From Campylobacter porcelli (lineage in GTDB: Bacteria; Campylobacterota; Campylobacteria; Campylobacterales; Campylobacteraceae), in NCBI RefSeq assembly GCF_002139855.1, contig NZ_CP018789.1:992001-1056000 (forward strand): 64,000 nt of DNA, read 5' to 3'. Below the pieces are notes generated by a model. It made no database searches. It was not told the origin of the DNA and saw nothing but the letters and a program-made list of their open reading frames with translations. The translations under genes were made by a program, and so were the position numbers. This document shows positions 1 to 64,000 of the stretch, in pieces. Position 1 is the first letter of the stretch; each line of letters begins with the position of its first letter.

Positions 1-247
1 AAAAAATCGCCCCAAAAATAGCTAGAATTTGCGTTAGTAGCTCATTTTGACTAAATTTCAAAACGCCAAAGCTAATAGCAAACAAATATATAATATCCGC
101 AGCCATCGCTCCAAGCCCCACTCCTAAACCAAGGCGAAATTTAACCAAAGCATAACTCATAATCAAAATACTCACAGGCCCAATAGGCACCGCCGCACCA
201 AAGCCTAATATAGCCCCTTGTATAAATCCTTGGATATTTTCTGTCAT
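1..247 (-). CDS. LysE/RhtB family amino-acid exporter, C-terminus beyond window
   Basis: The minus-strand frame opens at 247 and runs off the left edge, giving 82 residues. The N-terminus has the LysE-family pattern: a glycine-rich first helix with GFGAAVPIGPVSIL, then GLGAMAADIIYLFA in the second helix. This family exports amino acids or related small metabolites through the inner membrane. The ATG overlaps the TGA stop of mutS2 (ATGA at 247-244), so the two genes are probably translationally coupled. The substrate cannot be told from this fragment. Confidence 0.7.
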   Translation of the reverse strand, partial: MTENIQGFIQGAILGFGAAVPIGPVSILIMSYALVKFRLGLGVGLGAMAADIIYLFAISFGVLKFSQNELLTQILAIFGAIF

Positions 248-2442
248 AATTTTACTACCTTTGAGCCAAACCCACCTTCACTTGGCGTCCCATCTCTAAA
301 AGCTTTAACGCTTGGGTGGGATTTTAGAAATTCTTTTACCGCATAAGCTAATTTTCCTGTGCCAATGCCATGCTTTATTAAAACCTCATCAAATCCCGCT
401 ATTAACGCATCAGAGATAAATTTATCCAATCTATCAGTAGCCTCATCACTCCTAAGACCATGAAGGTCAATCATCACACTAGCTGATTTAGGGCTAGACA
501 AGCTTATATTTACACTTTTTGGGTTATTAAGTGGTTGATTTGTAAGCTTTAAAAGCGATATTGGCACTCTAAAGCTAACCCCATTGCTATCTATAATTGC
601 ATGATTTTTACTAAGGCTTAAAACCACCCCTTTAATCTTATCATATTTTACCCTATCGCCTACTTTTAACTCTAAAGGCTGGCTTATAATCTCAGGCTTT
701 TGGATAGCCTTTGCTATGGAATTTGCGCTATTTAAGCTTCTTTGTTTATCTTTTATATCTTTGAGATTTATGCCTCTTTTAGCTTCATTTATAGCCTTAT
801 AAAACTCATTTTCTAATGAGCTTAATCTAGCTCTTAGCGTCTCATCAGCTCTGATTTTAGCCTCTTTAGCCTCATTTAATAACTCATCTAATCTTAACTC
901 TTTTTCTTCTGTGCTTTTAAGCTTTAATTTTAACTCTAATTCTAAATTTATAGCCTTAGAAATCATCTCATTTAAATTCTCTTTATCATCGCCATAAGCA
1001 CTCTTTGCACTAGCTACGATATTTGCTGGAATTCCATATCTACTAGCAGTCTCAAAAGCGTAAGATTTGCCTATAATGCCTTTTAAAAATTCATATTTTG
1101 GGCGTGAGTTTGTCTCATCATAAAGTGCGGCTATTAGCTCAACTTCGCTATTTTTAGCTAGCAACATAGCAAGTCGTTTGTGGTGAGTGGTGATAACCAT
1201 CTTTATATCATTTTTCATCATTGTCTGAAGCAATACACTATATAGACTAGCAGCCTCTTCAAAGTCCGTTCCTAGCTCTATCTCATCAACTCCAATTAAT
1301 ATCTGTTTTTTAGATAAAACCTTAGCAAATCCAAGCATTCTACCAGCAAAAGTTGATATATCATTTTTAGAATTTTGCGGATCTTCGATTATTGCTTGAA
1401 ATTCCTTAAAGCTACCAATGCTAGATTTAGCACTATTTATACTCATTGGAAGTAGGTATTTAGCTAGCATTGCAGCACTCATTATGCTCTTTAATAGCAT
1501 ACTTTTACCGCCAGCATTAACCCCAGTGATTAAGAGAATTTTCCCACGAAAATCCACGCTTACTCGCTTTGGATTTTTAAGCGCTGGATGGGCAAATTCG
1601 CTTAAAATTATATCTTTACTAGAGTTAGCTAAGATAAAGCTATAATCCCTACTCTTAGCAAAGCTCACCCTAGCAATCAAGCTGTCTACATAATCAAAGG
1701 CTGAATTTATAAATTTTAAAAATGGCAAATTTTTATTAAAAATCGCACTAATTGCCTTAGCATATTCAAATAAAATTTCCTCTTTTTTATCTAATAAATC
1801 GCTCTGTTCGCTCTTTAATTTGCTTACAATATCAGGCAAAATATAGAAGTATCCACTACTACTTCTAGCTATTACCGCACCTTTTAAAGCGTGGTTAAAT
1901 CCACCACGAACTAAAAGAGCCTCATTTGAATTTACATAGTGAATTTGCGTATCTACTAGATATGGGCTTATGCTTTTTGTATAAATTAGCCTTTTTAAAC
2001 TCTCATCTATTTGCTGTTTTTTATTTTTGTAGGCCTCATTTATCGATATTAAACGCTCATCAATGCTCTCTTTAAATTCCCCATTTTCATCAAAATACTC
2101 ACAAATTTTATCAATGCTAGATGGAATTTCAATCTTATCTAAATAACCACGCATCTTAGGAGCAAAATTTTGAGATTTTAGATAGTTAAAATACTCTATA
2201 ATCTTGCTAAATTCATATATCTCGCTAATGTGTAAAATAGCTTGTTTGGATATTCGCATTAGCGCTTCATCTAAATTTGCTACCTCTTTTGGACTCTTTA
2301 GATTAAGCTGGGAAATCTCCTCTATTTTCTCATAATTTGCCTTACTATCGCCACTGATAAAAAGCGGCTTAGGTCTAGCTAAAAATCCATTATACGCACT
2401 CAAATACTCGGTTAAATCTAACTTTTCAAATAGCTCTTCCAT
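244..2442 (-). CDS. mutS2: Endonuclease MutS2
   Basis: This 732-residue protein has the MutS2 layout. Walker A (GVNAGGKS) lies near residues 306-315 and Walker B (LIGVDEIELGTDFEEA) near 385. A long charged coiled coil covers roughly 480-580. A C-terminal Smr nuclease domain starts at MIDLHGLR and contains HGIGTGKL. MutS2 proteins are not mismatch-repair proteins; they bind branched DNA or collided ribosomes, and the Smr domain cleaves nucleic acid. In Campylobacterota they limit recombination or oxidative damage. Length is near the family norm (about 730-780). It heads an apparent two-gene unit with the downstream LysE gene. Confidence 0.95.
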   Translation of the reverse strand: MEELFEKLDLTEYLSAYNGFLARPKPLFISGDSKANYEKIEEISQLNLKSPKEVANLDEALMRISKQAILHISEIYEFSKIIEYFNYLKSQNFAPKMRGYLDKIEIPSSIDKICEYFDENGEFKESIDERLISINEAYKNKKQQIDESLKRLIYTKSISPYLVDTQIHYVNSNEALLVRGGFNHALKGAVIARSSSGYFYILPDIVSKLKSEQSDLLDKKEEILFEYAKAISAIFNKNLPFLKFINSAFDYVDSLIARVSFAKSRDYSFILANSSKDIILSEFAHPALKNPKRVSVDFRGKILLITGVNAGGKSMLLKSIMSAAMLAKYLLPMSINSAKSSIGSFKEFQAIIEDPQNSKNDISTFAGRMLGFAKVLSKKQILIGVDEIELGTDFEEAASLYSVLLQTMMKNDIKMVITTHHKRLAMLLAKNSEVELIAALYDETNSRPKYEFLKGIIGKSYAFETASRYGIPANIVASAKSAYGDDKENLNEMISKAINLELELKLKLKSTEEKELRLDELLNEAKEAKIRADETLRARLSSLENEFYKAINEAKRGINLKDIKDKQRSLNSANSIAKAIQKPEIISQPLELKVGDRVKYDKIKGVVLSLSKNHAIIDSNGVSFRVPISLLKLTNQPLNNPKSVNISLSSPKSASVMIDLHGLRSDEATDRLDKFISDALIAGFDEVLIKHGIGTGKLAYAVKEFLKSHPSVKAFRDGTPSEGGFGSKVVKL

Positions 2443-2585
2443 AAATTCTCACAAAAATAATTTAAAGCTCAATTATACTAATTTTGCCTTAAATCTATCC
2501 ATTTTAAGGGGCTTTTAGTGGTAAATTTGATTTTTTAAATTAAATTTAATTTATATAATTTAAATATATATTTAATTACTTTATA

Positions 2586-2614
2586 TTGACAAATATCTAG
2601 TTTATTGATATAAT
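2586..2614 (+). promoter_or_regulatory. Consensus sigma-70 promoter of the OsmC/ABC operon
   Basis: TTGACA at 2586-2591 and TATAAT at 2609-2614 are separated by exactly 17 bases, a perfect consensus pair that is unusual for Campylobacter. The predicted start near 2621 leaves a leader of about 50 bases before the ATG at 2672, with AAGGAG just upstream of it. No operator was recognised in the leader. Confidence 0.75.
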
Positions 2615-2671
2615 TGCTATATTAAAAGATAAATATATCTTTTTACTATATTTTAAAATAAAGGAGACAAA

Positions 2672-3202
2672 ATGGCAAATTGTGCTATAAATGCTTGCAC
2701 TAGACTAGACCCAATTGATAAGGCTGGTTTAGAGGCTTTAATCAAAGCTGGAAAAGAGAATCCAGATGTTATAAAGACACTTAAATGTCGCACAGTCGCA
2801 GAGGGAAAATTCCGCCATGCAAACTATATAAGAAATCTACCTGCATATATCGTAGATGAGCCGCCAACACTTCTTGGAGAAGATACCGCACCAAATCCTA
2901 GCGAAGCTGTTTTAGCCGCTCTTGGAAGTTGTATAGCAGTAGGAATTCACGCAAATGCGATCGCTCAAAATATAGTTATCACAAAGCTTGAAGTTGAGCT
3001 TGAAGGTGATCTAAATATAACTGCTGTTTGGGGAACTGGCGATCTAAGCGAGAAGCCACTTGGATTTACAGATGTAAGAGTAAATGTGATATTAGAAAGC
3101 AACGCTGATAAGGCTAAACAAGACGCACTAATAGCACACGCTTTAAAATACTCACCGGTTGCAAATACCTTGCTTAGAAATGTAAATTTAGAAGTTAAAT
3201 AA
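2672..3202 (+). CDS. OsmC family protein
   Basis: The 176-residue protein has the OsmC/Ohr fold signature: NPSEAVLAALGSCIAVGIHANA with Cys87, and a C-terminal HALKYSPVANTL block. OsmC/Ohr enzymes reduce hydroperoxides with two cysteines. Here the second position is Ser161 (SPV instead of CPV), so classical two-cysteine peroxidase chemistry is unlikely. It opens a five-gene operon; the next gene starts 11 bases after its stop. OsmC-like proteins of this type occur beside sulfonate or sulfone utilisation genes, which fits the neighbours, but its exact role is an inference. AAGGAG precedes the start. Confidence 0.85.
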   Translation: MANCAINACTRLDPIDKAGLEALIKAGKENPDVIKTLKCRTVAEGKFRHANYIRNLPAYIVDEPPTLLGEDTAPNPSEAVLAALGSCIAVGIHANAIAQNIVITKLEVELEGDLNITAVWGTGDLSEKPLGFTDVRVNVILESNADKAKQDALIAHALKYSPVANTLLRNVNLEVK

Positions 3203-3213
3203 AAGGATGCAAA

Positions 3214-4269
3214 ATGGCACTACAACAATTAGAAAAATTAGCACACTCCATAGATAAAGATGGAATTTACCCAAAAGAGTTATTAAAGCAAATAGCTCAA
3301 AATGGCGATTTTGCCGTTTTGAAATCTAGAGCTGATATATATCAAGCTATTGAAAATATAGCTAAAATTTCAAATATTTGTGGGACAAGTGGATTTTGCA
3401 TGTGGTGCCAATTTGCAATCATCTACTACTTGATAAATAGTGATAATCAAGAGCTAAAAAACGAGCTATTACCAAAGCTATATAGTGGTGAAATTTTAGG
3501 CGGTACTGCACTATCAAATCCTATGAAGGCCTTTGCTGGGATAGAGAAAAACCATCTAAGTGCTAAAAAAGTTGAAGGCGGATATATCATCAATGGCACC
3601 CTTCCTTGGGTCTCAAATATCACTGAAGATAGCATATTTGGCGCTATAGCCATAGATGAAGATAATAATCCTGTAATGGGTGTGATAAGAGTTGGTAAAA
3701 ACGCCACCTTAAAATCAAATATCAAATACGCCGCACTTGAGGGCTCAGCTACTAAAAGCGTGGTTATTAAAGATTATTTTTTAAGCCATAGCGATATTTT
3801 AGCCACAAATATATATGAGTATCTAATCAAAATAACGCCAGGATTTATAATCTTACAAACAGGCATAGCCGCTGGGATAATATCAGCTGCTCTAGATGAG
3901 ATAGAAAAATCAAACAAAACTCACGCCGATATAAACTCATATTTAAATATAAATTTAGATGAGCTAAAGGGCGAATTTAGCAATCTTTTAGATAAAATTA
4001 AGCTTATATCAAAAGATGTAAATGGTATAGAGCCAATTGAAATTTTAAAAGCAAGGCTTGAAGGCTCACTTCTAACTCAAAAGGTCACAAATGCGGCGGT
4101 CCTGTTTTGCGGGACTAAGGGGTATTTTGAGAAATCCCATGTAGCAAGACTTCAAAGAGAGGGCAACTTCGTTCTTATAGTAACGCCTAGCATAAAGCAC
4201 CTTTTAAAAGAGATAGCTCAAATAAAAGCTGGTTTTGGCTGCATAAAATCATGGCGAGATAAATTATAA
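3214..4269 (+). CDS. Acyl-CoA-dehydrogenase-fold flavoprotein (SfnB/DszC-like)
   Basis: The 351-residue protein resembles the acyl-CoA dehydrogenase superfamily: an N-terminal helical domain, a middle beta domain (GGTALSNPMKAF, then GGYIINGTLPWVSN), and a C-terminal helical bundle. The usual catalytic base and acyl-CoA features are not obvious, which is typical of the monooxygenase branch (DszC, SfnB) acting on organosulfur compounds with reduced flavin. It sits between an OsmC protein and an SsuABC-like transporter, so desulfurisation of an imported organosulfur compound is plausible. It could also be an ordinary dehydrogenase; substrate unknown. AAAGGA lies upstream of the ATG. Confidence 0.75.
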   Translation: MALQQLEKLAHSIDKDGIYPKELLKQIAQNGDFAVLKSRADIYQAIENIAKISNICGTSGFCMWCQFAIIYYLINSDNQELKNELLPKLYSGEILGGTALSNPMKAFAGIEKNHLSAKKVEGGYIINGTLPWVSNITEDSIFGAIAIDEDNNPVMGVIRVGKNATLKSNIKYAALEGSATKSVVIKDYFLSHSDILATNIYEYLIKITPGFIILQTGIAAGIISAALDEIEKSNKTHADINSYLNINLDELKGEFSNLLDKIKLISKDVNGIEPIEILKARLEGSLLTQKVTNAAVLFCGTKGYFEKSHVARLQREGNFVLIVTPSIKHLLKEIAQIKAGFGCIKSWRDKL

Positions 4270-4281
4270 AAAGGATAAGAT

Positions 4282-5199
4282 ATGAATAGAAGATACGCAC
4301 TTGGATTTTTAGCTGGTTTTTTGGCTCTTAGCACCACTAAGAGTGTGGCAAATTCTAAATTTAAAAAAGGTATTAAGATAGGATATCTGCCGATTTGCGA
4401 CCACTTAATCATAATTGCTAAAGATATTTTTAGCAGTGATGAGTTTAGTATAACTCCTATTAAATTTGCTAGTTGGGCTGATTTAAGCGAGGCTTTAAGG
4501 GCTGGGGCGATTGATGCGGCCTTTTTACTAGCTCCACTTGGACTTATGCTAAAGGGTAGCGGTGTGGATATAAAAGCCATTATGGCCGCTCACAAAAACG
4601 GCTCATCTTTAGTGGTAAATAAGAGCATTAAAACAATTGATGATTTAAAAGGCAAAAATATAGCGATTCCATCGAGATTTTCTAGCCACTACTATATCTT
4701 ACACAAGCTTTTAAGCAAGCACAATATAGAGGTAAATTTAGTAGATATGGCACCTACTGAAATGCCTTTTGCCTTGCTGACAAATAGAATTGATGGATAT
4801 ATCGTCGCTGAGCCTTTTGGACAGCTTGGTGTCCAAAGAGGAGCTAGAAATTTGATATTAAGCAAGGATATTACGCCAGATCATATTTGCTGCTTACTAA
4901 ACTACTCTAGTGAGTTAGCAAATTCCAATATAGCAGACCAGCTAACTAAGGCATTTAAATTAGCTGCGAATTTCATAGAAAAAAACCAAAAAGAAGCTGC
5001 CATAATAGGCTCAAAAATCCTAGCCCAAGATGCTAATATCATCAGCAAAATTGTAGAAGAAAATATAGTATCTTATAATGATTTAAGGGTTAAAAAAGAG
5101 GATTTAATAGCCTTAAAAGAGTTTTTAATATCACAAAATTTAGCTAATGATGGGCTAAAAAATCTAGATATAGATAGCTATTTGGTGGAGCAAATATGA
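4282..5199 (+). CDS. ABC transporter substrate-binding protein, NMT1/SsuA-like
   Basis: The 305-residue periplasmic binding protein begins with an export signal carrying a twin arginine (MNRRYALGFLAG), so Tat export is possible. The mature part follows the nitrate/sulfonate/taurine (NMT1/SsuA) pattern: IKIGYLPICDHL, a segment ASWADLSEALRAGAIDAAFL, GKNIAIPSRFSSHY, and TNRIDGYIVAEPFG. Such proteins capture sulfonates, nitrate, bicarbonate or pyrimidine precursors. It overlaps the permease start by four bases (ATGA at 5196). With the upstream flavoprotein, a sulfur compound is my favoured substrate, by inference. Confidence 0.85.
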   Translation: MNRRYALGFLAGFLALSTTKSVANSKFKKGIKIGYLPICDHLIIIAKDIFSSDEFSITPIKFASWADLSEALRAGAIDAAFLLAPLGLMLKGSGVDIKAIMAAHKNGSSLVVNKSIKTIDDLKGKNIAIPSRFSSHYYILHKLLSKHNIEVNLVDMAPTEMPFALLTNRIDGYIVAEPFGQLGVQRGARNLILSKDITPDHICCLLNYSSELANSNIADQLTKAFKLAANFIEKNQKEAAIIGSKILAQDANIISKIVEENIVSYNDLRVKKEDLIALKEFLISQNLANDGLKNLDIDSYLVEQI

Positions 5200-5930
5200 G
5201 ATATATCTATCAAATATTAGTTTTGATTATAGTGATATTGTTGTGGCATTTTTTAAGCTCAGATCTTGTCGCATCACCAGCTCAAACTATAGAGGCATTT
5301 AGGCTAATAATAGCTAATAATAGCCTTCAAATAGGGATAATCGACTCTTTATATAGATATGTTTTGGGGCTAATATTTGGTGTGGGTTTTGGTATTTTAA
5401 TTGGCTTTATATTTGGGTTTAATCCCAAATTCGCTAAGGCATTTGATCCATTATTTAACCTTTTGCGTCCCATTTCTCCTATAGCGTGGGTTCCTATGAT
5501 ATTAATCATCTTTGGGATTGGAGATTTGCCAACTATATTTATCATAGCCTACTCTGTCTTTTTCCCTATGGTTTTGCTCTCTACAAAAGCCATTAAAGAT
5601 GTTCCTAGTGAGCTGATTATAGTGGCTAAAAACTTTGGCGCATCAAGGTGGCAAATTTTAAAAAGCGTGATATTTCCATCTAGCTTTTTATCCCTTATAT
5701 CTAGCCTTAGATTAGCAGCAGCTCTAGCGTGGATAAATTTAGTCGTTGGCGAAATGCTAGGGGCTCAAACTGGGCTTGGATATATCATCATAGATAGTAG
5801 AAATCAGCTTAGAATTGATATTTTAATAGCTACTATCATCACAATTGGCGTTATAGGAATGGCGATAAATGCTATATTTGGCTATATAGAAAAAGTAGTA
5901 TCAAGGAAGTATGGCTATGATAGAAATTAG
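5196..5930 (+). CDS. ABC transporter permease, SsuC/TauC-like
   Basis: The 244-residue inner-membrane protein has about six hydrophobic segments. The cytoplasmic EAA-type loop (FPMVLLSTKAIKDVPSELIIVAKNFG near residues 130-150) couples to the ATPase, and the domain continues with ASRWQILKSVIFPSS. This is the BPD_transp_1 family found in SsuC, TauC and NrtB. The start overlaps the binding-protein stop and the end overlaps the ATPase start, so the three are one translationally coupled transporter. Confidence 0.9.
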   Translation: MRYIYQILVLIIVILLWHFLSSDLVASPAQTIEAFRLIIANNSLQIGIIDSLYRYVLGLIFGVGFGILIGFIFGFNPKFAKAFDPLFNLLRPISPIAWVPMILIIFGIGDLPTIFIIAYSVFFPMVLLSTKAIKDVPSELIIVAKNFGASRWQILKSVIFPSSFLSLISSLRLAAALAWINLVVGEMLGAQTGLGYIIIDSRNQLRIDILIATIITIGVIGMAINAIFGYIEKVVSRKYGYDRN

Positions 5931-6660
5931 TAATTTAAAAAAATCTTTTAAAGATATTTGCGTTCTTCATGATATAAATTTGCGTGTTGATGATGGTGAG
6001 TTTTGCGTTCTTTTAGGGGCTAGTGGAAGTGGCAAAAGCACAATTTTAAAGATATTAAGCTCACTTGAGAGTTTTGATAGTGGGAGTATTAAATTTGATA
6101 ATTCTGAGTTTAAAAATCAAATCCCAAGCTCTAAAGATAGACAAATCATAATGCAACACTACTCGCTAATGCCGTGGCTAAACGCAGAAGACAATATCAA
6201 ATTTGCTCTAAAATGCTCTGGGATAAAGGATAAAAATAAACTAGAAAATATATCTAAAAAGTATCTTAGCCTAGTTGGGTTGGGAAATATATCTAAAAAA
6301 TATCCCCACTCACTAAGTGGCGGTCAATGCCAAAGAGTAGCTATAGCTAGGGCTTTAGCATTAGATCCGCAAGTGCTATTTTTAGATGAGCCATTTAGTG
6401 CTTTAGATCCAGTAGTTAGAGCAAATTTACAAAATGAGCTTAAGGATCTAACTAAAAACAAGCAAGTAATATTTGTAACTCACGATATAGATGAGGCTAT
6501 ACTTTTGGGTGATAAGATTGTCGTTTTACATAATGGCAAGATAATAAAAGAGATTAAAAATCCCAAATTTACCCCAAATACTCCAAAATATTTTGAGCTA
6601 AAATCAGTAATATACAAGCTAATAAACGGCGAAGTAGATAATATAGAATATATGATATAA
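5917..6660 (+). CDS. ABC transporter ATP-binding protein, SsuB/TauB-like
   Basis: The ATPase has Walker A (GASGSGKST near residue 37), Q-loop (QHYSLMPW), signature LSGGQCQRVAIARAL, Walker B (VLFLDEPFSALD) and the H-loop (VTHDIDEA). I place the start at ATG 5917 rather than 5911: AAGGA at 5903-5907 is nine bases from 5917 but only three from 5911. That gives 247 residues. It energises the SsuBC-type importer. The operon ends 1 base before a symmetrical hairpin. Confidence 0.9.
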   Translation: MIEISNLKKSFKDICVLHDINLRVDDGEFCVLLGASGSGKSTILKILSSLESFDSGSIKFDNSEFKNQIPSSKDRQIIMQHYSLMPWLNAEDNIKFALKCSGIKDKNKLENISKKYLSLVGLGNISKKYPHSLSGGQCQRVAIARALALDPQVLFLDEPFSALDPVVRANLQNELKDLTKNKQVIFVTHDIDEAILLGDKIVVLHNGKIIKEIKNPKFTPNTPKYFELKSVIYKLINGEVDNIEYMI

Positions 6661-6679
6661 GATAGCCAAGATGGCTATC
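6661..6679. terminator. Bidirectional terminator between the ABC operon and flaC
   Basis: GATAGCCA (6661-6668) and TGGCTATC (6672-6679) form a perfect 8-bp stem with a three-base loop between two converging genes. T-rich sequence follows on both sides. It most likely stops transcription from both directions. Confidence 0.65.
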
Positions 6680-6683
6680 TTAC

Positions 6684-7436
6684 TTATCTTAGAAGTGATG
6701 AGACTTGCTGTGCTAAAAGGCTCATATTATGAGCAGCAGCTAAAGTTGTGCTATTGATTTGTAAATTTGATCTATTTAAATCACTTAAATTTTTTACCAC
6801 ATCATTGTTTTGAAGTTGTGATTCACTAGCTCTGGCTGAATTTGCCGCTGTGATACTAGAATTAATGTTGCTCAAAAGACCTTGCTGGGTGCTTCCTATA
6901 TCAGTTCTCATAGCATTAACACTATCTCTAAAAGCAGCTATGCTATCTTGAGAATTAATATCGATTGAGCTGATATTTGGAGCGTTTAATGAAATTCTAG
7001 TCTCAGAGTTTCCAGTTTGAAAATTTAAAGTTGAACCAAAGATATTATTGCCATTAAAGCTAGTTGAATTTAAGGTATCTTGCATAGAGGTTTTTAGTGC
7101 TTCAGCCTCACTTGTGATGGCTGATCTTGCATTGCTATCCATTGCTAGACTAGTTGAGCGAATTGAAAGCTCGTTTAATCTATCAGCACCACTTGTTAAA
7201 TTTTGCAACGCACCATCAGCAATCTGTAATACCCCAATTGCGTCATTTGCATTGCTAACGCCTTGAGAGATGGCATTTGCATTGCTTAAAAGTGCATTTG
7301 CTATAACCATATTAGCACTATCACTACCGCTTATAGCACGATTTGCAGAGATATTATCTAAAGCCTTATTTGCACTATTTTGAGCGTTATTTAGATAGTA
7401 ATTTTGCATACTATTTGAGTAGTCATTTATCTTCAT
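6684..7436 (-). CDS. flaC: Secreted flagellin-like protein FlaC
   Basis: The 250-residue protein has conserved flagellin N- and C-terminal coiled-coil regions (NYYLNNAQNSANKALDNISANRAISG; C-terminal LAAAHNMSLLAQQVSSLLR) but lacks the long surface-exposed central domain of FlaA/FlaB. Size and termini match Campylobacter FlaC, which is secreted through the flagellar export apparatus and is not needed for the filament. AAGGAG lies upstream of the ATG at 7436. Only about 60 bases separate it from the broken TonB-receptor gene; I could not pick out a clear sigma-28 promoter there. Confidence 0.9.
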   Translation of the reverse strand: MKINDYSNSMQNYYLNNAQNSANKALDNISANRAISGSDSANMVIANALLSNANAISQGVSNANDAIGVLQIADGALQNLTSGADRLNELSIRSTSLAMDSNARSAITSEAEALKTSMQDTLNSTSFNGNNIFGSTLNFQTGNSETRISLNAPNISSIDINSQDSIAAFRDSVNAMRTDIGSTQQGLLSNINSSITAANSARASESQLQNNDVVKNLSDLNRSNLQINSTTLAAAHNMSLLAQQVSSLLR

Positions 7437-7499
7437 CTCATACTCCTTTATTTTGTTATTTGCTGAATTTTACTACTAAAGTATTAAAATTTGCCTTAA

Positions 7500-9593
7500 T
7501 TAAAAATCAGCTCTAACATTTAGCCAGAAATTTCTACCAGGAATTATTCTTTGATATTGATTTGTGTATGATAGTCCTCTACCGCTAGTATATGTAACAT
7601 AATCTACAAAATTCTCATCAAGCAAGTTATTAATAACCGCACCAATGGTAATTCCATTGCTAAATTTATAATTTGCCCCCAAATCAACCACATGCATATC
7701 TTTAAAATAATCACCCACGCCAGAGTTAGCGATATTTGCGTTATCTGTTAGAGTTTTTAGCTTTGCACTCCATCTAAGATATGCATCCCAGCTTTTTGCC
7801 TTATATGATAGCTTAGTAGATAGGTTATGAAGTGGAATATCATTTAGAGCTTTTCCTTTGTTTTGTCCGCTTTTTTCTCTGTTTTAGTATATCCATATGA
7901 GAAATCAGCGTAAATTCCCCTTGGGATTATATTTTCAAAAAGAGGTTTAGACTTAATCCCTAGCTCAAAGCCTTTTGACACGGCCTCATCCACATTTTCA
8001 TATATTGAGCATGTGCTTCCACCATAAGCTCCACAAATTCCATATCCATTTGGTAGTTGCTGACCGCTTTGATATGTTTGAGTTGATATAGCATCGTTAA
8101 ATTGAGTATAATACGCAGTAGCACTAATATCAGCCCAAAGCCACTCATATATAGCACTTAATTCATAGCTTAATGTTCTTTCTACATCTAGTCCATTATT
8201 GCCATATCTATCTGTTGTGGTATCAGTAGAGTAATATCTATCATATCTACTACCTAAATCTGGAGCTTTCAAACCGCTACTAATACCAAATTTCAAAGTA
8301 AGCAAATCAGTTGGATATACATTCAAATATGCTCTTGGGTTAAAAAATGTCCCATAAGTTCTTATATGATTAACCCTACCGCCTAAAGTAGTGCTAATAT
8401 ACTCATTAAATAGATACTCTCCCTCAGCATAGCCAGCGATTGTGTATTGATTGGCACTATAGTTTGTTTGGTGGTTATCTAAATTTTCAAATGATAAATA
8501 TGGTCCAAAATTTAAAATCAATGAGCCATAATTGTTATAATCAAAATTCATCATATTTTGATTGCTTATTATGAAATTATCATGCACTACCCTATTGGCT
8601 CTGTTTTTCACCCCTTTTTCATCTCCGACATTTGATACTATGTGTGGGATTTTTTCTGTTAGGGCGTATTGGATATATGAGTTAGTTTTGCCCCATTGAT
8701 ACTCACCACTATGCCCGATTGAGTTATCATATTTATGGTATTCACGCACAGCTGTGATTTGGCTACTACTTGTATTTAAGCTGCCTAGGCGTTGAAATCC
8801 ATACTCGCTATCTAAATATACTGAATTTGCCCCATCAATATCATAATTAAGCTTACCGCCTAATGAGTAATTTACATATCCAGTTGGACTATGTGAAGTG
8901 TATGGGTTGTTTGACCTAGTATCTACATATCCTGGAATATCTTTTTTATAAAATTTATTTTGACCGCTATCATAATACTTACCACGCAAACTAAGGGTAA
9001 ATCCATACCCAAGTGGAGCAAATACATTACCATTTAAGCCATACATATTACCCCAAGTATTGTGATGCTCTTGTAATCTTGTCTCTAAAGATATTGTTGC
9101 TGATGCTTTATCAGCGTTTTTCTTAGTAATTATATTTATAACTCCACCCATAGCATCTGAACCATAAATAAGCGATGCTGGGCCGCGAATTACCTCAACT
9201 TTTTCTATCATAGAAACCGGAGGCAAAAATCCACTAGTAGAGTCAAATCCATTACCATCAAAGGCAGCATCCATATTAATTCGCTTACCATCTACTAGTA
9301 TAAGGGTATATTTACTAGCCATACCACGCATCTTTATAGAAGAAGAGCCCGTCTTGCTAATCTCGGTGCTAACGCCTGGAATATCTTGGACTATATCGCC
9401 TAGATCTCTTATGGGGCGATTTTGAATTTCATCGCCACCTATAATGCTAATTGTAGCTGGGGCGTCTTTGATGCTTTGAGCAAATCCGCTATCTGAAACT
9501 ACAGATTTATCCAGCACTGCCACATCATTAGCTTGTAGTGCTACCCCCCCCCTAAAGCAGTAGCTACAGCTACAAAAAAAGTCTGTTAAACAT
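7500..9593 (-). pseudogene. TonB-dependent siderophore receptor, CfrA-like, frame-disrupted
   Basis: A nearly complete outer-membrane receptor gene is split between frames. The expected start is ATG 9593 after AAGGA. The signal-peptide frame ends at once because a T7 tract (7 A on + at 9574-9580) leads into TAG. A G9 tract (9 C on + at 9544-9552) then separates the leader from the main frame, which reads ALQANDVAVLDKS. A long frame (7844 to about 9540) encodes the plug (SGFAQSIKDAPATISIIGG, IRGPASLIYGSDAMGGVINIITKK) and most of the barrel. It breaks near 7855-7860. The C-terminal strands, ending NFWLNVRADF, resume in another frame to 7500. The plug resembles the Campylobacter ferric-enterobactin receptor CfrA. 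The G9 tract alone could be phase-variable, but three breaks suggest a true pseudogene or sequence errors. Confidence 0.85.
9544..9552 (-). repeat. Poly-G9 tract in the 5' end of the TonB receptor gene
   Basis: Nine C on the + strand (nine G on the coding strand) sit just after the predicted signal peptide. A tract of 7 or 10 would join the leader frame (VAVATAL) to the receptor frame (ALQAND). The nearby T7 tract is also off by one. Confidence 0.7.
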
Positions 9594-9663
9594 AAGTTTA
9601 TCCTTAATAATAATTATTAAAAGCAAAATAATAACAAAAGAAATATTAATTTATTATAAATTT

Positions 9664-9687
9664 TGATAATCATTACTAATATTATCA
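9664..9687. promoter_or_regulatory. Fur-like operator upstream of the TonB receptor
   Basis: TGATAAT (9664-9670) and ATTATCA (9681-9687) form a perfect 7-bp inverted repeat around a 10-base AT-rich spacer, containing GATAATCATTA as in Fur boxes. It lies 70-95 bases upstream of the receptor ATG. An iron-responsive Fur site fits a siderophore receptor. It is also on the upstream side of the divergent ATP-grasp operon, although over 100 bases from that promoter. Confidence 0.6.
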
Positions 9688-9790
9688 AAACTAGAAATTT
9701 ACTACATTTAATATCACTTAAATTTACAATAAAATATAGCAAAAAATAGTCAATTAATGCGTAAGAATTCTAAATTTAACCGATTTTAGC

Positions 9791-9796
9791 TATAAT
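9791..9796 (+). promoter_or_regulatory. -10 element of the ATP-grasp/methyltransferase operon
   Basis: TATAAT at 9791-9796 follows T-rich sequence, as is common for Campylobacter sigma-70 promoters that lack a clear -35 box. The start would be near 9803, leaving a short leader with AAGG before the GTG at 9820. Confidence 0.5.
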
Positions 9797-9819
9797 TCAA
9801 CAAAAATTTAAGGCAAAAT

Positions 9820-11013
9820 GTGGATAAAAGCAAAATCGCTTTAGCAATTGGAGCTGGTAGTGAGAGTTTAATAGCTATAAGATATGCCAAAAAACTTGGT
9901 CTAAAGGTCATAGCATTTGATGGAGATGCGTCTGCTTTGGGGCTTAGAGAAGCTGATATTTCCTATATAGTTGATATATCACAGCCAAAACTTATAATCT
10001 CTAAGCTAAATAGCGATGGATTTATCCCAAATTTAATCTTGCCAACGCTAATTGGTCGCTGTCTAATTAGCATTGGAGCGTTGAATGATTACTATAATTT
10101 AAGTGGCTTTAGCTACGATATAGCCGATATATGCACTGATAAACTCAAATTTGCTCACGCCCTTAACTCGCCTAAAAATTGGGGGGGGGTAAGCTTAAAT
10201 ATGAGAAATTTAAGAGAGATTAATTTCTCCCTATTTAAGCCTGATTTAGATCTAAATGAGTTTAAATTTCCCATTATTATAAAACCAAGATTTGGTAGCG
10301 GTAGTAGAGATACCTTGGTTATTTCTACAAAAAATCAACTTAAAAATATTTTAAAAAATGAGAAATTCAAACAAGAGGATTTTTTGATAGAGGAGTTTAT
10401 AGATGGCGTAGAGTATGGTATCGACGCAGCCGTAATGGATGGTAAATTTAATCACATTTTACTAAGAGAAAAGCTCATAACGCCTATACCATATAGACAA
10501 GCTATAGCCTATATCAGCACAGATGAGATCCCTAGCGTAAGTGAGTATATGCAAGAGATTATAGATAAATTAAATATAGATAGTACCTTGATACACGCTG
10601 ACATTATCATCACTAAAGATGGTAAGCCATTTATAATTGAGATAGCTACTCGTCCAAGCGGACACTATCTAAGCAAATTTATAGAGATTACAACTGGGAT
10701 AAATCCTACTAAAGAGTGGATAAATCATAGCTTAAATCTACCATATAGCCTTAAACCAAAATTTAGGAAAAATACAATAATACGATATTTTGATTTTGAA
10801 GGGGATTGGATAGAGGCTGATTTTGCCTTGCTTAAAGATAGCTTAGGAATTATAGAGTATGAGTGTAATATCAGCTCTACTCTTACTAAGGTCGTAGATG
10901 GTGCTAGTATAATGAGTAGAGGCTATGCTATAATAGAAGCAAACTCAAAAGAGCAATGTCTAATAAACGCTCAAGAATTAATATCAAATTTTAAAAGGAA
11001 AATCAATGAATGA
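9820..11013 (+). CDS. ATP-grasp ligase-like protein with in-frame G9 tract
   Basis: The 397-residue ATP-grasp protein begins at GTG 9820; an ATG at 9818 is out of frame and stops quickly. It has an N-terminal Rossmann-like pre-ATP-grasp part (LAIGAGSESLIAIRYAKKLG), ATP-binding strands (FPIIIKPRFGSGSRDTLVI), IEEFIDGVEYGIDAAV, and a metal-binding end (HADIIITKDGKPFIIEIATRPSG). The family makes amide or peptide-like bonds using acyl-phosphate intermediates. At 10181-10189 nine G residues encode Trp-Gly-Gly-Val around residue 121, so slippage by one base would truncate the protein; the gene is in the ON phase here. It overlaps the next methyltransferase by eight bases. Substrate unknown; small-molecule or glycan-substituent synthesis is possible. 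Confidence 0.8.
   Translation: MDKSKIALAIGAGSESLIAIRYAKKLGLKVIAFDGDASALGLREADISYIVDISQPKLIISKLNSDGFIPNLILPTLIGRCLISIGALNDYYNLSGFSYDIADICTDKLKFAHALNSPKNWGGVSLNMRNLREINFSLFKPDLDLNEFKFPIIIKPRFGSGSRDTLVISTKNQLKNILKNEKFKQEDFLIEEFIDGVEYGIDAAVMDGKFNHILLREKLITPIPYRQAIAYISTDEIPSVSEYMQEIIDKLNIDSTLIHADIIITKDGKPFIIEIATRPSGHYLSKFIEITTGINPTKEWINHSLNLPYSLKPKFRKNTIIRYFDFEGDWIEADFALLKDSLGIIEYECNISSTLTKVVDGASIMSRGYAIIEANSKEQCLINAQELISNFKRKINE
10181..10189 (+). repeat. Poly-G9 contingency tract inside the ATP-grasp gene
   Basis: Nine consecutive G lie in the coding strand. Tracts of eight or more G in Campylobacter are typical slippage sites causing ON/OFF switching. The tract is in frame in this sequence. Confidence 0.75.
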
Positions 11014-11680
11014 GATACAAAAAGCTCAAGAACACTCCTATAAACTATGGGAAAAACACATATCAAACTCAATGCTACTATATCCTAATGAGTATCTAAC
11101 TAGATATATCTATGCTAATAGAAGTAAATTTAATAGCATACTGGATTTTGGCTGTGGCGATGGTAGGCATTTAGAGATGATAGCTAGGGCTGGGATTAAG
11201 GAGATAATCGGCGTAGATTGTAACGCCTCAGCACTAAAAATAGCTAATCAAAGATGCGAAAAATATAATATAACCTTACACCAAAATAATCAAAATATAA
11301 ATTTAAAAGAGCTAATTAAAAGAGATGATCTAGACTGCGTAGTCTGCTGGGGAATAACTCTAATAAATGCTAATTATGTAACAAGTAGTATATTTAAGCA
11401 ATTTGCAGATATATTAAAAAGCGGTGGCAAAATTATAGCTAACTGGAGAGCGCAAGATGACTCCTTATATGGCGATGGCAAAGAGATACAAAAAGATACA
11501 TTCATAATACAAAGAGATAGCCACAAAGGAATGCTATACTATATCCCAAATTTAGATGATATAAAGGCAATTTATAAGAGTGCGAATTTAGAGATTATAA
11601 GCATAGATAGTGAGAGATTTACTACTGATAATGGCAAGATTATAAACTCATGGCATATTATAGAAGCTAAGAAAGTATAA
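11006..11680 (+). CDS. Class I SAM-dependent methyltransferase (first of a tandem pair)
   Basis: The 224-residue protein has a Rossmann SAM-binding core with motif I ILDFGCGDGRHLE, then IIGVDCNASALKIA. It is clearly related to the next gene: both contain LDFGC.(D/N)GRHLE, a similar N-terminus (LWE...YPxE..xR) and a similar C-terminal half (HKG...NLD.IK). It overlaps the ATP-grasp gene by eight bases and so is in the same operon, subject to the same G-tract switching by polarity. A small-molecule or sugar O/N-methyltransferase is likely; substrate unknown. Confidence 0.8.
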   Translation: MNEIQKAQEHSYKLWEKHISNSMLLYPNEYLTRYIYANRSKFNSILDFGCGDGRHLEMIARAGIKEIIGVDCNASALKIANQRCEKYNITLHQNNQNINLKELIKRDDLDCVVCWGITLINANYVTSSIFKQFADILKSGGKIIANWRAQDDSLYGDGKEIQKDTFIIQRDSHKGMLYYIPNLDDIKAIYKSANLEIISIDSERFTTDNGKIINSWHIIEAKKV

Positions 11681-11690
11681 AGGAAATTTA

Positions 11691-12377
11691 ATGATAAATA
11701 GCGTAAATGACTATAAAGAGCACTTTGAATTATGGGAGGATTTGGTATTAAGCGGGGATAGAATTTACCCTAGTGAGTTTGTTGTTCGTTTTGCCTTTAA
11801 GAATAAATTTAAAAGTGTGCTAGACTTTGGCTGTGCTAATGGTAGGCATTTAGAGTGCTTTAGCAAGGCTGGGGCTACTAAATTAATAGGAGTTGATCTT
11901 AACCAAAAGCCACTTGATTTAGCCAAATCAAGATTAGAGCATATCATAAATAGTCGTGGTGGCACACTAGAGCTATATAGCAATAAAAATAGAGATATTA
12001 ATGAAATTTTAAAAGATATTAAAGTTGATGCGATAGTAGCTTGGGAGATAGCCTATTTATATACTCCAAATGTTGCTTTAAATCTATTAAAATCACTAAA
12101 ACCCCATCTAAATCCAAATGGCAAAATATTAATAAATTTCATATCCACAGATGATAGCCTAAAGAGCGATGCAAAGCTAATTGGCGAGAATTTATATGAG
12201 ATTACAGAGCATACCCATAAGGGGTTGATTTTTACATTTTATAATCTAGATATGATTAAAGAGCTTATGCAAAAAGCTGGTCTAAAGATACTAGCCATAG
12301 AGAAAAATCACTACTGGCTAGATGGTGGAGCTATCAAGCATGACTATATCAATATCCAAGCCACGCATGATAGATAA
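11691..12377 (+). CDS. Class I SAM-dependent methyltransferase (second of a tandem pair)
   Basis: The 228-residue paralogue of the preceding gene has motif I VLDFGCANGRHLE and LIGVDLNQKPLDLA. The two presumably arose by local duplication followed by divergence. It starts 10 bases after the upstream stop with AAAGGA before the ATG. It ends two bases before the convergent hisD stop, so little room exists for an independent terminator. Probably acts on the product of the ATP-grasp enzyme or a related acceptor; this is inference from operon structure. Confidence 0.8.
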   Translation: MINSVNDYKEHFELWEDLVLSGDRIYPSEFVVRFAFKNKFKSVLDFGCANGRHLECFSKAGATKLIGVDLNQKPLDLAKSRLEHIINSRGGTLELYSNKNRDINEILKDIKVDAIVAWEIAYLYTPNVALNLLKSLKPHLNPNGKILINFISTDDSLKSDAKLIGENLYEITEHTHKGLIFTFYNLDMIKELMQKAGLKILAIEKNHYWLDGGAIKHDYINIQATHDR

Positions 12378-12379
12378 AA

Positions 12380-13660
12380 TCAAATTCTAAACTCAACTGA
12401 AAGCTTATGAGCCTCTAGCCCCTCAGCATCAGCTAGAGCCATACAAGCCTTGCTAAGCTCACTAATAGCACATTTATTCATAGAGATTATAGAGCTTTTT
12501 TTGATAAAATTACTCACGCTTAAAGGGGAGAAAAATCTAGCACTACCCCCAGTTGGTAGCGTGTGGTTTGGACCAGCTAAATAATCCCCTATAGCCTCAG
12601 GAGTATAATGACCTAAAAATATCGCCCCAGCGTGTCTAATGTGTGGTAAATAATCATACGCATTATCACAAGCTATCTCTAAATGCTCCACAGCTAGCTC
12701 ATTCATCAGCTCCACACACTCATTCATATCGCGAGCTACGATTATGGCGGCTTTATTTTCTATACTTGCTTTTGCTATTTCATATCTTTTTAAATTTGGC
12801 AATAATCTTTGAATTTCACTATTAACCTTAGTAGCAAACTCATCGCTAAAAGTGATTAAAAAGCTACTTGCTATCTCATCATGCTCAGCTTGACTTAGCA
12901 AATCAATGGCTATGTGGGCAGGATTAGCACTATCATCGGCTATTACGCCTATTTCGCTTGGCCCTGCTATCATATCTATATTTACATCACCATAAACCAT
13001 CTTTTTAGCCGTTGCTACATAGATATTTCCTGGCCCAGTAATTACATCTACTTTTTTAATACTATTAGTCCCATACGCCATAGTAGCAATCGCACTAGCA
13101 CCGCCTACTTTATAAGCCTCTTTAATACCCAAAAGATGCATAGCCCCAAGTAGTAGTGAATTTACCACCCCGCCAACAGCTGGAGTACAAACTACTATAT
13201 CTTTAACTCCAGCTACTATTGCTGGGACTGCGTTCATTATTAAAGAGCTAGGATAGGCTGCTTTGCCACCTGGGATATATAGCCCTGCTCTATCTACTGG
13301 GGTGACCTTTTGACCAAGTAGTGCGCCACTAGGCTCAAAATCTATCCAAGATTTTTCTACTTGCTTTTGGTGATAGCTCTTAACTCTTTTATACGCTATT
13401 TCTAAAGCACTTTTTAACTCACTATCTAAAGCCTCATAAGCACTTTTCATCTCATCAGTAGTTATAGCTAGATTATTATTTACTTCCCACCTATCAAATT
13501 TAGCGATTTGCTCTTTTAAAGCCTCATCTCCATGCTTTTTAATATCATCAATAATACCATTTACAATAGGCATTACGCCTTGTATATCCATATTTGAGCG
13601 ATTTACTAATGCGTCAAATTCATCTTTAAAATTTGCTTGATTACTATATAAAATTTTCAT
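12380..13660 (-). CDS. hisD: Histidinol dehydrogenase
   Basis: The 426-residue protein matches HisD, which oxidises L-histidinol to L-histidine in two NAD-dependent steps. It shows VGGASAIATMAYGT, DVITGPGNIYVATAKK, DMIAGPSEI, the zinc-binding SQAEHD and the catalytic region LAVEHLEI. Length is normal for the family. AAGGAG precedes the ATG. No other his gene is nearby, in line with scattered his genes in Campylobacter. Confidence 0.96.
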   Translation of the reverse strand: MKILYSNQANFKDEFDALVNRSNMDIQGVMPIVNGIIDDIKKHGDEALKEQIAKFDRWEVNNNLAITTDEMKSAYEALDSELKSALEIAYKRVKSYHQKQVEKSWIDFEPSGALLGQKVTPVDRAGLYIPGGKAAYPSSLIMNAVPAIVAGVKDIVVCTPAVGGVVNSLLLGAMHLLGIKEAYKVGGASAIATMAYGTNSIKKVDVITGPGNIYVATAKKMVYGDVNIDMIAGPSEIGVIADDSANPAHIAIDLLSQAEHDEIASSFLITFSDEFATKVNSEIQRLLPNLKRYEIAKASIENKAAIIVARDMNECVELMNELAVEHLEIACDNAYDYLPHIRHAGAIFLGHYTPEAIGDYLAGPNHTLPTGGSARFFSPLSVSNFIKKSSIISMNKCAISELSKACMALADAEGLEAHKLSVEFRI

Positions 13661-13680
13661 AAATATCTCCTTAAACTAAA

Positions 13681-13686
13681 ATTATA
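13681..13686 (-). promoter_or_regulatory. -10 element of hisD
   Basis: ATTATA on the + strand reads TATAAT on the minus strand, about 20 bases before the hisD ATG and just upstream of its AAGGAG. This gives hisD its own promoter despite the codirectional yaaA gene upstream. Confidence 0.5.
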
Positions 13687-13708
13687 CCCTATTTTGAATA
13701 ATTTTGAT

Positions 13709-14437
13709 CTAATCGCTATTAATTTCAAAGATTAATTCACTTTTTAATTTAGTTTTTATAATGCTAACTAAGCTTAGATTTGGGAATTTAATCTGCATCA
13801 AATCATTAAAGCTACCAGCCCCATTTAGTGCCAAATGACGCAAAACAAGCCCCCTATAATACTTAGCAAAATGGCTAACAACTCTACCACTTTTTAGAAA
13901 TTTCATAGTCATATATGGAGATTTAATAGTGTAAAATTTATCATAATATCCAGCCCTAAGATCCACTATATCATCACCATCTAAAAACTCATCTAAAGCC
14001 CTATCAAGGCGACCTTTATAATATTTTATGCTATCTATATTAGCAACCATCTGACCTTGCTTTAGCTTATAAAACCTAGCATAATCCCCAGCTCTTAAAA
14101 CACCATATAAATTAGAAAATATCAATAAATTCTCATCTATATATTTAGCTGATTTTTCATCTAAATTTAGATAATCCAAAGCATCATATGCCACGCCATC
14201 ATACATTTGTATAGCTTTGTGATAGAGTTTTTTACTAGATAGATCTACTATATTAGCAATATCTTTGCTGCTTTTTACCCCAAATATCTTGCTTAAAGTA
14301 GTCTCATCACCACTATTTAATATATCATAATAACTCTTTAAAATCTCATCTCTATCGCAATTTATCGATAATGAAGCAAGATCAAGTGGATTTGGGGTTG
14401 GCTTTTTACTCTCACTTGGAGAAAATAGAATTTTCAC
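13709..14437 (-). CDS. yaaA: YaaA family peroxide-stress protein
   Basis: The 242-residue protein follows the YaaA (DUF328) family: N-terminal MKILFSPSESK, YDGVAYDALDY, SNLYGVLRAGD, and DLRAGYYDKFY. In E. coli YaaA lowers free iron and protects DNA during peroxide stress. The start overlaps the end of the upstream HIT gene by 26 bases; both are codirectional. Family assignment is firm, but function in this organism is by analogy only. Confidence 0.9.
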   Translation of the reverse strand: MKILFSPSESKKPTPNPLDLASLSINCDRDEILKSYYDILNSGDETTLSKIFGVKSSKDIANIVDLSSKKLYHKAIQMYDGVAYDALDYLNLDEKSAKYIDENLLIFSNLYGVLRAGDYARFYKLKQGQMVANIDSIKYYKGRLDRALDEFLDGDDIVDLRAGYYDKFYTIKSPYMTMKFLKSGRVVSHFAKYYRGLVLRHLALNGAGSFNDLMQIKFPNLSLVSIIKTKLKSELIFEINSD

Positions 14438-14921
14438 TACTTAGCCTTTTAAATTCATCTCTTAAACTCTCAAATTGCTCCATAAATGGAACGCCATGAA
14501 CTCTAGTATATCCTATGGTTGTTATGAAATTTGTATCCCTCTCCCACCTTGGCACAAGATGATAATGTATATGCTCAGCTATACCAGCACCAGCGGCTGC
14601 TCCTAAATTCATACCGATATTAACGCCACTAGCATTTAAAACTCTTTTTAAAACCGCTACGCCGATTTGGACTATTTGGCTCATCTCTAGCCAAATTTGA
14701 GTATCTAAGCTCTCGATATTATCTATATGCTTATAAGGAATTACCATAAACTCACCCAAAGTATATGGGTATCTATTCATCACGCCAAAACAGTTTTTAG
14801 CCCTAAATAGCACGAAATTCTCACTATCTCTATTCTCACTAGCAATCTTGCAAAATACGCACTGGCTATCTTTTGGACGAGCAAAATACTGCGCCCTCCA
14901 AGGAGCAAACTCATCTCTCAT
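14412..14921 (-). CDS. HIT family hydrolase (Ap4A phosphorylase-like)
   Basis: The 169-residue histidine-triad protein has the motif EHIHYHLVPRW near residues 103-113 and an N-terminal CVFCKIA segment. HIT proteins hydrolyse or phosphorolyse nucleotide conjugates such as Ap4A. It follows trpC directly (four-base overlap) and overlaps yaaA. The trpC-HIT neighbourhood is conserved in Campylobacter as far as I recall. Confidence 0.88.
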   Translation of the reverse strand: MRDEFAPWRAQYFARPKDSQCVFCKIASENRDSENFVLFRAKNCFGVMNRYPYTLGEFMVIPYKHIDNIESLDTQIWLEMSQIVQIGVAVLKRVLNASGVNIGMNLGAAAGAGIAEHIHYHLVPRWERDTNFITTIGYTRVHGVPFMEQFESLRDEFKRLSSENSIFSK

Positions 14922-15691
14922 CTAGCGCCCCTTATATCCATTACAGCTTGATAAATATCATCTTGACGCATAAAATGCTCACCAATTAAAAAGCCTTTAA
15001 TGCCATTTTGATTTAAATTTAAAATTTGCTCATATGAGTATAATCCACTCTCAGCCACCACAATTCTATCATCTTTAATCTGCTCTTTTAGCCTTAAGCT
15101 AAGTTCCATATCCATCTTAAATGTCTCTAAATTTCTATGATTTATCCCTATTAGCTTAGCATTAGTTTGTAGAGCTTTTTCTAAATCTTCTTCGTCATGA
15201 ATCTCCATCAATACTGTTAAATTTAGCTCATTAGCATAATCTGATAGCTCTTTTAAACTCTTTATATCCAAAGCCTTAGCGATTAATAAAATCATATCAG
15301 CACCATAAATTCTAGCTTGAGCGATCTGATATTTATCTATGATAAAATCTTTTCTAAGCAAAGGTAAATTCACAAATCTACGCACCAATCCCAAATACTC
15401 AATATTTCCTAAAAAATAGTATGGCTCAGTTAAAACGCTTATCGCCCACGCTCCGGCTCTTTCATACTCTAAGGCTATTTTTAACGGATCAAAATCATCT
15501 CTTATAACCCCTTTGCTAGGGCTTGCCTTTTTGACTTCAGCTATGATATTTATCCCATCTTTAAGCATTTTAAATGGATCTAGCGGAGTGCGTGAGTAAC
15601 TTATGGCTCTTTGTAAAATATCAAAAGGGAGCTTTTGTTTTTGGTTTTGAAGCTCAAATTTGGTTTTATCTATAATTTGCTTTAATATCAT
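14918..15691 (-). CDS. trpC: Indole-3-glycerol-phosphate synthase
   Basis: TrpC closes the indole ring in tryptophan synthesis. The sequence shows NIIAEVKKASPSKGVIRDDFDP, ISVLTEPYYFLG, LLRKDFIIDKYQI, IGINHRNLETF and VAESGLYSYEQI, the beta/alpha-barrel signatures with catalytic Lys and Glu residues. I start at ATG 15691 (257 residues) because AAAGG lies seven bases upstream; a longer open frame exists to 15709. It overlaps the preceding lipoprotein gene by four bases. It is not in a trp operon here. Confidence 0.95.
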   Translation of the reverse strand: MILKQIIDKTKFELQNQKQKLPFDILQRAISYSRTPLDPFKMLKDGINIIAEVKKASPSKGVIRDDFDPLKIALEYERAGAWAISVLTEPYYFLGNIEYLGLVRRFVNLPLLRKDFIIDKYQIAQARIYGADMILLIAKALDIKSLKELSDYANELNLTVLMEIHDEEDLEKALQTNAKLIGINHRNLETFKMDMELSLRLKEQIKDDRIVVAESGLYSYEQILNLNQNGIKGFLIGEHFMRQDDIYQAVMDIRGAR

Positions 15692-16929
15692 CTTTTGCCT
15701 TTTATACACTTTTTAATCTTATCATAATGAATTTTAAACTCCCCTTGCTCTAAATCTTTAGCGCCGATTTTCTCTATCCACTCCATAGCCATATCGCAAT
15801 TCCCAAGCTTATAATACCCCCACGCCACAGAGTCTATAATATAAGCAGATTTAAAATCAAGAAAATGAGCCTTTAAAACTAGCTCTAATCCCTTTTTCAC
15901 ATCAATATTATGATCTATTAGCAAGTAGCCATAATAGTTATAATACACGGGATTTTCAAGCTTATAAACAGACTCTTCAAAGAGATTAATTATAAGCTTT
16001 AGCTCTTTTGTTTTGCTTAATTCATACTTATATATTGCCATTTTGGCTTTATATTCAACACTATTTGTAAGCTCAAATAGCCTTTTAGCAACCTCATAAG
16101 CCTCATTATACTCACCAAGTTGAGCGTAAATTTGAGATAGCAAATCATCGTTAAATTCATACTTTTTAAGCAATCTCTTAGCCCCTTGATAATCCCCTTG
16201 ATAAAGATGCACTTCAAGGGCATTTACTAAATATTGAGTAGATTCATTTTCTAAATACAACTTCTCATATATTCGCACCATATTATCAAAATCAGATGAA
16301 TTTGAGTATAAATCTAATAAAATATAACAAGCCCTACTAGAACAGCCATTTTGCCTAACCCAATCATCAGCTATCCTTATAGCACTCTTGCTATCGCCTA
16401 AAAAATCATTAAAAATAGTGATAACTCGTATCATATTATCTTCGCTTTTATCGATTTCATAAGCCTTTTTGTATAACTCAATTGATTTATTTATATCATC
16501 TTCAAAAGCATATATATTGGCTAATAATATATAATTTTGGCTACTTTTATCCATTTTTATGAGCTTTAAAGCTAATTTTTTAGCCTCATCTAGCTCATAA
16601 ATTAATATAGCATAGCTAATCTTTAGCCTTAAAGTTTGAGCGTCATTTCCATTTAATTCACCCATTATCTGATATAATAAATTTGATCTAGCACTCAAAG
16701 CCAATCTAGCTGCTTCTTTTAAAAATAGCTCATTACCGCTATTTTTATAAAGAGTATAAAATATCTCACTAGCTTTGCTTGTATCGCCATTTTCTATCAT
16801 AAAATAAGCATTCATTATATCCAAATCACCATTTGGCTTAGCTTGATAAATAGGGCCAAAATTTGGCTCTATACCGCCACAACCATACAATACAAATGCT
16901 AAAGCTACAATCGCTTTACGCCAATACAT
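15688..16929 (-). CDS. TPR-repeat lipoprotein
   Basis: The 413-residue protein begins with a lipoprotein signal (MYWRKAIVALAFVLYGCGG, lipobox LYGC), so it should be anchored to a membrane. The rest is helical with tetratricopeptide-like units (NYILLANIYAFEDDINKSIELYKKAYEIDK, YYNYYGYLLIDHN). Such proteins serve as scaffolds in envelope assembly. It overlaps YkgJ upstream by 25 bases and trpC downstream by four. Conserved in Campylobacter; exact function not known to me. Confidence 0.82.
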   Translation of the reverse strand: MYWRKAIVALAFVLYGCGGIEPNFGPIYQAKPNGDLDIMNAYFMIENGDTSKASEIFYTLYKNSGNELFLKEAARLALSARSNLLYQIMGELNGNDAQTLRLKISYAILIYELDEAKKLALKLIKMDKSSQNYILLANIYAFEDDINKSIELYKKAYEIDKSEDNMIRVITIFNDFLGDSKSAIRIADDWVRQNGCSSRACYILLDLYSNSSDFDNMVRIYEKLYLENESTQYLVNALEVHLYQGDYQGAKRLLKKYEFNDDLLSQIYAQLGEYNEAYEVAKRLFELTNSVEYKAKMAIYKYELSKTKELKLIINLFEESVYKLENPVYYNYYGYLLIDHNIDVKKGLELVLKAHFLDFKSAYIIDSVAWGYYKLGNCDMAMEWIEKIGAKDLEQGEFKIHYDKIKKCIKGKR

Positions 16930-17276
16930 TCCATCTCCAGCTCTTTAAAATTACTCTTAAAATGCTCCCAAAATGGGAAGCTCCTACACTGCTTTGGCCG
17001 ATACTCATATATGGAGCAATTTTTGTTTTTTTCATCAAAAAACATACAAGCAAAGCCATTTTGGTATGGCTTTTCTTTAATGCTATATCTATTGCCAAAT
17101 TTCTCTAAAAATATCTCTTTAACTAGCTCTGATTTATACCCTAAATATCTGCTAAGCTCATCTATCTCGCCCTCATCAATCCATATATATCCGCTCTCTC
17201 CAGTGCAGCACCTGCCACCACACTCATCGCACTTGCTAGGATTAAACTCATAATCAAACCCATCTTGCTTTATCAC
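16905..17276 (-). CDS. YkgJ family cysteine-cluster protein
   Basis: The 123-residue protein has CDECGGRCCTG near residue 15, CMFFDEKNKNC and YRPKQCRSFPFW, the cysteine pattern of the YkgJ/CxxCxxCC family thought to hold zinc or an Fe-S cluster. The biological role is unknown. It overlaps both neighbours by a few bases and is part of a compact operon from 20.4 kb down to 13.7 kb. Confidence 0.85.
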   Translation of the reverse strand: MIKQDGFDYEFNPSKCDECGGRCCTGESGYIWIDEGEIDELSRYLGYKSELVKEIFLEKFGNRYSIKEKPYQNGFACMFFDEKNKNCSIYEYRPKQCRSFPFWEHFKSNFKELEMECIGVKRL

Positions 17277-17968
17277 TCATAAACCTTGCTTATAGTATTT
17301 GCTTTTTTAAAAATCTCTTTTGCCCCTATGCTAAACTCATCTTTATCAAAAACAACCAAAGGTGGCACCACCTCGCACATAGAGCGGCTACTTTTTTTAC
17401 TCTCAATTAGCACTAATTTGGCACTTTGATTATGCTTAGAATGGATAAATTTAAGCTTAGTAGCATTCATCTTAAATTTATCAAATAGAGCAAAAATCTC
17501 TCTAATCTGCTTAGCATCATAACAAAAATATAAAACCCCTTTTGGCTTTAAATTGCGATTACAACTAGCCAAAAATTGCTCCAAGTTAAGAGAATTTGAG
17601 TATCTAGATCTTGCTATATGGCTATTTTGACTCTTAATCACATTTGCGTGATAAAATGGGGGATTAGATATGATAAAATCAAATTTAACCTCACTTCTAA
17701 ACTCGGCAAAATCGCCAACTATAAAATTTGCTTTAATACCATTTATCCTAGAGTTATGCCTACTAATCTCAATATTTAAAGGCTCAATATCAATCCCACT
17801 TAAGCTTATTTTATTATCACGAGCAACCAAAAACCCTAAGATACCACATCCACAACCAACATCTAAGATCTCGCCCTTTAGTTTATTACCTATAAAATCA
17901 TATAAAAATAGAGTATCGCTATTATATCTATACCCATCTTTAAGCTGATAAAGCTCAAGCTGATCCAT
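17273..17968 (-). CDS. tRNA1(Val) A37 N6-methyltransferase-like protein
   Basis: The 231-residue methyltransferase has motif I ILDVGCGCGILGFLVA and the catalytic FIISNPPFYH (NPPF), typical of N6-adenine methyltransferases. The N-terminal GYRYNSDTLFLYDFI matches the TrmN6 (YfiC) family. That family methylates A37 of tRNA1(Val). It lies between the YkgJ gene and a coiled-coil lipoprotein, with small overlaps. Substrate assignment is by family only. Confidence 0.8.
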   Translation of the reverse strand: MDQLELYQLKDGYRYNSDTLFLYDFIGNKLKGEILDVGCGCGILGFLVARDNKISLSGIDIEPLNIEISRHNSRINGIKANFIVGDFAEFRSEVKFDFIISNPPFYHANVIKSQNSHIARSRYSNSLNLEQFLASCNRNLKPKGVLYFCYDAKQIREIFALFDKFKMNATKLKFIHSKHNQSAKLVLIESKKSSRSMCEVVPPLVVFDKDEFSIGAKEIFKKANTISKVYE

Positions 17969-19487
17969 TGCTATCTCTATTTATCTCTTGGGTTTTGATA
18001 TTTTTTATCATCTCTTCATAATATTTTTTTTGGTTTTCTAACTCTTTTATGTATGTTTGTTTAGTTGATTCTAAGCCCTCTTTGGCACTTTGGATTATGG
18101 CAAATATTTTGGAATTTAACTGGCTATTTTGAACTTCTAATTCTGTGATTTTGGAATTTAATAGCTCATAATTTGCCAACTTTTTGCTATTATTCATATC
18201 GCTTTTTAGAGTTAAAATTTGATCTTTTAACTCCTTTATCTCTTTATCTTTAATAGCCCCATCTCTTTGTAGATTGCTGATTTTTTGCATACTTTTATTT
18301 GCGTCAATAGCACTAAATTCAACCATTTTTCTTAAATCCAAAATAGAGTCTTTATACTCTTTTTCTCTATTTTTTAACTCTTTTTTATAATTTATCTCTT
18401 GATTTATTAATTTAGCATTAAGCCCAGCTATAGTCATATTTTGCTCTTTTAGGCTGTTTTCATACCTATCTTTAAGCTGTTTATCCCTATTTTCTTGACT
18501 CTTTTTATAGTTGTTTAATATCTGATTTTCGATATTTTTTATCTCTTTATCTCTTTGATTATTTAAATTTTGAATAGTTAAATTTAGCTTTTTTATCTGA
18601 TCATTTTTGCTATTTATTTCGGCAAAATACTCATTTCTTTGTCTATCAATCTCTGATTTTAGCTCATCTACATTCTTAGCACTCTTGTTTTGCAACTCTA
18701 TTAATGCTAAGGTTTGAGAGTGCATTAATTTGCTTAGCTCATCATTTTTACTATTTATTTGAGATTTTAAGCTCTCTATCTCCTTATCTTTAGCATTTAA
18801 ATTACTACTAAATTCAGCATTAAATTTAGAATTTTGAGCCTTTAAAGCATTTAATTCATCGCTTAATTTTTTATTGATATTTTGTAGATTTATACTCTCT
18901 TGAGTAGCTTTATTAGCACTATTTTTAACCCTCTCATCAGCTATAGTTTTGGTTTTTTCTAACTCCGATTTTAGCTTATCGATATTGTTTTCTAAATCTA
19001 CTATCTTTTGCTCATATCTCTTAATGCTCTCAACACTATCAACTTCAAGCTCATTAATTCTCTTTGTTAGCTCAGTTATATTATCATAGTGCTGAGCTTG
19101 AGATGACTTAATCGCCTCATTATAGGCATTTTTAGAGCTCTCATTGGCATTTGATATAGCTATTTTTTGGCTCTCTATCTCTTTGGCTAATTCCAAATTT
19201 TGCCTAACTAACTGAGCATTATCACTAAGCAATACTCTATTATCCGTTATGGCGACTTCTAAATTCTTTTTAAGGGTATCTATATCATTTGGTATCTCTA
19301 GCATATCACTTTGAATATTAAAATCACGAAGCTCCAACCACGAAAAATAATCAGAAAGTGCCTCATATTTAGATTTTAAAATATATTTATCTTGCTCGCT
19401 AGAGTTTAAATCACTAAAGCTAATTGCCCTTTCATCACCACATCCAACCAGCAACGCACCAACTAGAAAATACCAAATCTTACTCAC
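17955..19487 (-). CDS. Long coiled-coil lipoprotein
   Basis: The 510-residue protein starts with a lipoprotein signal (lipobox LVGC, Cys16) and is then almost entirely predicted coiled coil from about residue 60 to the end, rich in Lys, Glu, Asn and Ser with heptad-like spacing. No enzymatic motif is visible. A periplasmic spacer or scaffold is conceivable. It overlaps the downstream methyltransferase by 14 bases and starts two bases from the oxidoreductase stop. I do not recognise a named family. Confidence 0.7.
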   Translation of the reverse strand: MSKIWYFLVGALLVGCGDERAISFSDLNSSEQDKYILKSKYEALSDYFSWLELRDFNIQSDMLEIPNDIDTLKKNLEVAITDNRVLLSDNAQLVRQNLELAKEIESQKIAISNANESSKNAYNEAIKSSQAQHYDNITELTKRINELEVDSVESIKRYEQKIVDLENNIDKLKSELEKTKTIADERVKNSANKATQESINLQNINKKLSDELNALKAQNSKFNAEFSSNLNAKDKEIESLKSQINSKNDELSKLMHSQTLALIELQNKSAKNVDELKSEIDRQRNEYFAEINSKNDQIKKLNLTIQNLNNQRDKEIKNIENQILNNYKKSQENRDKQLKDRYENSLKEQNMTIAGLNAKLINQEINYKKELKNREKEYKDSILDLRKMVEFSAIDANKSMQKISNLQRDGAIKDKEIKELKDQILTLKSDMNNSKKLANYELLNSKITELEVQNSQLNSKIFAIIQSAKEGLESTKQTYIKELENQKKYYEEMIKNIKTQEINRDSNGSA

Positions 19488-19489
19488 TA

Positions 19490-20446
19490 CTACGCCTTAT
19501 TATTTACTATATAATTGATAATTTTATGCGCATTATTTAGTGCTGAGACGATACTAGCACCATTTTTACTAGCTATATCGCCACCTACATACAGTCCTTT
19601 GACATTTGTTTGTAAATTCTCATCTACAACTGGTTTGGTATCGTTATCTAACTCTATGCCGCATTTTTGTAAGAAATCAACCGGAGTTGAGCCACCAATT
19701 GCATATATAATCCTATCATAAACCACGACACTTCCATCACTATAGCTTACTGACACCTTACCATTATCATTTTCTATTCCAGTAATATCTACGCCTAATT
19801 TTAAGGTCAATTTGCCATCTCTAGCACTATCTTCTACTGCGGCTAAATTTATATCGTTTAATCTTGTAAAAGTCGGGCGTCTATAATTTAGAGTTACATC
19901 ATTACAGCCGCTTAAATCCACAGCATACTCAGCTGCTGAGTTTCCCCCACCTACTACGATAATCTTTTCGCCGCAATTACAGCTATTTAGATTATAATTT
20001 ACAACTTGGATTAGTGATGGTGGAATTTTATAATCTGGCTTATTTGGCTTACCCATTCTACCTATACCTATCATCACATTTTTAGCCTTAAATACGCCTT
20101 TTGCCGTAGTAACTGCCAAATTTTCACCATCTCTTTTAACCCCTTCAACCTCAGCGTTAAATATAGCTTCAATCTCACCTTCATCTAAAAGTTTATCAAA
20201 ATAGTTTAGCGTGCTCTCCTTAGTCCCATCAAAGAACTCTACACTACCCTTTGTCTCACTATCAAGACCTTTATAGACCTTATCTACCCGTTTGCCATCT
20301 TTGTAGAATTTGCGAATTGTTTGAGAGTGGTTATCCCCTTTTTCTAGTAATAAAACATTAGCAAATCCTGCTCTTTTAGCCTCAACTACTGAAGCTATAC
20401 CAAATGGCCCACCACCGATGACTACTACATCATATAAATTTTCCAT
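19490..20446 (-). CDS. FAD-dependent pyridine nucleotide-disulfide oxidoreductase-like protein
   Basis: The protein has two dinucleotide-binding motifs (VVVIGGGPFGIASV near the N-terminus and IIVVGGGNSAAEYAV in the middle) and the C-terminal FAD motif GLYVGGDIASKNGASI. It resembles thioredoxin-reductase-like proteins of the YpdA type but has no CxxC redox pair in the middle domain, so it is unlikely to be a thioredoxin reductase itself. ATG 20446 (318 residues) is preferred: GGAG lies six bases before it. A longer frame begins at 20458. Confidence 0.82.
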   Translation of the reverse strand: MENLYDVVVIGGGPFGIASVVEAKRAGFANVLLLEKGDNHSQTIRKFYKDGKRVDKVYKGLDSETKGSVEFFDGTKESTLNYFDKLLDEGEIEAIFNAEVEGVKRDGENLAVTTAKGVFKAKNVMIGIGRMGKPNKPDYKIPPSLIQVVNYNLNSCNCGEKIIVVGGGNSAAEYAVDLSGCNDVTLNYRRPTFTRLNDINLAAVEDSARDGKLTLKLGVDITGIENDNGKVSVSYSDGSVVVYDRIIYAIGGSTPVDFLQKCGIELDNDTKPVVDENLQTNVKGLYVGGDIASKNGASIVSALNNAHKIINYIVNNKA

Positions 20447-20615
20447 ATTTTTCTCCATATTATTATATTTTTAAGACATAAATATTTTAGATAAAAAATA
20501 TATCTAAATTCAACTTAAATTATTATTGATTTTTAAAAGTAAATTTTTAGATAAATTCAAAATATATTTTAGTAAAATATATATAATACAATTTAAAGAT
20601 CAAAAATATAAATGG

Positions 20616-20621
20616 TATAAT
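20616..20621 (+). promoter_or_regulatory. -10 element upstream of the small lipoprotein gene
   Basis: TATAAT at 20616-20621 sits 20 bases before the ATG at 20642, with AAAAGG between them. The region 20460-20615 is very AT-rich and probably also holds the divergent oxidoreductase promoter. Confidence 0.45.
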
Positions 20622-20641
20622 TTAATAAAAAAGGCAAAAAT

Positions 20642-21112
20642 ATGATTAAAAATTTATCTCTAATTTTTATAGCTTTAGTTTTTGCTGGGTGCTGGGGCAA
20701 GAGCTCTTTACACTCACAAGCAAATCTTAAAAATGAGCTTTTAGCCTACACGCAAAAGTATGATAAAGATGGAATTTTGCTAGTAGCTACATACCTAAAT
20801 CCTATATATCAAGGCGAGTTTGTAAGCGATTTTGAAGGAAGCGAGGTATTTATCCTCTCCATCTATCCAACCAATATATCGCCAAATTATATAAATATCA
20901 ATGCGGTAAATTCAAAATTCCAAAAATTAAACGCAGATGATAACCTAACTAATCTAACATCTATAAATTTGCCTTGGAGCAATCACTATAAAATCACAAC
21001 CCCATCTCAAAATATAGATATTTTAAATCTAGAAATATCCCTAGATGACAACTCCACAGCTAGGCTCAAATTTCAAAAAATAGCTAGATCGCTTTATTGG
21101 AATACCAAATAA
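20642..21112 (+). CDS. Small putative lipoprotein
   Basis: The 156-residue protein has a lipoprotein signal with lipobox FAGC (Cys17). The mature part is beta-rich without a recognised domain; it has a motif-like VATYLNPIYQGEF. It is likely membrane-anchored in the periplasm or outer membrane. It converges on slt with only seven bases between stops. Function unknown. Confidence 0.75.
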   Translation: MIKNLSLIFIALVFAGCWGKSSLHSQANLKNELLAYTQKYDKDGILLVATYLNPIYQGEFVSDFEGSEVFILSIYPTNISPNYININAVNSKFQKLNADDNLTNLTSINLPWSNHYKITTPSQNIDILNLEISLDDNSTARLKFQKIARSLYWNTK

Positions 21113-21119
21113 GGCAAGT

Positions 21120-22781
21120 TTAAAAGCTTAGCTTATCCCTAAATCCATCGCTTAGCTCAGGAATCAAAGTAGCGTCAAAAAAGTGCGATATTTTAGTGCT
21201 TTTACCTAAGGCTGCTAGGTAGATTATATAGTTTGCTAAGACCTTCTTGCCATATATTCTACTCTCAGCATATGGGACTAAATCCATAGATAAAAACGGC
21301 TCATATTTGCTATACTCACCCTTGCGATTAAATAGATCTCCACGAAGCAACATACGCTTAGTAAAGCCAATGCCACCATTATAAGCATATGCTATAAATA
21401 GCGGATTGTATAGATATTTCTCTAGGTAATCTAAGTGGAAATTAGCAAATTTATAGGCAATTTGCGGCTTAAACATATCATCTATATCAAATCCGCTCAT
21501 ACCAAGCTTAGCTGCAATGTCTATAGCCAAAAATGGCATAAACTGCATCATACCAAGTGCATATGAGGTAGATATAGCACTAGGGACAAATCTACTCTCT
21601 TGCCTAGCAAGAGCCAAAATCAACGCTTGACGCTTTACATCATCAGTGCCGATATACTCCATAAATGGCATTGGATAGAAGTGAATTTTATGATTATGTG
21701 CTCGCTCCATTATATAGCTATACTCTCCAAGGGTGCTTTGAGTATAAAATCTTGAAGCATATGAGATCAGCTCTGAGCTAGGCATATTTGCCACTTTTTC
21801 TCTAGTCCTTTGCCATGTAAATGGATCTGTGTAATCATATTTTAATAGCTCTTTAGTGGGTGGTTTTGGCACTGCGATTTTGATCTTTTCATCGCTACTA
21901 AATTCCCTAGCAAAAAGGCTATAAATATTTATATCAGCACTATTTGCTATGCTTTTTAATAGCTCCTTATCTTTTGTGATTAAATATATCCAAAAATTAG
22001 CATTATCTTTATTACTAGCAAATTTTGATCTCTTAGCTGCCACTTCAAAAAATTTAACCGCCTTCTCATCTTCATAAAGTAATATAGCATTTAATCCAAA
22101 CAAAAACGCCATATCCCCACTAAGAGAATTTGGATTAGCCTCTAGTAATACTCTTCTAAATTTTTCATTTTTCTTGCCAATTATAGATTCTTGAACTATT
22201 GATTTAAACTGCCAATGATTTATGCTATTTGCGATTAATTTTTGGCTCAATTTATATCTATTTAGAAATTCATCTTTATCCTTGGCGTTAAAATAGTATT
22301 TAAAATATCCAGTAGTATCACCAATCTTAATATAGTATGCTAGTGGGTCATCCTTGCTAAATCCTTGGACGAAATTTAAAAATTTCGAATTTGCCATCTT
22401 TAATCTTTCAAATAAATCAGCTCTTTGCGTAGGATTTAGGGATTTGACAAAATTAATACTAAGGAGCATATTTTGGCACATTTCATCGGCTTTATCGATA
22501 TTTGATAGATTATATTTAGAGCAGTTATTTATACTTTTTTGTATAGCACCTAATTTATTATCAAATAGCGTCTTAATGCTACCTTGATAGCGGTAAATTT
22601 GTGTTCTAAGCTTTTTTAGCTCAGCCTTACTAGCCTTACTCTCTTTAGCAAATCTATATATATAATAGTCTTTTACCAGCCCTTTTGGAGAGGATTTTAA
22701 CTTCTCATAGCTTGGCACTCCAGCCCAAAGTGGCATAGCCAAAAAGAGTAAAAATAGACTAAATTTGATAAGCAACAACAC
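21120..22781 (-). CDS. slt: Soluble-type lytic murein transglycosylase
   Basis: The 553-residue protein has an N-terminal signal ([18 protein letters not shown]), a long helical superhelix, and a C-terminal SLT domain with ALARQESRFVPSAIS (catalytic Glu), ALGMMQFMP and AYNGG. It cleaves the MurNAc-GlcNAc bond of peptidoglycan in the periplasm with anhydro-ring formation. The start overlaps the end of the YggT gene by 23 bases. The slt-yggT-gltX order matches C. jejuni. Confidence 0.93.
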   Translation of the reverse strand: MLLLIKFSLFLLFLAMPLWAGVPSYEKLKSSPKGLVKDYYIYRFAKESKASKAELKKLRTQIYRYQGSIKTLFDNKLGAIQKSINNCSKYNLSNIDKADEMCQNMLLSINFVKSLNPTQRADLFERLKMANSKFLNFVQGFSKDDPLAYYIKIGDTTGYFKYYFNAKDKDEFLNRYKLSQKLIANSINHWQFKSIVQESIIGKKNEKFRRVLLEANPNSLSGDMAFLFGLNAILLYEDEKAVKFFEVAAKRSKFASNKDNANFWIYLITKDKELLKSIANSADINIYSLFAREFSSDEKIKIAVPKPPTKELLKYDYTDPFTWQRTREKVANMPSSELISYASRFYTQSTLGEYSYIMERAHNHKIHFYPMPFMEYIGTDDVKRQALILALARQESRFVPSAISTSYALGMMQFMPFLAIDIAAKLGMSGFDIDDMFKPQIAYKFANFHLDYLEKYLYNPLFIAYAYNGGIGFTKRMLLRGDLFNRKGEYSKYEPFLSMDLVPYAESRIYGKKVLANYIIYLAALGKSTKISHFFDATLIPELSDGFRDKLSF

Positions 22782-23058
22782 GAATATATCCTAATACAAA
22801 TCTACTTATAAACTCCAAACTAAGCAAGATAATAATTGGTGCTATATCGATTCCACCAAAAGCCGTTGGAATTTTAAGCTTTCTAATAAGCCCATAAGCT
22901 GGAGCGCTAAGGCGATATAGTAGCTGGACAATTGGATTAAAAGGATCAGGTCTAACCCAGCTTATAAGGGCTGCTGCGATAATGACAAACATATAGGCCT
23001 TAATAACTATATCTAAAATATCAACTACAGAGATAATAAAATATGTTAAAACATTCAT
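22759..23058 (-). CDS. YggT family membrane protein
   Basis: The 99-residue integral membrane protein has about two hydrophobic helices with the YggT signature [29 protein letters not shown]. YggT proteins are implicated in envelope or osmotic homeostasis and division in other bacteria. It overlaps gltX by four bases upstream and slt downstream. Confidence 0.88.
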
Positions 23059-24344
23059 TTGGCTACAATCTCCTTAATATCTGATTTGATTAATGGGTAT
23101 AGATCTTTAAGCTCAGGACCGTGCTGAGCGCCTGTTAAAAGTAGCCTAAGAGGCATAAATAGCGATTTGCCTTTTAAATTTGTCTCATCAGAGATAACAA
23201 TTTTAAACTCATCAAAGCTGTTTGGAATTTGCATATTTAATATCACTTTGCGTATCTCATCTGCCTCTTTTTGCCACTGCGGTGGGATTATCTTTGCTAA
23301 ATTAATAGCATCAATTTTAGCTATTATTTCAGGGATTAGGCTGCTTTCTTGAGTATAAAATCTAGCCAAATCAGGTGAGCTAAATCCAAGCTCAATTAGC
23401 CTATCATCACTAGCAAGTTTGATATGCTCTCTATTTATTTGAGCTAGTTTCTCTTCGCTAAATTTAGCTGGCGAGTGTGAAATATTAGTTATATCAAACC
23501 AACTAGCTGCTTGCTCTAAAGTGAAAATTTCACACGGAGTTTTATTGCCTATTAATATAAGATAATTGGCTATCGCCTCAGGCATATAACCCTTCTTTAA
23601 AAGGTAATTAACAGAAGAGCTATTATCCCTTTTACTCATCTTTTTGCCTTCGCTATTTAATATTATAGGTAAGTGGGCGTAGCTTATCTCTTGAGTATAT
23701 CCTAATGCTTCTCTAATCAAATTTTGCTTTGGAGTATTGCTTACATGATCTTCGCCTCTAATAATCATCGTTACACCCTCAAGCATATCATCAATCGCAC
23801 AAGCAAAGTTATATGTAGGGGTTTTATCTGCTCTTAAAAGCACAAAACTATCGATATTTTCAGGCTCAAATACGATCTCGCCTTTAATCTTATCAACAAA
23901 TTTTTGTGTAGTTTTAGGCGATTTTAGCCTTATGGCTGCTGGGTGTGGATTGTTTAAAATCTCTTCATCGCTTAAGTTTTCACAACTCCCATCATATCTA
24001 TATGCCACCCCATTTTCTACTGCTTCTTGTCTTTTTTTATCCAATGTCTCATCATCGCAAAAGCATAAAAAAGCTTTCTTATCTATCAAAAGCTTAGAGG
24101 CAAATTCTTGATGAAATTTGAGATTTTTACTTTGATAATAAAGAGTATCCCATTTAATTCCAAATTTCTTTAAAAGCTCCATTATCTCTTTGTCTTTACC
24201 ATCTATATTTCTTTGTTTATCAGTATCTTCTATACGAAGTATAAAGCCACTTTTATCTTGAAGTGAAGATATATAGTTTAATATCGCAACTCTTAAATTC
24301 CCAATATGCATATCTCCAGTTGGCGATGGTGCAAAACGATACAT
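23055..24344 (-). CDS. gltX: Glutamyl-tRNA synthetase
   Basis: The 429-residue class I synthetase has the HIGH-type motif [15 protein letters not shown] at the N-terminus and [10 protein letters not shown] near residue 235, plus [20 protein letters not shown]. It charges tRNA with glutamate. Campylobacterota carry two GltX paralogues, one acting on tRNA-Gln; I cannot decide which from sequence alone. It heads the gltX-yggT-slt unit. Confidence 0.95.
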
Positions 24345-24360
24345 ATTTTAATCCTTAAAT

Positions 24361-25026
24361 TTAATTTTTTTTATACTCTATAGAGTCGTTTAAATTACTC
24401 TCTTTAAATCCCTTAAGCCTTAGCAGACAGCTATCGCACTCTCCACAAGCCAAATCGCCACTCTCATAGCAACTCCAAGTATTAGATAGATCAACGCCTA
24501 ATTTATAAGCCTTAACCACAATCTGTGCTTTTGATAAGCCAATTAGCGGCGCTTTGAAAATAAATTCGCAATTAGTGCCTAAATTCACCGCTTTATTCAT
24601 AGCTTCTAAAAACTCAAGCTTGCAATCAGGATAGCCACTCCCATCAGCTTCAACTAATCCTATATATATAGCCTCGCATTTTTGCACTTGAGCCATGCTA
24701 GCTGCGATAGATAAAAATACTCCATTTCTAAAAGGCACATAAGTAACTGGCATATCAGTAGAATTTAGCGAATTTTTTGGTATTTCAACGCTTCTATCAG
24801 TTAAAGCATTGCCACCTACATCAGCTATAAAATCCGCATTAATCACAAATCTATCAATAACCCCCAAATCATCGCAAATTTTCTCAAAGCACTCACGCTC
24901 TTTTTGCATTGTCCTTTGAGAGTAATCAAAATGCAACCCTACGATCTCATACCCATCGCTCTTAGCAGTAGCAGCCGCCACCGCACTATCCATGCCACCG
25001 CTAATGATACACAAGGCCTTACGCAT
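24361..25026 (-). CDS. queC: 7-cyano-7-deazaguanine synthase
   Basis: The 221-residue protein has the PP-loop ATP pyrophosphatase motif IISGGMDSAVAA at its N-terminus and a zinc-binding cluster ESGDLACGECDSCLLR at its C-terminus. QueC makes preQ0 from 7-carboxy-7-deazaguanine in queuosine synthesis. It overlaps the upstream phosphohexomutase gene by eight bases. Confidence 0.93.
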   Translation of the reverse strand: MRKALCIISGGMDSAVAAATAKSDGYEIVGLHFDYSQRTMQKERECFEKICDDLGVIDRFVINADFIADVGGNALTDRSVEIPKNSLNSTDMPVTYVPFRNGVFLSIAASMAQVQKCEAIYIGLVEADGSGYPDCKLEFLEAMNKAVNLGTNCEFIFKAPLIGLSKAQIVVKAYKLGVDLSNTWSCYESGDLACGECDSCLLRLKGFKESNLNDSIEYKKN

Positions 25027-26392
25027 TACAATCTACCATAATTTTATTTACCAAAGCGATCACGCCATCTTGAATTTCTTGCATATTTTTTAGCGAATTT
25101 GCCTCAAATCTAGTTACAATAACTGGAGTTGTATTAGACGCCCTTACTAGTCCCCAGCCATTTTGAAATTTGATCCTAACTCCATCTATATCTATAATAT
25201 CAATAATCTTTGGAAGTCCATTACCATCTCTATTTAGCTCAACTTTTAAAGCCTCTATAATCTTAAATTTACTACTATCATCTGTTTTTATCTTCATCTC
25301 ATCAGTTGAGTATAATTTAGGCAATCTATCTAGCTCAGCATCTAGATCAAATCCATTTGCTATTAGCTCAAGCACCCTTATCATAGCATACACAGCATCA
25401 TCAAAACCAAAAAATCTCTCTTTAAAAAATATATGTCCGCTAACCTCAGCTGCCATATCGATATTTAGCTCTTTCATCGCTTTTTTGATATTGCTATGAC
25501 CAGTTTTTCCCATGAAGCTTTTGCCGATTTTATCTATCTCATCATACATATTTTGGCTACATTTGACCTCGCCTAAGACTCTAGGATTTTTCATATTTTT
25601 AGCATATAAATATGCCAAATCATCGCCTTTTATAGTGCGTTTTGGAGTTAAAACTGCGATCCTATCAGCGTCCCCATCAAAGCCAAATCCAATATCATAG
25701 CCATTTTTTAAAGCCTGTTTTAGCTCTTTTATATTCTCCTCTTCGCTTGGATCTGGATGATGATTTGGAAACTCACCATTAGGCTCTGGATATAATAGAT
25801 TAAATTTCAAGCCAAGTGCTTTAGCAATCGGCTTTAGAGTTATACCAGCCACGCCATTTCCAGCATCGCAAATAATCTTTGTCTTTAGCCCTTTAAGGTG
25901 GGAAAATTCCTTAGCATAAAAATCCACATATGAGCTTAAAATATCAAATTTAGTAGCCTTAAAATTATCTTCAACCACCTCGCCACTAGCTATAAATTTA
26001 TTCACTTCATTTTTTAAAGACTGTAAATCATCGCCAAAATAGCTATCTTTTTTAATTGTGATCTTAAATCCATTATACTCTTTTGGGTTATGACTACCTG
26101 TAATCATCACATTAGCATCAAATTTATCTGTAAAAACGCTAAAATACCCAACTGGCGTAGGCAACATTCCTATATCATAAACTTCTATTTTAGCCGCGTT
26201 AAATCCACTTACTAAATGGCCAAACAACGCATTAGCCGAAACTCTAGCATCATATCCAACGCTTACGCTCTTTACCCCACGACTTTTCATCACTCGCCCA
26301 AGGCATATACCAATAGCTTTTACGCTTTTTTCATTCAAATCTTTTGGATAGATCCCTCGTATATCATACTCTCTAAATATCGTATCAAACAT
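25019..26392 (-). CDS. Phosphomannomutase/phosphoglucomutase
   Basis: The 457-residue alpha-D-phosphohexomutase contains the phosphoserine loop VMITGSHNPKEYNGFK (Ser near residue 98), the metal loop GFGFDGDADRIAVL, sugar-binding VSGHIFFKE and the phosphate-binding RASNTTPVIVTRFEA. It interconverts hexose 1- and 6-phosphates for surface polysaccharide and glycan precursors. It belongs to the AlgC/ManB type rather than GlmM. Coupled to queC by an eight-base overlap. Confidence 0.92.
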   Translation of the reverse strand: MFDTIFREYDIRGIYPKDLNEKSVKAIGICLGRVMKSRGVKSVSVGYDARVSANALFGHLVSGFNAAKIEVYDIGMLPTPVGYFSVFTDKFDANVMITGSHNPKEYNGFKITIKKDSYFGDDLQSLKNEVNKFIASGEVVEDNFKATKFDILSSYVDFYAKEFSHLKGLKTKIICDAGNGVAGITLKPIAKALGLKFNLLYPEPNGEFPNHHPDPSEEENIKELKQALKNGYDIGFGFDGDADRIAVLTPKRTIKGDDLAYLYAKNMKNPRVLGEVKCSQNMYDEIDKIGKSFMGKTGHSNIKKAMKELNIDMAAEVSGHIFFKERFFGFDDAVYAMIRVLELIANGFDLDAELDRLPKLYSTDEMKIKTDDSSKFKIIEALKVELNRDGNGLPKIIDIIDIDGVRIKFQNGWGLVRASNTTPVIVTRFEANSLKNMQEIQDGVIALVNKIMVDCNA

Positions 26393-26507
26393 ACATTAAG
26401 CCTTAAATCTATATATAAGACCAGAATTTTAGCCAAATTTTTATAATCATTAGTTTAATTTTACAAAATTTTAATACGCATTTAATAGCTATTTTGCCTT
26501 TTTAGGC

Positions 26508-26513
26508 TATAAT
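26508..26513 (+). promoter_or_regulatory. -10 element giving a near-leaderless thiF transcript
   Basis: TATAAT at 26508-26513 ends only seven bases before the ATG at 26521. A start 6-8 bases downstream would be at or within a base of the ATG. No ribosome-binding site or TPP riboswitch can be placed between them. Confidence 0.55.
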
Positions 26514-26520
26514 CACGCTT

Positions 26521-27324
26521 ATGAAAAAGATAAAAGTAAATTCAATCATAAAAGATGTAAATTCAAACACCCTTTCTAAACTACGCACCGAGCTTGGCTT
26601 TGATGATAGTGTGATAACCATATATAAAGGCTTTGCTACTAATGATGATTTAGAGCTAAATGATGGCGATAGTGTAGTCTTTATAAACAAAGGTGAGTTC
26701 CCATCAAAAGAGTGTTTAAAAGAGATGATGGCAGCTAGAAATAGCCCTGAGGTAAATATAGCATTGCAAAATGCTAAAGTAGGAGTAGCTGGGCTTGGGG
26801 GGCTTGGCAGTAGCGTGGCTATAGCTTTAGCTAGGGTTGGGGTAAGCTCTTTAAAATTAGTTGATTTTGATACCATTGATCCATCAAATTTAAATCGCCA
26901 ACAATATTTCATTGATGATATTGGCAAATACAAAACCACAGCCCTAGCAGATATAATCGCTAAGATTAATCCATTTGTTAGTGTAGAGATAGAGACTATA
27001 AGGCTAGATGAAAATAATGTAAATTTGGTATTTCAAAACTACGATATAGTAGCTGAATGCTTCGATAATCCCAAATCCAAAGCTATGCTAATAAATAATC
27101 TTAAAAACAAAACAATAGTAGCAGCAAGCGGTATGGCAGGATATGGCAGAAGTGATGAGATAAAGACAATTCAAATGGCAAAAAATCTCTATATTTGCGG
27201 AGATCTAAAAAGTGCTGCTAGTATAGGCAATGGGCTAATGGCACCTAGAGTTGGAATTTGCGCTATGCAACAAGCAAATCAAATTTTGGATATTTTAATA
27301 AAGAGAGTAGTAGATAATGGATAG
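26521..27324 (+). CDS. thiF: Sulfur-carrier adenylyltransferase ThiF with ThiS-like N-terminal domain
   Basis: The 267-residue protein has an N-terminal ubiquitin-like stretch of about 65 residues (FDDSVITIYKGFATNDD, LNDGDSVVFINKGEFP) followed by an E1-like ThiF domain: VGVAGLGGLGSSVAIALARVG, LVDFDTIDPSNLNRQQYF and ASGMAGYGRSD. ThiF adenylates the ThiS C-terminus for thiazole synthesis. The N-terminal domain resembles ThiS but lacks a free Gly-Gly end, so it is not the carrier. No separate thiS gene is seen in the cluster. It overlaps thiG by eight bases. Confidence 0.9.
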   Translation: MKKIKVNSIIKDVNSNTLSKLRTELGFDDSVITIYKGFATNDDLELNDGDSVVFINKGEFPSKECLKEMMAARNSPEVNIALQNAKVGVAGLGGLGSSVAIALARVGVSSLKLVDFDTIDPSNLNRQQYFIDDIGKYKTTALADIIAKINPFVSVEIETIRLDENNVNLVFQNYDIVAECFDNPKSKAMLINNLKNKTIVAASGMAGYGRSDEIKTIQMAKNLYICGDLKSAASIGNGLMAPRVGICAMQQANQILDILIKRVVDNG

Positions 27325-28075
27325 GTTAAATTTAGGTGGAAGGCTATTTGATTCTAGATTTATTATGGGTAGCGGGAAGTTTGACCCAGAGCTAATTACT
27401 GCTTGTATAGAAGAAGCAGACGCTCAAATCATCACCCTAGCAATTCGTAGAGTAAATAAAGATAGCGATATAAGCATAACTAAATTTATCCCCAAAAATA
27501 TCACCCTACTACCAAATACAAGCGGTGCAAGGGACGCTAGTGAAGCCCTAAGAATCGCCCGTCTAGGCAGAGAGCTTGGGTGTGAAGATATGATAAAAAT
27601 AGAAGTAATCAAAGATAGCAAATTTCTATTACCAGATAACTATCAAACACTAAAAGCCATAGAGCTTTTAGCTAGTGATGGATTTATCCCACTTGCTTAT
27701 ATGATGCCAGATCTTGTCGTTGCTCGTGATATGGCAAATGCCGGAGCGGCCGCCATTATGCCACTAGCTGCACCAATTGGGTCAAATAAGGGTCTAAGCA
27801 ATAAAGATATGATTCAAATTTTAATAGATGAAATAGACCTACCTATAATCGTAGATGCTGGGATTGGTCGCCCTAGTCAAGCGTGTGAGGCTATGGAGAT
27901 GGGGTGTGCTGCTGTGATGGTAAATACCGCCATTGCCACTGCTACAGATATAAGATCTATGGCAAGAGCATTTAAAAATGCCGTCAAAGCCGGTAGAGAT
28001 GCCTATTTAGCCGGATTTGGAAGAGTTTTAAATACCGCTCAAGCTAGCTCGCCACTGACTGGATTTTTGGGATAA
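27317..28075 (+). CDS. thiG: Thiazole synthase
   Basis: The 252-residue TIM-barrel enzyme has FIMGSGKFDP at the N-terminus, IKIEVI with the Schiff-base lysine region, AAAIMPLAAPIGSNKGL and PIIVDAGIGRPSQACEAMEMGC. It condenses deoxyxylulose phosphate, dehydroglycine and ThiS-thiocarboxylate to the thiazole moiety of thiamine. Near position 40 the usual T.A.RR segment is present (ITLAIRRVN). Three bases separate its stop from thiH. Confidence 0.95.
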   Translation: MDRLNLGGRLFDSRFIMGSGKFDPELITACIEEADAQIITLAIRRVNKDSDISITKFIPKNITLLPNTSGARDASEALRIARLGRELGCEDMIKIEVIKDSKFLLPDNYQTLKAIELLASDGFIPLAYMMPDLVVARDMANAGAAAIMPLAAPIGSNKGLSNKDMIQILIDEIDLPIIVDAGIGRPSQACEAMEMGCAAVMVNTAIATATDIRSMARAFKNAVKAGRDAYLAGFGRVLNTAQASSPLTGFLG

Positions 28076-28078
28076 TAG

Positions 28079-29251
28079 ATGAAATTTATACAAAAAACAG
28101 ACCCAATGGAGTATCTACCATCGCAAGAGCGAATTGATAGCGATATAATGCTAAAAGTTTTAAATGCGCACAAAAATGTAAATTTCGATGAATTTAACGC
28201 TTTTGATGTCCAAAAAGCCCTAGATAAAGATAATCTGAATTTAAGAGATCTCCAAGCTCTATTAAGCCCTGTAGCTGCGAATTTCCTTGAAGAGATGGTA
28301 GCAAAATCTAAGGCTATAAAAGAGCGATATTTTGGTAAAAATATATACCTTTTTACCCCGCAATACATAGCAAATCACTGCGATAATAACTGCGTTTATT
28401 GCGGTTTTAAGGTGGGTAATGATATTAAAAGGGCTCAATTAGATGAGAATGACATCATTAAAGAGCTAAAAAATATCGCTAAAACTGGATTAAAAGAGAT
28501 ACTTATCTTAACTGGCGAATCCCAAACCAAAACACCGCTAAATTATATCGCAAACGCTTGTAAATTAGCCAAAGAGTATTTTGATATAGTTGGGGTTGAA
28601 ATTTACCCATTAAATAGCGATGAATACGCCATTTTACACGATAACGGCGTGGATTTTGTCACAGTTTTCCAAGAGACTTATAATCCTATAAAATATGGCA
28701 AAATTCATCTTTACGGCAATAAAAGGGTCTTTCCATATAGATTTAACGCTCAAGAAAGAGCATTAATAGGCGGTATGCGTGGAGTAGCATTTGCAGCACT
28801 TCTTGGGATTGATGATTGGCGTAAAGATGCTATGGCAACTGCCCTTCACGCCTCATTAATCCAATCCAAATACCCACACGCAGAGATCTCTATCTCCGTC
28901 CCACGCCTAAGACCGATTATAAATAATAACAAAATCAATCCAAAAGATGTAACCGAGCGCGCCTTGCTCCAAGTAATCGCTGCTTATAGACTATTTTTGC
29001 CATATGCTAATATCACGCTTAGTAGTCGTGAGAGTGCGTATTTTAGGGATAATGCTATGGCTCTTGGCATTACTAAAGTATCAGCTGGAGTAAGTGTCGG
29101 TATCGGCGAACACGGCGGCAAAGATGATAAAGATAAAGGCGATGGTCAGTTTGAAATCAGCGATAATAGAGATGTAAATCAGATGAAAACAGCCATTAAA
29201 AATGCTGGTTTAACGCCGGTTATGAGTGATTATATTTATACTGGAATTTGA
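28079..29251 (+). CDS. thiH: 2-iminoacetate synthase (tyrosine lyase)
   Basis: The 390-residue radical-SAM enzyme has the cluster motif CDNNCVYCGF (CxxxCxxC) near residue 101, followed by GVEIYPLNSDEYAIL, FQETYNPIKYGKIHL and the ThiH C-terminal block FEISDNRDVNQM. It splits tyrosine to dehydroglycine for ThiG. Length and order thiF-thiG-thiH are standard for Campylobacter. The operon ends before a non-coding repeat region. Confidence 0.95.
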   Translation: MKFIQKTDPMEYLPSQERIDSDIMLKVLNAHKNVNFDEFNAFDVQKALDKDNLNLRDLQALLSPVAANFLEEMVAKSKAIKERYFGKNIYLFTPQYIANHCDNNCVYCGFKVGNDIKRAQLDENDIIKELKNIAKTGLKEILILTGESQTKTPLNYIANACKLAKEYFDIVGVEIYPLNSDEYAILHDNGVDFVTVFQETYNPIKYGKIHLYGNKRVFPYRFNAQERALIGGMRGVAFAALLGIDDWRKDAMATALHASLIQSKYPHAEISISVPRLRPIINNNKINPKDVTERALLQVIAAYRLFLPYANITLSSRESAYFRDNAMALGITKVSAGVSVGIGEHGGKDDKDKGDGQFEISDNRDVNQMKTAIKNAGLTPVMSDYIYTGI

Positions 29252-29576
29252 TATTAAATTTCACGATAAATATTTATAAATCATTATAAGAAATAACTAG
29301 TATTCTAATAATAACCCTTCTTGCTTAAATATTTACTTCGCTAGAGCTAAGCCGACCATTTTTAACTTCGCACGGCAACAAGTCGCCGTTTGCGACAAAA
29401 TTTTCGCAAAAGCAAAATAACCTAAATGGTTGTTTTATTTTTGTGACCTTTGCGACCAAAGTTTTTTTAAATTCTTTTCTTTAAGGGACAGGGGAAACTA
29501 TAATTTGAAAGCCAAAACAGTTTCCCCTATCCCTTAAAAATCCCAACCCCTTCCCAGTTTGGCATTTTTATTTTAT

Positions 29577-29624
29577 AAAATTTTCGCAATAAAAAACTCG
29601 AAGGAGTTTTTGGCGAAAATTTGG
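29577..29624. repeat. Palindromic repeat module C, copy 1
   Basis: Outer arms ATTTTCGC / GCGAAAAT and inner arms AAAAACTC / GAGTTTTT (loop GAAG) nest into one long stem-loop. The same unit recurs at 29735-29784. The two inner arms followed by T-rich sequence could also act as a terminator for thiH. Confidence 0.65.
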
Positions 29625-29734
29625 AGTGTAATCCTTGACCCACATAAAGCCCCACTTCGTGGGGTTCCCCTATTTGCTTCAAATTTGTTTTATAAAATCT
29701 GAGCGAAAGCTCAGCAACATTGAAAGGCTTTTTC

Positions 29735-29784
29735 AAAATTTTCGCAACAAAAAACTCGCAGGAGTTTTTGGCGAAAATTTGGAG
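29735..29784. repeat. Palindromic repeat module C, copy 2
   Basis: The nested stem-loop of copy 1 recurs with an inner loop GCAG in place of GAAG. The arms are preserved, while the linker differs by A to C (AATAAA to AACAAA). Confidence 0.65.
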
Positions 29785-29838
29785 TATAAATTAAGGGGGA
29801 AGGGTAAGGTAGCTTCGCTCTTATGTTTCGTAGCGTCG

Positions 29839-29864
29839 TTAAATGATGGATAGCCATCATTTAA
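29839..29864. repeat. Perfect 11-bp inverted repeat
   Basis: TTAAATGATGG (29839-29849) and CCATCATTTAA (29854-29864) pair around ATAG. Further out GTAGCG (29829-29834) and CGCTAC (29871-29876) also pair, extending the hairpin. Confidence 0.7.
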
Positions 29865-30162
29865 CTATCACGCTACTCATCTGCCAAAAAGCGTCCCCCT
29901 TCCCACTTAAGAAAAAGAATTTCTTTGCGACCAAAGTTTTTTAAATTCTTTTCTTTAAGGGATAGGAGAAACTATCTCTATGTTCTTTTAACGCACGAAT
30001 AAATCCGTGCTAAAGAACCAAACACTAAAGTTATCCGTCCGACTAACGCGGACTAAATTTTTGAAAGCCAAAATAGTTTCCCCTATTCCTTAAAAATCAG
30101 GGTCCCTTCCCAGTTTGGCATTTTTATTTTATAAAAGCCTTTCAATGTCGCTGAGCTAAAAC

Positions 30163-30786
30163 TTAGATTTTAATAAACAAATTTTTAGCCTCTAATGGCA
30201 CAGCATAATACTCCACTCCAGCCATCTCATAGCCAAGCACGAATTTATGTAAATTCGCAAACTCATCTAAGCTTAGATTAAACTCATACACGCACCCAGA
30301 TTGGCTATAGCTTTTATCTGCGTTTAATCCATTCTTATCATCATAGTAATCAAACCTAGAAAGTAGCGAAAATGGCACAAATAAACTAGCTATATTGCGA
30401 CTTACATATTTTATTAATTGAGCCTTGTTTATAGCTAGGTTTGCACTACTCCCATACGCTCTAACCAAGCCCCCAACCCCAAGCTTTACTCCGCCAAAAT
30501 ATCGCACCACTATCACAGCCGTATCAATCAAATTCGCCCCACGCAAAGCATCTAAGCAAGGCGGCCCAGAGCTTCCCTTTGGCTCTCCATCATCGCTGGA
30601 GTTTTCTACAATTTGAAAATATTTATTATAGTAGCGATATGCCCAGACTATGTGTGCTGCCTTTGGATTTTCATCTTTTAATTTTGCTCTTAAGCTATCA
30701 AATTCGCTAAAAGGACAGATATAACTAGCAAAATTTGATTTTTTAATATCTTGCTCGTGGCTATAGCACTCTTTTACGAAATACAT
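30163..30786 (-). CDS. YigZ/IMPACT family protein
   Basis: The 207-residue protein has the UPF0029 signature SSDDGEPKGSSGPPCLDAL and VIVVRYFGGVKLGVGGLVRAYG, and a smaller C-terminal domain. The family is linked to translation regulation in eukaryotes; bacterial function is poorly known. It overlaps rsmD by 13 bases. The start ATG 30786 was kept. Confidence 0.9.
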   Translation of the reverse strand: MYFVKECYSHEQDIKKSNFASYICPFSEFDSLRAKLKDENPKAAHIVWAYRYYNKYFQIVENSSDDGEPKGSSGPPCLDALRGANLIDTAVIVVRYFGGVKLGVGGLVRAYGSSANLAINKAQLIKYVSRNIASLFVPFSLLSRFDYYDDKNGLNADKSYSQSGCVYEFNLSLDEFANLHKFVLGYEMAGVEYYAVPLEAKNLFIKI

Positions 30787-31358
30787 TTTGTATAATAACT
30801 CAAGCTTGTATTACCAAATTTACGGCTTTTATATAGGATTAGTTCGCCTATTTTATCTAAAGCATTATGGCTAGATATATGCTCTATCACCACTATATCC
30901 ACCTTTAGTTTAGCTAGTAGCTCATAAATTCTATCATATATCCCATCAAAACCATCTCTAATATCAAATGGCGGATCTACATAGAGTATGATTTTTTGCG
31001 TTATATTCTCATCAACTATCTTAGGAGTTAGCTTAAATGTATCGCCATAAAGTGCTATTAAATCGCTATCGCCGATTTTATCATAATTGGATTTTAAGCT
31101 ATTAAATGCTAGTTTATCAAGCTCTATGGCATAGCCTTTCTTAGCATAGTTGCTAACTGCAGTTGCTGCCATCAATCCGCTACCACCAAATAGCTCTATA
31201 AACACAGAGTTATAAATATCATTTTGTAAGCTATTAAATACTGACTCTTTTACTATTGATTTGGTGCTTCTAGTTGTGGATAGAGATGGTAAATTCAGTC
31301 TCTTGCCCTTATATTTACCGCTTGAAATAGTCGCAAATAGATTATTTTTCATACTCAT
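30774..31358 (-). CDS. rsmD: 16S rRNA (guanine-966 N2)-methyltransferase
   Basis: The 194-residue protein starts with ISSGKYKGKRLNLPS and the conserved TRSTKSIVKESVFNSL, has the SAM motif FIELFGGSGLMAATAVS and the catalytic YVDPPF. RsmD methylates G966 of 16S rRNA during 30S assembly. It overlaps the preceding small gene by 17 bases and yigZ by 13. Confidence 0.92.
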   Translation of the reverse strand: MSMKNNLFATISSGKYKGKRLNLPSLSTTRSTKSIVKESVFNSLQNDIYNSVFIELFGGSGLMAATAVSNYAKKGYAIELDKLAFNSLKSNYDKIGDSDLIALYGDTFKLTPKIVDENITQKIILYVDPPFDIRDGFDGIYDRIYELLAKLKVDIVVIEHISSHNALDKIGELILYKSRKFGNTSLSYYTKCIS

Positions 31359-31686
31359 CTTTTATTATTCTAATCAAATCAGATTTAAATTTATCCACCA
31401 AATCACCTACTCTACGCTCCAAACTAGTAAGCTCACTTGACTGAATTTTGCCACTAATTTGCATAGCTGAGTAGAACTCCCCTAGAGTATTTAGTAGCGT
31501 TTCTTTATTAAAAGGAACCTTAAGATATGGCGAATTACTATCTATTACAAAGACTGGCTTACTCCCTTTGGTTGCCCTATCGCTTACTATAAAATCACAA
31601 TCTTTCCTAGTTGTCGCACTAGAGCCTAAAAATAGCCTTAAACTCTCAGCCAAAAGCAGACATTCACAATCTATACAAACTCTCAT
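31342..31686 (-). CDS. Conserved hypothetical protein next to rsmD
   Basis: The 114-residue protein (MRVCIDCECLLLAESLRLFLG) has two cysteines near the N-terminus and a helical, charged C-terminus (LERRVGDLVDKFKSDLIRIIKDEYEK). I place the start at ATG 31686: AAGGAG is seven bases upstream, while the ATG at 31692 is only one base from it. It sits at the head of the rsmD-yigZ unit, divergent from flaG. Function unknown; proximity to flagellar genes suggests but does not show a link. Confidence 0.65.
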   Translation of the reverse strand: MRVCIDCECLLLAESLRLFLGSSATTRKDCDFIVSDRATKGSKPVFVIDSNSPYLKVPFNKETLLNTLGEFYSAMQISGKIQSSELTSLERRVGDLVDKFKSDLIRIIKDEYEK

Positions 31687-31736
31687 ACTCATACTCCTTT
31701 AATTGGGATAAATATTATCAAAATATCTATAAATTT

Positions 31737-31766
31737 GGTATAAAATTTGCTTCATATATGCGATAA
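31737..31766 (+). promoter_or_regulatory. Overlapping sigma-54-like and sigma-28-like promoter of flaG-fliD-fliS
   Basis: GG at 31737-31738 and GC at 31749-31750 are 10 bases apart in TTGGTA...TTTGCTT, the sigma-54 -24/-12 arrangement. TAAAATTT at 31741-31748 followed by GCGATAA at 31760-31766 resembles the sigma-28 flagellar consensus, with spacing one base short. Both fit control of a filament-cap operon. About 90 bases of leader follow. Confidence 0.5.
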
Positions 31767-31854
31767 ATATATAGGCATACTATAAATTTTTATTCTATTT
31801 AAGCCGATTTAATGCTTAATCAAACTGATTTAATTTTATTTAAAAGGATGCCAA

Positions 31855-32232
31855 ATGGAAATTTTCAAAGTAGCCGCACAACAGCAACAAATGGATATGT
31901 CTAACGCTGCAAACGCAACTCAAAGATTGAATACGCAATCTACAGCGGTAGAAAACTCAAATTCACAGCAAAACCAAAATTCACAAAATGGCACTAATGA
32001 GCGTCTAACAAACGAGCAAATTCAAAATATTCTATCTCAAGCTAATGACAACCTTAGCCTACTTAGCACAAATATTAGATTTGGCTACAATGATAAGATT
32101 GATAGTATGTTTATAAATGTTATGGAGAAAGATACTGGCACCATAATCCGCAAAATTCCAACCGAACAAGCGATGAAGCTTACAGAACACTTCAAAGATA
32201 TAATCGGTATAATATTTGATAAAAAGGAATAA
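31855..32232 (+). CDS. flaG: FlaG family flagellar protein
   Basis: The 125-residue protein has a Gln/Asn-rich, disordered N-terminal half and a FlaG domain: NIRFGYNDKIDSMFINVMEKDTGTIIRKIPTEQAMKL. FlaG affects flagellar filament length in Campylobacter. AAAGGA lies before the ATG. fliD starts two bases after its stop. Confidence 0.92.
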   Translation: MEIFKVAAQQQQMDMSNAANATQRLNTQSTAVENSNSQQNQNSQNGTNERLTNEQIQNILSQANDNLSLLSTNIRFGYNDKIDSMFINVMEKDTGTIIRKIPTEQAMKLTEHFKDIIGIIFDKKE

Positions 32233-32234
32233 AA

Positions 32235-34109
32235 ATGGCAATCAATACTGAAAAATCACAACTAGGCTTAGGTAGTGGCAATGTCCTAAGCTGGGATACT
32301 ATAGATAAACTAAAAGAAGCAGATACCAAGGCTCTAATCAAGCCTTTAGAGAAAGAGATCCAAAGCAATCTAACTAAACAAAAAGATCTAACCGCCATTA
32401 CAACACTACTTAATACCTTTAAAAGTAGTGTCTCAAATTTAACTGGCGATAATACCTATCTAAAGCGAGATACCAAAGCTACAGGAAGTGGTAGCGTAAC
32501 CGTATCAGCAAGCACTGGTGTAGCTGAGCAAACTATGAATTTAAGCGTCCAGCAACTAGCTAGTCAAGACTCATTTCAGTCTAAGACCTTTGGGTCAAGA
32601 ACAGATAGTGTCTTTAGTCAAGATGTGAGCTTTGGGATTAGTATTGGTGGTAAGGATTATGTGATTAATGCTGACTCCACTACCACTTTAGAGCAATTAG
32701 CTGAAAAGATAAATGAATCCACGGATAAAAAAGTCCAAGCCAAAATCCTAAATGTAGGTGGTAATGAGCCATATAGATTAATTATCCAATCAGCTGAAAC
32801 CGGAGAGGCAAATAAGATTGAATTTTATAGCATTACAAAACCAGCTGGTAGTGGTAATACTAGCTCAGATACTACGCTAGAGGCTTTGGGATTTTATTTT
32901 GATAAGGCAAGTAATACTGGCGGAACAACAACAAAAGATAGCTATGGTAACGAGATTAATAGATTAACCCTAAAAGACCCTAGCCAATTAAGCGATGATC
33001 AAAAGAAAAACGCCGGCACCCAAATCCTAAAAGCTCAAGATGCTAAATTCCAATATAATGGCATAGATATAACCAGAAGCTCAAATAAAGTTGAAGATCT
33101 GATTTTAGGCGTTAGCTTAACTCTAAATAAGGTTGATAAACCAGATGAGAATACTAATGTATCCATCACTCAAAGCACAGAAGGGATACTAGAAGACCTA
33201 AAATCAATGGTAGAATCCTATAACTCCATAATAAATAATATAAACGAAGCTACTAAATATGATAGCGAGAATAAAATAGCAGGGACATTCCAAGGCGTAA
33301 GAGAGATAACATCGATAGTAACAGAGCTAAATAAAACCATAAATGGACTAAGCAAAGATGGTAAATCCCTAGCTGATTTTGGCGTAACCCTTACTAAAGA
33401 TGGGATATTGAAACTAGACTCATCAGTAGCAAGTGATATGATAAATACTAAATTTAGTGAGTTTAAAAACTTCTTTAGCTCAGAGACTAAATTTACCAAT
33501 GTTACCCTAAAAGGGGATAAAAAGGTAGAATGGAATGATGAGATAAAAGGTAAATTAACCATCAATGGCGTAGAGATAGATATAAATATCCCAAAAGATT
33601 ACACCGCTGGTAGTAGTAGCACAAGCGGAACTAATGGCACTGGAAATGAAAAAGATAAGAAAAACGCCCTACTAAAAGCCATAGCAAATGCCAAAAATCT
33701 AAGCGATGTATCAGTATCATTTGACAAAGATGGCAAACTAGTCATAAAAGGCTCTGGTGGCACAGATATAGAGATAAAAGGCGATAAAACATTTTTAGAA
33801 AAACTAGGTCTAAAAGAGCAAAAGCTAGATGGCAAAACTGAGATTGTGGGTGGATTTTTCAAAGAGTTAAATGATACGCTAACTGGTCTAATCGGCAAAA
33901 ATGGCACACTCACAGCCTACGAAAAAAACCTAACTAGCTCTCAAAAATCCCTAACTGAAACCAAAGAGAGAAGACAAAAAGAGCTAGATACTAAATATAC
34001 TCAAATGGCTGAAAAATGGGTTCAATATGATAGCATCATAGCAAAATTAGAAAACCAAAGTAAAACCGTAAATAGTATGATTGAGGCTGCTGCCAATGCT
34101 AATAAATAA
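32235..34109 (+). CDS. fliD: Flagellar hook-associated protein 2 (filament cap)
   Basis: The 624-residue FliD has the N-terminal LGLGSGNVLSWDTIDKLKEAD, a D2-type central region with many Thr/Ser/Gly/Lys, and a C-terminal coiled coil (SLTETKERRQKELDTKYTQMAEKWVQYDSIIAKLENQ). It forms the cap that folds flagellin at the filament tip. A glycine/serine-rich linker (SSSTSGTNGTGN) near residue 460 marks a flexible loop. Downstream comes fliS within 10 bases. Confidence 0.94.
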   Translation: MAINTEKSQLGLGSGNVLSWDTIDKLKEADTKALIKPLEKEIQSNLTKQKDLTAITTLLNTFKSSVSNLTGDNTYLKRDTKATGSGSVTVSASTGVAEQTMNLSVQQLASQDSFQSKTFGSRTDSVFSQDVSFGISIGGKDYVINADSTTTLEQLAEKINESTDKKVQAKILNVGGNEPYRLIIQSAETGEANKIEFYSITKPAGSGNTSSDTTLEALGFYFDKASNTGGTTTKDSYGNEINRLTLKDPSQLSDDQKKNAGTQILKAQDAKFQYNGIDITRSSNKVEDLILGVSLTLNKVDKPDENTNVSITQSTEGILEDLKSMVESYNSIINNINEATKYDSENKIAGTFQGVREITSIVTELNKTINGLSKDGKSLADFGVTLTKDGILKLDSSVASDMINTKFSEFKNFFSSETKFTNVTLKGDKKVEWNDEIKGKLTINGVEIDINIPKDYTAGSSSTSGTNGTGNEKDKKNALLKAIANAKNLSDVSVSFDKDGKLVIKGSGGTDIEIKGDKTFLEKLGLKEQKLDGKTEIVGGFFKELNDTLTGLIGKNGTLTAYEKNLTSSQKSLTETKERRQKELDTKYTQMAEKWVQYDSIIAKLENQSKTVNSMIEAAANANK

Positions 34110-34119
34110 AGGAGCTAAG

Positions 34120-34506
34120 ATGGCATCATCTAATGCTGCATACGCAGCCTATAATCAAAATAATATGGGGATTGACTCCCCGCAAAAGCTAATTACAATG
34201 CTATATGAGGGGATTTTACGCTTTATATATAGAGCTAAAAAATCAATGGACGCTGGAGATATAGAGAGTAAGGTGCTATTTTTAAACAAGACTAATGCCA
34301 TATTTTTTGAGCTTATAAACTCACTTGATATGAGTCAAGGTCAAATCAGCCACTACCTACAAGGTCTATATAGTAGGCAAATTCAGCTAATATCAGAGGC
34401 CAATATCGACAATGACCAAAACAAACTAGATGAAGTCGTTCATGTAACTAGAGAGCTTTTAGAAGCGTGGAAAGATGCTACAAAGGGCGAAAATGAATTG
34501 GCTTAA
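34120..34506 (+). CDS. fliS: Flagellin export chaperone FliS
   Basis: I start at ATG 34120 (MASSNAAYAAYNQNN, 128 residues): AAAGGAG precedes it, and an in-frame upstream ATG at 34081 lies inside fliD. It has the FliS pattern SPQKLITMLYEGILRFIYRAKKSMDAGD. FliS binds flagellin C-termini and prevents early polymerisation in the cytoplasm. It overlaps the next small gene by 14 bases. Confidence 0.93.
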   Translation: MASSNAAYAAYNQNNMGIDSPQKLITMLYEGILRFIYRAKKSMDAGDIESKVLFLNKTNAIFFELINSLDMSQGQISHYLQGLYSRQIQLISEANIDNDQNKLDEVVHVTRELLEAWKDATKGENELA

Positions 34507-34708
34507 TGAGTTTAAAGCCGCTTTGGTAAGTGAAAATTTAGATAGGATAGAATATCTAATAAACAACTACCCACCAAAGCTAAGCCCAGAAGAGCTAGAA
34601 TGCACAGCCGAGCTGTTAAAGAGTGCAACTCAGCTTTTTAGAAATAGACAAAAAGAGCTTGAAGTAGAGCTAAAAAAGGTCAAAAAAGCCAAAAAATATG
34701 ATTTTTAA
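34493..34708 (+). CDS. Small FliT-like helical protein
   Basis: The 71-residue protein (MNWLNEFKAALVSENLDRIE...) is helical and highly charged with a Lys-rich end (KKVKKAKKYDF). I use ATG 34493 because AAAGGG sits seven bases upstream; a longer frame from 34475 lacks a site. It is translationally coupled to fliS. Position suggests a flagellar chaperone such as FliT, but sequence evidence for that is weak. Confidence 0.6.
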   Translation: MNWLNEFKAALVSENLDRIEYLINNYPPKLSPEELECTAELLKSATQLFRNRQKELEVELKKVKKAKKYDF

Positions 34709-34726
34709 ATCAAATAAATTTAAAAT

Positions 34727-35040
34727 GGTGCGACTATAAGCCGAGTTCTGTTATGATGGTCATTTATCTAGATTTGATTTTAAACCAAATTCAAGCGAAG
34801 GGTTGAATATAAGACTCCAAACCACCCCTTCTTGCTGCGAGTTGGGTTTGCATAGCTACTAATATCTCTACTAGCACTGGTGGGCTCTTACTCCACCGTT
34901 TCACCATCACCGCTTAAACGGTAGTTTCCTTTCTGTTGCACTTTCCCTTGGGTTACCCCAGCCACCCGTTAGGTGGAACTCTGTCTTATTGCAGCTCGGA
35001 CTTTCCTCAAGGCTTTTACCTTGCGACCATCCATCGCACC
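34727..35040 (-). ncRNA. rnpB: RNase P RNA
   Basis: On the minus strand, 5' GGTGCGATGGATGG and 3' TCGCACC form helix P1. The RNA contains GAGGAAAGTCCGAGC and AAGGGAAAGTGCAACAGAAA, the GGTGAAACGGTG core, and the 3' conserved CAGAACTCGGCTTAT. This is bacterial type A RNase P RNA, the catalytic RNA that trims tRNA 5' ends. Ends are inferred from P1 pairing. Confidence 0.95.
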
Positions 35041-35177
35041 AAGCGTAATTCTAGCCAAAAATAGCTTAAATTTACAATTTAAATTTATTTTACAATATTT
35101 TATAAGTTTTTAATAGAATTTATAGCATAATTATACCTTTAAATTATTTATCTTGTAGAAAATATTAAGGAGAATAA

Positions 35178-36113
35178 ATGAAAAGAGCGATAATCATAGC
35201 TTTATCAGCCTTGACAATATGTAATGCTCAAACTGAGATAAATCAAAATCAGATGATTACGCCTATTCCTGATAGTATCCCATATAACAAAGAAAAAGCA
35301 ATGCTAGGAAAGCAGCTATATATGGATACTACACTATCAGCAGATGGGAAAGTTTCGTGTAATACCTGCCACGATACAAAGACCTTTGGTGTGGATAATC
35401 AAGTATTTTCAACTGGTATAAATGGAGTTATGGATACTCCTTTTAACTCGCCAACTACATTCAATGCGGCATTTAATTTCGTTCAATTTTGGAATGGCAG
35501 AGCTAAAGATTTAGCTGATCAAGCTAGAGCGCCTTTTACTAATCCGCAAGAGATGGGACTAAATGATGAAGCTGAAGTTATAAAGATAATAGAGCAAAAT
35601 CCTGATTATAAAGCTAAATTTAATAAAATTTATGGTGAAATAAATATGGATAATATCACCGATGCTATAGCTGAGTTTGAAAAGACATTAATCACCCCAA
35701 ATGCTCCATTTGATAGATACCAAAAAGGTGATGAAAATGCCATTAGTGAAGCAGCAAAAAGAGGCTGGAATGCCTTTAAAACTAATGGTTGCGTAGCTTG
35801 TCATCAAGGTCAAAATATCGGTGGGACAATGTATCAAAAGATCGGAATTTTCAAGCCATATCCAAATCAAGAGAATTTGGGTCGCTATGAAATTACAAAG
35901 GTAGAATCTGATAAAATGGTCTTTAAAGTTCCAAGTCTAAGAAATGTAGCCAAAACAGCCCCATACTATCACGATGGTAGCATTCCTACACTTGATGCGT
36001 GCGTGCAATTTATGGCTTATTATCAATTAGGCAAATTCCTAGATCAGCAAACAGTAGAAGATATAGTCGCATTTTTAGAGAGTTTAACAGGGGAATATAA
36101 TGAACAATTCTAG
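35178..36113 (+). CDS. Dihaem cytochrome c peroxidase
   Basis: The 311-residue protein has a signal peptide ([18 protein letters not shown]) and two haem c sites: CNTCH near residues 61-65 and CVACH near 204-208, plus [13 protein letters not shown] and [18 protein letters not shown]. It reduces hydrogen peroxide in the periplasm with cytochrome electrons. Campylobacter often has two such enzymes (one named DocA). It overlaps the following chemoreceptor gene by 14 bases. Confidence 0.93.
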
Positions 36114-37899
36114 AAAAATCACTTTTTTAAAGCAGTTTATCGCACTTACTGTGCTTGTGTTGGTATTTATTTTTATTCTTTTGGTATTTATTTTTAATAA
36201 TTATAGATCCGCTCTAAAAAATGAAAAGATAACAATGGCTACGCAACATCTACAAATTTATGATCTACAAATCGATCATGTATTCAAAACTAGATTTAAT
36301 TTCATAAACTACGACCAAAGCGTAATCAATAGCAATAAATTTAGAGAAACTTTAAAATATTTAGCCACTTTGGATGTAGATGCTAATATGCTAAGCTCAA
36401 TATCTAAATCATTTGAGGATAAGCAGATACAATTAGAGAGATTTAAATCAGCAAATTCAATCGCTATAAACTCAAAAGCATATCTATTCACTCTAAGCCA
36501 CGATATAGATAAATTAGTAGTGGCAAACCCAACTCCAGAAAACCTAGCTCTATTAGAGGCAATGGATCAAATCTTAGCCATTGTATCAACTCAAAATATA
36601 TTGGCTAAAGATGTTTTAGATACGCTTAATGAGCTTGTTAAAAAGGTAGATCAAGCTAGATTAGATGATAGTGAGCTATTAAATTTATTTAAAAAGCACT
36701 ACTCTATGATGTTAAGCCAAATCAGCGTAATGCAAGATAACTCTACCCTATACCTAAATCAAGAGCTAAACAAAAAATTAACCAAATTTGAAACCATAAT
36801 CGCAAATCAAATAGAAGAAAACAACAAAAACCAACTATATATCTCAATTATAGTATTTGGTGTAACCTTGCTTATATTTGCGTTATTTATATATTTGACA
36901 CTTGTCAAAGTAGTTATCCCAACTAAAAATCTAGAATCGCTTAGCTCAAATTTAGCAAGCAACAAAGCAAATCTTAACTCTCGCTTAAAAATAGACCCAA
37001 AAAGCGAATTAGCCACTAGTGCTGGATATATAAACAAATTTATCCAAATAGTCCAAAACTCCGTCCTAGAAGCGATCGATAGTGCAAATAGCAGTCATAA
37101 AAACTCAATCTCTTTACAACAAAACGCACATAAATTAAAAGAGAACTCACTTCACCAACACGAACAAGTAGCAAGCGTACAAAAATTGACAATCTTACTA
37201 AACGACACTATAAATTTAAATAAACAGCTTGCCAATGACGCTACTATAAATATGCAAGATCTAAAAACTCTGATGAATACAGCAGAGCAAACTCTTTTAG
37301 AGTTAATAGAATTGATAGAAGTAAGTAGCCAACAAGAGAATGAAATAGTAGCTAATATGGATCAACTAGTCCAAAGTGCAGATACTATATATGGCGTTAC
37401 TAACCAGATTAAAGATATTGCCGATCAGACAAATCTACTAGCCCTAAATGCCGCTATAGAAGCAGCTAGGGCTGGTGAGCATGGTAGAGGCTTTGCCGTT
37501 GTGGCTGATGAAGTCCGTGCCTTAGCTGAAAAAACTAGCAAATCACTAGGTGATATCAATATCATAGTCCAAACCATAGTCCAACAAGTAAATAACAATA
37601 AATCTCTAATGGATGATATTCATCTATCAATGAGTAACACTTCAGAAAAAGCTGCTGATCTAAAAGATGAGATAGCAAATTCGATTAGCACACTAGACTC
37701 TGGTATTAAATCCACTAAAACCGTAGAGGATAAATCAAACGATGCCAAAGAGAGAATGGCAATGCTAAGCAATAATATAGAAAAAGTCAGCACCGCTGCC
37801 ACCGAGCTTACTGAGCTTGCGACCCATATCGAGCAAGTATCTGATGAGATCTTAGATAGTGCGGTTAAGCTAAATAATAAATTAATAAGCTTTAAATAA
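36100..37899 (+). CDS. Methyl-accepting chemotaxis protein
   Basis: The 599-residue receptor has one membrane helix near residues 13-33, a periplasmic helical domain of about 210 residues, a second membrane helix near 246-272 and a cytoplasmic signalling domain with the conserved hairpin tip [18 protein letters not shown] and [16 protein letters not shown]. The ligand domain looks like a long four-helix type (NIT/HBM-like), but I cannot name the ligand. Translation overlap with the peroxidase hints at sensing a redox-related signal, as inference. Confidence 0.92.
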
Positions 37900-37912
37900 A
37901 CAGATTAAATTT

Positions 37913-37939
37913 GGATTTGTAGCTCTAAACTACAAATCC
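37913..37939. terminator. Convergent terminator between the chemoreceptor and truD
   Basis: GGATTTGTAG (37913-37922) and CTACAAATCC (37930-37939) form a perfect 10-bp stem with loop CTCTAAA. The right arm includes the truD stop codon. Confidence 0.65.
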
Positions 37940-39066
37940 GCAAAATCAAATATCTCCCTACCTAAAATCTCACGCAATAAAGTAGTAGCATAAGAGCCCT
38001 TTTGTAGTGTAAAACTAAGGCTAAATTGAGCCTCTTCTTCATTGTAGCTATACCTCATCTCATCAGCCCAAACCCAGTTAAACCTCCTTGAGCCATTCAT
38101 AAATTTGATAAACTCAGTCCCTATAATATCTCTTTCAATCTGCATAGCCACGCCACTAGCCTCATACGCTTTAGAGCCTAGAAGCAATCCACAGCTAGTG
38201 CGATCCCTTTGGATAAATTTCTCAACTTCACAGCTTAAATCTTCACACAAAAATAGCCTACCAAATGGATAATGCCCCATCACTTCGCCACGAATTAGCT
38301 TAAAAAACTGCTTTTGGGATTTTAAATCTTTGATTGTATCCATATCAAATTTATAAATTTCAGCTAACTCCTTAATGCTAAAACTATCGCAAAATCGGCT
38401 AATCTCCACACGCTTGCTAAGATAGCGATTAAAAAGCTCACCCTGATACGCACTAATTAAAAAATCTCTAAGCTTTGGATTATATTTTTTAAGAATTTTT
38501 TTATCCCCGTTTGCCATAGCAGTTAGTAGCTCTTTAGCATTTTGATAATTATTAGCAAATTTACCAAATCTTTGATAGCCAAAGTAATTAGCAAAACCAC
38601 GACTATCAATCAAATTTATAGCATTTTTTAGCTTTTGAGCCTCGCTTGGAAGCACTTTTTTAAGGCGAATAAAAAAGTGATTACCCTTCAAATGACCAAT
38701 TCTAAGCTTATTATTATGGCGAGTAGTATTTAAAATTTTAATATTATCATAAGAGAAATTCGCTATAGCACTCTGAAATTTAGCTGGAATTGAGATATAT
38801 TGCGTAGTCATACCCTCTTTATCTTTTAATCCAGCATAGCCAAAATCTCTAACCTTAGCACCAGTAGCTGATGCTAAAATACTCAATGCCTCAGATGTGC
38901 TTAGGCCTTTTTTTTGAATTTGCATAACTAAATGCTCGCCATTTCCACTAAACTCATATAGTGGAATCTCACGCACCACAAAATCACTAGCATTTTTGCT
39001 AAAATGCGCATTGATTGGCGTATGTGTTGTTGTTAATAATGGTTTAAAAATGGGTGAACTTTCCAT
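37930..39066 (-). CDS. truD: tRNA pseudouridine-13 synthase
   Basis: The 378-residue protein carries the TruD catalytic segment FGYAGLKDKEGMTTQYISI (Asp in KDKEG), followed by GHLKGNHFFIRL, and FANYFGYQRFG. TruD converts U13 of tRNA-Glu to pseudouridine. It overlaps thiL by 23 bases. Length matches the family (about 350-380). Confidence 0.94.
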   Translation of the reverse strand: MESSPIFKPLLTTTHTPINAHFSKNASDFVVREIPLYEFSGNGEHLVMQIQKKGLSTSEALSILASATGAKVRDFGYAGLKDKEGMTTQYISIPAKFQSAIANFSYDNIKILNTTRHNNKLRIGHLKGNHFFIRLKKVLPSEAQKLKNAINLIDSRGFANYFGYQRFGKFANNYQNAKELLTAMANGDKKILKKYNPKLRDFLISAYQGELFNRYLSKRVEISRFCDSFSIKELAEIYKFDMDTIKDLKSQKQFFKLIRGEVMGHYPFGRLFLCEDLSCEVEKFIQRDRTSCGLLLGSKAYEASGVAMQIERDIIGTEFIKFMNGSRRFNWVWADEMRYSYNEEEAQFSLSFTLQKGSYATTLLREILGREIFDFADL

Positions 39067-39862
39067 GAAATTTTGCCCTTTCGTTTATAATTTTACCTAG
39101 TAAATTTAGCTTTACTCTACACATTTTGGCTTGATTTAACACCCTTTTTATATTTCTAGGTGGCACCGCTATAAGCATCTCATACTCTTCTGCGCTGATA
39201 AATTCGATTTTAGATAACTTTTTATTAAATTTAACTCCCCTATTTTGCGTAATTTTAGCCAAATCACTAGCCAATCCATCGCTAATATCCATACCAGCCC
39301 TTAGCCATTTAGCACTGCGTTTAATAAACTCAAATCTCAAATTTGGTCTTACAAAACGAGAATTAGCCCCTATCTTGCCATTATTTAAAAGCGTCCTAAG
39401 CCCCTTTAGCGAACTGCCTAAATCCCCAGTATAGCACACTATATCCCCTACTTTTGCCCCATATCTGCTTAATGGATTTTTAGCGTTAAGATATGAGATT
39501 ATGGTTAAGCTAATGATTAATTTATCACTTGAGATTGTATCGCCACCGATGATTTGTGTATCAAACTGCGATGCTGCTTCTTTTAAACCATTGCTTAGCT
39601 CTTTAATATATTTGCTACTTAAATTCCTAGGCAATCCAAGACCCAAAAGTGCATATCTTGGCGTGGCATTCATAGCTACTGCGTCGCTTAAATTTACCAT
39701 CATTGCCTTTATGCCTATCTGCCTTGGGCTAAGCCAGTGTGATTTAAAGTGAATATCTTCAACAAACATATCCTTGCTATAAACTACATTACCAATAACC
39801 GCACCATCATCGCCATTTAATTTATTAGCGAAATTTGATATTATACTTTGCTCTTTATCCAC
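39044..39862 (-). CDS. thiL: Thiamine-monophosphate kinase
   Basis: The 272-residue protein has the ThiL pattern: NKLNGDDGAVIGN, FVEDIHFKSHW, LGLPRNLSSKYIKEL, QIIGGDTISSDKLIISLTI and MDISDGLASDLAKI. It makes thiamine diphosphate from the monophosphate. It is about 50 residues shorter than the E. coli enzyme, as in other Campylobacter. It overlaps the DJ-1-like gene upstream by 22 bases. It complements thiFGH at 26.5-29.3 kb. Confidence 0.93.
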   Translation of the reverse strand: MDKEQSIISNFANKLNGDDGAVIGNVVYSKDMFVEDIHFKSHWLSPRQIGIKAMMVNLSDAVAMNATPRYALLGLGLPRNLSSKYIKELSNGLKEAASQFDTQIIGGDTISSDKLIISLTIISYLNAKNPLSRYGAKVGDIVCYTGDLGSSLKGLRTLLNNGKIGANSRFVRPNLRFEFIKRSAKWLRAGMDISDGLASDLAKITQNRGVKFNKKLSKIEFISAEEYEMLIAVPPRNIKRVLNQAKMCRVKLNLLGKIINERAKFHGKFTHF

Positions 39863-40221
39863 TCTAAAATCGCCTCATCTGAGCTAAATTTATACCCATT
39901 TAGCTCTGCTCCATCTAAAATCTTATCGCCATTATCTAGTGAGATTATATATTTTGATTCTTCACTACTTTTCATCCAGCTTAAAAATATAGAATCATCA
40001 GCCCAAATCTCAGCACCCTTGCCACCTGGGATAGCTACAATATCATATCCGTATAAGGACTCACAGCTTAAATGCATAGGAAGACTAATCCCCATCTCAT
40101 CAGTCGCATCGCCCCTAAATCCAACCACCACAAACTCAATCCCACACCTAGCAAAAATATCATAAATTCTAGCAAAATTTAAAAGATTTACCCCATCATA
40201 GACCACTATACAGCTTTTCAT
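39841..40221 (-). CDS. Short DJ-1/PfpI-like protein
   Basis: The 126-residue protein begins MKSCIVVYDGVNLLNFA and has DIVAIPGGKGAEIW, the DJ-1/PfpI family glycine loop. The usual nucleophile elbow (A-C-x-G) is replaced by ISLDNGDKIL, so protease or glyoxalase chemistry is doubtful. It is shorter than typical (about 165-200 residues). Its end overlaps thiL. Function unknown. Confidence 0.65.
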   Translation of the reverse strand: MKSCIVVYDGVNLLNFARIYDIFARCGIEFVVVGFRGDATDEMGISLPMHLSCESLYGYDIVAIPGGKGAEIWADDSIFLSWMKSSEESKYIISLDNGDKILDGAELNGYKFSSDEAILEWIKSKV

Positions 40222-40286
40222 ATTTAACCTTACTATTTTGATGGCGCCATATTATCAAAACTCCTATAAAATAGCCATAAATTTGG

Positions 40287-40292
40287 TATAAT
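40287..40292 (+). promoter_or_regulatory. -10 element for the HIT-like gene
   Basis: TATAAT at 40287-40292 lies 24 bases upstream of the ATG at 40316, with AAAGG at 40307-40311 as ribosome-binding site. Confidence 0.45.
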
Positions 40293-40315
40293 TTGATAAA
40301 TTTTATAAAGGTTAA

Positions 40316-40690
40316 ATGATGATTTATAGCGATGATTTTATATATATAGAGATCGAGCCAAATGCCTTGCCGTGGATAAAAATCTTTACAAAAAGCAATT
40401 TTAAAGAGATTAGCCACTGCGATGAGAATACTAGAAAAAGGCTATTTGATGCTGCTTTAGAGTGCGAAAAGGCTATGATAGAGTTCTATAACCCTACAAA
40501 AATCAATTGGGCGAGTTTTGCTAACTATGTGCCTAGAGTTCATATACATATTCAAGCTAGATTTGAAGATGATGAGTTTTTTCCTGAATCATTATGGGGC
40601 AAAAAGCAAAGAGATAGTGTGCCAAGAGATATTAAAATAGATGAATTTGCTATATATTTAAATAATAAATTAAACAAAGTTTTTAATTAA
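40316..40690 (+). CDS. HIT domain protein
   Basis: The 124-residue histidine-triad protein has VHIHIQARF near residue 82, the HxHxQxx variant found in GalT/HIT-like hydrolases. The N-terminal part IYIEIEPNALPWIKIF is the usual first strand of this short form. The function is probably nucleotide or nucleoside conjugate hydrolysis. AAAGG precedes two adjacent ATGs; the first is used. Confidence 0.85.
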   Translation: MMIYSDDFIYIEIEPNALPWIKIFTKSNFKEISHCDENTRKRLFDAALECEKAMIEFYNPTKINWASFANYVPRVHIHIQARFEDDEFFPESLWGKKQRDSVPRDIKIDEFAIYLNNKLNKVFN

Positions 40691-40759
40691 TTTTCAATTA
40701 TTTAAGATATGTTATTTTTAGATAATTATAATCATTTTACAAACTCAAAAGGAGAAAAT

Positions 40760-41326
40760 ATGAAAAAACAAATTCTAACTTCAGTTGCGGCTCTAGGCCT
40801 ACTTTTTAGCGTAGCAAATGCAGCCGTTTATAGCGTTGATGCTGTTCATTCTAGCACAGCTTTTAAAATCAAACACCTTCAAGTAAGCAATGTTACAGGG
40901 ACATTTAGCAAATTTAATGGTGAGCTTGATATTACTAATAAAATTCCATCTAATCTTACAGCTACAATCGAAGTAGATTCAATCAATACAAATAATGAAG
41001 GTCGTGACGCACACCTTAAAAAGGCTGATTTCTTTGATACTGCTAAATTCCCACAAATCAAATTTATAATGAAAAGTTTTGAAAATAGTGGAGATGGCCA
41101 AGGCAAAATTAAAGGCGATTTAACAATAAGAGATGTTACTAGACCAGTAGTGCTTGATTATGAATTTGGTGGAGTAAGTAAAAATAGACAAGGTGCTGAG
41201 ATAGTAGGATTTAGCCTAGAAGGCAAGATTAAAAGAAGTGATTTTAACTTCGCTCCAGAGTCTAGCACAGTAGCACTTGGTGATGAGATCAAACTAAATA
41301 TAGAGATTGAAGCATTTAAGAAGTAA
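40760..41326 (+). CDS. Periplasmic YceI family protein
   Basis: The 188-residue protein has a signal peptide (MKKQILTSVAALGLLFSVANA) and the YceI lipocalin-like fold: VYSVDAVHSSTAFKIKHLQVSNVTGTF, NNEGRDAHLKKADFFD, TIRDVTRPVVLDYEF. YceI proteins bind isoprenoid lipids and are induced by stress. ATG 40760 is the real start: GGAG precedes it and the signal peptide begins there; an upstream ATG at 40709 adds a non-signal extension. Confidence 0.92.
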   Translation: MKKQILTSVAALGLLFSVANAAVYSVDAVHSSTAFKIKHLQVSNVTGTFSKFNGELDITNKIPSNLTATIEVDSINTNNEGRDAHLKKADFFDTAKFPQIKFIMKSFENSGDGQGKIKGDLTIRDVTRPVVLDYEFGGVSKNRQGAEIVGFSLEGKIKRSDFNFAPESSTVALGDEIKLNIEIEAFKK

Positions 41327-41328
41327 TT

Positions 41329-41366
41329 AATTAGATAAAGCGGTTTTTAAGCCGCTTTATCTAATT
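41329..41366. terminator. Convergent terminator between yceI and dps
   Basis: AATTAGATAAAGCGG (41329-41343) and CCGCTTTATCTAATT (41352-41366) form a perfect 15-bp stem with loop TTTTTAAG. It lies between the two stop codons and overlaps the dps stop, serving both directions. Confidence 0.7.
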
Positions 41367-41802
41367 ATGCTAAAGTCGCATTAAGCATCCAAATTTTCTT
41401 TTCTAATTTGGCATAGTTCTCTTGAGCTATTGCTACAGTTGTATTATCATCAGCTTTTTGAGCTACATCTTCAAGCTTTTTAAACTCAACTACTAGATAC
41501 TCAAATGCAGCTTTTAAGGCTTCTATAACTTCTATTGGTGTATAGCTATCTTTGCTAATTTTTGGTGCTTTAGCAACTTTTAGTAGCTCATCAGCTTTAG
41601 TAATAGCTTTGCCACCTATTTGGATAGCTCTTTCAGCCATCTCATCAAAAAGCTCAGCCAACTCATCATACTCTTTTTCTGTATATTCATGAATTGAGAA
41701 AAATTGCAATCCCTTTACATTCCAGTGATAATCATGAAATGTAACAAATAAGCTGTGTGCGTCAGCTTGAAGTTGGTTTAACTGCTCTACTACTTTTTTC
41801 AT
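41365..41802 (-). CDS. dps: Dps family DNA-binding ferritin-like protein
   Basis: The 145-residue protein has the Dps ferroxidase-centre pattern [40 protein letters not shown]. Dps forms 12-mers that store iron and protect DNA from peroxide. Family length is standard. AAAGGA precedes the ATG. It is not close to a Fur-like site that I can see. Confidence 0.94.
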
Positions 41803-41904
41803 TTTAAATCCTTTATGTTTAAGTTGTGTAATTATACAGAGTTAAAACTTAAAATATAATAAAATAAATAATAATTTTTATTATTTAGTATAAATTTTAA
41901 TCTA

Positions 41905-43149
41905 TTAATCACCATCATCTAAAAGCTTTTTAAGTATTCTCTTACCCATTTCAACTCCTGGTTGATCATAGGTATTAATACCAAACATAACCCCTATAGC
42001 ACTAGTAAGCAACTCATAATAATATATAAGCCACCCGCAATGCCACTCATCTATCCTATCTAAAGCTATCTCATCAATGCTTATTAGCTCGCTGGCTAGG
42101 GCTTGCATGGTTGAGTGAGCTTGAGCATTAAATACATCGCTAATCGGTTTAGAATTTACAAAATCACATCCGCTTAAAAAATCTAAATTTAAATTTGGCA
42201 CCACTATATCGCTTCCATGGTCTTTTATGGTTATAAATGTTACGGTTTTATCCTTTATGCCTTCCATTATAAGCTGTAAAAATGAGTGCTGGTCTTTACT
42301 ACCTACTAGACCAACTGGAGTTAGGCCAACCCTTTTATATCCACGCTTTTTGCCCAAGCTCTCAGCCCATAGCTGAATATACCACTCATTAAAACTAGTC
42401 AATCTATCGCTATAACTAAATAAAACATTTATCTTAGCACTCTTATGGGTTGCGTAGTGATAAGCTTTTTGTAAAATTGTATCATCGCCATTTTGCAAAT
42501 ACTGCTCTTTTACGCTATTAGCCCCATCAAGCAAGGCTTTAATATCAGCACCACAAAGCCCAAGCGGAACTAATCCAATCGCAGAAAGAACGCTAAATCT
42601 ACCGCCTACATTTTTTGGTATATTAAATATCGTAGCATTTATCTTTTTAGCGTAATTTTCAAGCGGACTATTTGGGTCTGTTATAAATATAAAATTGCTA
42701 TAATCTTTAATATCAAATTTATCCAATATATATTTATATATCGATATAGTCTCTATCGTTGTGCCTGATTTGCTAGATACTATAAAAATCGATTTTTGTG
42801 GGTTGATTTTAGCTGATTTTTGCTCTATGCTAAATGGATCAAGATTATCTAAAAATATAAGCTCTTTTTTTAAATTTAGCATATCATAAAGAGCCTTAAC
42901 GCCAAGTGAGCTACCACCAACGCCCACAAGCACAACACTATCAAAATCCATATTCTTAATAGATGAAATAGCATTTATTAATCCATCTATCTCAAAGCTT
43001 GGCAAGTGATAATAGCCTATTTGGCCATCATTTATCTCATCATTAATGCGTCTTGTATAGCTATTAATGCTGCTGATGTTTTGCTTATGAAATTTAAGAC
43101 TATTTTCTACCATTTTCATACTCGTAAAAGAAATTTGTAGCTTCGACAA
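41905..43149 (-). CDS. pgi: Glucose-6-phosphate isomerase
   Basis: The 414-residue enzyme shows VVLVGVGGSSLGVKALYDML, the phosphate-binding IVSSKSGTTIETISIY, NVGGRFSVLSAIGLVPLGL and SLGKKRGYKRVGLTPVGLVGSKDQHS. It interconverts glucose- and fructose-6-phosphate, used for gluconeogenic sugar supply in Campylobacter. It is about 130 residues shorter than E. coli Pgi, normal for this group. It overlaps galU by 50 bases. Confidence 0.94.
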   Translation of the reverse strand: MSKLQISFTSMKMVENSLKFHKQNISSINSYTRRINDEINDGQIGYYHLPSFEIDGLINAISSIKNMDFDSVVLVGVGGSSLGVKALYDMLNLKKELIFLDNLDPFSIEQKSAKINPQKSIFIVSSKSGTTIETISIYKYILDKFDIKDYSNFIFITDPNSPLENYAKKINATIFNIPKNVGGRFSVLSAIGLVPLGLCGADIKALLDGANSVKEQYLQNGDDTILQKAYHYATHKSAKINVLFSYSDRLTSFNEWYIQLWAESLGKKRGYKRVGLTPVGLVGSKDQHSFLQLIMEGIKDKTVTFITIKDHGSDIVVPNLNLDFLSGCDFVNSKPISDVFNAQAHSTMQALASELISIDEIALDRIDEWHCGWLIYYYELLTSAIGVMFGINTYDQPGVEMGKRILKKLLDDGD

Positions 43150-43933
43150 ATCCGCTTACACTACCACAATCAAATCTTCTACCTTTGAATTTATATGCTA
43201 AAACCATACCATTTTGAGCCTGTTTTAAAAGTGCATCAGTAATTTGAATTTCGCCATTTTTGCCTGGATTTGTATTTTCTATAATCTCAAAAATATCTGG
43301 AGTTAAAATATATCTACCTATAATAGCCAAATTTGTAGGTGCATCGCTTGGGTCTGGCTTTTCTATCATATCATTTACCATTATTAGATCATCTTCTATA
43401 AATCTACCATCGACAACTCCATAGCTGCTAACGCTATCTTTAGAGACTTCCATCACAGCAACGATACTACAACGATACTTCTCATATATTTTTACCATTT
43501 GAGACATTACATTTTCGCCATCTTCATTAATACACAAATCATCGGCCAAAATCACCCCAAAGGCCTCATCTCCAACAAGCCTTTTTCCGCTATAAATAGC
43601 ATCGCCTAGCCCTCTCATATGCATCTGGCGAGTAAAGGTAAATGTGCATTGATCCATAAGCTGCCTAATGTCATTTAGCATATACTCTTTATTTGTGCCT
43701 GAAATTTGATGTTCTAACTCATAACTTATATCAAAGTAATCTTCTAAAGCTCTCTTGCCACGACCCGTAACAAACGCCATATTACTCATACCAGCCTCTC
43801 TAGCTTCATCTACACCATAGTGAATTAAGGGTTTAGTAAGGATAGGGAGCATCTCTTTTGGTAAGCTTTTAGTCGCTGGTAAAAATCTCGTTCCATACCC
43901 AGCAGCAGGGAAAAGGCAAGTCTGTATCATCAA
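43100..43933 (-). CDS. galU: UTP-glucose-1-phosphate uridylyltransferase
   Basis: The 277-residue protein has the nucleotidyltransferase signature FPAAGYGTRFLPATKSLPKEMLPI, MHMRGLGDAIYSGKRLVGDEAFGVILADDLC and RFDCGSVSGFVEATN. It makes UDP-glucose for surface glycans. It heads the galU-pgi pair, in the order seen in C. jejuni. Confidence 0.95.
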   Translation of the reverse strand: MMIQTCLFPAAGYGTRFLPATKSLPKEMLPILTKPLIHYGVDEAREAGMSNMAFVTGRGKRALEDYFDISYELEHQISGTNKEYMLNDIRQLMDQCTFTFTRQMHMRGLGDAIYSGKRLVGDEAFGVILADDLCINEDGENVMSQMVKIYEKYRCSIVAVMEVSKDSVSSYGVVDGRFIEDDLIMVNDMIEKPDPSDAPTNLAIIGRYILTPDIFEIIENTNPGKNGEIQITDALLKQAQNGMVLAYKFKGRRFDCGSVSGFVEATNFFYEYENGRK

Positions 43934-43991
43934 TATTCCTTTGGTAAATTAAATTTGCTAAATTTACACTAAATTTACTTAAAATATAATT

Positions 43992-44975
43992 TTAAGGCAG
44001 AGTTATTGTAAAAAGCTTAGGGCTATTTTGGACTGATACAGAGCCTTTATGAGCGTTTATAATCTCTAAGCTTAGGGCTAGGCCAAGACCATTGCCTTTT
44101 AATTTTGTAGTTTTAAATGGCTCAAATATCGCCCCACTAGGCAAATTAACCCCGCTATCACTAATATAAAAATTATGCAAACCATCTTCAAATTTATGCT
44201 CTAAGCTCACAATCCCACTCTCATCATCGCTCTCTTCAATGGCATCAATAGCATTAAATATAAAATTAGTAAATACCAAATCAAGCAGATTAATATCTCC
44301 ACATATCTCCCCATCAAATCCGCTAAATTTAAACTCAATATCCTTGCTAAAAGCATATTGATTGATAGCTTCACGGCATATAATCTCTAGTTTGCTTAGA
44401 TCAAATTTATTAGAATTTATATGCACGCCTTTGGTAAATAAAAGCGTGGCTTTAATAATCCTCTCAACCCTATAAATGGCTTTTTGGATCTCTTCAATTA
44501 ATGGGCGATTTTTGTCATCAATTCGCTTTAAAAGAGTGCTAGTTAGCAAAGAAATTGAGCCTATGGGATTGCGAATTTCATGCGATAAATGTGCCGCTAC
44601 AGCTCCCATAGAAACTAGTCTAGCTGATCTTTTCTCATCAGTTATATCAGTAGCTAGGATTATTTGATTTTGCATACTATTAGTGATTTTAATGGCATAA
44701 ACTCTATTTTGAAATTCAATCTCTTGTGTGCTTTTTTGGATATTAATTTCATCTAAAATTCCCATAATCTGCTTAGCCTTATCATTGCTAAGCACCACTT
44801 CCCCACTTGAGCTAATCGCCCACAATGACGCACCTAGGCTCTCTACAATCCCTTGGGTAAATTTTTGTAAATTCGCATATGACTCACCTAAAATTTTATA
44901 CTCTTTTTCTATTAGATAAGTCTGTTCTATTAGACTTTTTAACCCATCTTCTATATTTTTAGTCTTCTCATTCAT
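43992..44975 (-). CDS. flgS: Flagellar sensor histidine kinase FlgS
   Basis: The 327-residue cytoplasmic kinase (no membrane segments) begins MNEKTKNIEDGLKSLIEQTYLIEKEYK, has a small PAS-like domain, then the H-box MGAVAAHLSHEIRNPIGSISLL (His132), N-box FTNFIFNAIDAIEE, and G-boxes. It resembles Campylobacter FlgS, which senses the flagellar export apparatus and phosphorylates FlgR for sigma-54-dependent flagellar genes. ATG 44975 is preferred: AAGGA is upstream; it overlaps the previous gene (ATGAATGA). Confidence 0.9.
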   Translation of the reverse strand: MNEKTKNIEDGLKSLIEQTYLIEKEYKILGESYANLQKFTQGIVESLGASLWAISSSGEVVLSNDKAKQIMGILDEINIQKSTQEIEFQNRVYAIKITNSMQNQIILATDITDEKRSARLVSMGAVAAHLSHEIRNPIGSISLLTSTLLKRIDDKNRPLIEEIQKAIYRVERIIKATLLFTKGVHINSNKFDLSKLEIICREAINQYAFSKDIEFKFSGFDGEICGDINLLDLVFTNFIFNAIDAIEESDDESGIVSLEHKFEDGLHNFYISDSGVNLPSGAIFEPFKTTKLKGNGLGLALSLEIINAHKGSVSVQNSPKLFTITLP

Positions 44976-45780
44976 ATAAATCCTTAAAATCATCAAGCCC
45001 AAACAAAATCACCCTATCATCTCTAAGCCCTAAAAGCTCATTGCTAAAGCCTGATTTTGAAAATAACGCTATTTTATCCCAATTTATTTTGGATTTTTCG
45101 CACTTTTGAATTAGTAAATTTAAGATATTTTTACACACTTTTCTCTCTTTATACTTTGCTTCAGCTACGATGGTAAATCCATCATAATTAGCATATATAT
45201 CAATCTCATTTTCCCTATCCCAATAACTTGAGATCTGCTCTTTTGGGATATTTAAACTCTTAGATAAAAGCTCAATACACGCTAGTTCAAACTCAAGTGA
45301 GCAATAGTGATCAAACTCACGCCGAATCTCCTCCATAACCATATCATTTTGATTATTTTCTATCAGTTTTAAATTTGGCTCAATAAATCTAAACCAAAAT
45401 CTATAAAATCGTTTTGTGAAGTGAATTTTATCTTGAATTTGATACCTTCTAAGCTCCTTTTTTAGCTTTTGATGGCGAATTTTAGGCAGTTTAATCTCTT
45501 TTGATTGCTCAATTTTGATAAAATTTTTATTTAAAAGCTCATTTATTATCGCACTACTTAGCGACCTAGATAGATATTTACTAGCTACAAATCTCTTTCT
45601 ATCGCCCTTAGAAAGACGCATTAAAAATCTTTTAGCCTCATCATATTCAAAGTAAAACTCACCTTTTAAACTCTGATATTTAGCTAAAATTTCAGACTCA
45701 ATAGCTACAAAAATATCATCATATCTACTTACAACCCTATCAAAAACGAAATAAAATTGCAAATATTTTATGGTATCCAA
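44968..45780 (-). CDS. DUF234-like protein with PD-(D/E)XK-like C-terminus
   Basis: The 270-residue protein has a helical N-terminal part with KYLSRSLSSAIINELLNKNFI (winged-helix-like), then a C-terminal region WDRENEIDIYANYDGFTIVAEAKYKERKV fitting a PD-(D/E)XK nuclease fold (E, D and EAK spaced as in that fold). The layout resembles DUF234 proteins of archaeal-type ATPase families. Overlaps flgS by eight bases; the pairing beside flgS is conserved in Campylobacter as I recall. Function unknown. Confidence 0.7.
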   Translation of the reverse strand: MDTIKYLQFYFVFDRVVSRYDDIFVAIESEILAKYQSLKGEFYFEYDEAKRFLMRLSKGDRKRFVASKYLSRSLSSAIINELLNKNFIKIEQSKEIKLPKIRHQKLKKELRRYQIQDKIHFTKRFYRFWFRFIEPNLKLIENNQNDMVMEEIRREFDHYCSLEFELACIELLSKSLNIPKEQISSYWDRENEIDIYANYDGFTIVAEAKYKERKVCKNILNLLIQKCEKSKINWDKIALFSKSGFSNELLGLRDDRVILFGLDDFKDLYE

Positions 45781-45824
45781 ATCACCCTAGCCTTTAAATT
45801 TACAAAATTATAGCAAGTTTTGGT

Positions 45825-45830
45825 TATAAT
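45825..45830 (+). promoter_or_regulatory. -10 element of the DsbB/dynamin operon
   Basis: TATAAT at 45825-45830, preceded by T-rich GTTTTGGT. The ATG at 45858 follows after a short leader with AAAGG. Confidence 0.45.
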
Positions 45831-45857
45831 AGAGCCAAAACAACCCAAAGGTATATT

Positions 45858-46445
45858 ATGAGTGGCAGAAAATTATGGCTTTATAATGGTTTTTTTACGC
45901 TTTTTTGTGTAGCGGTGGCACATTTTATCTTACAAAATTACCTTTATATGCGTCCTTGCGTTCAATGCGTGTATATAAGGTATTATATGATAATTTTAGG
46001 ATTTGCTTCTATATTAATATTGATATTTTATAGGCAAATTTGGATATTTATGGCTGGTTTTTTGCTATTTATATATGGCATAATTTGCGGAATTTTAGAG
46101 GCTTTAAAGCTAAATGCAATCCATAAAGCGATATTAAGCTCTAATCCATTTGGCGTAAAAGGCTGCCTTGATAAGCCAATATTTGAGCTAAATATAGCGT
46201 GGGATGAGATTTTGCCATCTATATTTAAAGCCACAGGTCAATGCGGACTAGATATGCCAGTAGTGCCGCTTGATGTTAAATTTGACCCAATTCAAGCATA
46301 TTTCATAGAGCTATATCAAGATGGCTGGTATCTCATACCGCCTTTAAAGCTAATTAATATGGCACAAATTTCAATCATTATATTTAGCATAGCTTTGATT
46401 TTGGGTTTGGTTTCATTAATATTAAGAGTAAAAGGTAGAAAATGA
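45858..46445 (+). CDS. Disulfide bond formation protein, DsbB/DsbI family
   Basis: The 195-residue inner-membrane protein has four hydrophobic helices and the redox pair CVQC near residues 34-37, with a second pair of cysteines in the periplasmic loop (GCLDKPIF...GQCGLD). DsbB/DsbI reoxidises periplasmic DsbA via quinones. It is coupled by a four-base overlap to the first dynamin-like gene. Confidence 0.88.
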   Translation: MSGRKLWLYNGFFTLFCVAVAHFILQNYLYMRPCVQCVYIRYYMIILGFASILILIFYRQIWIFMAGFLLFIYGIICGILEALKLNAIHKAILSSNPFGVKGCLDKPIFELNIAWDEILPSIFKATGQCGLDMPVVPLDVKFDPIQAYFIELYQDGWYLIPPLKLINMAQISIIIFSIALILGLVSLILRVKGRK

Positions 46446-48520
46446 TTAAGATATTAGAGCAAATTTGGGGGATCAAAACCCTATATGTCGATGAAAATCA
46501 TATAAGCAAATTCAGTAGTGATGAAGCGGCGATAATCCTTTGCATCACACCAAGAAATTATGATAGGCTAATTAGATTAGAGAGTTTAAGGGGGATTTTT
46601 GCAAGGGCGAATTTAAGTCTAAATGAGTATAGCGTCCAGCTTAGTCAAATTGGCATAATAAACGCTATAAAGGCCTTGCAAATAGATATAAACGGGGTTT
46701 TAAATGGATTAAATGAGATAGCTAAAAATGATATTATAGATTTTGCTGGCTACTCTTTGATAAGTGAGTTTATAAATAGCCTTGAGCTTGATTTTACTAA
46801 AGTAGATAGCGCCAAAGCTCAGCCATTTCATAAAAATCTCCACACGCTAAATGAAATTCATCAAATTTTAAGCGAATTTGAATTTAAAGAAGTTAGCCAA
46901 AGACTGATTAACGCCTACGATAGTGCTAATAACTCTAAATTTAAAATAGCAGTTACTGGGGTGATAAATGCTGGAAAAAGTAGCACTTTAAACGCACTGA
47001 TGAATCAAAATATTTTGGGCGCTTCAAATATCCCAGAAACAGCGAATTTAAGCATTCTAACCTATAGCAAAGATGAATTTGCTAAAGTCTGCTTCTGGTC
47101 GCCTGAAGAGCTAAAATCGATGAATTTAGAGCCAAAAGAGATGAAAGATAAAGTAGTCCCAATAAGTGAGCTAAAACTATACACAACCGCTGCTAATGAG
47201 ATTAGCAAAATGGTAAAAGAGGTGATTTTAGGTATTAAGCTAGATATTTTAAAAGATGGTATTGATATAGTAGATACTCCAGGGCTTGATGATGCTGTGG
47301 TATTGCGTGAGATTTTAACGGCAAATTATATGAGCCAAAGCGACTTTACACTTCATCTGATGAATGCTAGTCAAAGTGCTACTAAAAAAGATATGGCATT
47401 TATCGTAAATACCTTAAAAAATGGCAAAAGTGGCGGACTTATAATCGCTCTTACGCACATTGATAAGCTTAGTCAAAATGATATAAAAGAGGTGCTAAAC
47501 TACACAAAAAATAGTATTAAAACCGAGCTTAGTGAGTGCGGATTTGATGAGAGTTTAGCTGATGAGACCAAATTTTTTACCATTTCAGCAATTAAAAATA
47601 TCGGAATTGATGAGCTAAGAAACTATCTTTATGAGAGCTTTTTTGGCTCAAATTCTAAAAAAGCAACACTAATTATAGACAACTATAAAAAAGAGCTTTT
47701 AAATATCACGCAATTAATATCTGATGACCTAAAAGCACAAAAAACAGCCCTAACATCAGATACCGCCACAGCTAAAGAGCTTGCTAAATCACTCCAAAAT
47801 GAGATAGATGAGATAAGCAATGCCGCAAATAGCATAAATAGCGAACTTGAAAATCTGCTTAAAAGATTGAATTATGATAATGAAAATAGCAACGCAACCC
47901 TAAAATCCATAAGCGCTAAAATCAAAGATAGAGTAATCAGCGATGTAAAATACGCCACTGATAAAAAAATCAAGCTTGATATTATGCGACTTGGGGTGAT
48001 TATAGAGAGTGGATTTAATGACTCTTTTATAGATTTTTTCAGAGATTTTAAGCAGCAAATTAGCAAAGATATCGACTCAGCTAGTAAAATTTTAGAGTTA
48101 AAGCTAGGGGCAAAAAATGCGAATTTAACCTTGCCAGATATTAGAGCTTATATAGATGAGCATCTACCCAAAATCAACTACGAAATCCTAAATAGCGATG
48201 TCAATAAGGCTATAAAAAATCAGAAAAATATAGAGTTATTAGGGGCGAATTTGACTACAATTTTTGATGATTTTATAATAAATTTAAACTTAACCAATAA
48301 GCTTAGCACCCTAGCTCTTTCTTGTACGAATGAGTTTATAACCAGCATAAAATCAGAGCTAAACTCCATGCAAGAGCATCTAAAAACCAAAGAAGCACAA
48401 ATAAATACAATAGCCAAATCAAATTTTGATAATATCAAGGACAAAGAGAGATTAATAGCTAATATTGATAGCAAAATAGCACAATGCCAAGAGATTAAAA
48501 ATAGGATAGAACTATGCTAA
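46442..48520 (+). CDS. Bacterial dynamin-like GTPase (DLP1 type)
   Basis: The 692-residue protein has a GTPase domain with P-loop GVINAGKSST near residue 173-182, switch II DIVDTPGLDDA and LTHIDKL (G4-like), followed by long helical stalk regions with coiled coil. It matches the first of the paired dynamin-like proteins of Campylobacter (C. jejuni Cj0411/Cj0412). The pair forms a heterotetramer that tethers and remodels membranes. The stop overlaps the next gene start. Confidence 0.9.
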   Translation: MIKILEQIWGIKTLYVDENHISKFSSDEAAIILCITPRNYDRLIRLESLRGIFARANLSLNEYSVQLSQIGIINAIKALQIDINGVLNGLNEIAKNDIIDFAGYSLISEFINSLELDFTKVDSAKAQPFHKNLHTLNEIHQILSEFEFKEVSQRLINAYDSANNSKFKIAVTGVINAGKSSTLNALMNQNILGASNIPETANLSILTYSKDEFAKVCFWSPEELKSMNLEPKEMKDKVVPISELKLYTTAANEISKMVKEVILGIKLDILKDGIDIVDTPGLDDAVVLREILTANYMSQSDFTLHLMNASQSATKKDMAFIVNTLKNGKSGGLIIALTHIDKLSQNDIKEVLNYTKNSIKTELSECGFDESLADETKFFTISAIKNIGIDELRNYLYESFFGSNSKKATLIIDNYKKELLNITQLISDDLKAQKTALTSDTATAKELAKSLQNEIDEISNAANSINSELENLLKRLNYDNENSNATLKSISAKIKDRVISDVKYATDKKIKLDIMRLGVIIESGFNDSFIDFFRDFKQQISKDIDSASKILELKLGAKNANLTLPDIRAYIDEHLPKINYEILNSDVNKAIKNQKNIELLGANLTTIFDDFIINLNLTNKLSTLALSCTNEFITSIKSELNSMQEHLKTKEAQINTIAKSNFDNIKDKERLIANIDSKIAQCQEIKNRIELC

Positions 48521-50316
48521 AAGAGTTTATAAAAGAGTATCAAAGAGTATATCAAATCAGCTTTGATGATGGATTTTTAGGAGAATTTGAAAGATTTTGC
48601 GCTCTTATTAGTGAGCCTAAATTTCACCCAAGCAAGGAGCTAATTGATAGATTAAATTTCCTTAGCCTGCTAAGCCACGAGCCACCACTTGTAGCCATTG
48701 TCGGGCAGTTTAGCAGTGGGAAATCTAGCTTTTTAAATGCACTTTTGGGATTAGATATTTTGCCTACTGGAGTTGTGCCAGTAACGGCTAAGCCCACATT
48801 TATCAAATACGCACCAAATTATATGCTAAAAATCCTTCACAACGATGGAAGAGATGAGTATAAAAATATTGATGAGCTTAGCGCCTTTGTAGATCAACGC
48901 CACGCCTTAAAAGATGTCAAAAATCTCACAATCTACGCTCCAAATGAACTACTTAAAAAGATTAGTTTCATCGATACTCCAGGGCTAAACTCTAGAAGCG
49001 ACGCTGATACTAATGAAACAAAAATGATACTAAATGAAGCTGTGGCACTCATCTGGATTAGCCTAATTGACAACGCCGCTAGAAAGAGCGAACTTGATGA
49101 GCTAAATCTTATTCCAAATAGCATTAAGCAAAACGCAATTGCCCTATTAAACCAAAAAGATAAATTAAATGGCGAGGAGATAGATAGGGTTTTAACCCAC
49201 GCCAACACCACATATAGCAAGCATTTTAGCCAAGTGGTAGCCATCTCAGCTAAAATGCAAAGAGAAAATAGAAGTGATAGTGGCTTTGAGGCGGTATTTG
49301 AATTTTTAGATAAAATTGCTAATACAAAAGAGAATTTTATAAAATCCGCTTGTAAAGACATATTAATCTCATCGCAAAATCAAAATTTAAGCTTTATAAA
49401 TATTTTAGATGAAATTTCAGATATTTTTACTAAATTTCAAGATAGAACAAATCTTAAATTCAGCGAGCTAAATGATAGTTATAATGCCAAATTTGAGATA
49501 TTTTTTGAAGCAATCAAGCAAAATGCAGCCTTAATAGCAAACGAAATTAATAGTGCTTTAAAAAATGAAAAATCGGCCTATTATAAAGAAAAAAGCGGAT
49601 TTTTAAACAAAAATAGCTTTGAAAAGATAGAGTATGAAAGAGTCTCTCTAGATAGAGATGAAGTCTTAGGCAAACTCATCTATAATGATGATAAATTCGC
49701 TAAGATATTTAAGAAATTTAAACGAGATTTAAGCGAATTTGAAAATGAAATTTTAGCCGATTTACAATCAATCTTTGATGAGTTAAAAGAGCTTACACTT
49801 CGCTATAAAGCCAAATATGAGAGCATTAGAAAATCAGACCCACTCCACTCTGATCTACTTTTTGCCGATATTCGTAAATTCTCAAGCGAAGTCTATTCTC
49901 TATTTTTAAGCCATATTGAGACGCTATTTTTGGCTAAATTTGCGAATTTAGGGCTATTTTTTGAAAGAGTTTTTATAAAAGTTAGCGCTAACTACCAAAA
50001 CGCAATTAGACTAAGCGTGAATTTCATAGCTCAAAAGTGCGAAAAAAGCAGCCAAGACTATGAGTCTGACCCCGTTGCTTTTAGCTTGTATTATCCAAGA
50101 TTAAGTGAGATAAATGAGAGAATTTTAAATGAGCTTAGCTATTATGAATTTGAGAGTGAATTTAGCGGTAATGCGACATTTATTACTAAATTTATCAACT
50201 CTCTCAAATCGCAAATGGCCGATCTAATGAGTAAAAACCAAAACTATATAAACTCACTAAAATCAAAATATCAAAGCGATCTAAATGAGTTAGAAAATAG
50301 TTTGCCTTGGTCTTAG
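48514..50316 (+). CDS. Bacterial dynamin-like GTPase (DLP2 type)
   Basis: The 600-residue partner has the P-loop VGQFSSGKSSFLNALLG near residues 62-78, then TGVVPVTAKPT and FIDTPGLNSRSD, and helical C-terminal membrane/stalk regions. GTPase domains of the two genes share the layout but little identity elsewhere, as in C. jejuni. It overlaps the upstream gene by seven bases. Ends at a convergent terminator with the next gene. Confidence 0.9.
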   Translation: MLKEFIKEYQRVYQISFDDGFLGEFERFCALISEPKFHPSKELIDRLNFLSLLSHEPPLVAIVGQFSSGKSSFLNALLGLDILPTGVVPVTAKPTFIKYAPNYMLKILHNDGRDEYKNIDELSAFVDQRHALKDVKNLTIYAPNELLKKISFIDTPGLNSRSDADTNETKMILNEAVALIWISLIDNAARKSELDELNLIPNSIKQNAIALLNQKDKLNGEEIDRVLTHANTTYSKHFSQVVAISAKMQRENRSDSGFEAVFEFLDKIANTKENFIKSACKDILISSQNQNLSFINILDEISDIFTKFQDRTNLKFSELNDSYNAKFEIFFEAIKQNAALIANEINSALKNEKSAYYKEKSGFLNKNSFEKIEYERVSLDRDEVLGKLIYNDDKFAKIFKKFKRDLSEFENEILADLQSIFDELKELTLRYKAKYESIRKSDPLHSDLLFADIRKFSSEVYSLFLSHIETLFLAKFANLGLFFERVFIKVSANYQNAIRLSVNFIAQKCEKSSQDYESDPVAFSLYYPRLSEINERILNELSYYEFESEFSGNATFITKFINSLKSQMADLMSKNQNYINSLKSKYQSDLNELENSLPWS

Positions 50317-50318
50317 AG

Positions 50319-50339
50319 TTGGCAGAATTAATCTGCCAA
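50319..50339. terminator. Convergent terminator after the dynamin operon
   Basis: TTGGCAGA (50319-50326) and TCTGCCAA (50332-50339) form a perfect 8-bp stem with a five-base loop, between converging genes. Confidence 0.6.
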
Positions 50340-50843
50340 ATCCTCAAAATCCTCAAAATTATCTACAAATTCATTCGCTAGAAATTTAGCATAAATATCG
50401 CTTTCAACTCTACTTTTAAACTCACTGAATTTAACTCTATCGCCATCTTTGATATGATTTAAAAGCTTTAGGGTATATTCATCATCGATATGGGATTGTA
50501 AAAATTTGATAGCTCCACTCATTCTAGCTTCGCAATTATCAATAGATAAAACCGCACGCAAAATCTCGCCATTTAGGCTATTTGCCGCTCCAGAGTATGG
50601 CACTAAGACCTTATACATATACTCAATGCCCTCTTTTGCTTCAAAGCAATTTGCCTCTAGCCTTACCCCATTTTCATCATTCCAAATTTTATATGTCTTA
50701 TCGCCTACAATGCTATCAAATCTCTTACCATCATTGCTAGAGCACTCCCAACACCTATCAAAGCACTCATCATTCCAACCATTCAAAGCAAAAAATCTAC
50801 CATCATACTCCACAACCGCTATTTGCGTATCTTGCCAATACAT
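50328..50843 (-). CDS. Conserved hypothetical protein
   Basis: The 171-residue protein (MYWQDTQIAVVEYDGRFFAL) has Cys pairs near the N-terminus (NDECFDRCWECSS), an acidic C-terminus (NFEDFEDLAD) and no domain that I recognise. No signal or membrane segment is visible. It is the last ordinary chromosomal gene before the decayed island. Confidence 0.65.
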   Translation of the reverse strand: MYWQDTQIAVVEYDGRFFALNGWNDECFDRCWECSSNDGKRFDSIVGDKTYKIWNDENGVRLEANCFEAKEGIEYMYKVLVPYSGAANSLNGEILRAVLSIDNCEARMSGAIKFLQSHIDDEYTLKLLNHIKDGDRVKFSEFKSRVESDIYAKFLANEFVDNFEDFEDLAD

Positions 50844-52076
50844 TTTAATCCTTTTTAATTTTCATAAATTCTATCTAAATTTATTAATATTTTAGTTAAA
50901 CACTATATGTAAATCCTATATTAAATAATTATTTAAGTATAGTTTGTATACTCAAGGAGTATATATTTTATGTTGCGAGATTTGATTTAAAATACTTATT
51001 GTAAATTTGGTATTATTATACTCAATCAACATAACAAATCATACCTCAAAACTAAAAGTCTTTAAGCATACACTATATAAATAATATAACGGTTCTTAGA
51101 GATCATCAAGCCACTAAAACTATACACTTTAATAAATATATTGTAATAGTTTTTTATCTCTTACAATACTATCAAATTATAACTAAAATAGTTACTAATA
51201 TACGTAATAATCCTATAAGGCTATATTTATCAATTATTTAATACTGTTTTTTCTAAATCAACTCTTATAAAATAACTTCTCTTTATATCCTAAAATATTA
51301 ATACCACTAAAAATAACCACTCTAACTATACTTACTTAAAGATAAACAATTTTAAAACTCCTATTAAATATAGCAATAAATAGTTTTAATTAGACAATAT
51401 ATAAAATATCAAGAATTATATTGATTAATTTTTGTTGCCTATGTTGTGAGTGATTTTATATAATTAAAAATTTATTTTTTAATAATCGATTACTAAAAAA
51501 TCAAAATTCAAATATTATCCATTAAATAACAAATACTTTTTTACAATTTTATACAGCTTTATTTCTTTTATTATTAATCTTGCTATCTATAAATAACAAA
51601 TTTTAAAATGTTGTAAAAATCTAATCTTATTATATAATTATAATATTTTGTTAAATTTAATATATTAACATTTGCTCTCAAGTAATTAAAAATAAAATCT
51701 AAATTGTAGATCATTTTATACAAATTATCTAAAAATTGATCCTATTAAGTAAGTTACTAAAATATGATGAGTTGCTATTACTAATATTTATATAACCCAA
51801 TAAGCGGTGAAAACGATAAGTCTATATATGCTTCTTTAATTTTCTTACATGACATTATAGGTTTAATTTTTGAAAAATTGTATGATACTTTTTCTTTTAT
51901 TTTTATTAAATCAATTGCGATGGCTAAAAACTCTATATTTTAACCTCTTTTGTTTTAATTTATTTTTTATAATTCATTATAATAAAATATAATCTTAAAT
52001 TAAAAATTTAAACAATATAAAATAAAAAGTTTATCTAAAAGCTATAAAATTGCATTCTTGCTCGTATAGGGCAAAT

Positions 52077-52136
52077 CTAATAAACCTTTATAACAATTAC
52101 ATAAAGTAGCATAACTACGATGAATACAAATTGCAT
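52077..52136 (-). CDS. Diverged copy of the 19-residue hydrophobic toxin-like peptide
   Basis: The frame encodes MQFVFIVVMLLYVIVIKVY, a hydrophobic 19-residue peptide. It aligns without gaps to the copy at 58885-58944 (11 of 19 residues and 48 of 60 bases the same). Unlike that copy it lacks a strong ribosome-binding site. The antisense promoter on the + strand is degenerate: TTTATA at 52087-52092 and CATAAC at 52110-52115, again 17 bases apart. Likely a decaying second toxin locus in which the antitoxin promoter has been lost. Confidence 0.5.
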   Translation of the reverse strand: MQFVFIVVMLLYVIVIKVY

Positions 52137-52152
52137 AATCCGCATAACAAAA

Positions 52153-52278
52153 TTATAATAAAATTTTTAATCTACTATCAGCATATATTTTTGATTCTAT
52201 CATTTTATCATAAGCATTATCATATATAATTGAAGTTTTAATTTGTGTTAAAATATCTTGAACATATGTATTCATCAT
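52153..52278 (-). CDS. Small 41-residue ORF upstream of the diverged peptide
   Basis: The frame MMNTYVQDILTQIKTSIIYD... has GGAG seven to ten bases before two tandem ATGs (52278 and 52275). It ends 17 bases before the diverged toxin copy on the same strand. Composition is ordinary for a helical peptide. It may be a genuine small gene or a relic of a longer one. No family recognised. Confidence 0.3.
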   Translation of the reverse strand: MMNTYVQDILTQIKTSIIYDNAYDKMIESKIYADSRLKILL

Positions 52279-52505
52279 CTAAATAATCTCCAACCCTTTA
52301 CTATGAAAATTATAATAACTAAAACTACAAAAATTGGAAATATTATTAAATTAAAATAAAAAATTAATCTAAATAAAAACTCCATAATTTTTTAAATTTT
52401 TCTAGTTATTCATTAGTGTAAAATGCAAAATTAATTCAAATATCATATCGCATAATCTAATCATTACAAGTTATATGATTGATATAAAATTTATGGTGAA
52501 GGTGG

Positions 52506-52511
52506 TATAAT
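52506..52511 (+). promoter_or_regulatory. -10 element of the cytosine methyltransferase gene
   Basis: TATAAT at 52506-52511 lies 30 bases upstream of the ATG at 52541, followed by AAAAAGG at 52527-52532 as ribosome-binding site. Confidence 0.45.
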
Positions 52512-52540
52512 TATCACTTATATTTAAAAAGGTTATTGCA

Positions 52541-53569
52541 ATGCTAAAGAAAATAAAAGCGATTGATTTTTTTTGTGGTGCTGGAGGTATGACAAAAGGC
52601 TTGCAGTTAGCTGGTATTGATGTTTTTGCTGGAGTTGATTATGATAAGACATGTAAAAATACATATCAAAAAAATACACATGCACTTTTTATAAACAAAA
52701 GCATTATTGATATAAAAGCAAAAGAAATCAAACAAATTTTTAAGGAATATGTGTTAAAAAATGAATACACAATGATAACTGGTTGTGCTCCTTGTCAGCC
52801 ATATAGTAGCATAAATACTAGAAAAAAGATTGATGATCATAGAAAAACCTTATTAGATGAGTTTGCTAGAATCATAAAAGGAGTTAAACCTCACTTTGTT
52901 TTAATGGAAAATGTAAGTGGGCTAACGGAGAAAAATGAATATTTTTCAAAATTTATTAATATGCTTTCAACTAATAATTATAAATACGAATATAAAATTT
53001 TAAATGCTAAAGATTATGGTGTGGCACAAAACAGAAAAAGGCTTTTTTTAATAGCAACAAGACTAAAAAATAATAAACTATCTTTTTTAAAAATAAAAAA
53101 AACTAAAGAAATTACTTTAAAAGATGTTATATATAATCTAGAACCAATAACCCACGAAACCCCATCAGCAATAGATTATTTACACAGGTCTTTAAGGCTA
53201 AATGATATAAATTTAAAAAGAATACAAGCTACTAGGCACAATGGTGGAACAAGAGCTGGGTGGCATGATTCTTTAAGGGCAAAAAGTCATGCAAAAAAAA
53301 ATGTGTTTAAAGACAACTACGGAAGATTATCATGGGATAAACCGAGTTCGACAATAACAACAAAATTTAATCAATATTATAGTGGTAGATTTGGACATCC
53401 AGAGCAAGACAGGGCTTTATCTTTAAGAGAGGGTGCATTAATTCAATCTTTCCCAGAAGATTATATGTTTTTTGGAACAGACTACCAAATAGCTAGACAA
53501 ATAGGTAATGCCGTTCCAGTTAATTTATCAAAAGCTATTGGAGAAATTTTTATTAACTCTCTTGATTAG
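52541..53569 (+). CDS. DNA cytosine-5 methyltransferase
   Basis: The 342-residue enzyme has the standard m5C motifs in order: I (IDFFCGAGGMTKGLQLAG), IV with the catalytic Cys (ITGCAPCQPYSS), VI (LMENVSGL), VIII (AQNRKRLFLIATR), a target-recognition region (HNGGTRAGWHDSLRAKS), IX (RDxxLSLREGALIQSFP-like) and X (QIGNAVPVNLSKAIGE). It appears complete. It converges with and overlaps by 17 bases the GHKL ATPase/nuclease gene. Together they probably form a restriction-modification or related defence pair within a decayed island. Recognition sequence unknown. Confidence 0.92.
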   Translation: MLKKIKAIDFFCGAGGMTKGLQLAGIDVFAGVDYDKTCKNTYQKNTHALFINKSIIDIKAKEIKQIFKEYVLKNEYTMITGCAPCQPYSSINTRKKIDDHRKTLLDEFARIIKGVKPHFVLMENVSGLTEKNEYFSKFINMLSTNNYKYEYKILNAKDYGVAQNRKRLFLIATRLKNNKLSFLKIKKTKEITLKDVIYNLEPITHETPSAIDYLHRSLRLNDINLKRIQATRHNGGTRAGWHDSLRAKSHAKKNVFKDNYGRLSWDKPSSTITTKFNQYYSGRFGHPEQDRALSLREGALIQSFPEDYMFFGTDYQIARQIGNAVPVNLSKAIGEIFINSLD

Positions 53570-55472
53570 AAATATTTATGCTGGTTAAATTATATGTTTT
53601 TTCGTAAGTGTTAATAAAGTCCCTATGATATTGTTCTGCTTGACTCAACATATCCTCATAACTCATAAAAAACATATCGCTTTTTTCAAGCGTTTCTAGT
53701 CTTGTTCTTACCATACTATCGTTTTTTAGTTTTTTTCCTATTATATATGCTTTAACTTTTCTATATTTACTTCTATCTGAATTATTTTCATTTATGTGGG
53801 CTTTTATAAATTCATAATATTCTTGCATTTGCTTTAATTCTTCTATTCCTATAATTTTTTGGCTTCTTTTTATTTCTAAAACATACAAAGTATCACCAAA
53901 ACCTTTACACAAGAAATCAAGTCTACGGTCTTGAATATTTTCTAGTGCTGAGTCACAAAAATGTTTTATTAAAATTTGTCTATATCCCTGTTCATCTTCA
54001 AAGCTAGAAAGCCTAGGCTCTAGTATCCATGGAAATTGATTTAAGAAACCATGCATAGAATCCACTTTTCCAACTTCCTTGGTGTCTGCTTTTATCATTT
54101 CTTTAAATTTGTTTATTGTTTCTATTCTACCTATTGCCAATCTATAATATTCTTTTGCTTCAATAATTTGCCAATCTTGCATTAGTTTAATGATGGCATC
54201 AGTATTTTCATTTCCACTTATTTCACTTGCATATTTTCTAAAAATATCAAATTCAAAAGCACCTTTTACATATTCCAATAAGCTTTTGATTCTACCTTCT
54301 TCCAAATCTGATGATATCACAATATCTGTAATTTTTTTAGCCAAAATCTTATCTTCTTGACTATTAAATTTTCTTTCATACCAAGCAGTATCAATTTGAT
54401 GTTTTTCTCTGAGTATTTTTTCTTTTGCTTCTCGTCTTTTCTCTCTCCAATCGGCACCAATCTTTTTTATTATTTCGGATAATACCTCTCGCAATTCTAC
54501 CAAATCATCATTTTCCCAAATAAGAGAATTTCTAGCAGTAGAGATATTGTCATCTTCAATACTATCGTCTAAATAATCTACATTAATATCGCCACTCATA
54601 TATGAAAAAGCATGTGAATTACTTAACTTAACATTGTAAAATTCCCTATTATTTGCCAACTTGCCTCTTGCATACAATGCTATACCTTTTATATCGTCGC
54701 TAAGTGTATTATTTGTTGTTATTATACTACCATTTATATTCTTTTCTCTTATAAAGTCTATTATATTTTGATCTATTTTTAAAGTTTTTAAATCATTTGG
54801 AATATGCCATTCAAATTGCATATCTTTTAATAACATTTTTTTTCTTGCGTCAGCATCCAAAACTTCTTCTTGATCTTGTCCAATGATTTTACATATAAAA
54901 TTATCATCAAATAAATTTAGTCTAGATAATATAGAATCAGATAGATTTTGAATATTAATTGATGTTTTTCTAGTAAGCTGTCTTAATATTATCTTTGTAT
55001 AACTATTCTCTTTTGTTTCTACATTATCTTTTTTTGGTGGCAACTCTAATAACTCATCAGCACTCTTGCTCATTAATTCATCATAATTAATAACAAAGCT
55101 GTTTATTTTGCCATCTTTACAACTTTCTACTTCCACCTCTTTGCAAATGCCAAACATAGAAAGTTTGCCTATACCTTTTTTGCCAGTAACTTTTCTTTTA
55201 TATTTTTGAGTTACTTTTTCATTATCGGTTTCTCTGCGATTTCTACCAATTTGCAAAAAATTGTTATTTAACTCATCCATACTCATACCACAACCATTGT
55301 CAAAGATTTCTATTGTTTTTTCTCTAGTATTTTGACTCATTGAAATCTTGACTTCTGTGGCATCCGCATCATAAGAATTTGTAATCAATTCTGATAGAAC
55401 TGGCGGTAAAGTACTATACATGCTTAGACCTAAATGCTTAATTGTAGCGGGGCTGAATTTTAATTGAAACAT
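53553..55472 (-). CDS. GHKL ATPase with C-terminal PD-(D/E)XK (Shedu-like) nuclease
   Basis: The start is placed at ATG 55472 (639 residues) with GGAG nine bases upstream; the open frame reaches 55487 via TTG. The N-terminus is a GHKL ATPase: N-box VLSELITNSYDADATEVKI, G1 FDNGCGMSMDEL, G2 GKKGIGKLSMFGI, like MutL, Hsp90 and MORC proteins. The last 170 residues contain LNQFPWILEPRLSSFEDEQ, RRLDFLCKGFGDTLYVLEIKRS (D and ExK spacing of a PD-(D/E)XK nuclease, reminiscent of the Shedu/DUF4263 fold). GHKL proteins with nuclease domains beside methyltransferases are described in prokaryotic R-M systems. It is the likely restriction partner of the convergent methyltransferase. Confidence 0.8.
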   Translation of the reverse strand: MFQLKFSPATIKHLGLSMYSTLPPVLSELITNSYDADATEVKISMSQNTREKTIEIFDNGCGMSMDELNNNFLQIGRNRRETDNEKVTQKYKRKVTGKKGIGKLSMFGICKEVEVESCKDGKINSFVINYDELMSKSADELLELPPKKDNVETKENSYTKIILRQLTRKTSINIQNLSDSILSRLNLFDDNFICKIIGQDQEEVLDADARKKMLLKDMQFEWHIPNDLKTLKIDQNIIDFIREKNINGSIITTNNTLSDDIKGIALYARGKLANNREFYNVKLSNSHAFSYMSGDINVDYLDDSIEDDNISTARNSLIWENDDLVELREVLSEIIKKIGADWREKRREAKEKILREKHQIDTAWYERKFNSQEDKILAKKITDIVISSDLEEGRIKSLLEYVKGAFEFDIFRKYASEISGNENTDAIIKLMQDWQIIEAKEYYRLAIGRIETINKFKEMIKADTKEVGKVDSMHGFLNQFPWILEPRLSSFEDEQGYRQILIKHFCDSALENIQDRRLDFLCKGFGDTLYVLEIKRSQKIIGIEELKQMQEYYEFIKAHINENNSDRSKYRKVKAYIIGKKLKNDSMVRTRLETLEKSDMFFMSYEDMLSQAEQYHRDFINTYEKTYNLTSINISNQES

Positions 55473-56129
55473 TATAAAAAACTCCAAATGTCAAGTAAAA
55501 TGTATTATATAATAATAGCAATTAAATTACATTTAAAATGATGATAAAAAGTTTTTATATTTTAATTAATCTCATTTTAAATACAAGAAAATAGCTAAAA
55601 AGATTTTCAGTCTTTATGCTTTAAATTGCATCTGTTTTTCATGTTCGTCACACCCTTTACTCATATTATTTGATCTGCTCAACATAATCTTTTAATATTT
55701 GCTAATAACTTAAACCATTCTACTTGTTAAGATATTATAACAATGTATATTGTTGGTATACCACTAACGTTTGCGCTAGTTAAAAATATCGCAATAGCAA
55801 TGTTTATTTAAATAGCAGTTTTTTATCATCTTTGTTTTAACAGTATATTCGTTCTTTATAAAACTAGCTCCTATGTCTTGTTATCTATAAATTTGCTTAA
55901 TTTTTTAGCTATTTTTTCTATGTTTAATAGTAATTTGTGGATTATGTTTAGTTAAAAAATTTATAAAACTCCATTTAATGTTTTATATATCTCTTTGATC
56001 GCTAAAACCACTTAAATATTCTTGAATATGCAAATTATCTACTCTGTCAAATTTATCTAAAGCTTTTTACGACGCTACGCTTTTGGGCTAGTAATAAATT
56101 TAATAATTGAAGTTATTCCTTTTAATTTA

Positions 56130-56410
56130 TATTTCTCTGCCTTGGTCTTGATTTTTATTTAGAATTTGTTTTTTATTTCATCTAGTATTTTGCTAATTTT
56201 TTAATAAAATTTAGGATATGCATGTTTAAAATTTGGCGTATATTTTTCAATATCGCTCATCATTTTGCTTAATTTTTCATACCTATTTACATCTAGTCTG
56301 TTTTTAATTTTCTTTTCTTATGTGGTTTTTAACTTTGTATAGCTTACATGTTGTATCTCTTTGCGTTGCGTATATACTTCTTTAACTAAATCAATCACAG
56401 CTTCTCTAAA
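56130..56410 (-). pseudogene. Dead gene remnant, mobilisation-like
   Basis: A minus-strand reading frame gives REAVIDLVKEVYTQRKEI, a stop, then NRLDVNRYEKLSKMMSDIEKY and further residues, a stop, and KISKILDEIKNKF. Only two stops interrupt some 85 codons of otherwise sensible helical protein. It resembles C-terminal parts of plasmid mobilisation proteins in charge pattern, but I cannot assign it firmly. Confidence 0.4.
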
Positions 56411-56499
56411 AATTTAGACTATCTAAAGTAAGTTCAAGTTTTTCTTTGCATTTGTAATCTTTGGCTTAGCTTTCGTTATTGTCCCTGTAGTATTATAAT

Positions 56500-56828
56500 T
56501 TCTAAGCTTATATCAATCTATTAAAGTGATGTGAGACACTATTAATTCCATCACTATTCATTAAATTATTGATTGATTTGTAAAAATTTATCTCGAGTCG
56601 TGATTGCTCATCTTTTAGCTATTCTAACTCTTTTTCATATTGAAGTTTAAACCAATCGGCTCGTTTGTTTCAATCGTTTTGATCGGCTAAGTTGCTTTCT
56701 TTCTCTTTTTTTCTTTTTTTCGTTAATGTTGCTTTTCTTTAAATTTTCATTTTTTAACTCTTTTATGTTTTTTTATATTCTTTTGATTTTAAATTATTAA
56801 GTTTCTCTTATATTAATTTGTTACTCAT
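56500..56828 (-). pseudogene. Dead coiled-coil gene remnant
   Basis: From an ATG at 56828 the minus strand reads MSNKLI-stop-EKLNNLKSKEYKKT, and after a frame change WFKLQYEKELE-stop-LKDEQSRLEINFYKSI, then NNLMNSDGINSVSHHFNRLI-stop. Lys/Glu-rich heptads suggest a coiled-coil accessory protein of a mobile element. Several stops and shifts make it non-functional. Confidence 0.4.
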
Positions 56829-57459
56829 CTTCTAATCCCAATATTAATTTAAAATTCATAGCGTTAATTTAAGACAAACACTTTAGAACATTTTATCGTT
56901 TATAAAATTCAAAAAACTTTTAAAAAGTGATATATAAAAATAAAATATATTTATAAATTATTTAAAAAGTATAAAACGCTTACAATTGTCTTTTAATATA
57001 ATATATAATCAATTTTAGCTCGTAAGACCAGTGTCTTCTTTATTATTTTTTCTTTTACATAGCTCTAATCCATTTTAAAATCTTTAAATAAACTAATTCC
57101 ATCAAATAAAAAAATAAAAACCCTCTAAATCTAAAAATTTATTTTTTAAATTTAACTTAAAATCTAAATTTTATATATTTAAAAAATATAATTTTAATTA
57201 ATATAATTCCTTCCTTTTTTATATTTTATGTATTTTCATGTTATTAAGTAAGCAGTCGGAATATTTTGTAATACTTAGTCCAAATTTGGATTATTTTTAA
57301 ACCATTATTAGTTTTATAATCCTCTTAATCATTTACTTTAAGCTTCATAGATTATTTATATCTTATTTTCAAAACTTAAAATAATAAAATATTGATTTAT
57401 ATTAAATGATTTAATATTTACATGTGTCAAATTTACTTATTGAGATTTTTTGTTGAAAT

Positions 57460-58480
57460 ATAACCATGAAAATTTACCTAAAAATAGAAATATATTCAAA
57501 AAGCAGATTTTATACCAACCATCAAAAAGATAACGAGTGAATTCGTCGCCATACTGGTCTTAAAAAGTCAGCTCTTGCATTTGATTTATGTGTAAAAATT
57601 ACGGTAGATTTATTGACCCTAAAACTAAACTTGAACAAGCTAGGCGTAATTATTATGATCTTGAGAATAATCATATCGATCGCCAATTAAAAAGAAGGAA
57701 TAAAACTTAAAATCTGTAAAAAATAATAGCAAATTTAGTTTTGCTAGAGTAATTGATAAATTACTTACAAAAGTCGTTTTTAAAAAGTAAAACTATTAAG
57801 CTTTATAATATATCATGAGCAATGCTGTAAGTGATTTTTTAGAGTATTAATATATTTATTATCTGCCTAATTTTCAAAGATATCATAATGTTTAGTTTGT
57901 ACGGTTTTGCAAGTATAAGAACTTAAAAGATAGTTCTATTAATGGCTATTATTTCTTTTTTGATACTATTTCTCTATACATTATGTAATGATTTAATTTC
58001 AAAAAATCTGTTTTGTACACCAAATTTAAGCATCAATACAATACTAGCGAGAATAAAAAATTTACGCCGTTTAGCCTTGAATAGATTCTAGAGCTTATAA
58101 AAATACAGATAATGGATAGCTTCACTTATTTTTGATTGTTGTTTTCTTGGCTAGGGCTGTTAATATTTTAGCTATTACATTTGGCAATTTCGATTAAAAA
58201 ACAAATTCACATTAATAAAACACTTTCTTGCGTATGTATTGTAAATTCATCAAAACAAAAACAAGCAATCTCAAAATTGATATGCTTAACATTATATGTA
58301 AAGAGCTTATAAGGTTAGATATTAGCGATAAAAACGCGAGAATTTTTAAGCATTCTCGTTCAATGATAAAGATAAATTTAATGATTTGCAAGAAAAATTA
58401 GCCTACAGAACACCGTAGACTTTACAATAACTAGAATTAATTCGCATCGACAATATTAAGTTATAGAAAAAAGACTTATA
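57460..58480 (+). pseudogene. Tyrosine recombinase/integrase, heavily degraded
   Basis: Pieces of a tyrosine integrase appear in order on the + strand but in changing frames: KKFTPFSLE near 58060, LIVVFLARAVNILAITFGNFD near 58130-58195, KKQIHINKTLS near 58200-58235, then LKIDMLNIICKELIRLDI near 58275-58330 and IFKHSRSMIKI. Intact family members show FTPFSLEEI, FFTGARTGE, IxINKTLS and IDML in this order. At least five breaks are needed to rebuild it. It identifies the region as an old integrative element. Start and end are approximate. Confidence 0.7.
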
Positions 58481-58631
58481 TAGTAGATTTTAAAATGATA
58501 AAACATAAAAATTTAAATAAAACTTGTCGCTCATACGTAAAATATCCACTCAAAAAAAATCAAACAAATGATGAATGTGTAGATACCAGTTGGTGATATT
58601 ATTAATATTCCTAGCATAAAATCTAATTCTA

Positions 58632-58648
58632 CCCCCCCCCTTTTTTTT
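58632..58648 (+). repeat. C9T8 homopolymer tract
   Basis: Nine C followed by eight T (58632-58648) lie about 170 bases upstream of the toxin-like mRNA start, in non-coding decayed DNA. Length equals that of the G9 contingency tracts elsewhere in this window. It is not inside any frame that I can support. Confidence 0.6.
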
Positions 58649-58710
58649 ATCTAAAAATATACTTAAATTTAAAAATATTAAAATAGATTTAAATAAAATA
58701 AGGATTGCGT

Positions 58711-58782
58711 ATGGCTACTAATTTTACTTTTAAGAGATATAAATTAAGTTTTACACATAGAAAAAGTTGTGTATCGATATAA
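58711..58782 (+). CDS. Tiny ORF (23 residues) before the toxin module
   Basis: The frame starts at ATG 58711 with AAGGA seven bases upstream and encodes MATNFTFKRYKLSFTHRKSC.. (23 residues, basic). It may be a real peptide, or a relic; it ends 24 bases before the toxin -10 box. No family recognised. Low confidence. Confidence 0.2.
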   Translation: MATNFTFKRYKLSFTHRKSCVSI

Positions 58783-58799
58783 AAGAATTTAAAACTATA

Positions 58800-58899
58800 T
58801 TTTGCTATAACTCCCTTATGGGGATATGCCATAGGGCTGGTACCACTATGGCAAATTTTGTCTCTATAGAAAGGAGATAAGTATATGCCATTTGTATTT
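58800..58899 (-). ncRNA. Predicted antisense antitoxin RNA
   Basis: A transcript from the embedded promoter would start near 58899 and read leftward through the start codon, AAGGAG and leader of the toxin-like mRNA, including the GCCATAG/CTATGGC stem-loop (58828-58852). It would be fully complementary to the translation-initiation region. The 3' end is uncertain; the stem-loop plus CCCATAAGGG near 58814-58823 could stop it. It fits the antisense RNA of a type I toxin-antitoxin system. Confidence 0.5.
58803..58811 (+). promoter_or_regulatory. Extended -10 promoter of the toxin-like mRNA
   Basis: TGCTATAAC (58803-58811) is an extended -10 element preceded by T-rich sequence. Transcription would start near 58818, giving a leader of about 65 bases before the peptide ATG at 58885. 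Confidence 0.5.
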
Positions 58900-58944
58900 G
58901 CGGTAATTATACTACTTTGTATAATTGTTGTCAAGGCTTATTAG
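58885..58944 (+). CDS. Candidate type I toxin: 19-residue hydrophobic peptide
   Basis: The frame encodes MPFVFAVIILLCIIVVKAY, one hydrophobic helix ending in Lys-Ala-Tyr, a size and composition like Ibs-type membrane toxins. AAGGAG (58871-58876) lies eight bases before the ATG, one of the best ribosome-binding sites in the island. The leader holds GCCATAGGG (58828-58836), able to pair with CTATGGC (58846-58852) locally or with CCCTATGGC (58977-58985) downstream of the gene, as in type I toxin mRNAs whose 5' and 3' ends fold together. A consensus antisense promoter lies inside the frame. A diverged homologue exists at 52077-52136. Toxicity is inferred. Confidence 0.6.
   Translation: MPFVFAVIILLCIIVVKAY
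58906..58934 (-). promoter_or_regulatory. Consensus antisense promoter inside the toxin-like ORF
   Basis: On the minus strand TTGACA (+ 58934-58929) and TATAAT (+ 58911-58906) are exactly 17 bases apart: a perfect sigma-70 promoter within a 60-base coding frame. It points against the toxin mRNA and would start near 58899. Confidence 0.7.
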
Positions 58945-59025
58945 TCTTGCCCCACGAAAGTGAGGAAATACAAACCCCCTATGGCTTCTTTTATTTTATC
59001 TTAAATTTTAATAACTCCAGCAAAT

Positions 59026-59368
59026 TTTTATAATTGTTGCTTTTTATAGTAATAATTATATAGCAAGTTTCCACCACCACGCTCATATGAGTAACTTCTT
59101 GTTGCACAATGCCTATCATTTGGACTTAATTTATCATACTATGGTTATAGATATGAGCTCATAGGCACGATTAAAAATTTTCCAAGGCTTCTTAGCTTTA
59201 ATAGCAAAAAAATCTAGCAAGTGGTGGATTGCATTCACTAGGGCGTGTTCCGCTTGAGAGGCAAAGCAACACTTCGCAAGCTGTTTTTCTATCGCCAGTT
59301 AAGGCATTTAAATTTGTAACAAATAATGAACTTATCATAATTAAAATAGCCAAATTTGCTTTTTTATT
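59026..59368 (-). pseudogene. TrbM-type conjugative transfer protein remnant
   Basis: The minus strand encodes a signal-like start (LAILIMISSLFVTNLNA) followed by LTGDRKTACEVLLCLSSGTRPSECNPPLARFF, the cysteine pattern of TrbM/KikA family proteins. A stop follows. Downstream after frame changes RHCATRSYSYERGGGNLLYN is recognisable as the family's C-terminal part. No start codon fits the first residues. It shows that the island derives from a conjugative plasmid or ICE. Confidence 0.65.
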
Positions 59369-60098
59369 AATTTAAATTTTAATTAATTATAATATACTAA
59401 GCTCATAATCAAAAATGTAAAACTTAAAATGACTTATTAATTCCATATTAAATATTATAAATAAAAGCAGTCTTATAACTTTTATAAGTTTAATCTAATA
59501 AATTACCAAATTACTCACTTTATAATAAGCATTCAACTTCCAAATATAAAATATTTTTAAAAATTTATAATTATTATTTGAATAATATAAAAATTAATAA
59601 TAAGATGGTATCTAAATTAAATTCAAATATCAATCCTAACTATTTAAATAAAATAAAAAAGAATAAGGTTTTATTATTTTATATATTAAATAATTCTTTA
59701 TAAATCTAAAAATATTTTAACTTTTTATTTATAAATACATTCATTGCTTTAAGAGTTAATCCATAGTCTAATTAATTATATTATATGGGTTGCAATACTA
59801 TTTTAATATCTATTTTTAAAAATGTCAAGTTGCTTAATATTACAACTTTGATTTAAATTTGTTATATTAATAAATCGCTATTATAATAACCATAATCACC
59901 ATAAAATAAAAGCTCATTTATTATTCAATCCATATTCCTTAATTTAACATAACTAGCTAAAAATACCATAGCATAAGCCATATAACCAAATAAGCTTTAC
60001 CATACAATCAAATAAAAACACTATAATCTAGCATATACTATCTATATTTTAATAGGAATAAAGATAATATAATAAATTCAATCTCGATATAAAACAAC

Positions 60099-60215
60099 AA
60101 CACCTAAAAACTAAATTTAATAACTAGAAAAATAAAAATTTAAAAAATAAATCTATATAAAATATGTAAAATACAAGTTATCCATATAAAATAACACCTA
60201 AAAACTAAATTTAAA
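60099..60215 (+). repeat. Short direct repeat pair
   Basis: ACACCTAAAAACTAAATTTA occurs at about 60099-60118 and again at 60196-60215, about 97 bases apart, in AT-rich non-coding sequence. Confidence 0.5.
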
Positions 60216-60260
60216 AAACCAATTAACTCTAATAAGTTGATTTTTGTTTTGATAATAATA

Positions 60261-60350
60261 TGAAATAATATGAAATAATATGAAATAATATGAAATAATA
60301 TGAAATAATATGAAATAATATGAAATAATATGAAATAATATGAAATAATA
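60261..60350 (+). repeat. Tandem array of a 10-bp unit, nine perfect copies
   Basis: TGAAATAATA is repeated nine times without a mismatch. The flanks (GATAATAATA before and TAAATC after) look like decayed units. It lies about 130 bases beyond the 3' end of the 5S gene, at the right edge of the decayed island. Likely hypervariable by slippage. Confidence 0.9.
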
Positions 60351-60481
60351 TAAATCTTTTAAAATTTCTAATAATTGTAAAATGATTTAATAAATTGAAA
60401 AATAATTAAAAGTATAAAAACCACTCACTAACAATCATAAAAAGCTGATTTAAAATAAAAAAGATAGAGAATAAAAACAAA

Positions 60482-60600
60482 GCTCGCAGCAACCTACTTT
60501 TCCAGCATCCCAGTAAGGGAGAGTATCATCGGCCATGAAAAGCTTAGCTTCTTGGTTCGAGATGGAGCAAGGCGTTTCCTAATCATGTATAGCCACGAGC
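60482..60600 (-). rRNA. rrf: 5S ribosomal RNA
   Basis: The minus strand begins GCTCGTGGCTATACATG and ends GCTGCGAGC, closing helix I. The internal CCATCTCGAACC and GATGATACTCTCCC are 5S landmarks. Length is about 119. The 5' flank is linked to a 15-bp inverted repeat (AGTGTTAAATAA / TTATTTAACACT at 60601-60612 and 60639-60650) that probably guides processing. Confidence 0.93.
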
Positions 60601-60653
60601 AGTGTTAAATAAAACATTATCTAAATAAGAGTAATATCTTATTTAACACTGCT
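60598..60653. repeat. 15-bp inverted repeat between 23S and 5S
   Basis: AGCAGTGTTAAATAA (60598-60612) and TTATTTAACACTGCT (60639-60653) form a perfect stem whose inner arm begins at the 5S 5' end. Likely an RNase processing stem. Confidence 0.6.
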
Positions 60654-60731
60654 AAAGCATTAAAGTTAAAAATCACTAAGTTTAATATCTAAAAATATTT
60701 TAAAAACCTAAAAGGATTATATTTTATCCTT

Positions 60732-60747
60732 AACAAGGAAGTGATGC
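60732..60747 (-). repeat. Pre-23S processing stem, 3' arm
   Basis: AACAAGGAAGTGATGC on the + strand; complements the arm at 63808-63823, see that entry for pairing. Confidence 0.75.
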
Positions 60748-60751
60748 TTAT

Positions 60752-63778
<3,027 letters not shown>

Positions 63779-63807
63779 TTTTATTAGATTATTATATATT
63801 CTAATTC

Positions 63808-63823
63808 GCATCACTTCCTTGTT
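63808..63823 (-). repeat. Pre-23S processing stem, 5' arm
   Basis: GCATCACTTCCTTGTT at 63808-63823 is the exact reverse complement of AACAAGGAAGTGATGC at 60732-60747 on the 3' side. The two ends of the 23S precursor can pair over 16 bp, an RNase III processing stem. Confidence 0.75.
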
Positions 63824-64000
63824 AAAGATAAATATAATTAGTTAATCTTTTTTAAAAATAAGATATTTTATTTAAAGATATGACTATTAAATTTATAGTG
63901 TTTAAATATTAACTTATAAGACGGAAAGCATTAACTACTATTAAGTAAGTTTTAAAACTTAATAGATTGTGAAGTTAAACTTGATAGTTAATATATTTAG
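63824..64000. other. rRNA internal spacer, 23S side
   Basis: AT-rich spacer upstream of 23S. No tRNA or 16S sequence is visible before the window ends; TTAAGTAAGTTTTAAAACTTAATA near 63940-63963 is an imperfect palindrome. Confidence 0.5.

Follow-up and report, generated by a model that had tools for sequence, protein, structure and literature searches.

A convergent cytosine methyltransferase and GHKL ATPase-nuclease of Campylobacter porcelli as a probable restriction-modification pair of the paraMORC3 / BbrUII-HgiDII kind

Organisation of the locus

The window, a stretch of 64,000 nucleotides from Campylobacter porcelli (C1:992001-1056000 of a 1.64 Mb genome in two contigs), carries a pair of convergent genes. 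The first (M, 52541-53569, forward strand) encodes an m5C DNA methyltransferase (MTase) of 342 amino acids and ends with TAG, and the second (R, 53553-55472, reverse strand) encodes a GHKL ATPase-nuclease of the paraMORC3 / BbrUII-HgiDII type, 639 amino acids long from its ATG, with the stop codon TAA. The genes overlap tail to tail by 17 bases (53553-53569). The ATG at 55472 was preferred to the TTG at 55487 as the start of R, since MFQLKFSP is also the beginning of the relative L057. Both reading frames are full-length and uninterrupted, and the description in the earlier note of an intact m5C MTase and an intact GHKL ATPase, converging with a 17-base overlap, was verified for frames, motifs and overlap alike.

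The M protein contains all core motifs of its family (FCGAGG, GCAPCQPYS, ENV, QNRKR and QIGNAV) and matches the Pfam family DNA_methylase with an E-value of 3e-70. It forms one clade with seven MTases from other genomes, each 67-72% identical to it. The convergent 3' ends of the two genes overlap or almost meet in seven relatives too, with either type of partner. Among named matches, the one nearest to the R gene is from a Campylobacter sp. MAG.

Decayed carrier and selection on the R gene

On both flanks of the pair the G + C content falls to 17-27%, and long open reading frames are absent. A decayed tyrosine integrase, broken over several frames, was located at 57471-58557 (forward strand) by tblastn with the intact integrase of the relatives L175 and L176, which belongs to Pfam Phage_integrase. 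A second decayed gene of the same element, also with a broken frame, lies at 56180-56711 (reverse strand), and its intact homologue occurs in the integrase region of L175. In the relatives the integrase and the second gene are intact together, and a gene close to them has a weak match to type IV secretion. The M/R cassette is most likely the cargo of a dead integrative element. The earlier statement that everything else around the pair had decayed is correct locally and does not extend to the left of 50.9 kb, where the genes of the window are intact. Two adjacent dynamin-like GTPase genes (Dynamin_N, E-values 6e-24 and 7e-27) were also observed at 46442-50316, beside a DsbB-like gene.

The same R gene is carried by the MAG RUI582, with 98.6% identity over the 221 residues present there. 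The DNA similarity to the window stops about 110 bases upstream of R, and the gene beside R in RUI582 is one that we take to be TerC-like. Codons 1-221 of R differ between the window and RUI582 by 17 synonymous and 3 non-synonymous changes, giving a dN/dS of 0.037; M and the remainder of R can be compared only with relatives that are saturated at synonymous sites. For these first 221 codons of R, the purifying selection agrees with the suggestion that selection keeps the pair.

Domain structure of the R protein

The protein consists of a MORC-like GHKL and S5 ATPase module, delimited with VIA-align and motifs (residues 5-349; 54426-55460, reverse strand), a helical linker (residues 350-462; 54087-54425, reverse strand; block pLDDT about 69-88 in the AF2 model) and a PD-(D/E)XK nuclease domain resembling Shedu (SduA_C) and carrying E466, D519, E533 and K535 (residues 463-626; 53595-54086, reverse strand). 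The AF2 model was based on 47 homologues and reached a mean pLDDT of 84.1; a single-sequence model (pLDDT 34.6) was discarded.

The best structural neighbour of residues 5-346 was mouse MORC3 (VIA-align, Z 24.4 over 300 residues, rmsd 3.1), and MORC2, SMCHD1 and Hsp90 were further neighbours of the ATPase half. The GHKL motifs E28/N32, D58-x-G60-x-G62 and G97-K-K-G-I-G-K103 are complete and invariant, or almost so, in the 47 homologues, and the match to Pfam HATPase_c_3 has an E-value of 9e-25. The N-terminal GHKL domain with every ATP-binding motif and the S5 domain that define paraMORC3 proteins at this end are both found in R. The conserved motifs and the top structural match to MORC3 agree with the MORC/MutL-like nature assigned to the ATPase earlier.

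In the C-terminal part, no variation occurs among the 47 homologues at E466, D519 and E533 and almost none at K535, and residues 473-604 of the AF2 model show the helix and strand order of a PD-(D/E)XK core, that is, a predicted restriction-fold domain with the E-D-ExK residues of paraMORC3. A profile of 12 C-termini, compared by hhalign with a genuine SduA (L200; PADLOC SduA, E 1e-32), gave a probability of 94.3% and an E-value of 9.9e-8, with D519, E533 and K535 in register. A second SduA was matched at 83% (E 9e-6), and an unrelated negative control at 0.1%. The only match in a PDB sequence search up to an E-value of 10 was the Shedu effector 8ps4, which at 0.16 is below significance. Pfam SduA_C did not match R directly at E ≤ 1, nor any protein of the host genome. 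A full-length homologue from the same genus (G015) scored 24.8-29.1 bits against SduA_C, for which the cut-off is 27, and had a weak PADLOC SduA match. Foldseek and VIA-align searches with the whole model listed matches only in the ATPase half, so the link to Shedu comes from the profiles and the secondary structure of the model. On these sequence grounds the C-terminus is classified as a nuclease domain homologous to the SduA core with aligned catalytic residues, and the nuclease fold proposed from the letters alone is supported by both profile comparison and structure prediction.

Pairing of R homologues with methyltransferases

Over residues 2-629, R matches positions 1-652 of the 659 of the NCBIfam model NF050001, 'BbrUII/HgiDII family restriction enzyme', with an E-value of 5e-88. 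Its score is 296 bits, and the curated equivalog cut-off of 550 is not reached; R is therefore not filed as an equivalog, and neither the activity nor the GTCGAC specificity of the family is transferred to it. PADLOC labels R as a type II REase.

Relatives were sought with R alone in viral contigs, plasmids, phages and genomes of the phylum and reduced to 70% identity; in the viral contigs, the best 80 of 141 relatives from a search with the DNase-type alignment were used. No relatives were returned when viral contigs were scanned with individual proteins or the alignment of HEPN types. An m5C MTase lay within 200 bp of the R homologue in 60 of the 70 non-redundant loci, the viral part of which comes from the best 80 of 141. 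Among the viral contigs of that same set, the distance was at most 200 bases in 38 of 45 and at most 420 in 41 of 45; among plasmids, phages and genomes it was at most 200 bp in 22 of 25. The genes are arranged in tandem (in both orders), convergently and, once, divergently. An MTase within reach was missing in four viral loci (again from the best 80 of 141) and in three others, one of which lies at the end of a contig. The copy in the E. coli phage PhiR44_1 (L045), annotated as ParaMORC3 beside Dcm, scores 751 bits in NF050001.

Chance neighbourhood of M and R was rejected, as the pairing is almost constant; homologues without an adjacent MTase, which would have told against the proposed pairing, are the minority. 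An REase gene linked to a DNA methyltransferase gene is the arrangement of a type II restriction-modification (R-M) system, and the adjacent m5C MTase gives R the R-M neighbourhood of paraMORC3. In a record of Neisseria gonorrhoeae (L044:4092-5843), the homologous pair seems broken, with the MTase in two open reading frames and a short GHKL frame.

Two effector types around one methyltransferase lineage

The eight closest MTases are 67-84% identical to one another (61-82% in the variable, target-recognition region), and each of the eight has a GHKL gene tail to tail with it; these GHKL genes are of two kinds. The partner is of the DNase type (GHKL-PD(D/E)XK) in four loci, namely the window, G072, G275 and the viral contig L089, and of a HEPN-like type in the other four, G138, G204, G392 and the viral contig L127. 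The HEPN-like partners have 542-547 amino acids, lack PD-(D/E)XK and carry an invariant RN-x3-H-T near the C-terminus. The two types are 29-36% identical to each other, over the ATPase half only, and 56-67% identical within each type.

The tree of GHKL proteins separates two clean clades, with support of 100 and 99. A single clade was rejected by AU tests both for the DNase-partnered MTases (p 0.0006) and for the HEPN-partnered ones (p 0.0086), and in a tree of 67 MTases the HEPN label changes at least seven times, two of the nine HEPN labels being assigned by motif only. Since the GHKL proteins are split in two clades and the MTases of neither class form one, the conserved MTase seems to have had its effector gene exchanged. 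A swap of the C-terminal domain within one GHKL gene was considered and rejected: the N-terminal halves differ as well (29-36% identity), so the whole gene would have been exchanged and not the C-terminal domain alone.

The motif RN-x3-H is typical of HEPN RNases (PMC3710099). One HEPN-like member matched Pfam Ymh with an E-value of 0.01, and profile-profile comparison of the HEPN-like C-termini with firm Ymh-type partners gave a weak match (8%, E 0.004) with the motif in register. In the more distant loci L094 and L112, the GHKL partners of such MTases match TIGR02391/Ymh with E-values of 7e-33 and 1e-16. The HEPN-like C-terminal domain was found in 4 of the 397 genomes of the phylum, and no relatives of it were found on plasmids.

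GHKL genes with a HEPN-like C-terminus and convergent MTases about 70% identical to M were observed at L062:6018-7658, L063:6005-7648, L065:5581-7209 and L127:3968-5602. A third arrangement was seen on plasmids of Rhodococcus, Klebsiella and Phaeobacter (L080:566-3373, L082:3995-6880, L085:2156-5062 and L086:2146-5032), where relatives of the MTase stand beside DUF262 and MAE_28990-type HEPN genes and GHKL is absent. Other plasmid relatives of M adjoin other effectors.

Word avoidance in the host genome

Words were counted in 459 kb of the own genome, made up of a 395 kb sample (L178-L197) and the window. GTCGAC was found 0 times against 3.1 expected, too rare in this AT-rich genome for avoidance to be judged. 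The word ACGT is strongly avoided in the same 459 kb (16 found, 389 expected), as are CGCG, GTAC and GATATC. Two or more m5C MTases besides M are encoded in the host genome, and the word avoidance is not attributable to the M/R pair. Two adjacent m5C MTases in tandem, followed by a protein of 491 amino acids, are encoded elsewhere in this genome at L177:2434-6019 (G000:C1:1100933-1104518); that protein has no Pfam or NCBIfam match and is possibly a restriction enzyme.

Discussion

The earlier note held that the combination of ATPase, Shedu-like nuclease and m5C MTase still needed description. This view is not upheld, as the combination has already been described and the window pair is one more member. 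Iyer, Abhiman and Aravind (2008, PMC2292703) defined paraMORC3 as GHKL and S5 joined to a restriction-fold nuclease, encoded beside cytosine methylases in R-M neighbourhoods, and reported stand-alone genes as well. R shares the GHKL and S5 domains, the C-terminal restriction fold with E-D-ExK and the cytosine methylase alongside; the window pair shows no essential difference and is a convergent two-gene cassette lacking a helicase or Vsr. The model NF050001 is named after the characterised enzymes BbrUII and HgiDII, and R resembles this family in being a single polypeptide that leads from a GHKL N-terminus to a nuclease C-terminus, with an m5C partner MTase. It differs in its score, already given, and in its identity of 24-27% to the above-cut-off member from PhiR44_1. 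M.HgiDII is cited in PMC5867850 as an experimentally characterised m5C MTase with the site GTCGAC. The third description is that of VcSduA (Shedu type I-D), a GHKL-Shedu protein tested in 2025; according to PMC12137116, it restricts phage and loses this protection when the ATPase glutamate or the nuclease lysine is mutated. VcSduA shares with R the GHKL N-terminus and the Shedu PD-(D/E)XK C-terminus, and its E27 and K557 are apparently equivalent, by motif, to E28 and K535 of R. In the available text of that paper it is described as acting alone, whereas R has an attached methyltransferase. GHKL-HEPN (Ymh) paraMORC proteins in R-M loci were noted by Anantharaman in 2013 (PMC3710099), and the sister cassettes of the window MTase seem to belong to the same type, whereas R itself ends in a DNase and not in HEPN.

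The pair is very probably a type II-like R-M system of the paraMORC3 / BbrUII-HgiDII kind, a reading that is well supported because the homologues nearly always adjoin an m5C methyltransferase. We infer that M would mark a cytosine within a short target site of the host chromosome and thereby protect the host. R would dimerise through its MORC-like GHKL/S5 module and bind DNA as an ATP-controlled clamp, and unmodified sites on incoming DNA, such as that of phage, would license cutting by the Shedu-type PD-(D/E)XK domain of R. The pair would have arrived as cargo of the integrative element and been retained when the element decayed.

R could instead be a direct anti-phage nuclease like VcSduA, its GHKL domain sensing the ends or structure of phage DNA and the MTase being a mere neighbour or a separate solitary enzyme. 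The Shedu-like C-terminus of R and the layout shared with VcSduA, which acts with no MTase described in the available text of PMC12137116, speak for this, but we consider it unlikely given that the MTase keeps its place within 200 bp, in several orientations, in most of the 70 loci, and that the full-length match of R is to restriction enzymes. It is more improbable still that the pair is a dying remnant, intact only as the last part to decay and devoid of present function. The carrier around it is indeed broken, but both frames are full-length with all catalytic residues, and synonymous changes far outnumber non-synonymous ones against a near relative in which R stands in another setting, next to the presumed TerC-like gene.

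Beyond the R-M reading, the MTase may be the stable core of interchangeable guard systems, in which GHKL effectors, either DNases or HEPN-like RNases, read the missing mark and the window holds the DNase version. This extends the R-M explanation and does not exclude it, and we regard its chances as even. It is favoured by the equal division of eight closely similar MTases between the two partner types and by the clean GHKL clades set against the rejected MTase clades and the repeated changes of the HEPN label. Against it, the HEPN assignment is weak in the clade of the window (motif, Ymh E-value and profile-profile match), the firm TIGR02391/Ymh matches are confined to more distant loci, and a common site of the eight MTases is predicted from their similarity. 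Tentatively, and with rather less confidence, one methylation specificity might be guarded by swappable DNase and RNase GHKL effectors, a missing mark leading to DNA restriction or to RNA-cleaving abortive defence, with GHKL as the shared reader and the C-terminus as the executioner.

A literature search that covered few subscription journals found no paper describing GHKL partners of the DNase and the HEPN type that are exchanged beside MTases of a single lineage. The exchange is new as far as this literature shows and is a family-level observation worth following. Nor did that literature say, for any GHKL restriction enzyme, whether the GHKL/S5 part reads the methylated site. The window pair is a divergent, compact member of a known restriction family, which it connects with the Shedu nuclease core. 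The sister cassettes, with nearly the same MTase and either a DNase or a HEPN-like effector, amount to a natural swap experiment; as the two types of R share the GHKL/S5 part only, comparing them would show whether it is this part that reads the methylated site.
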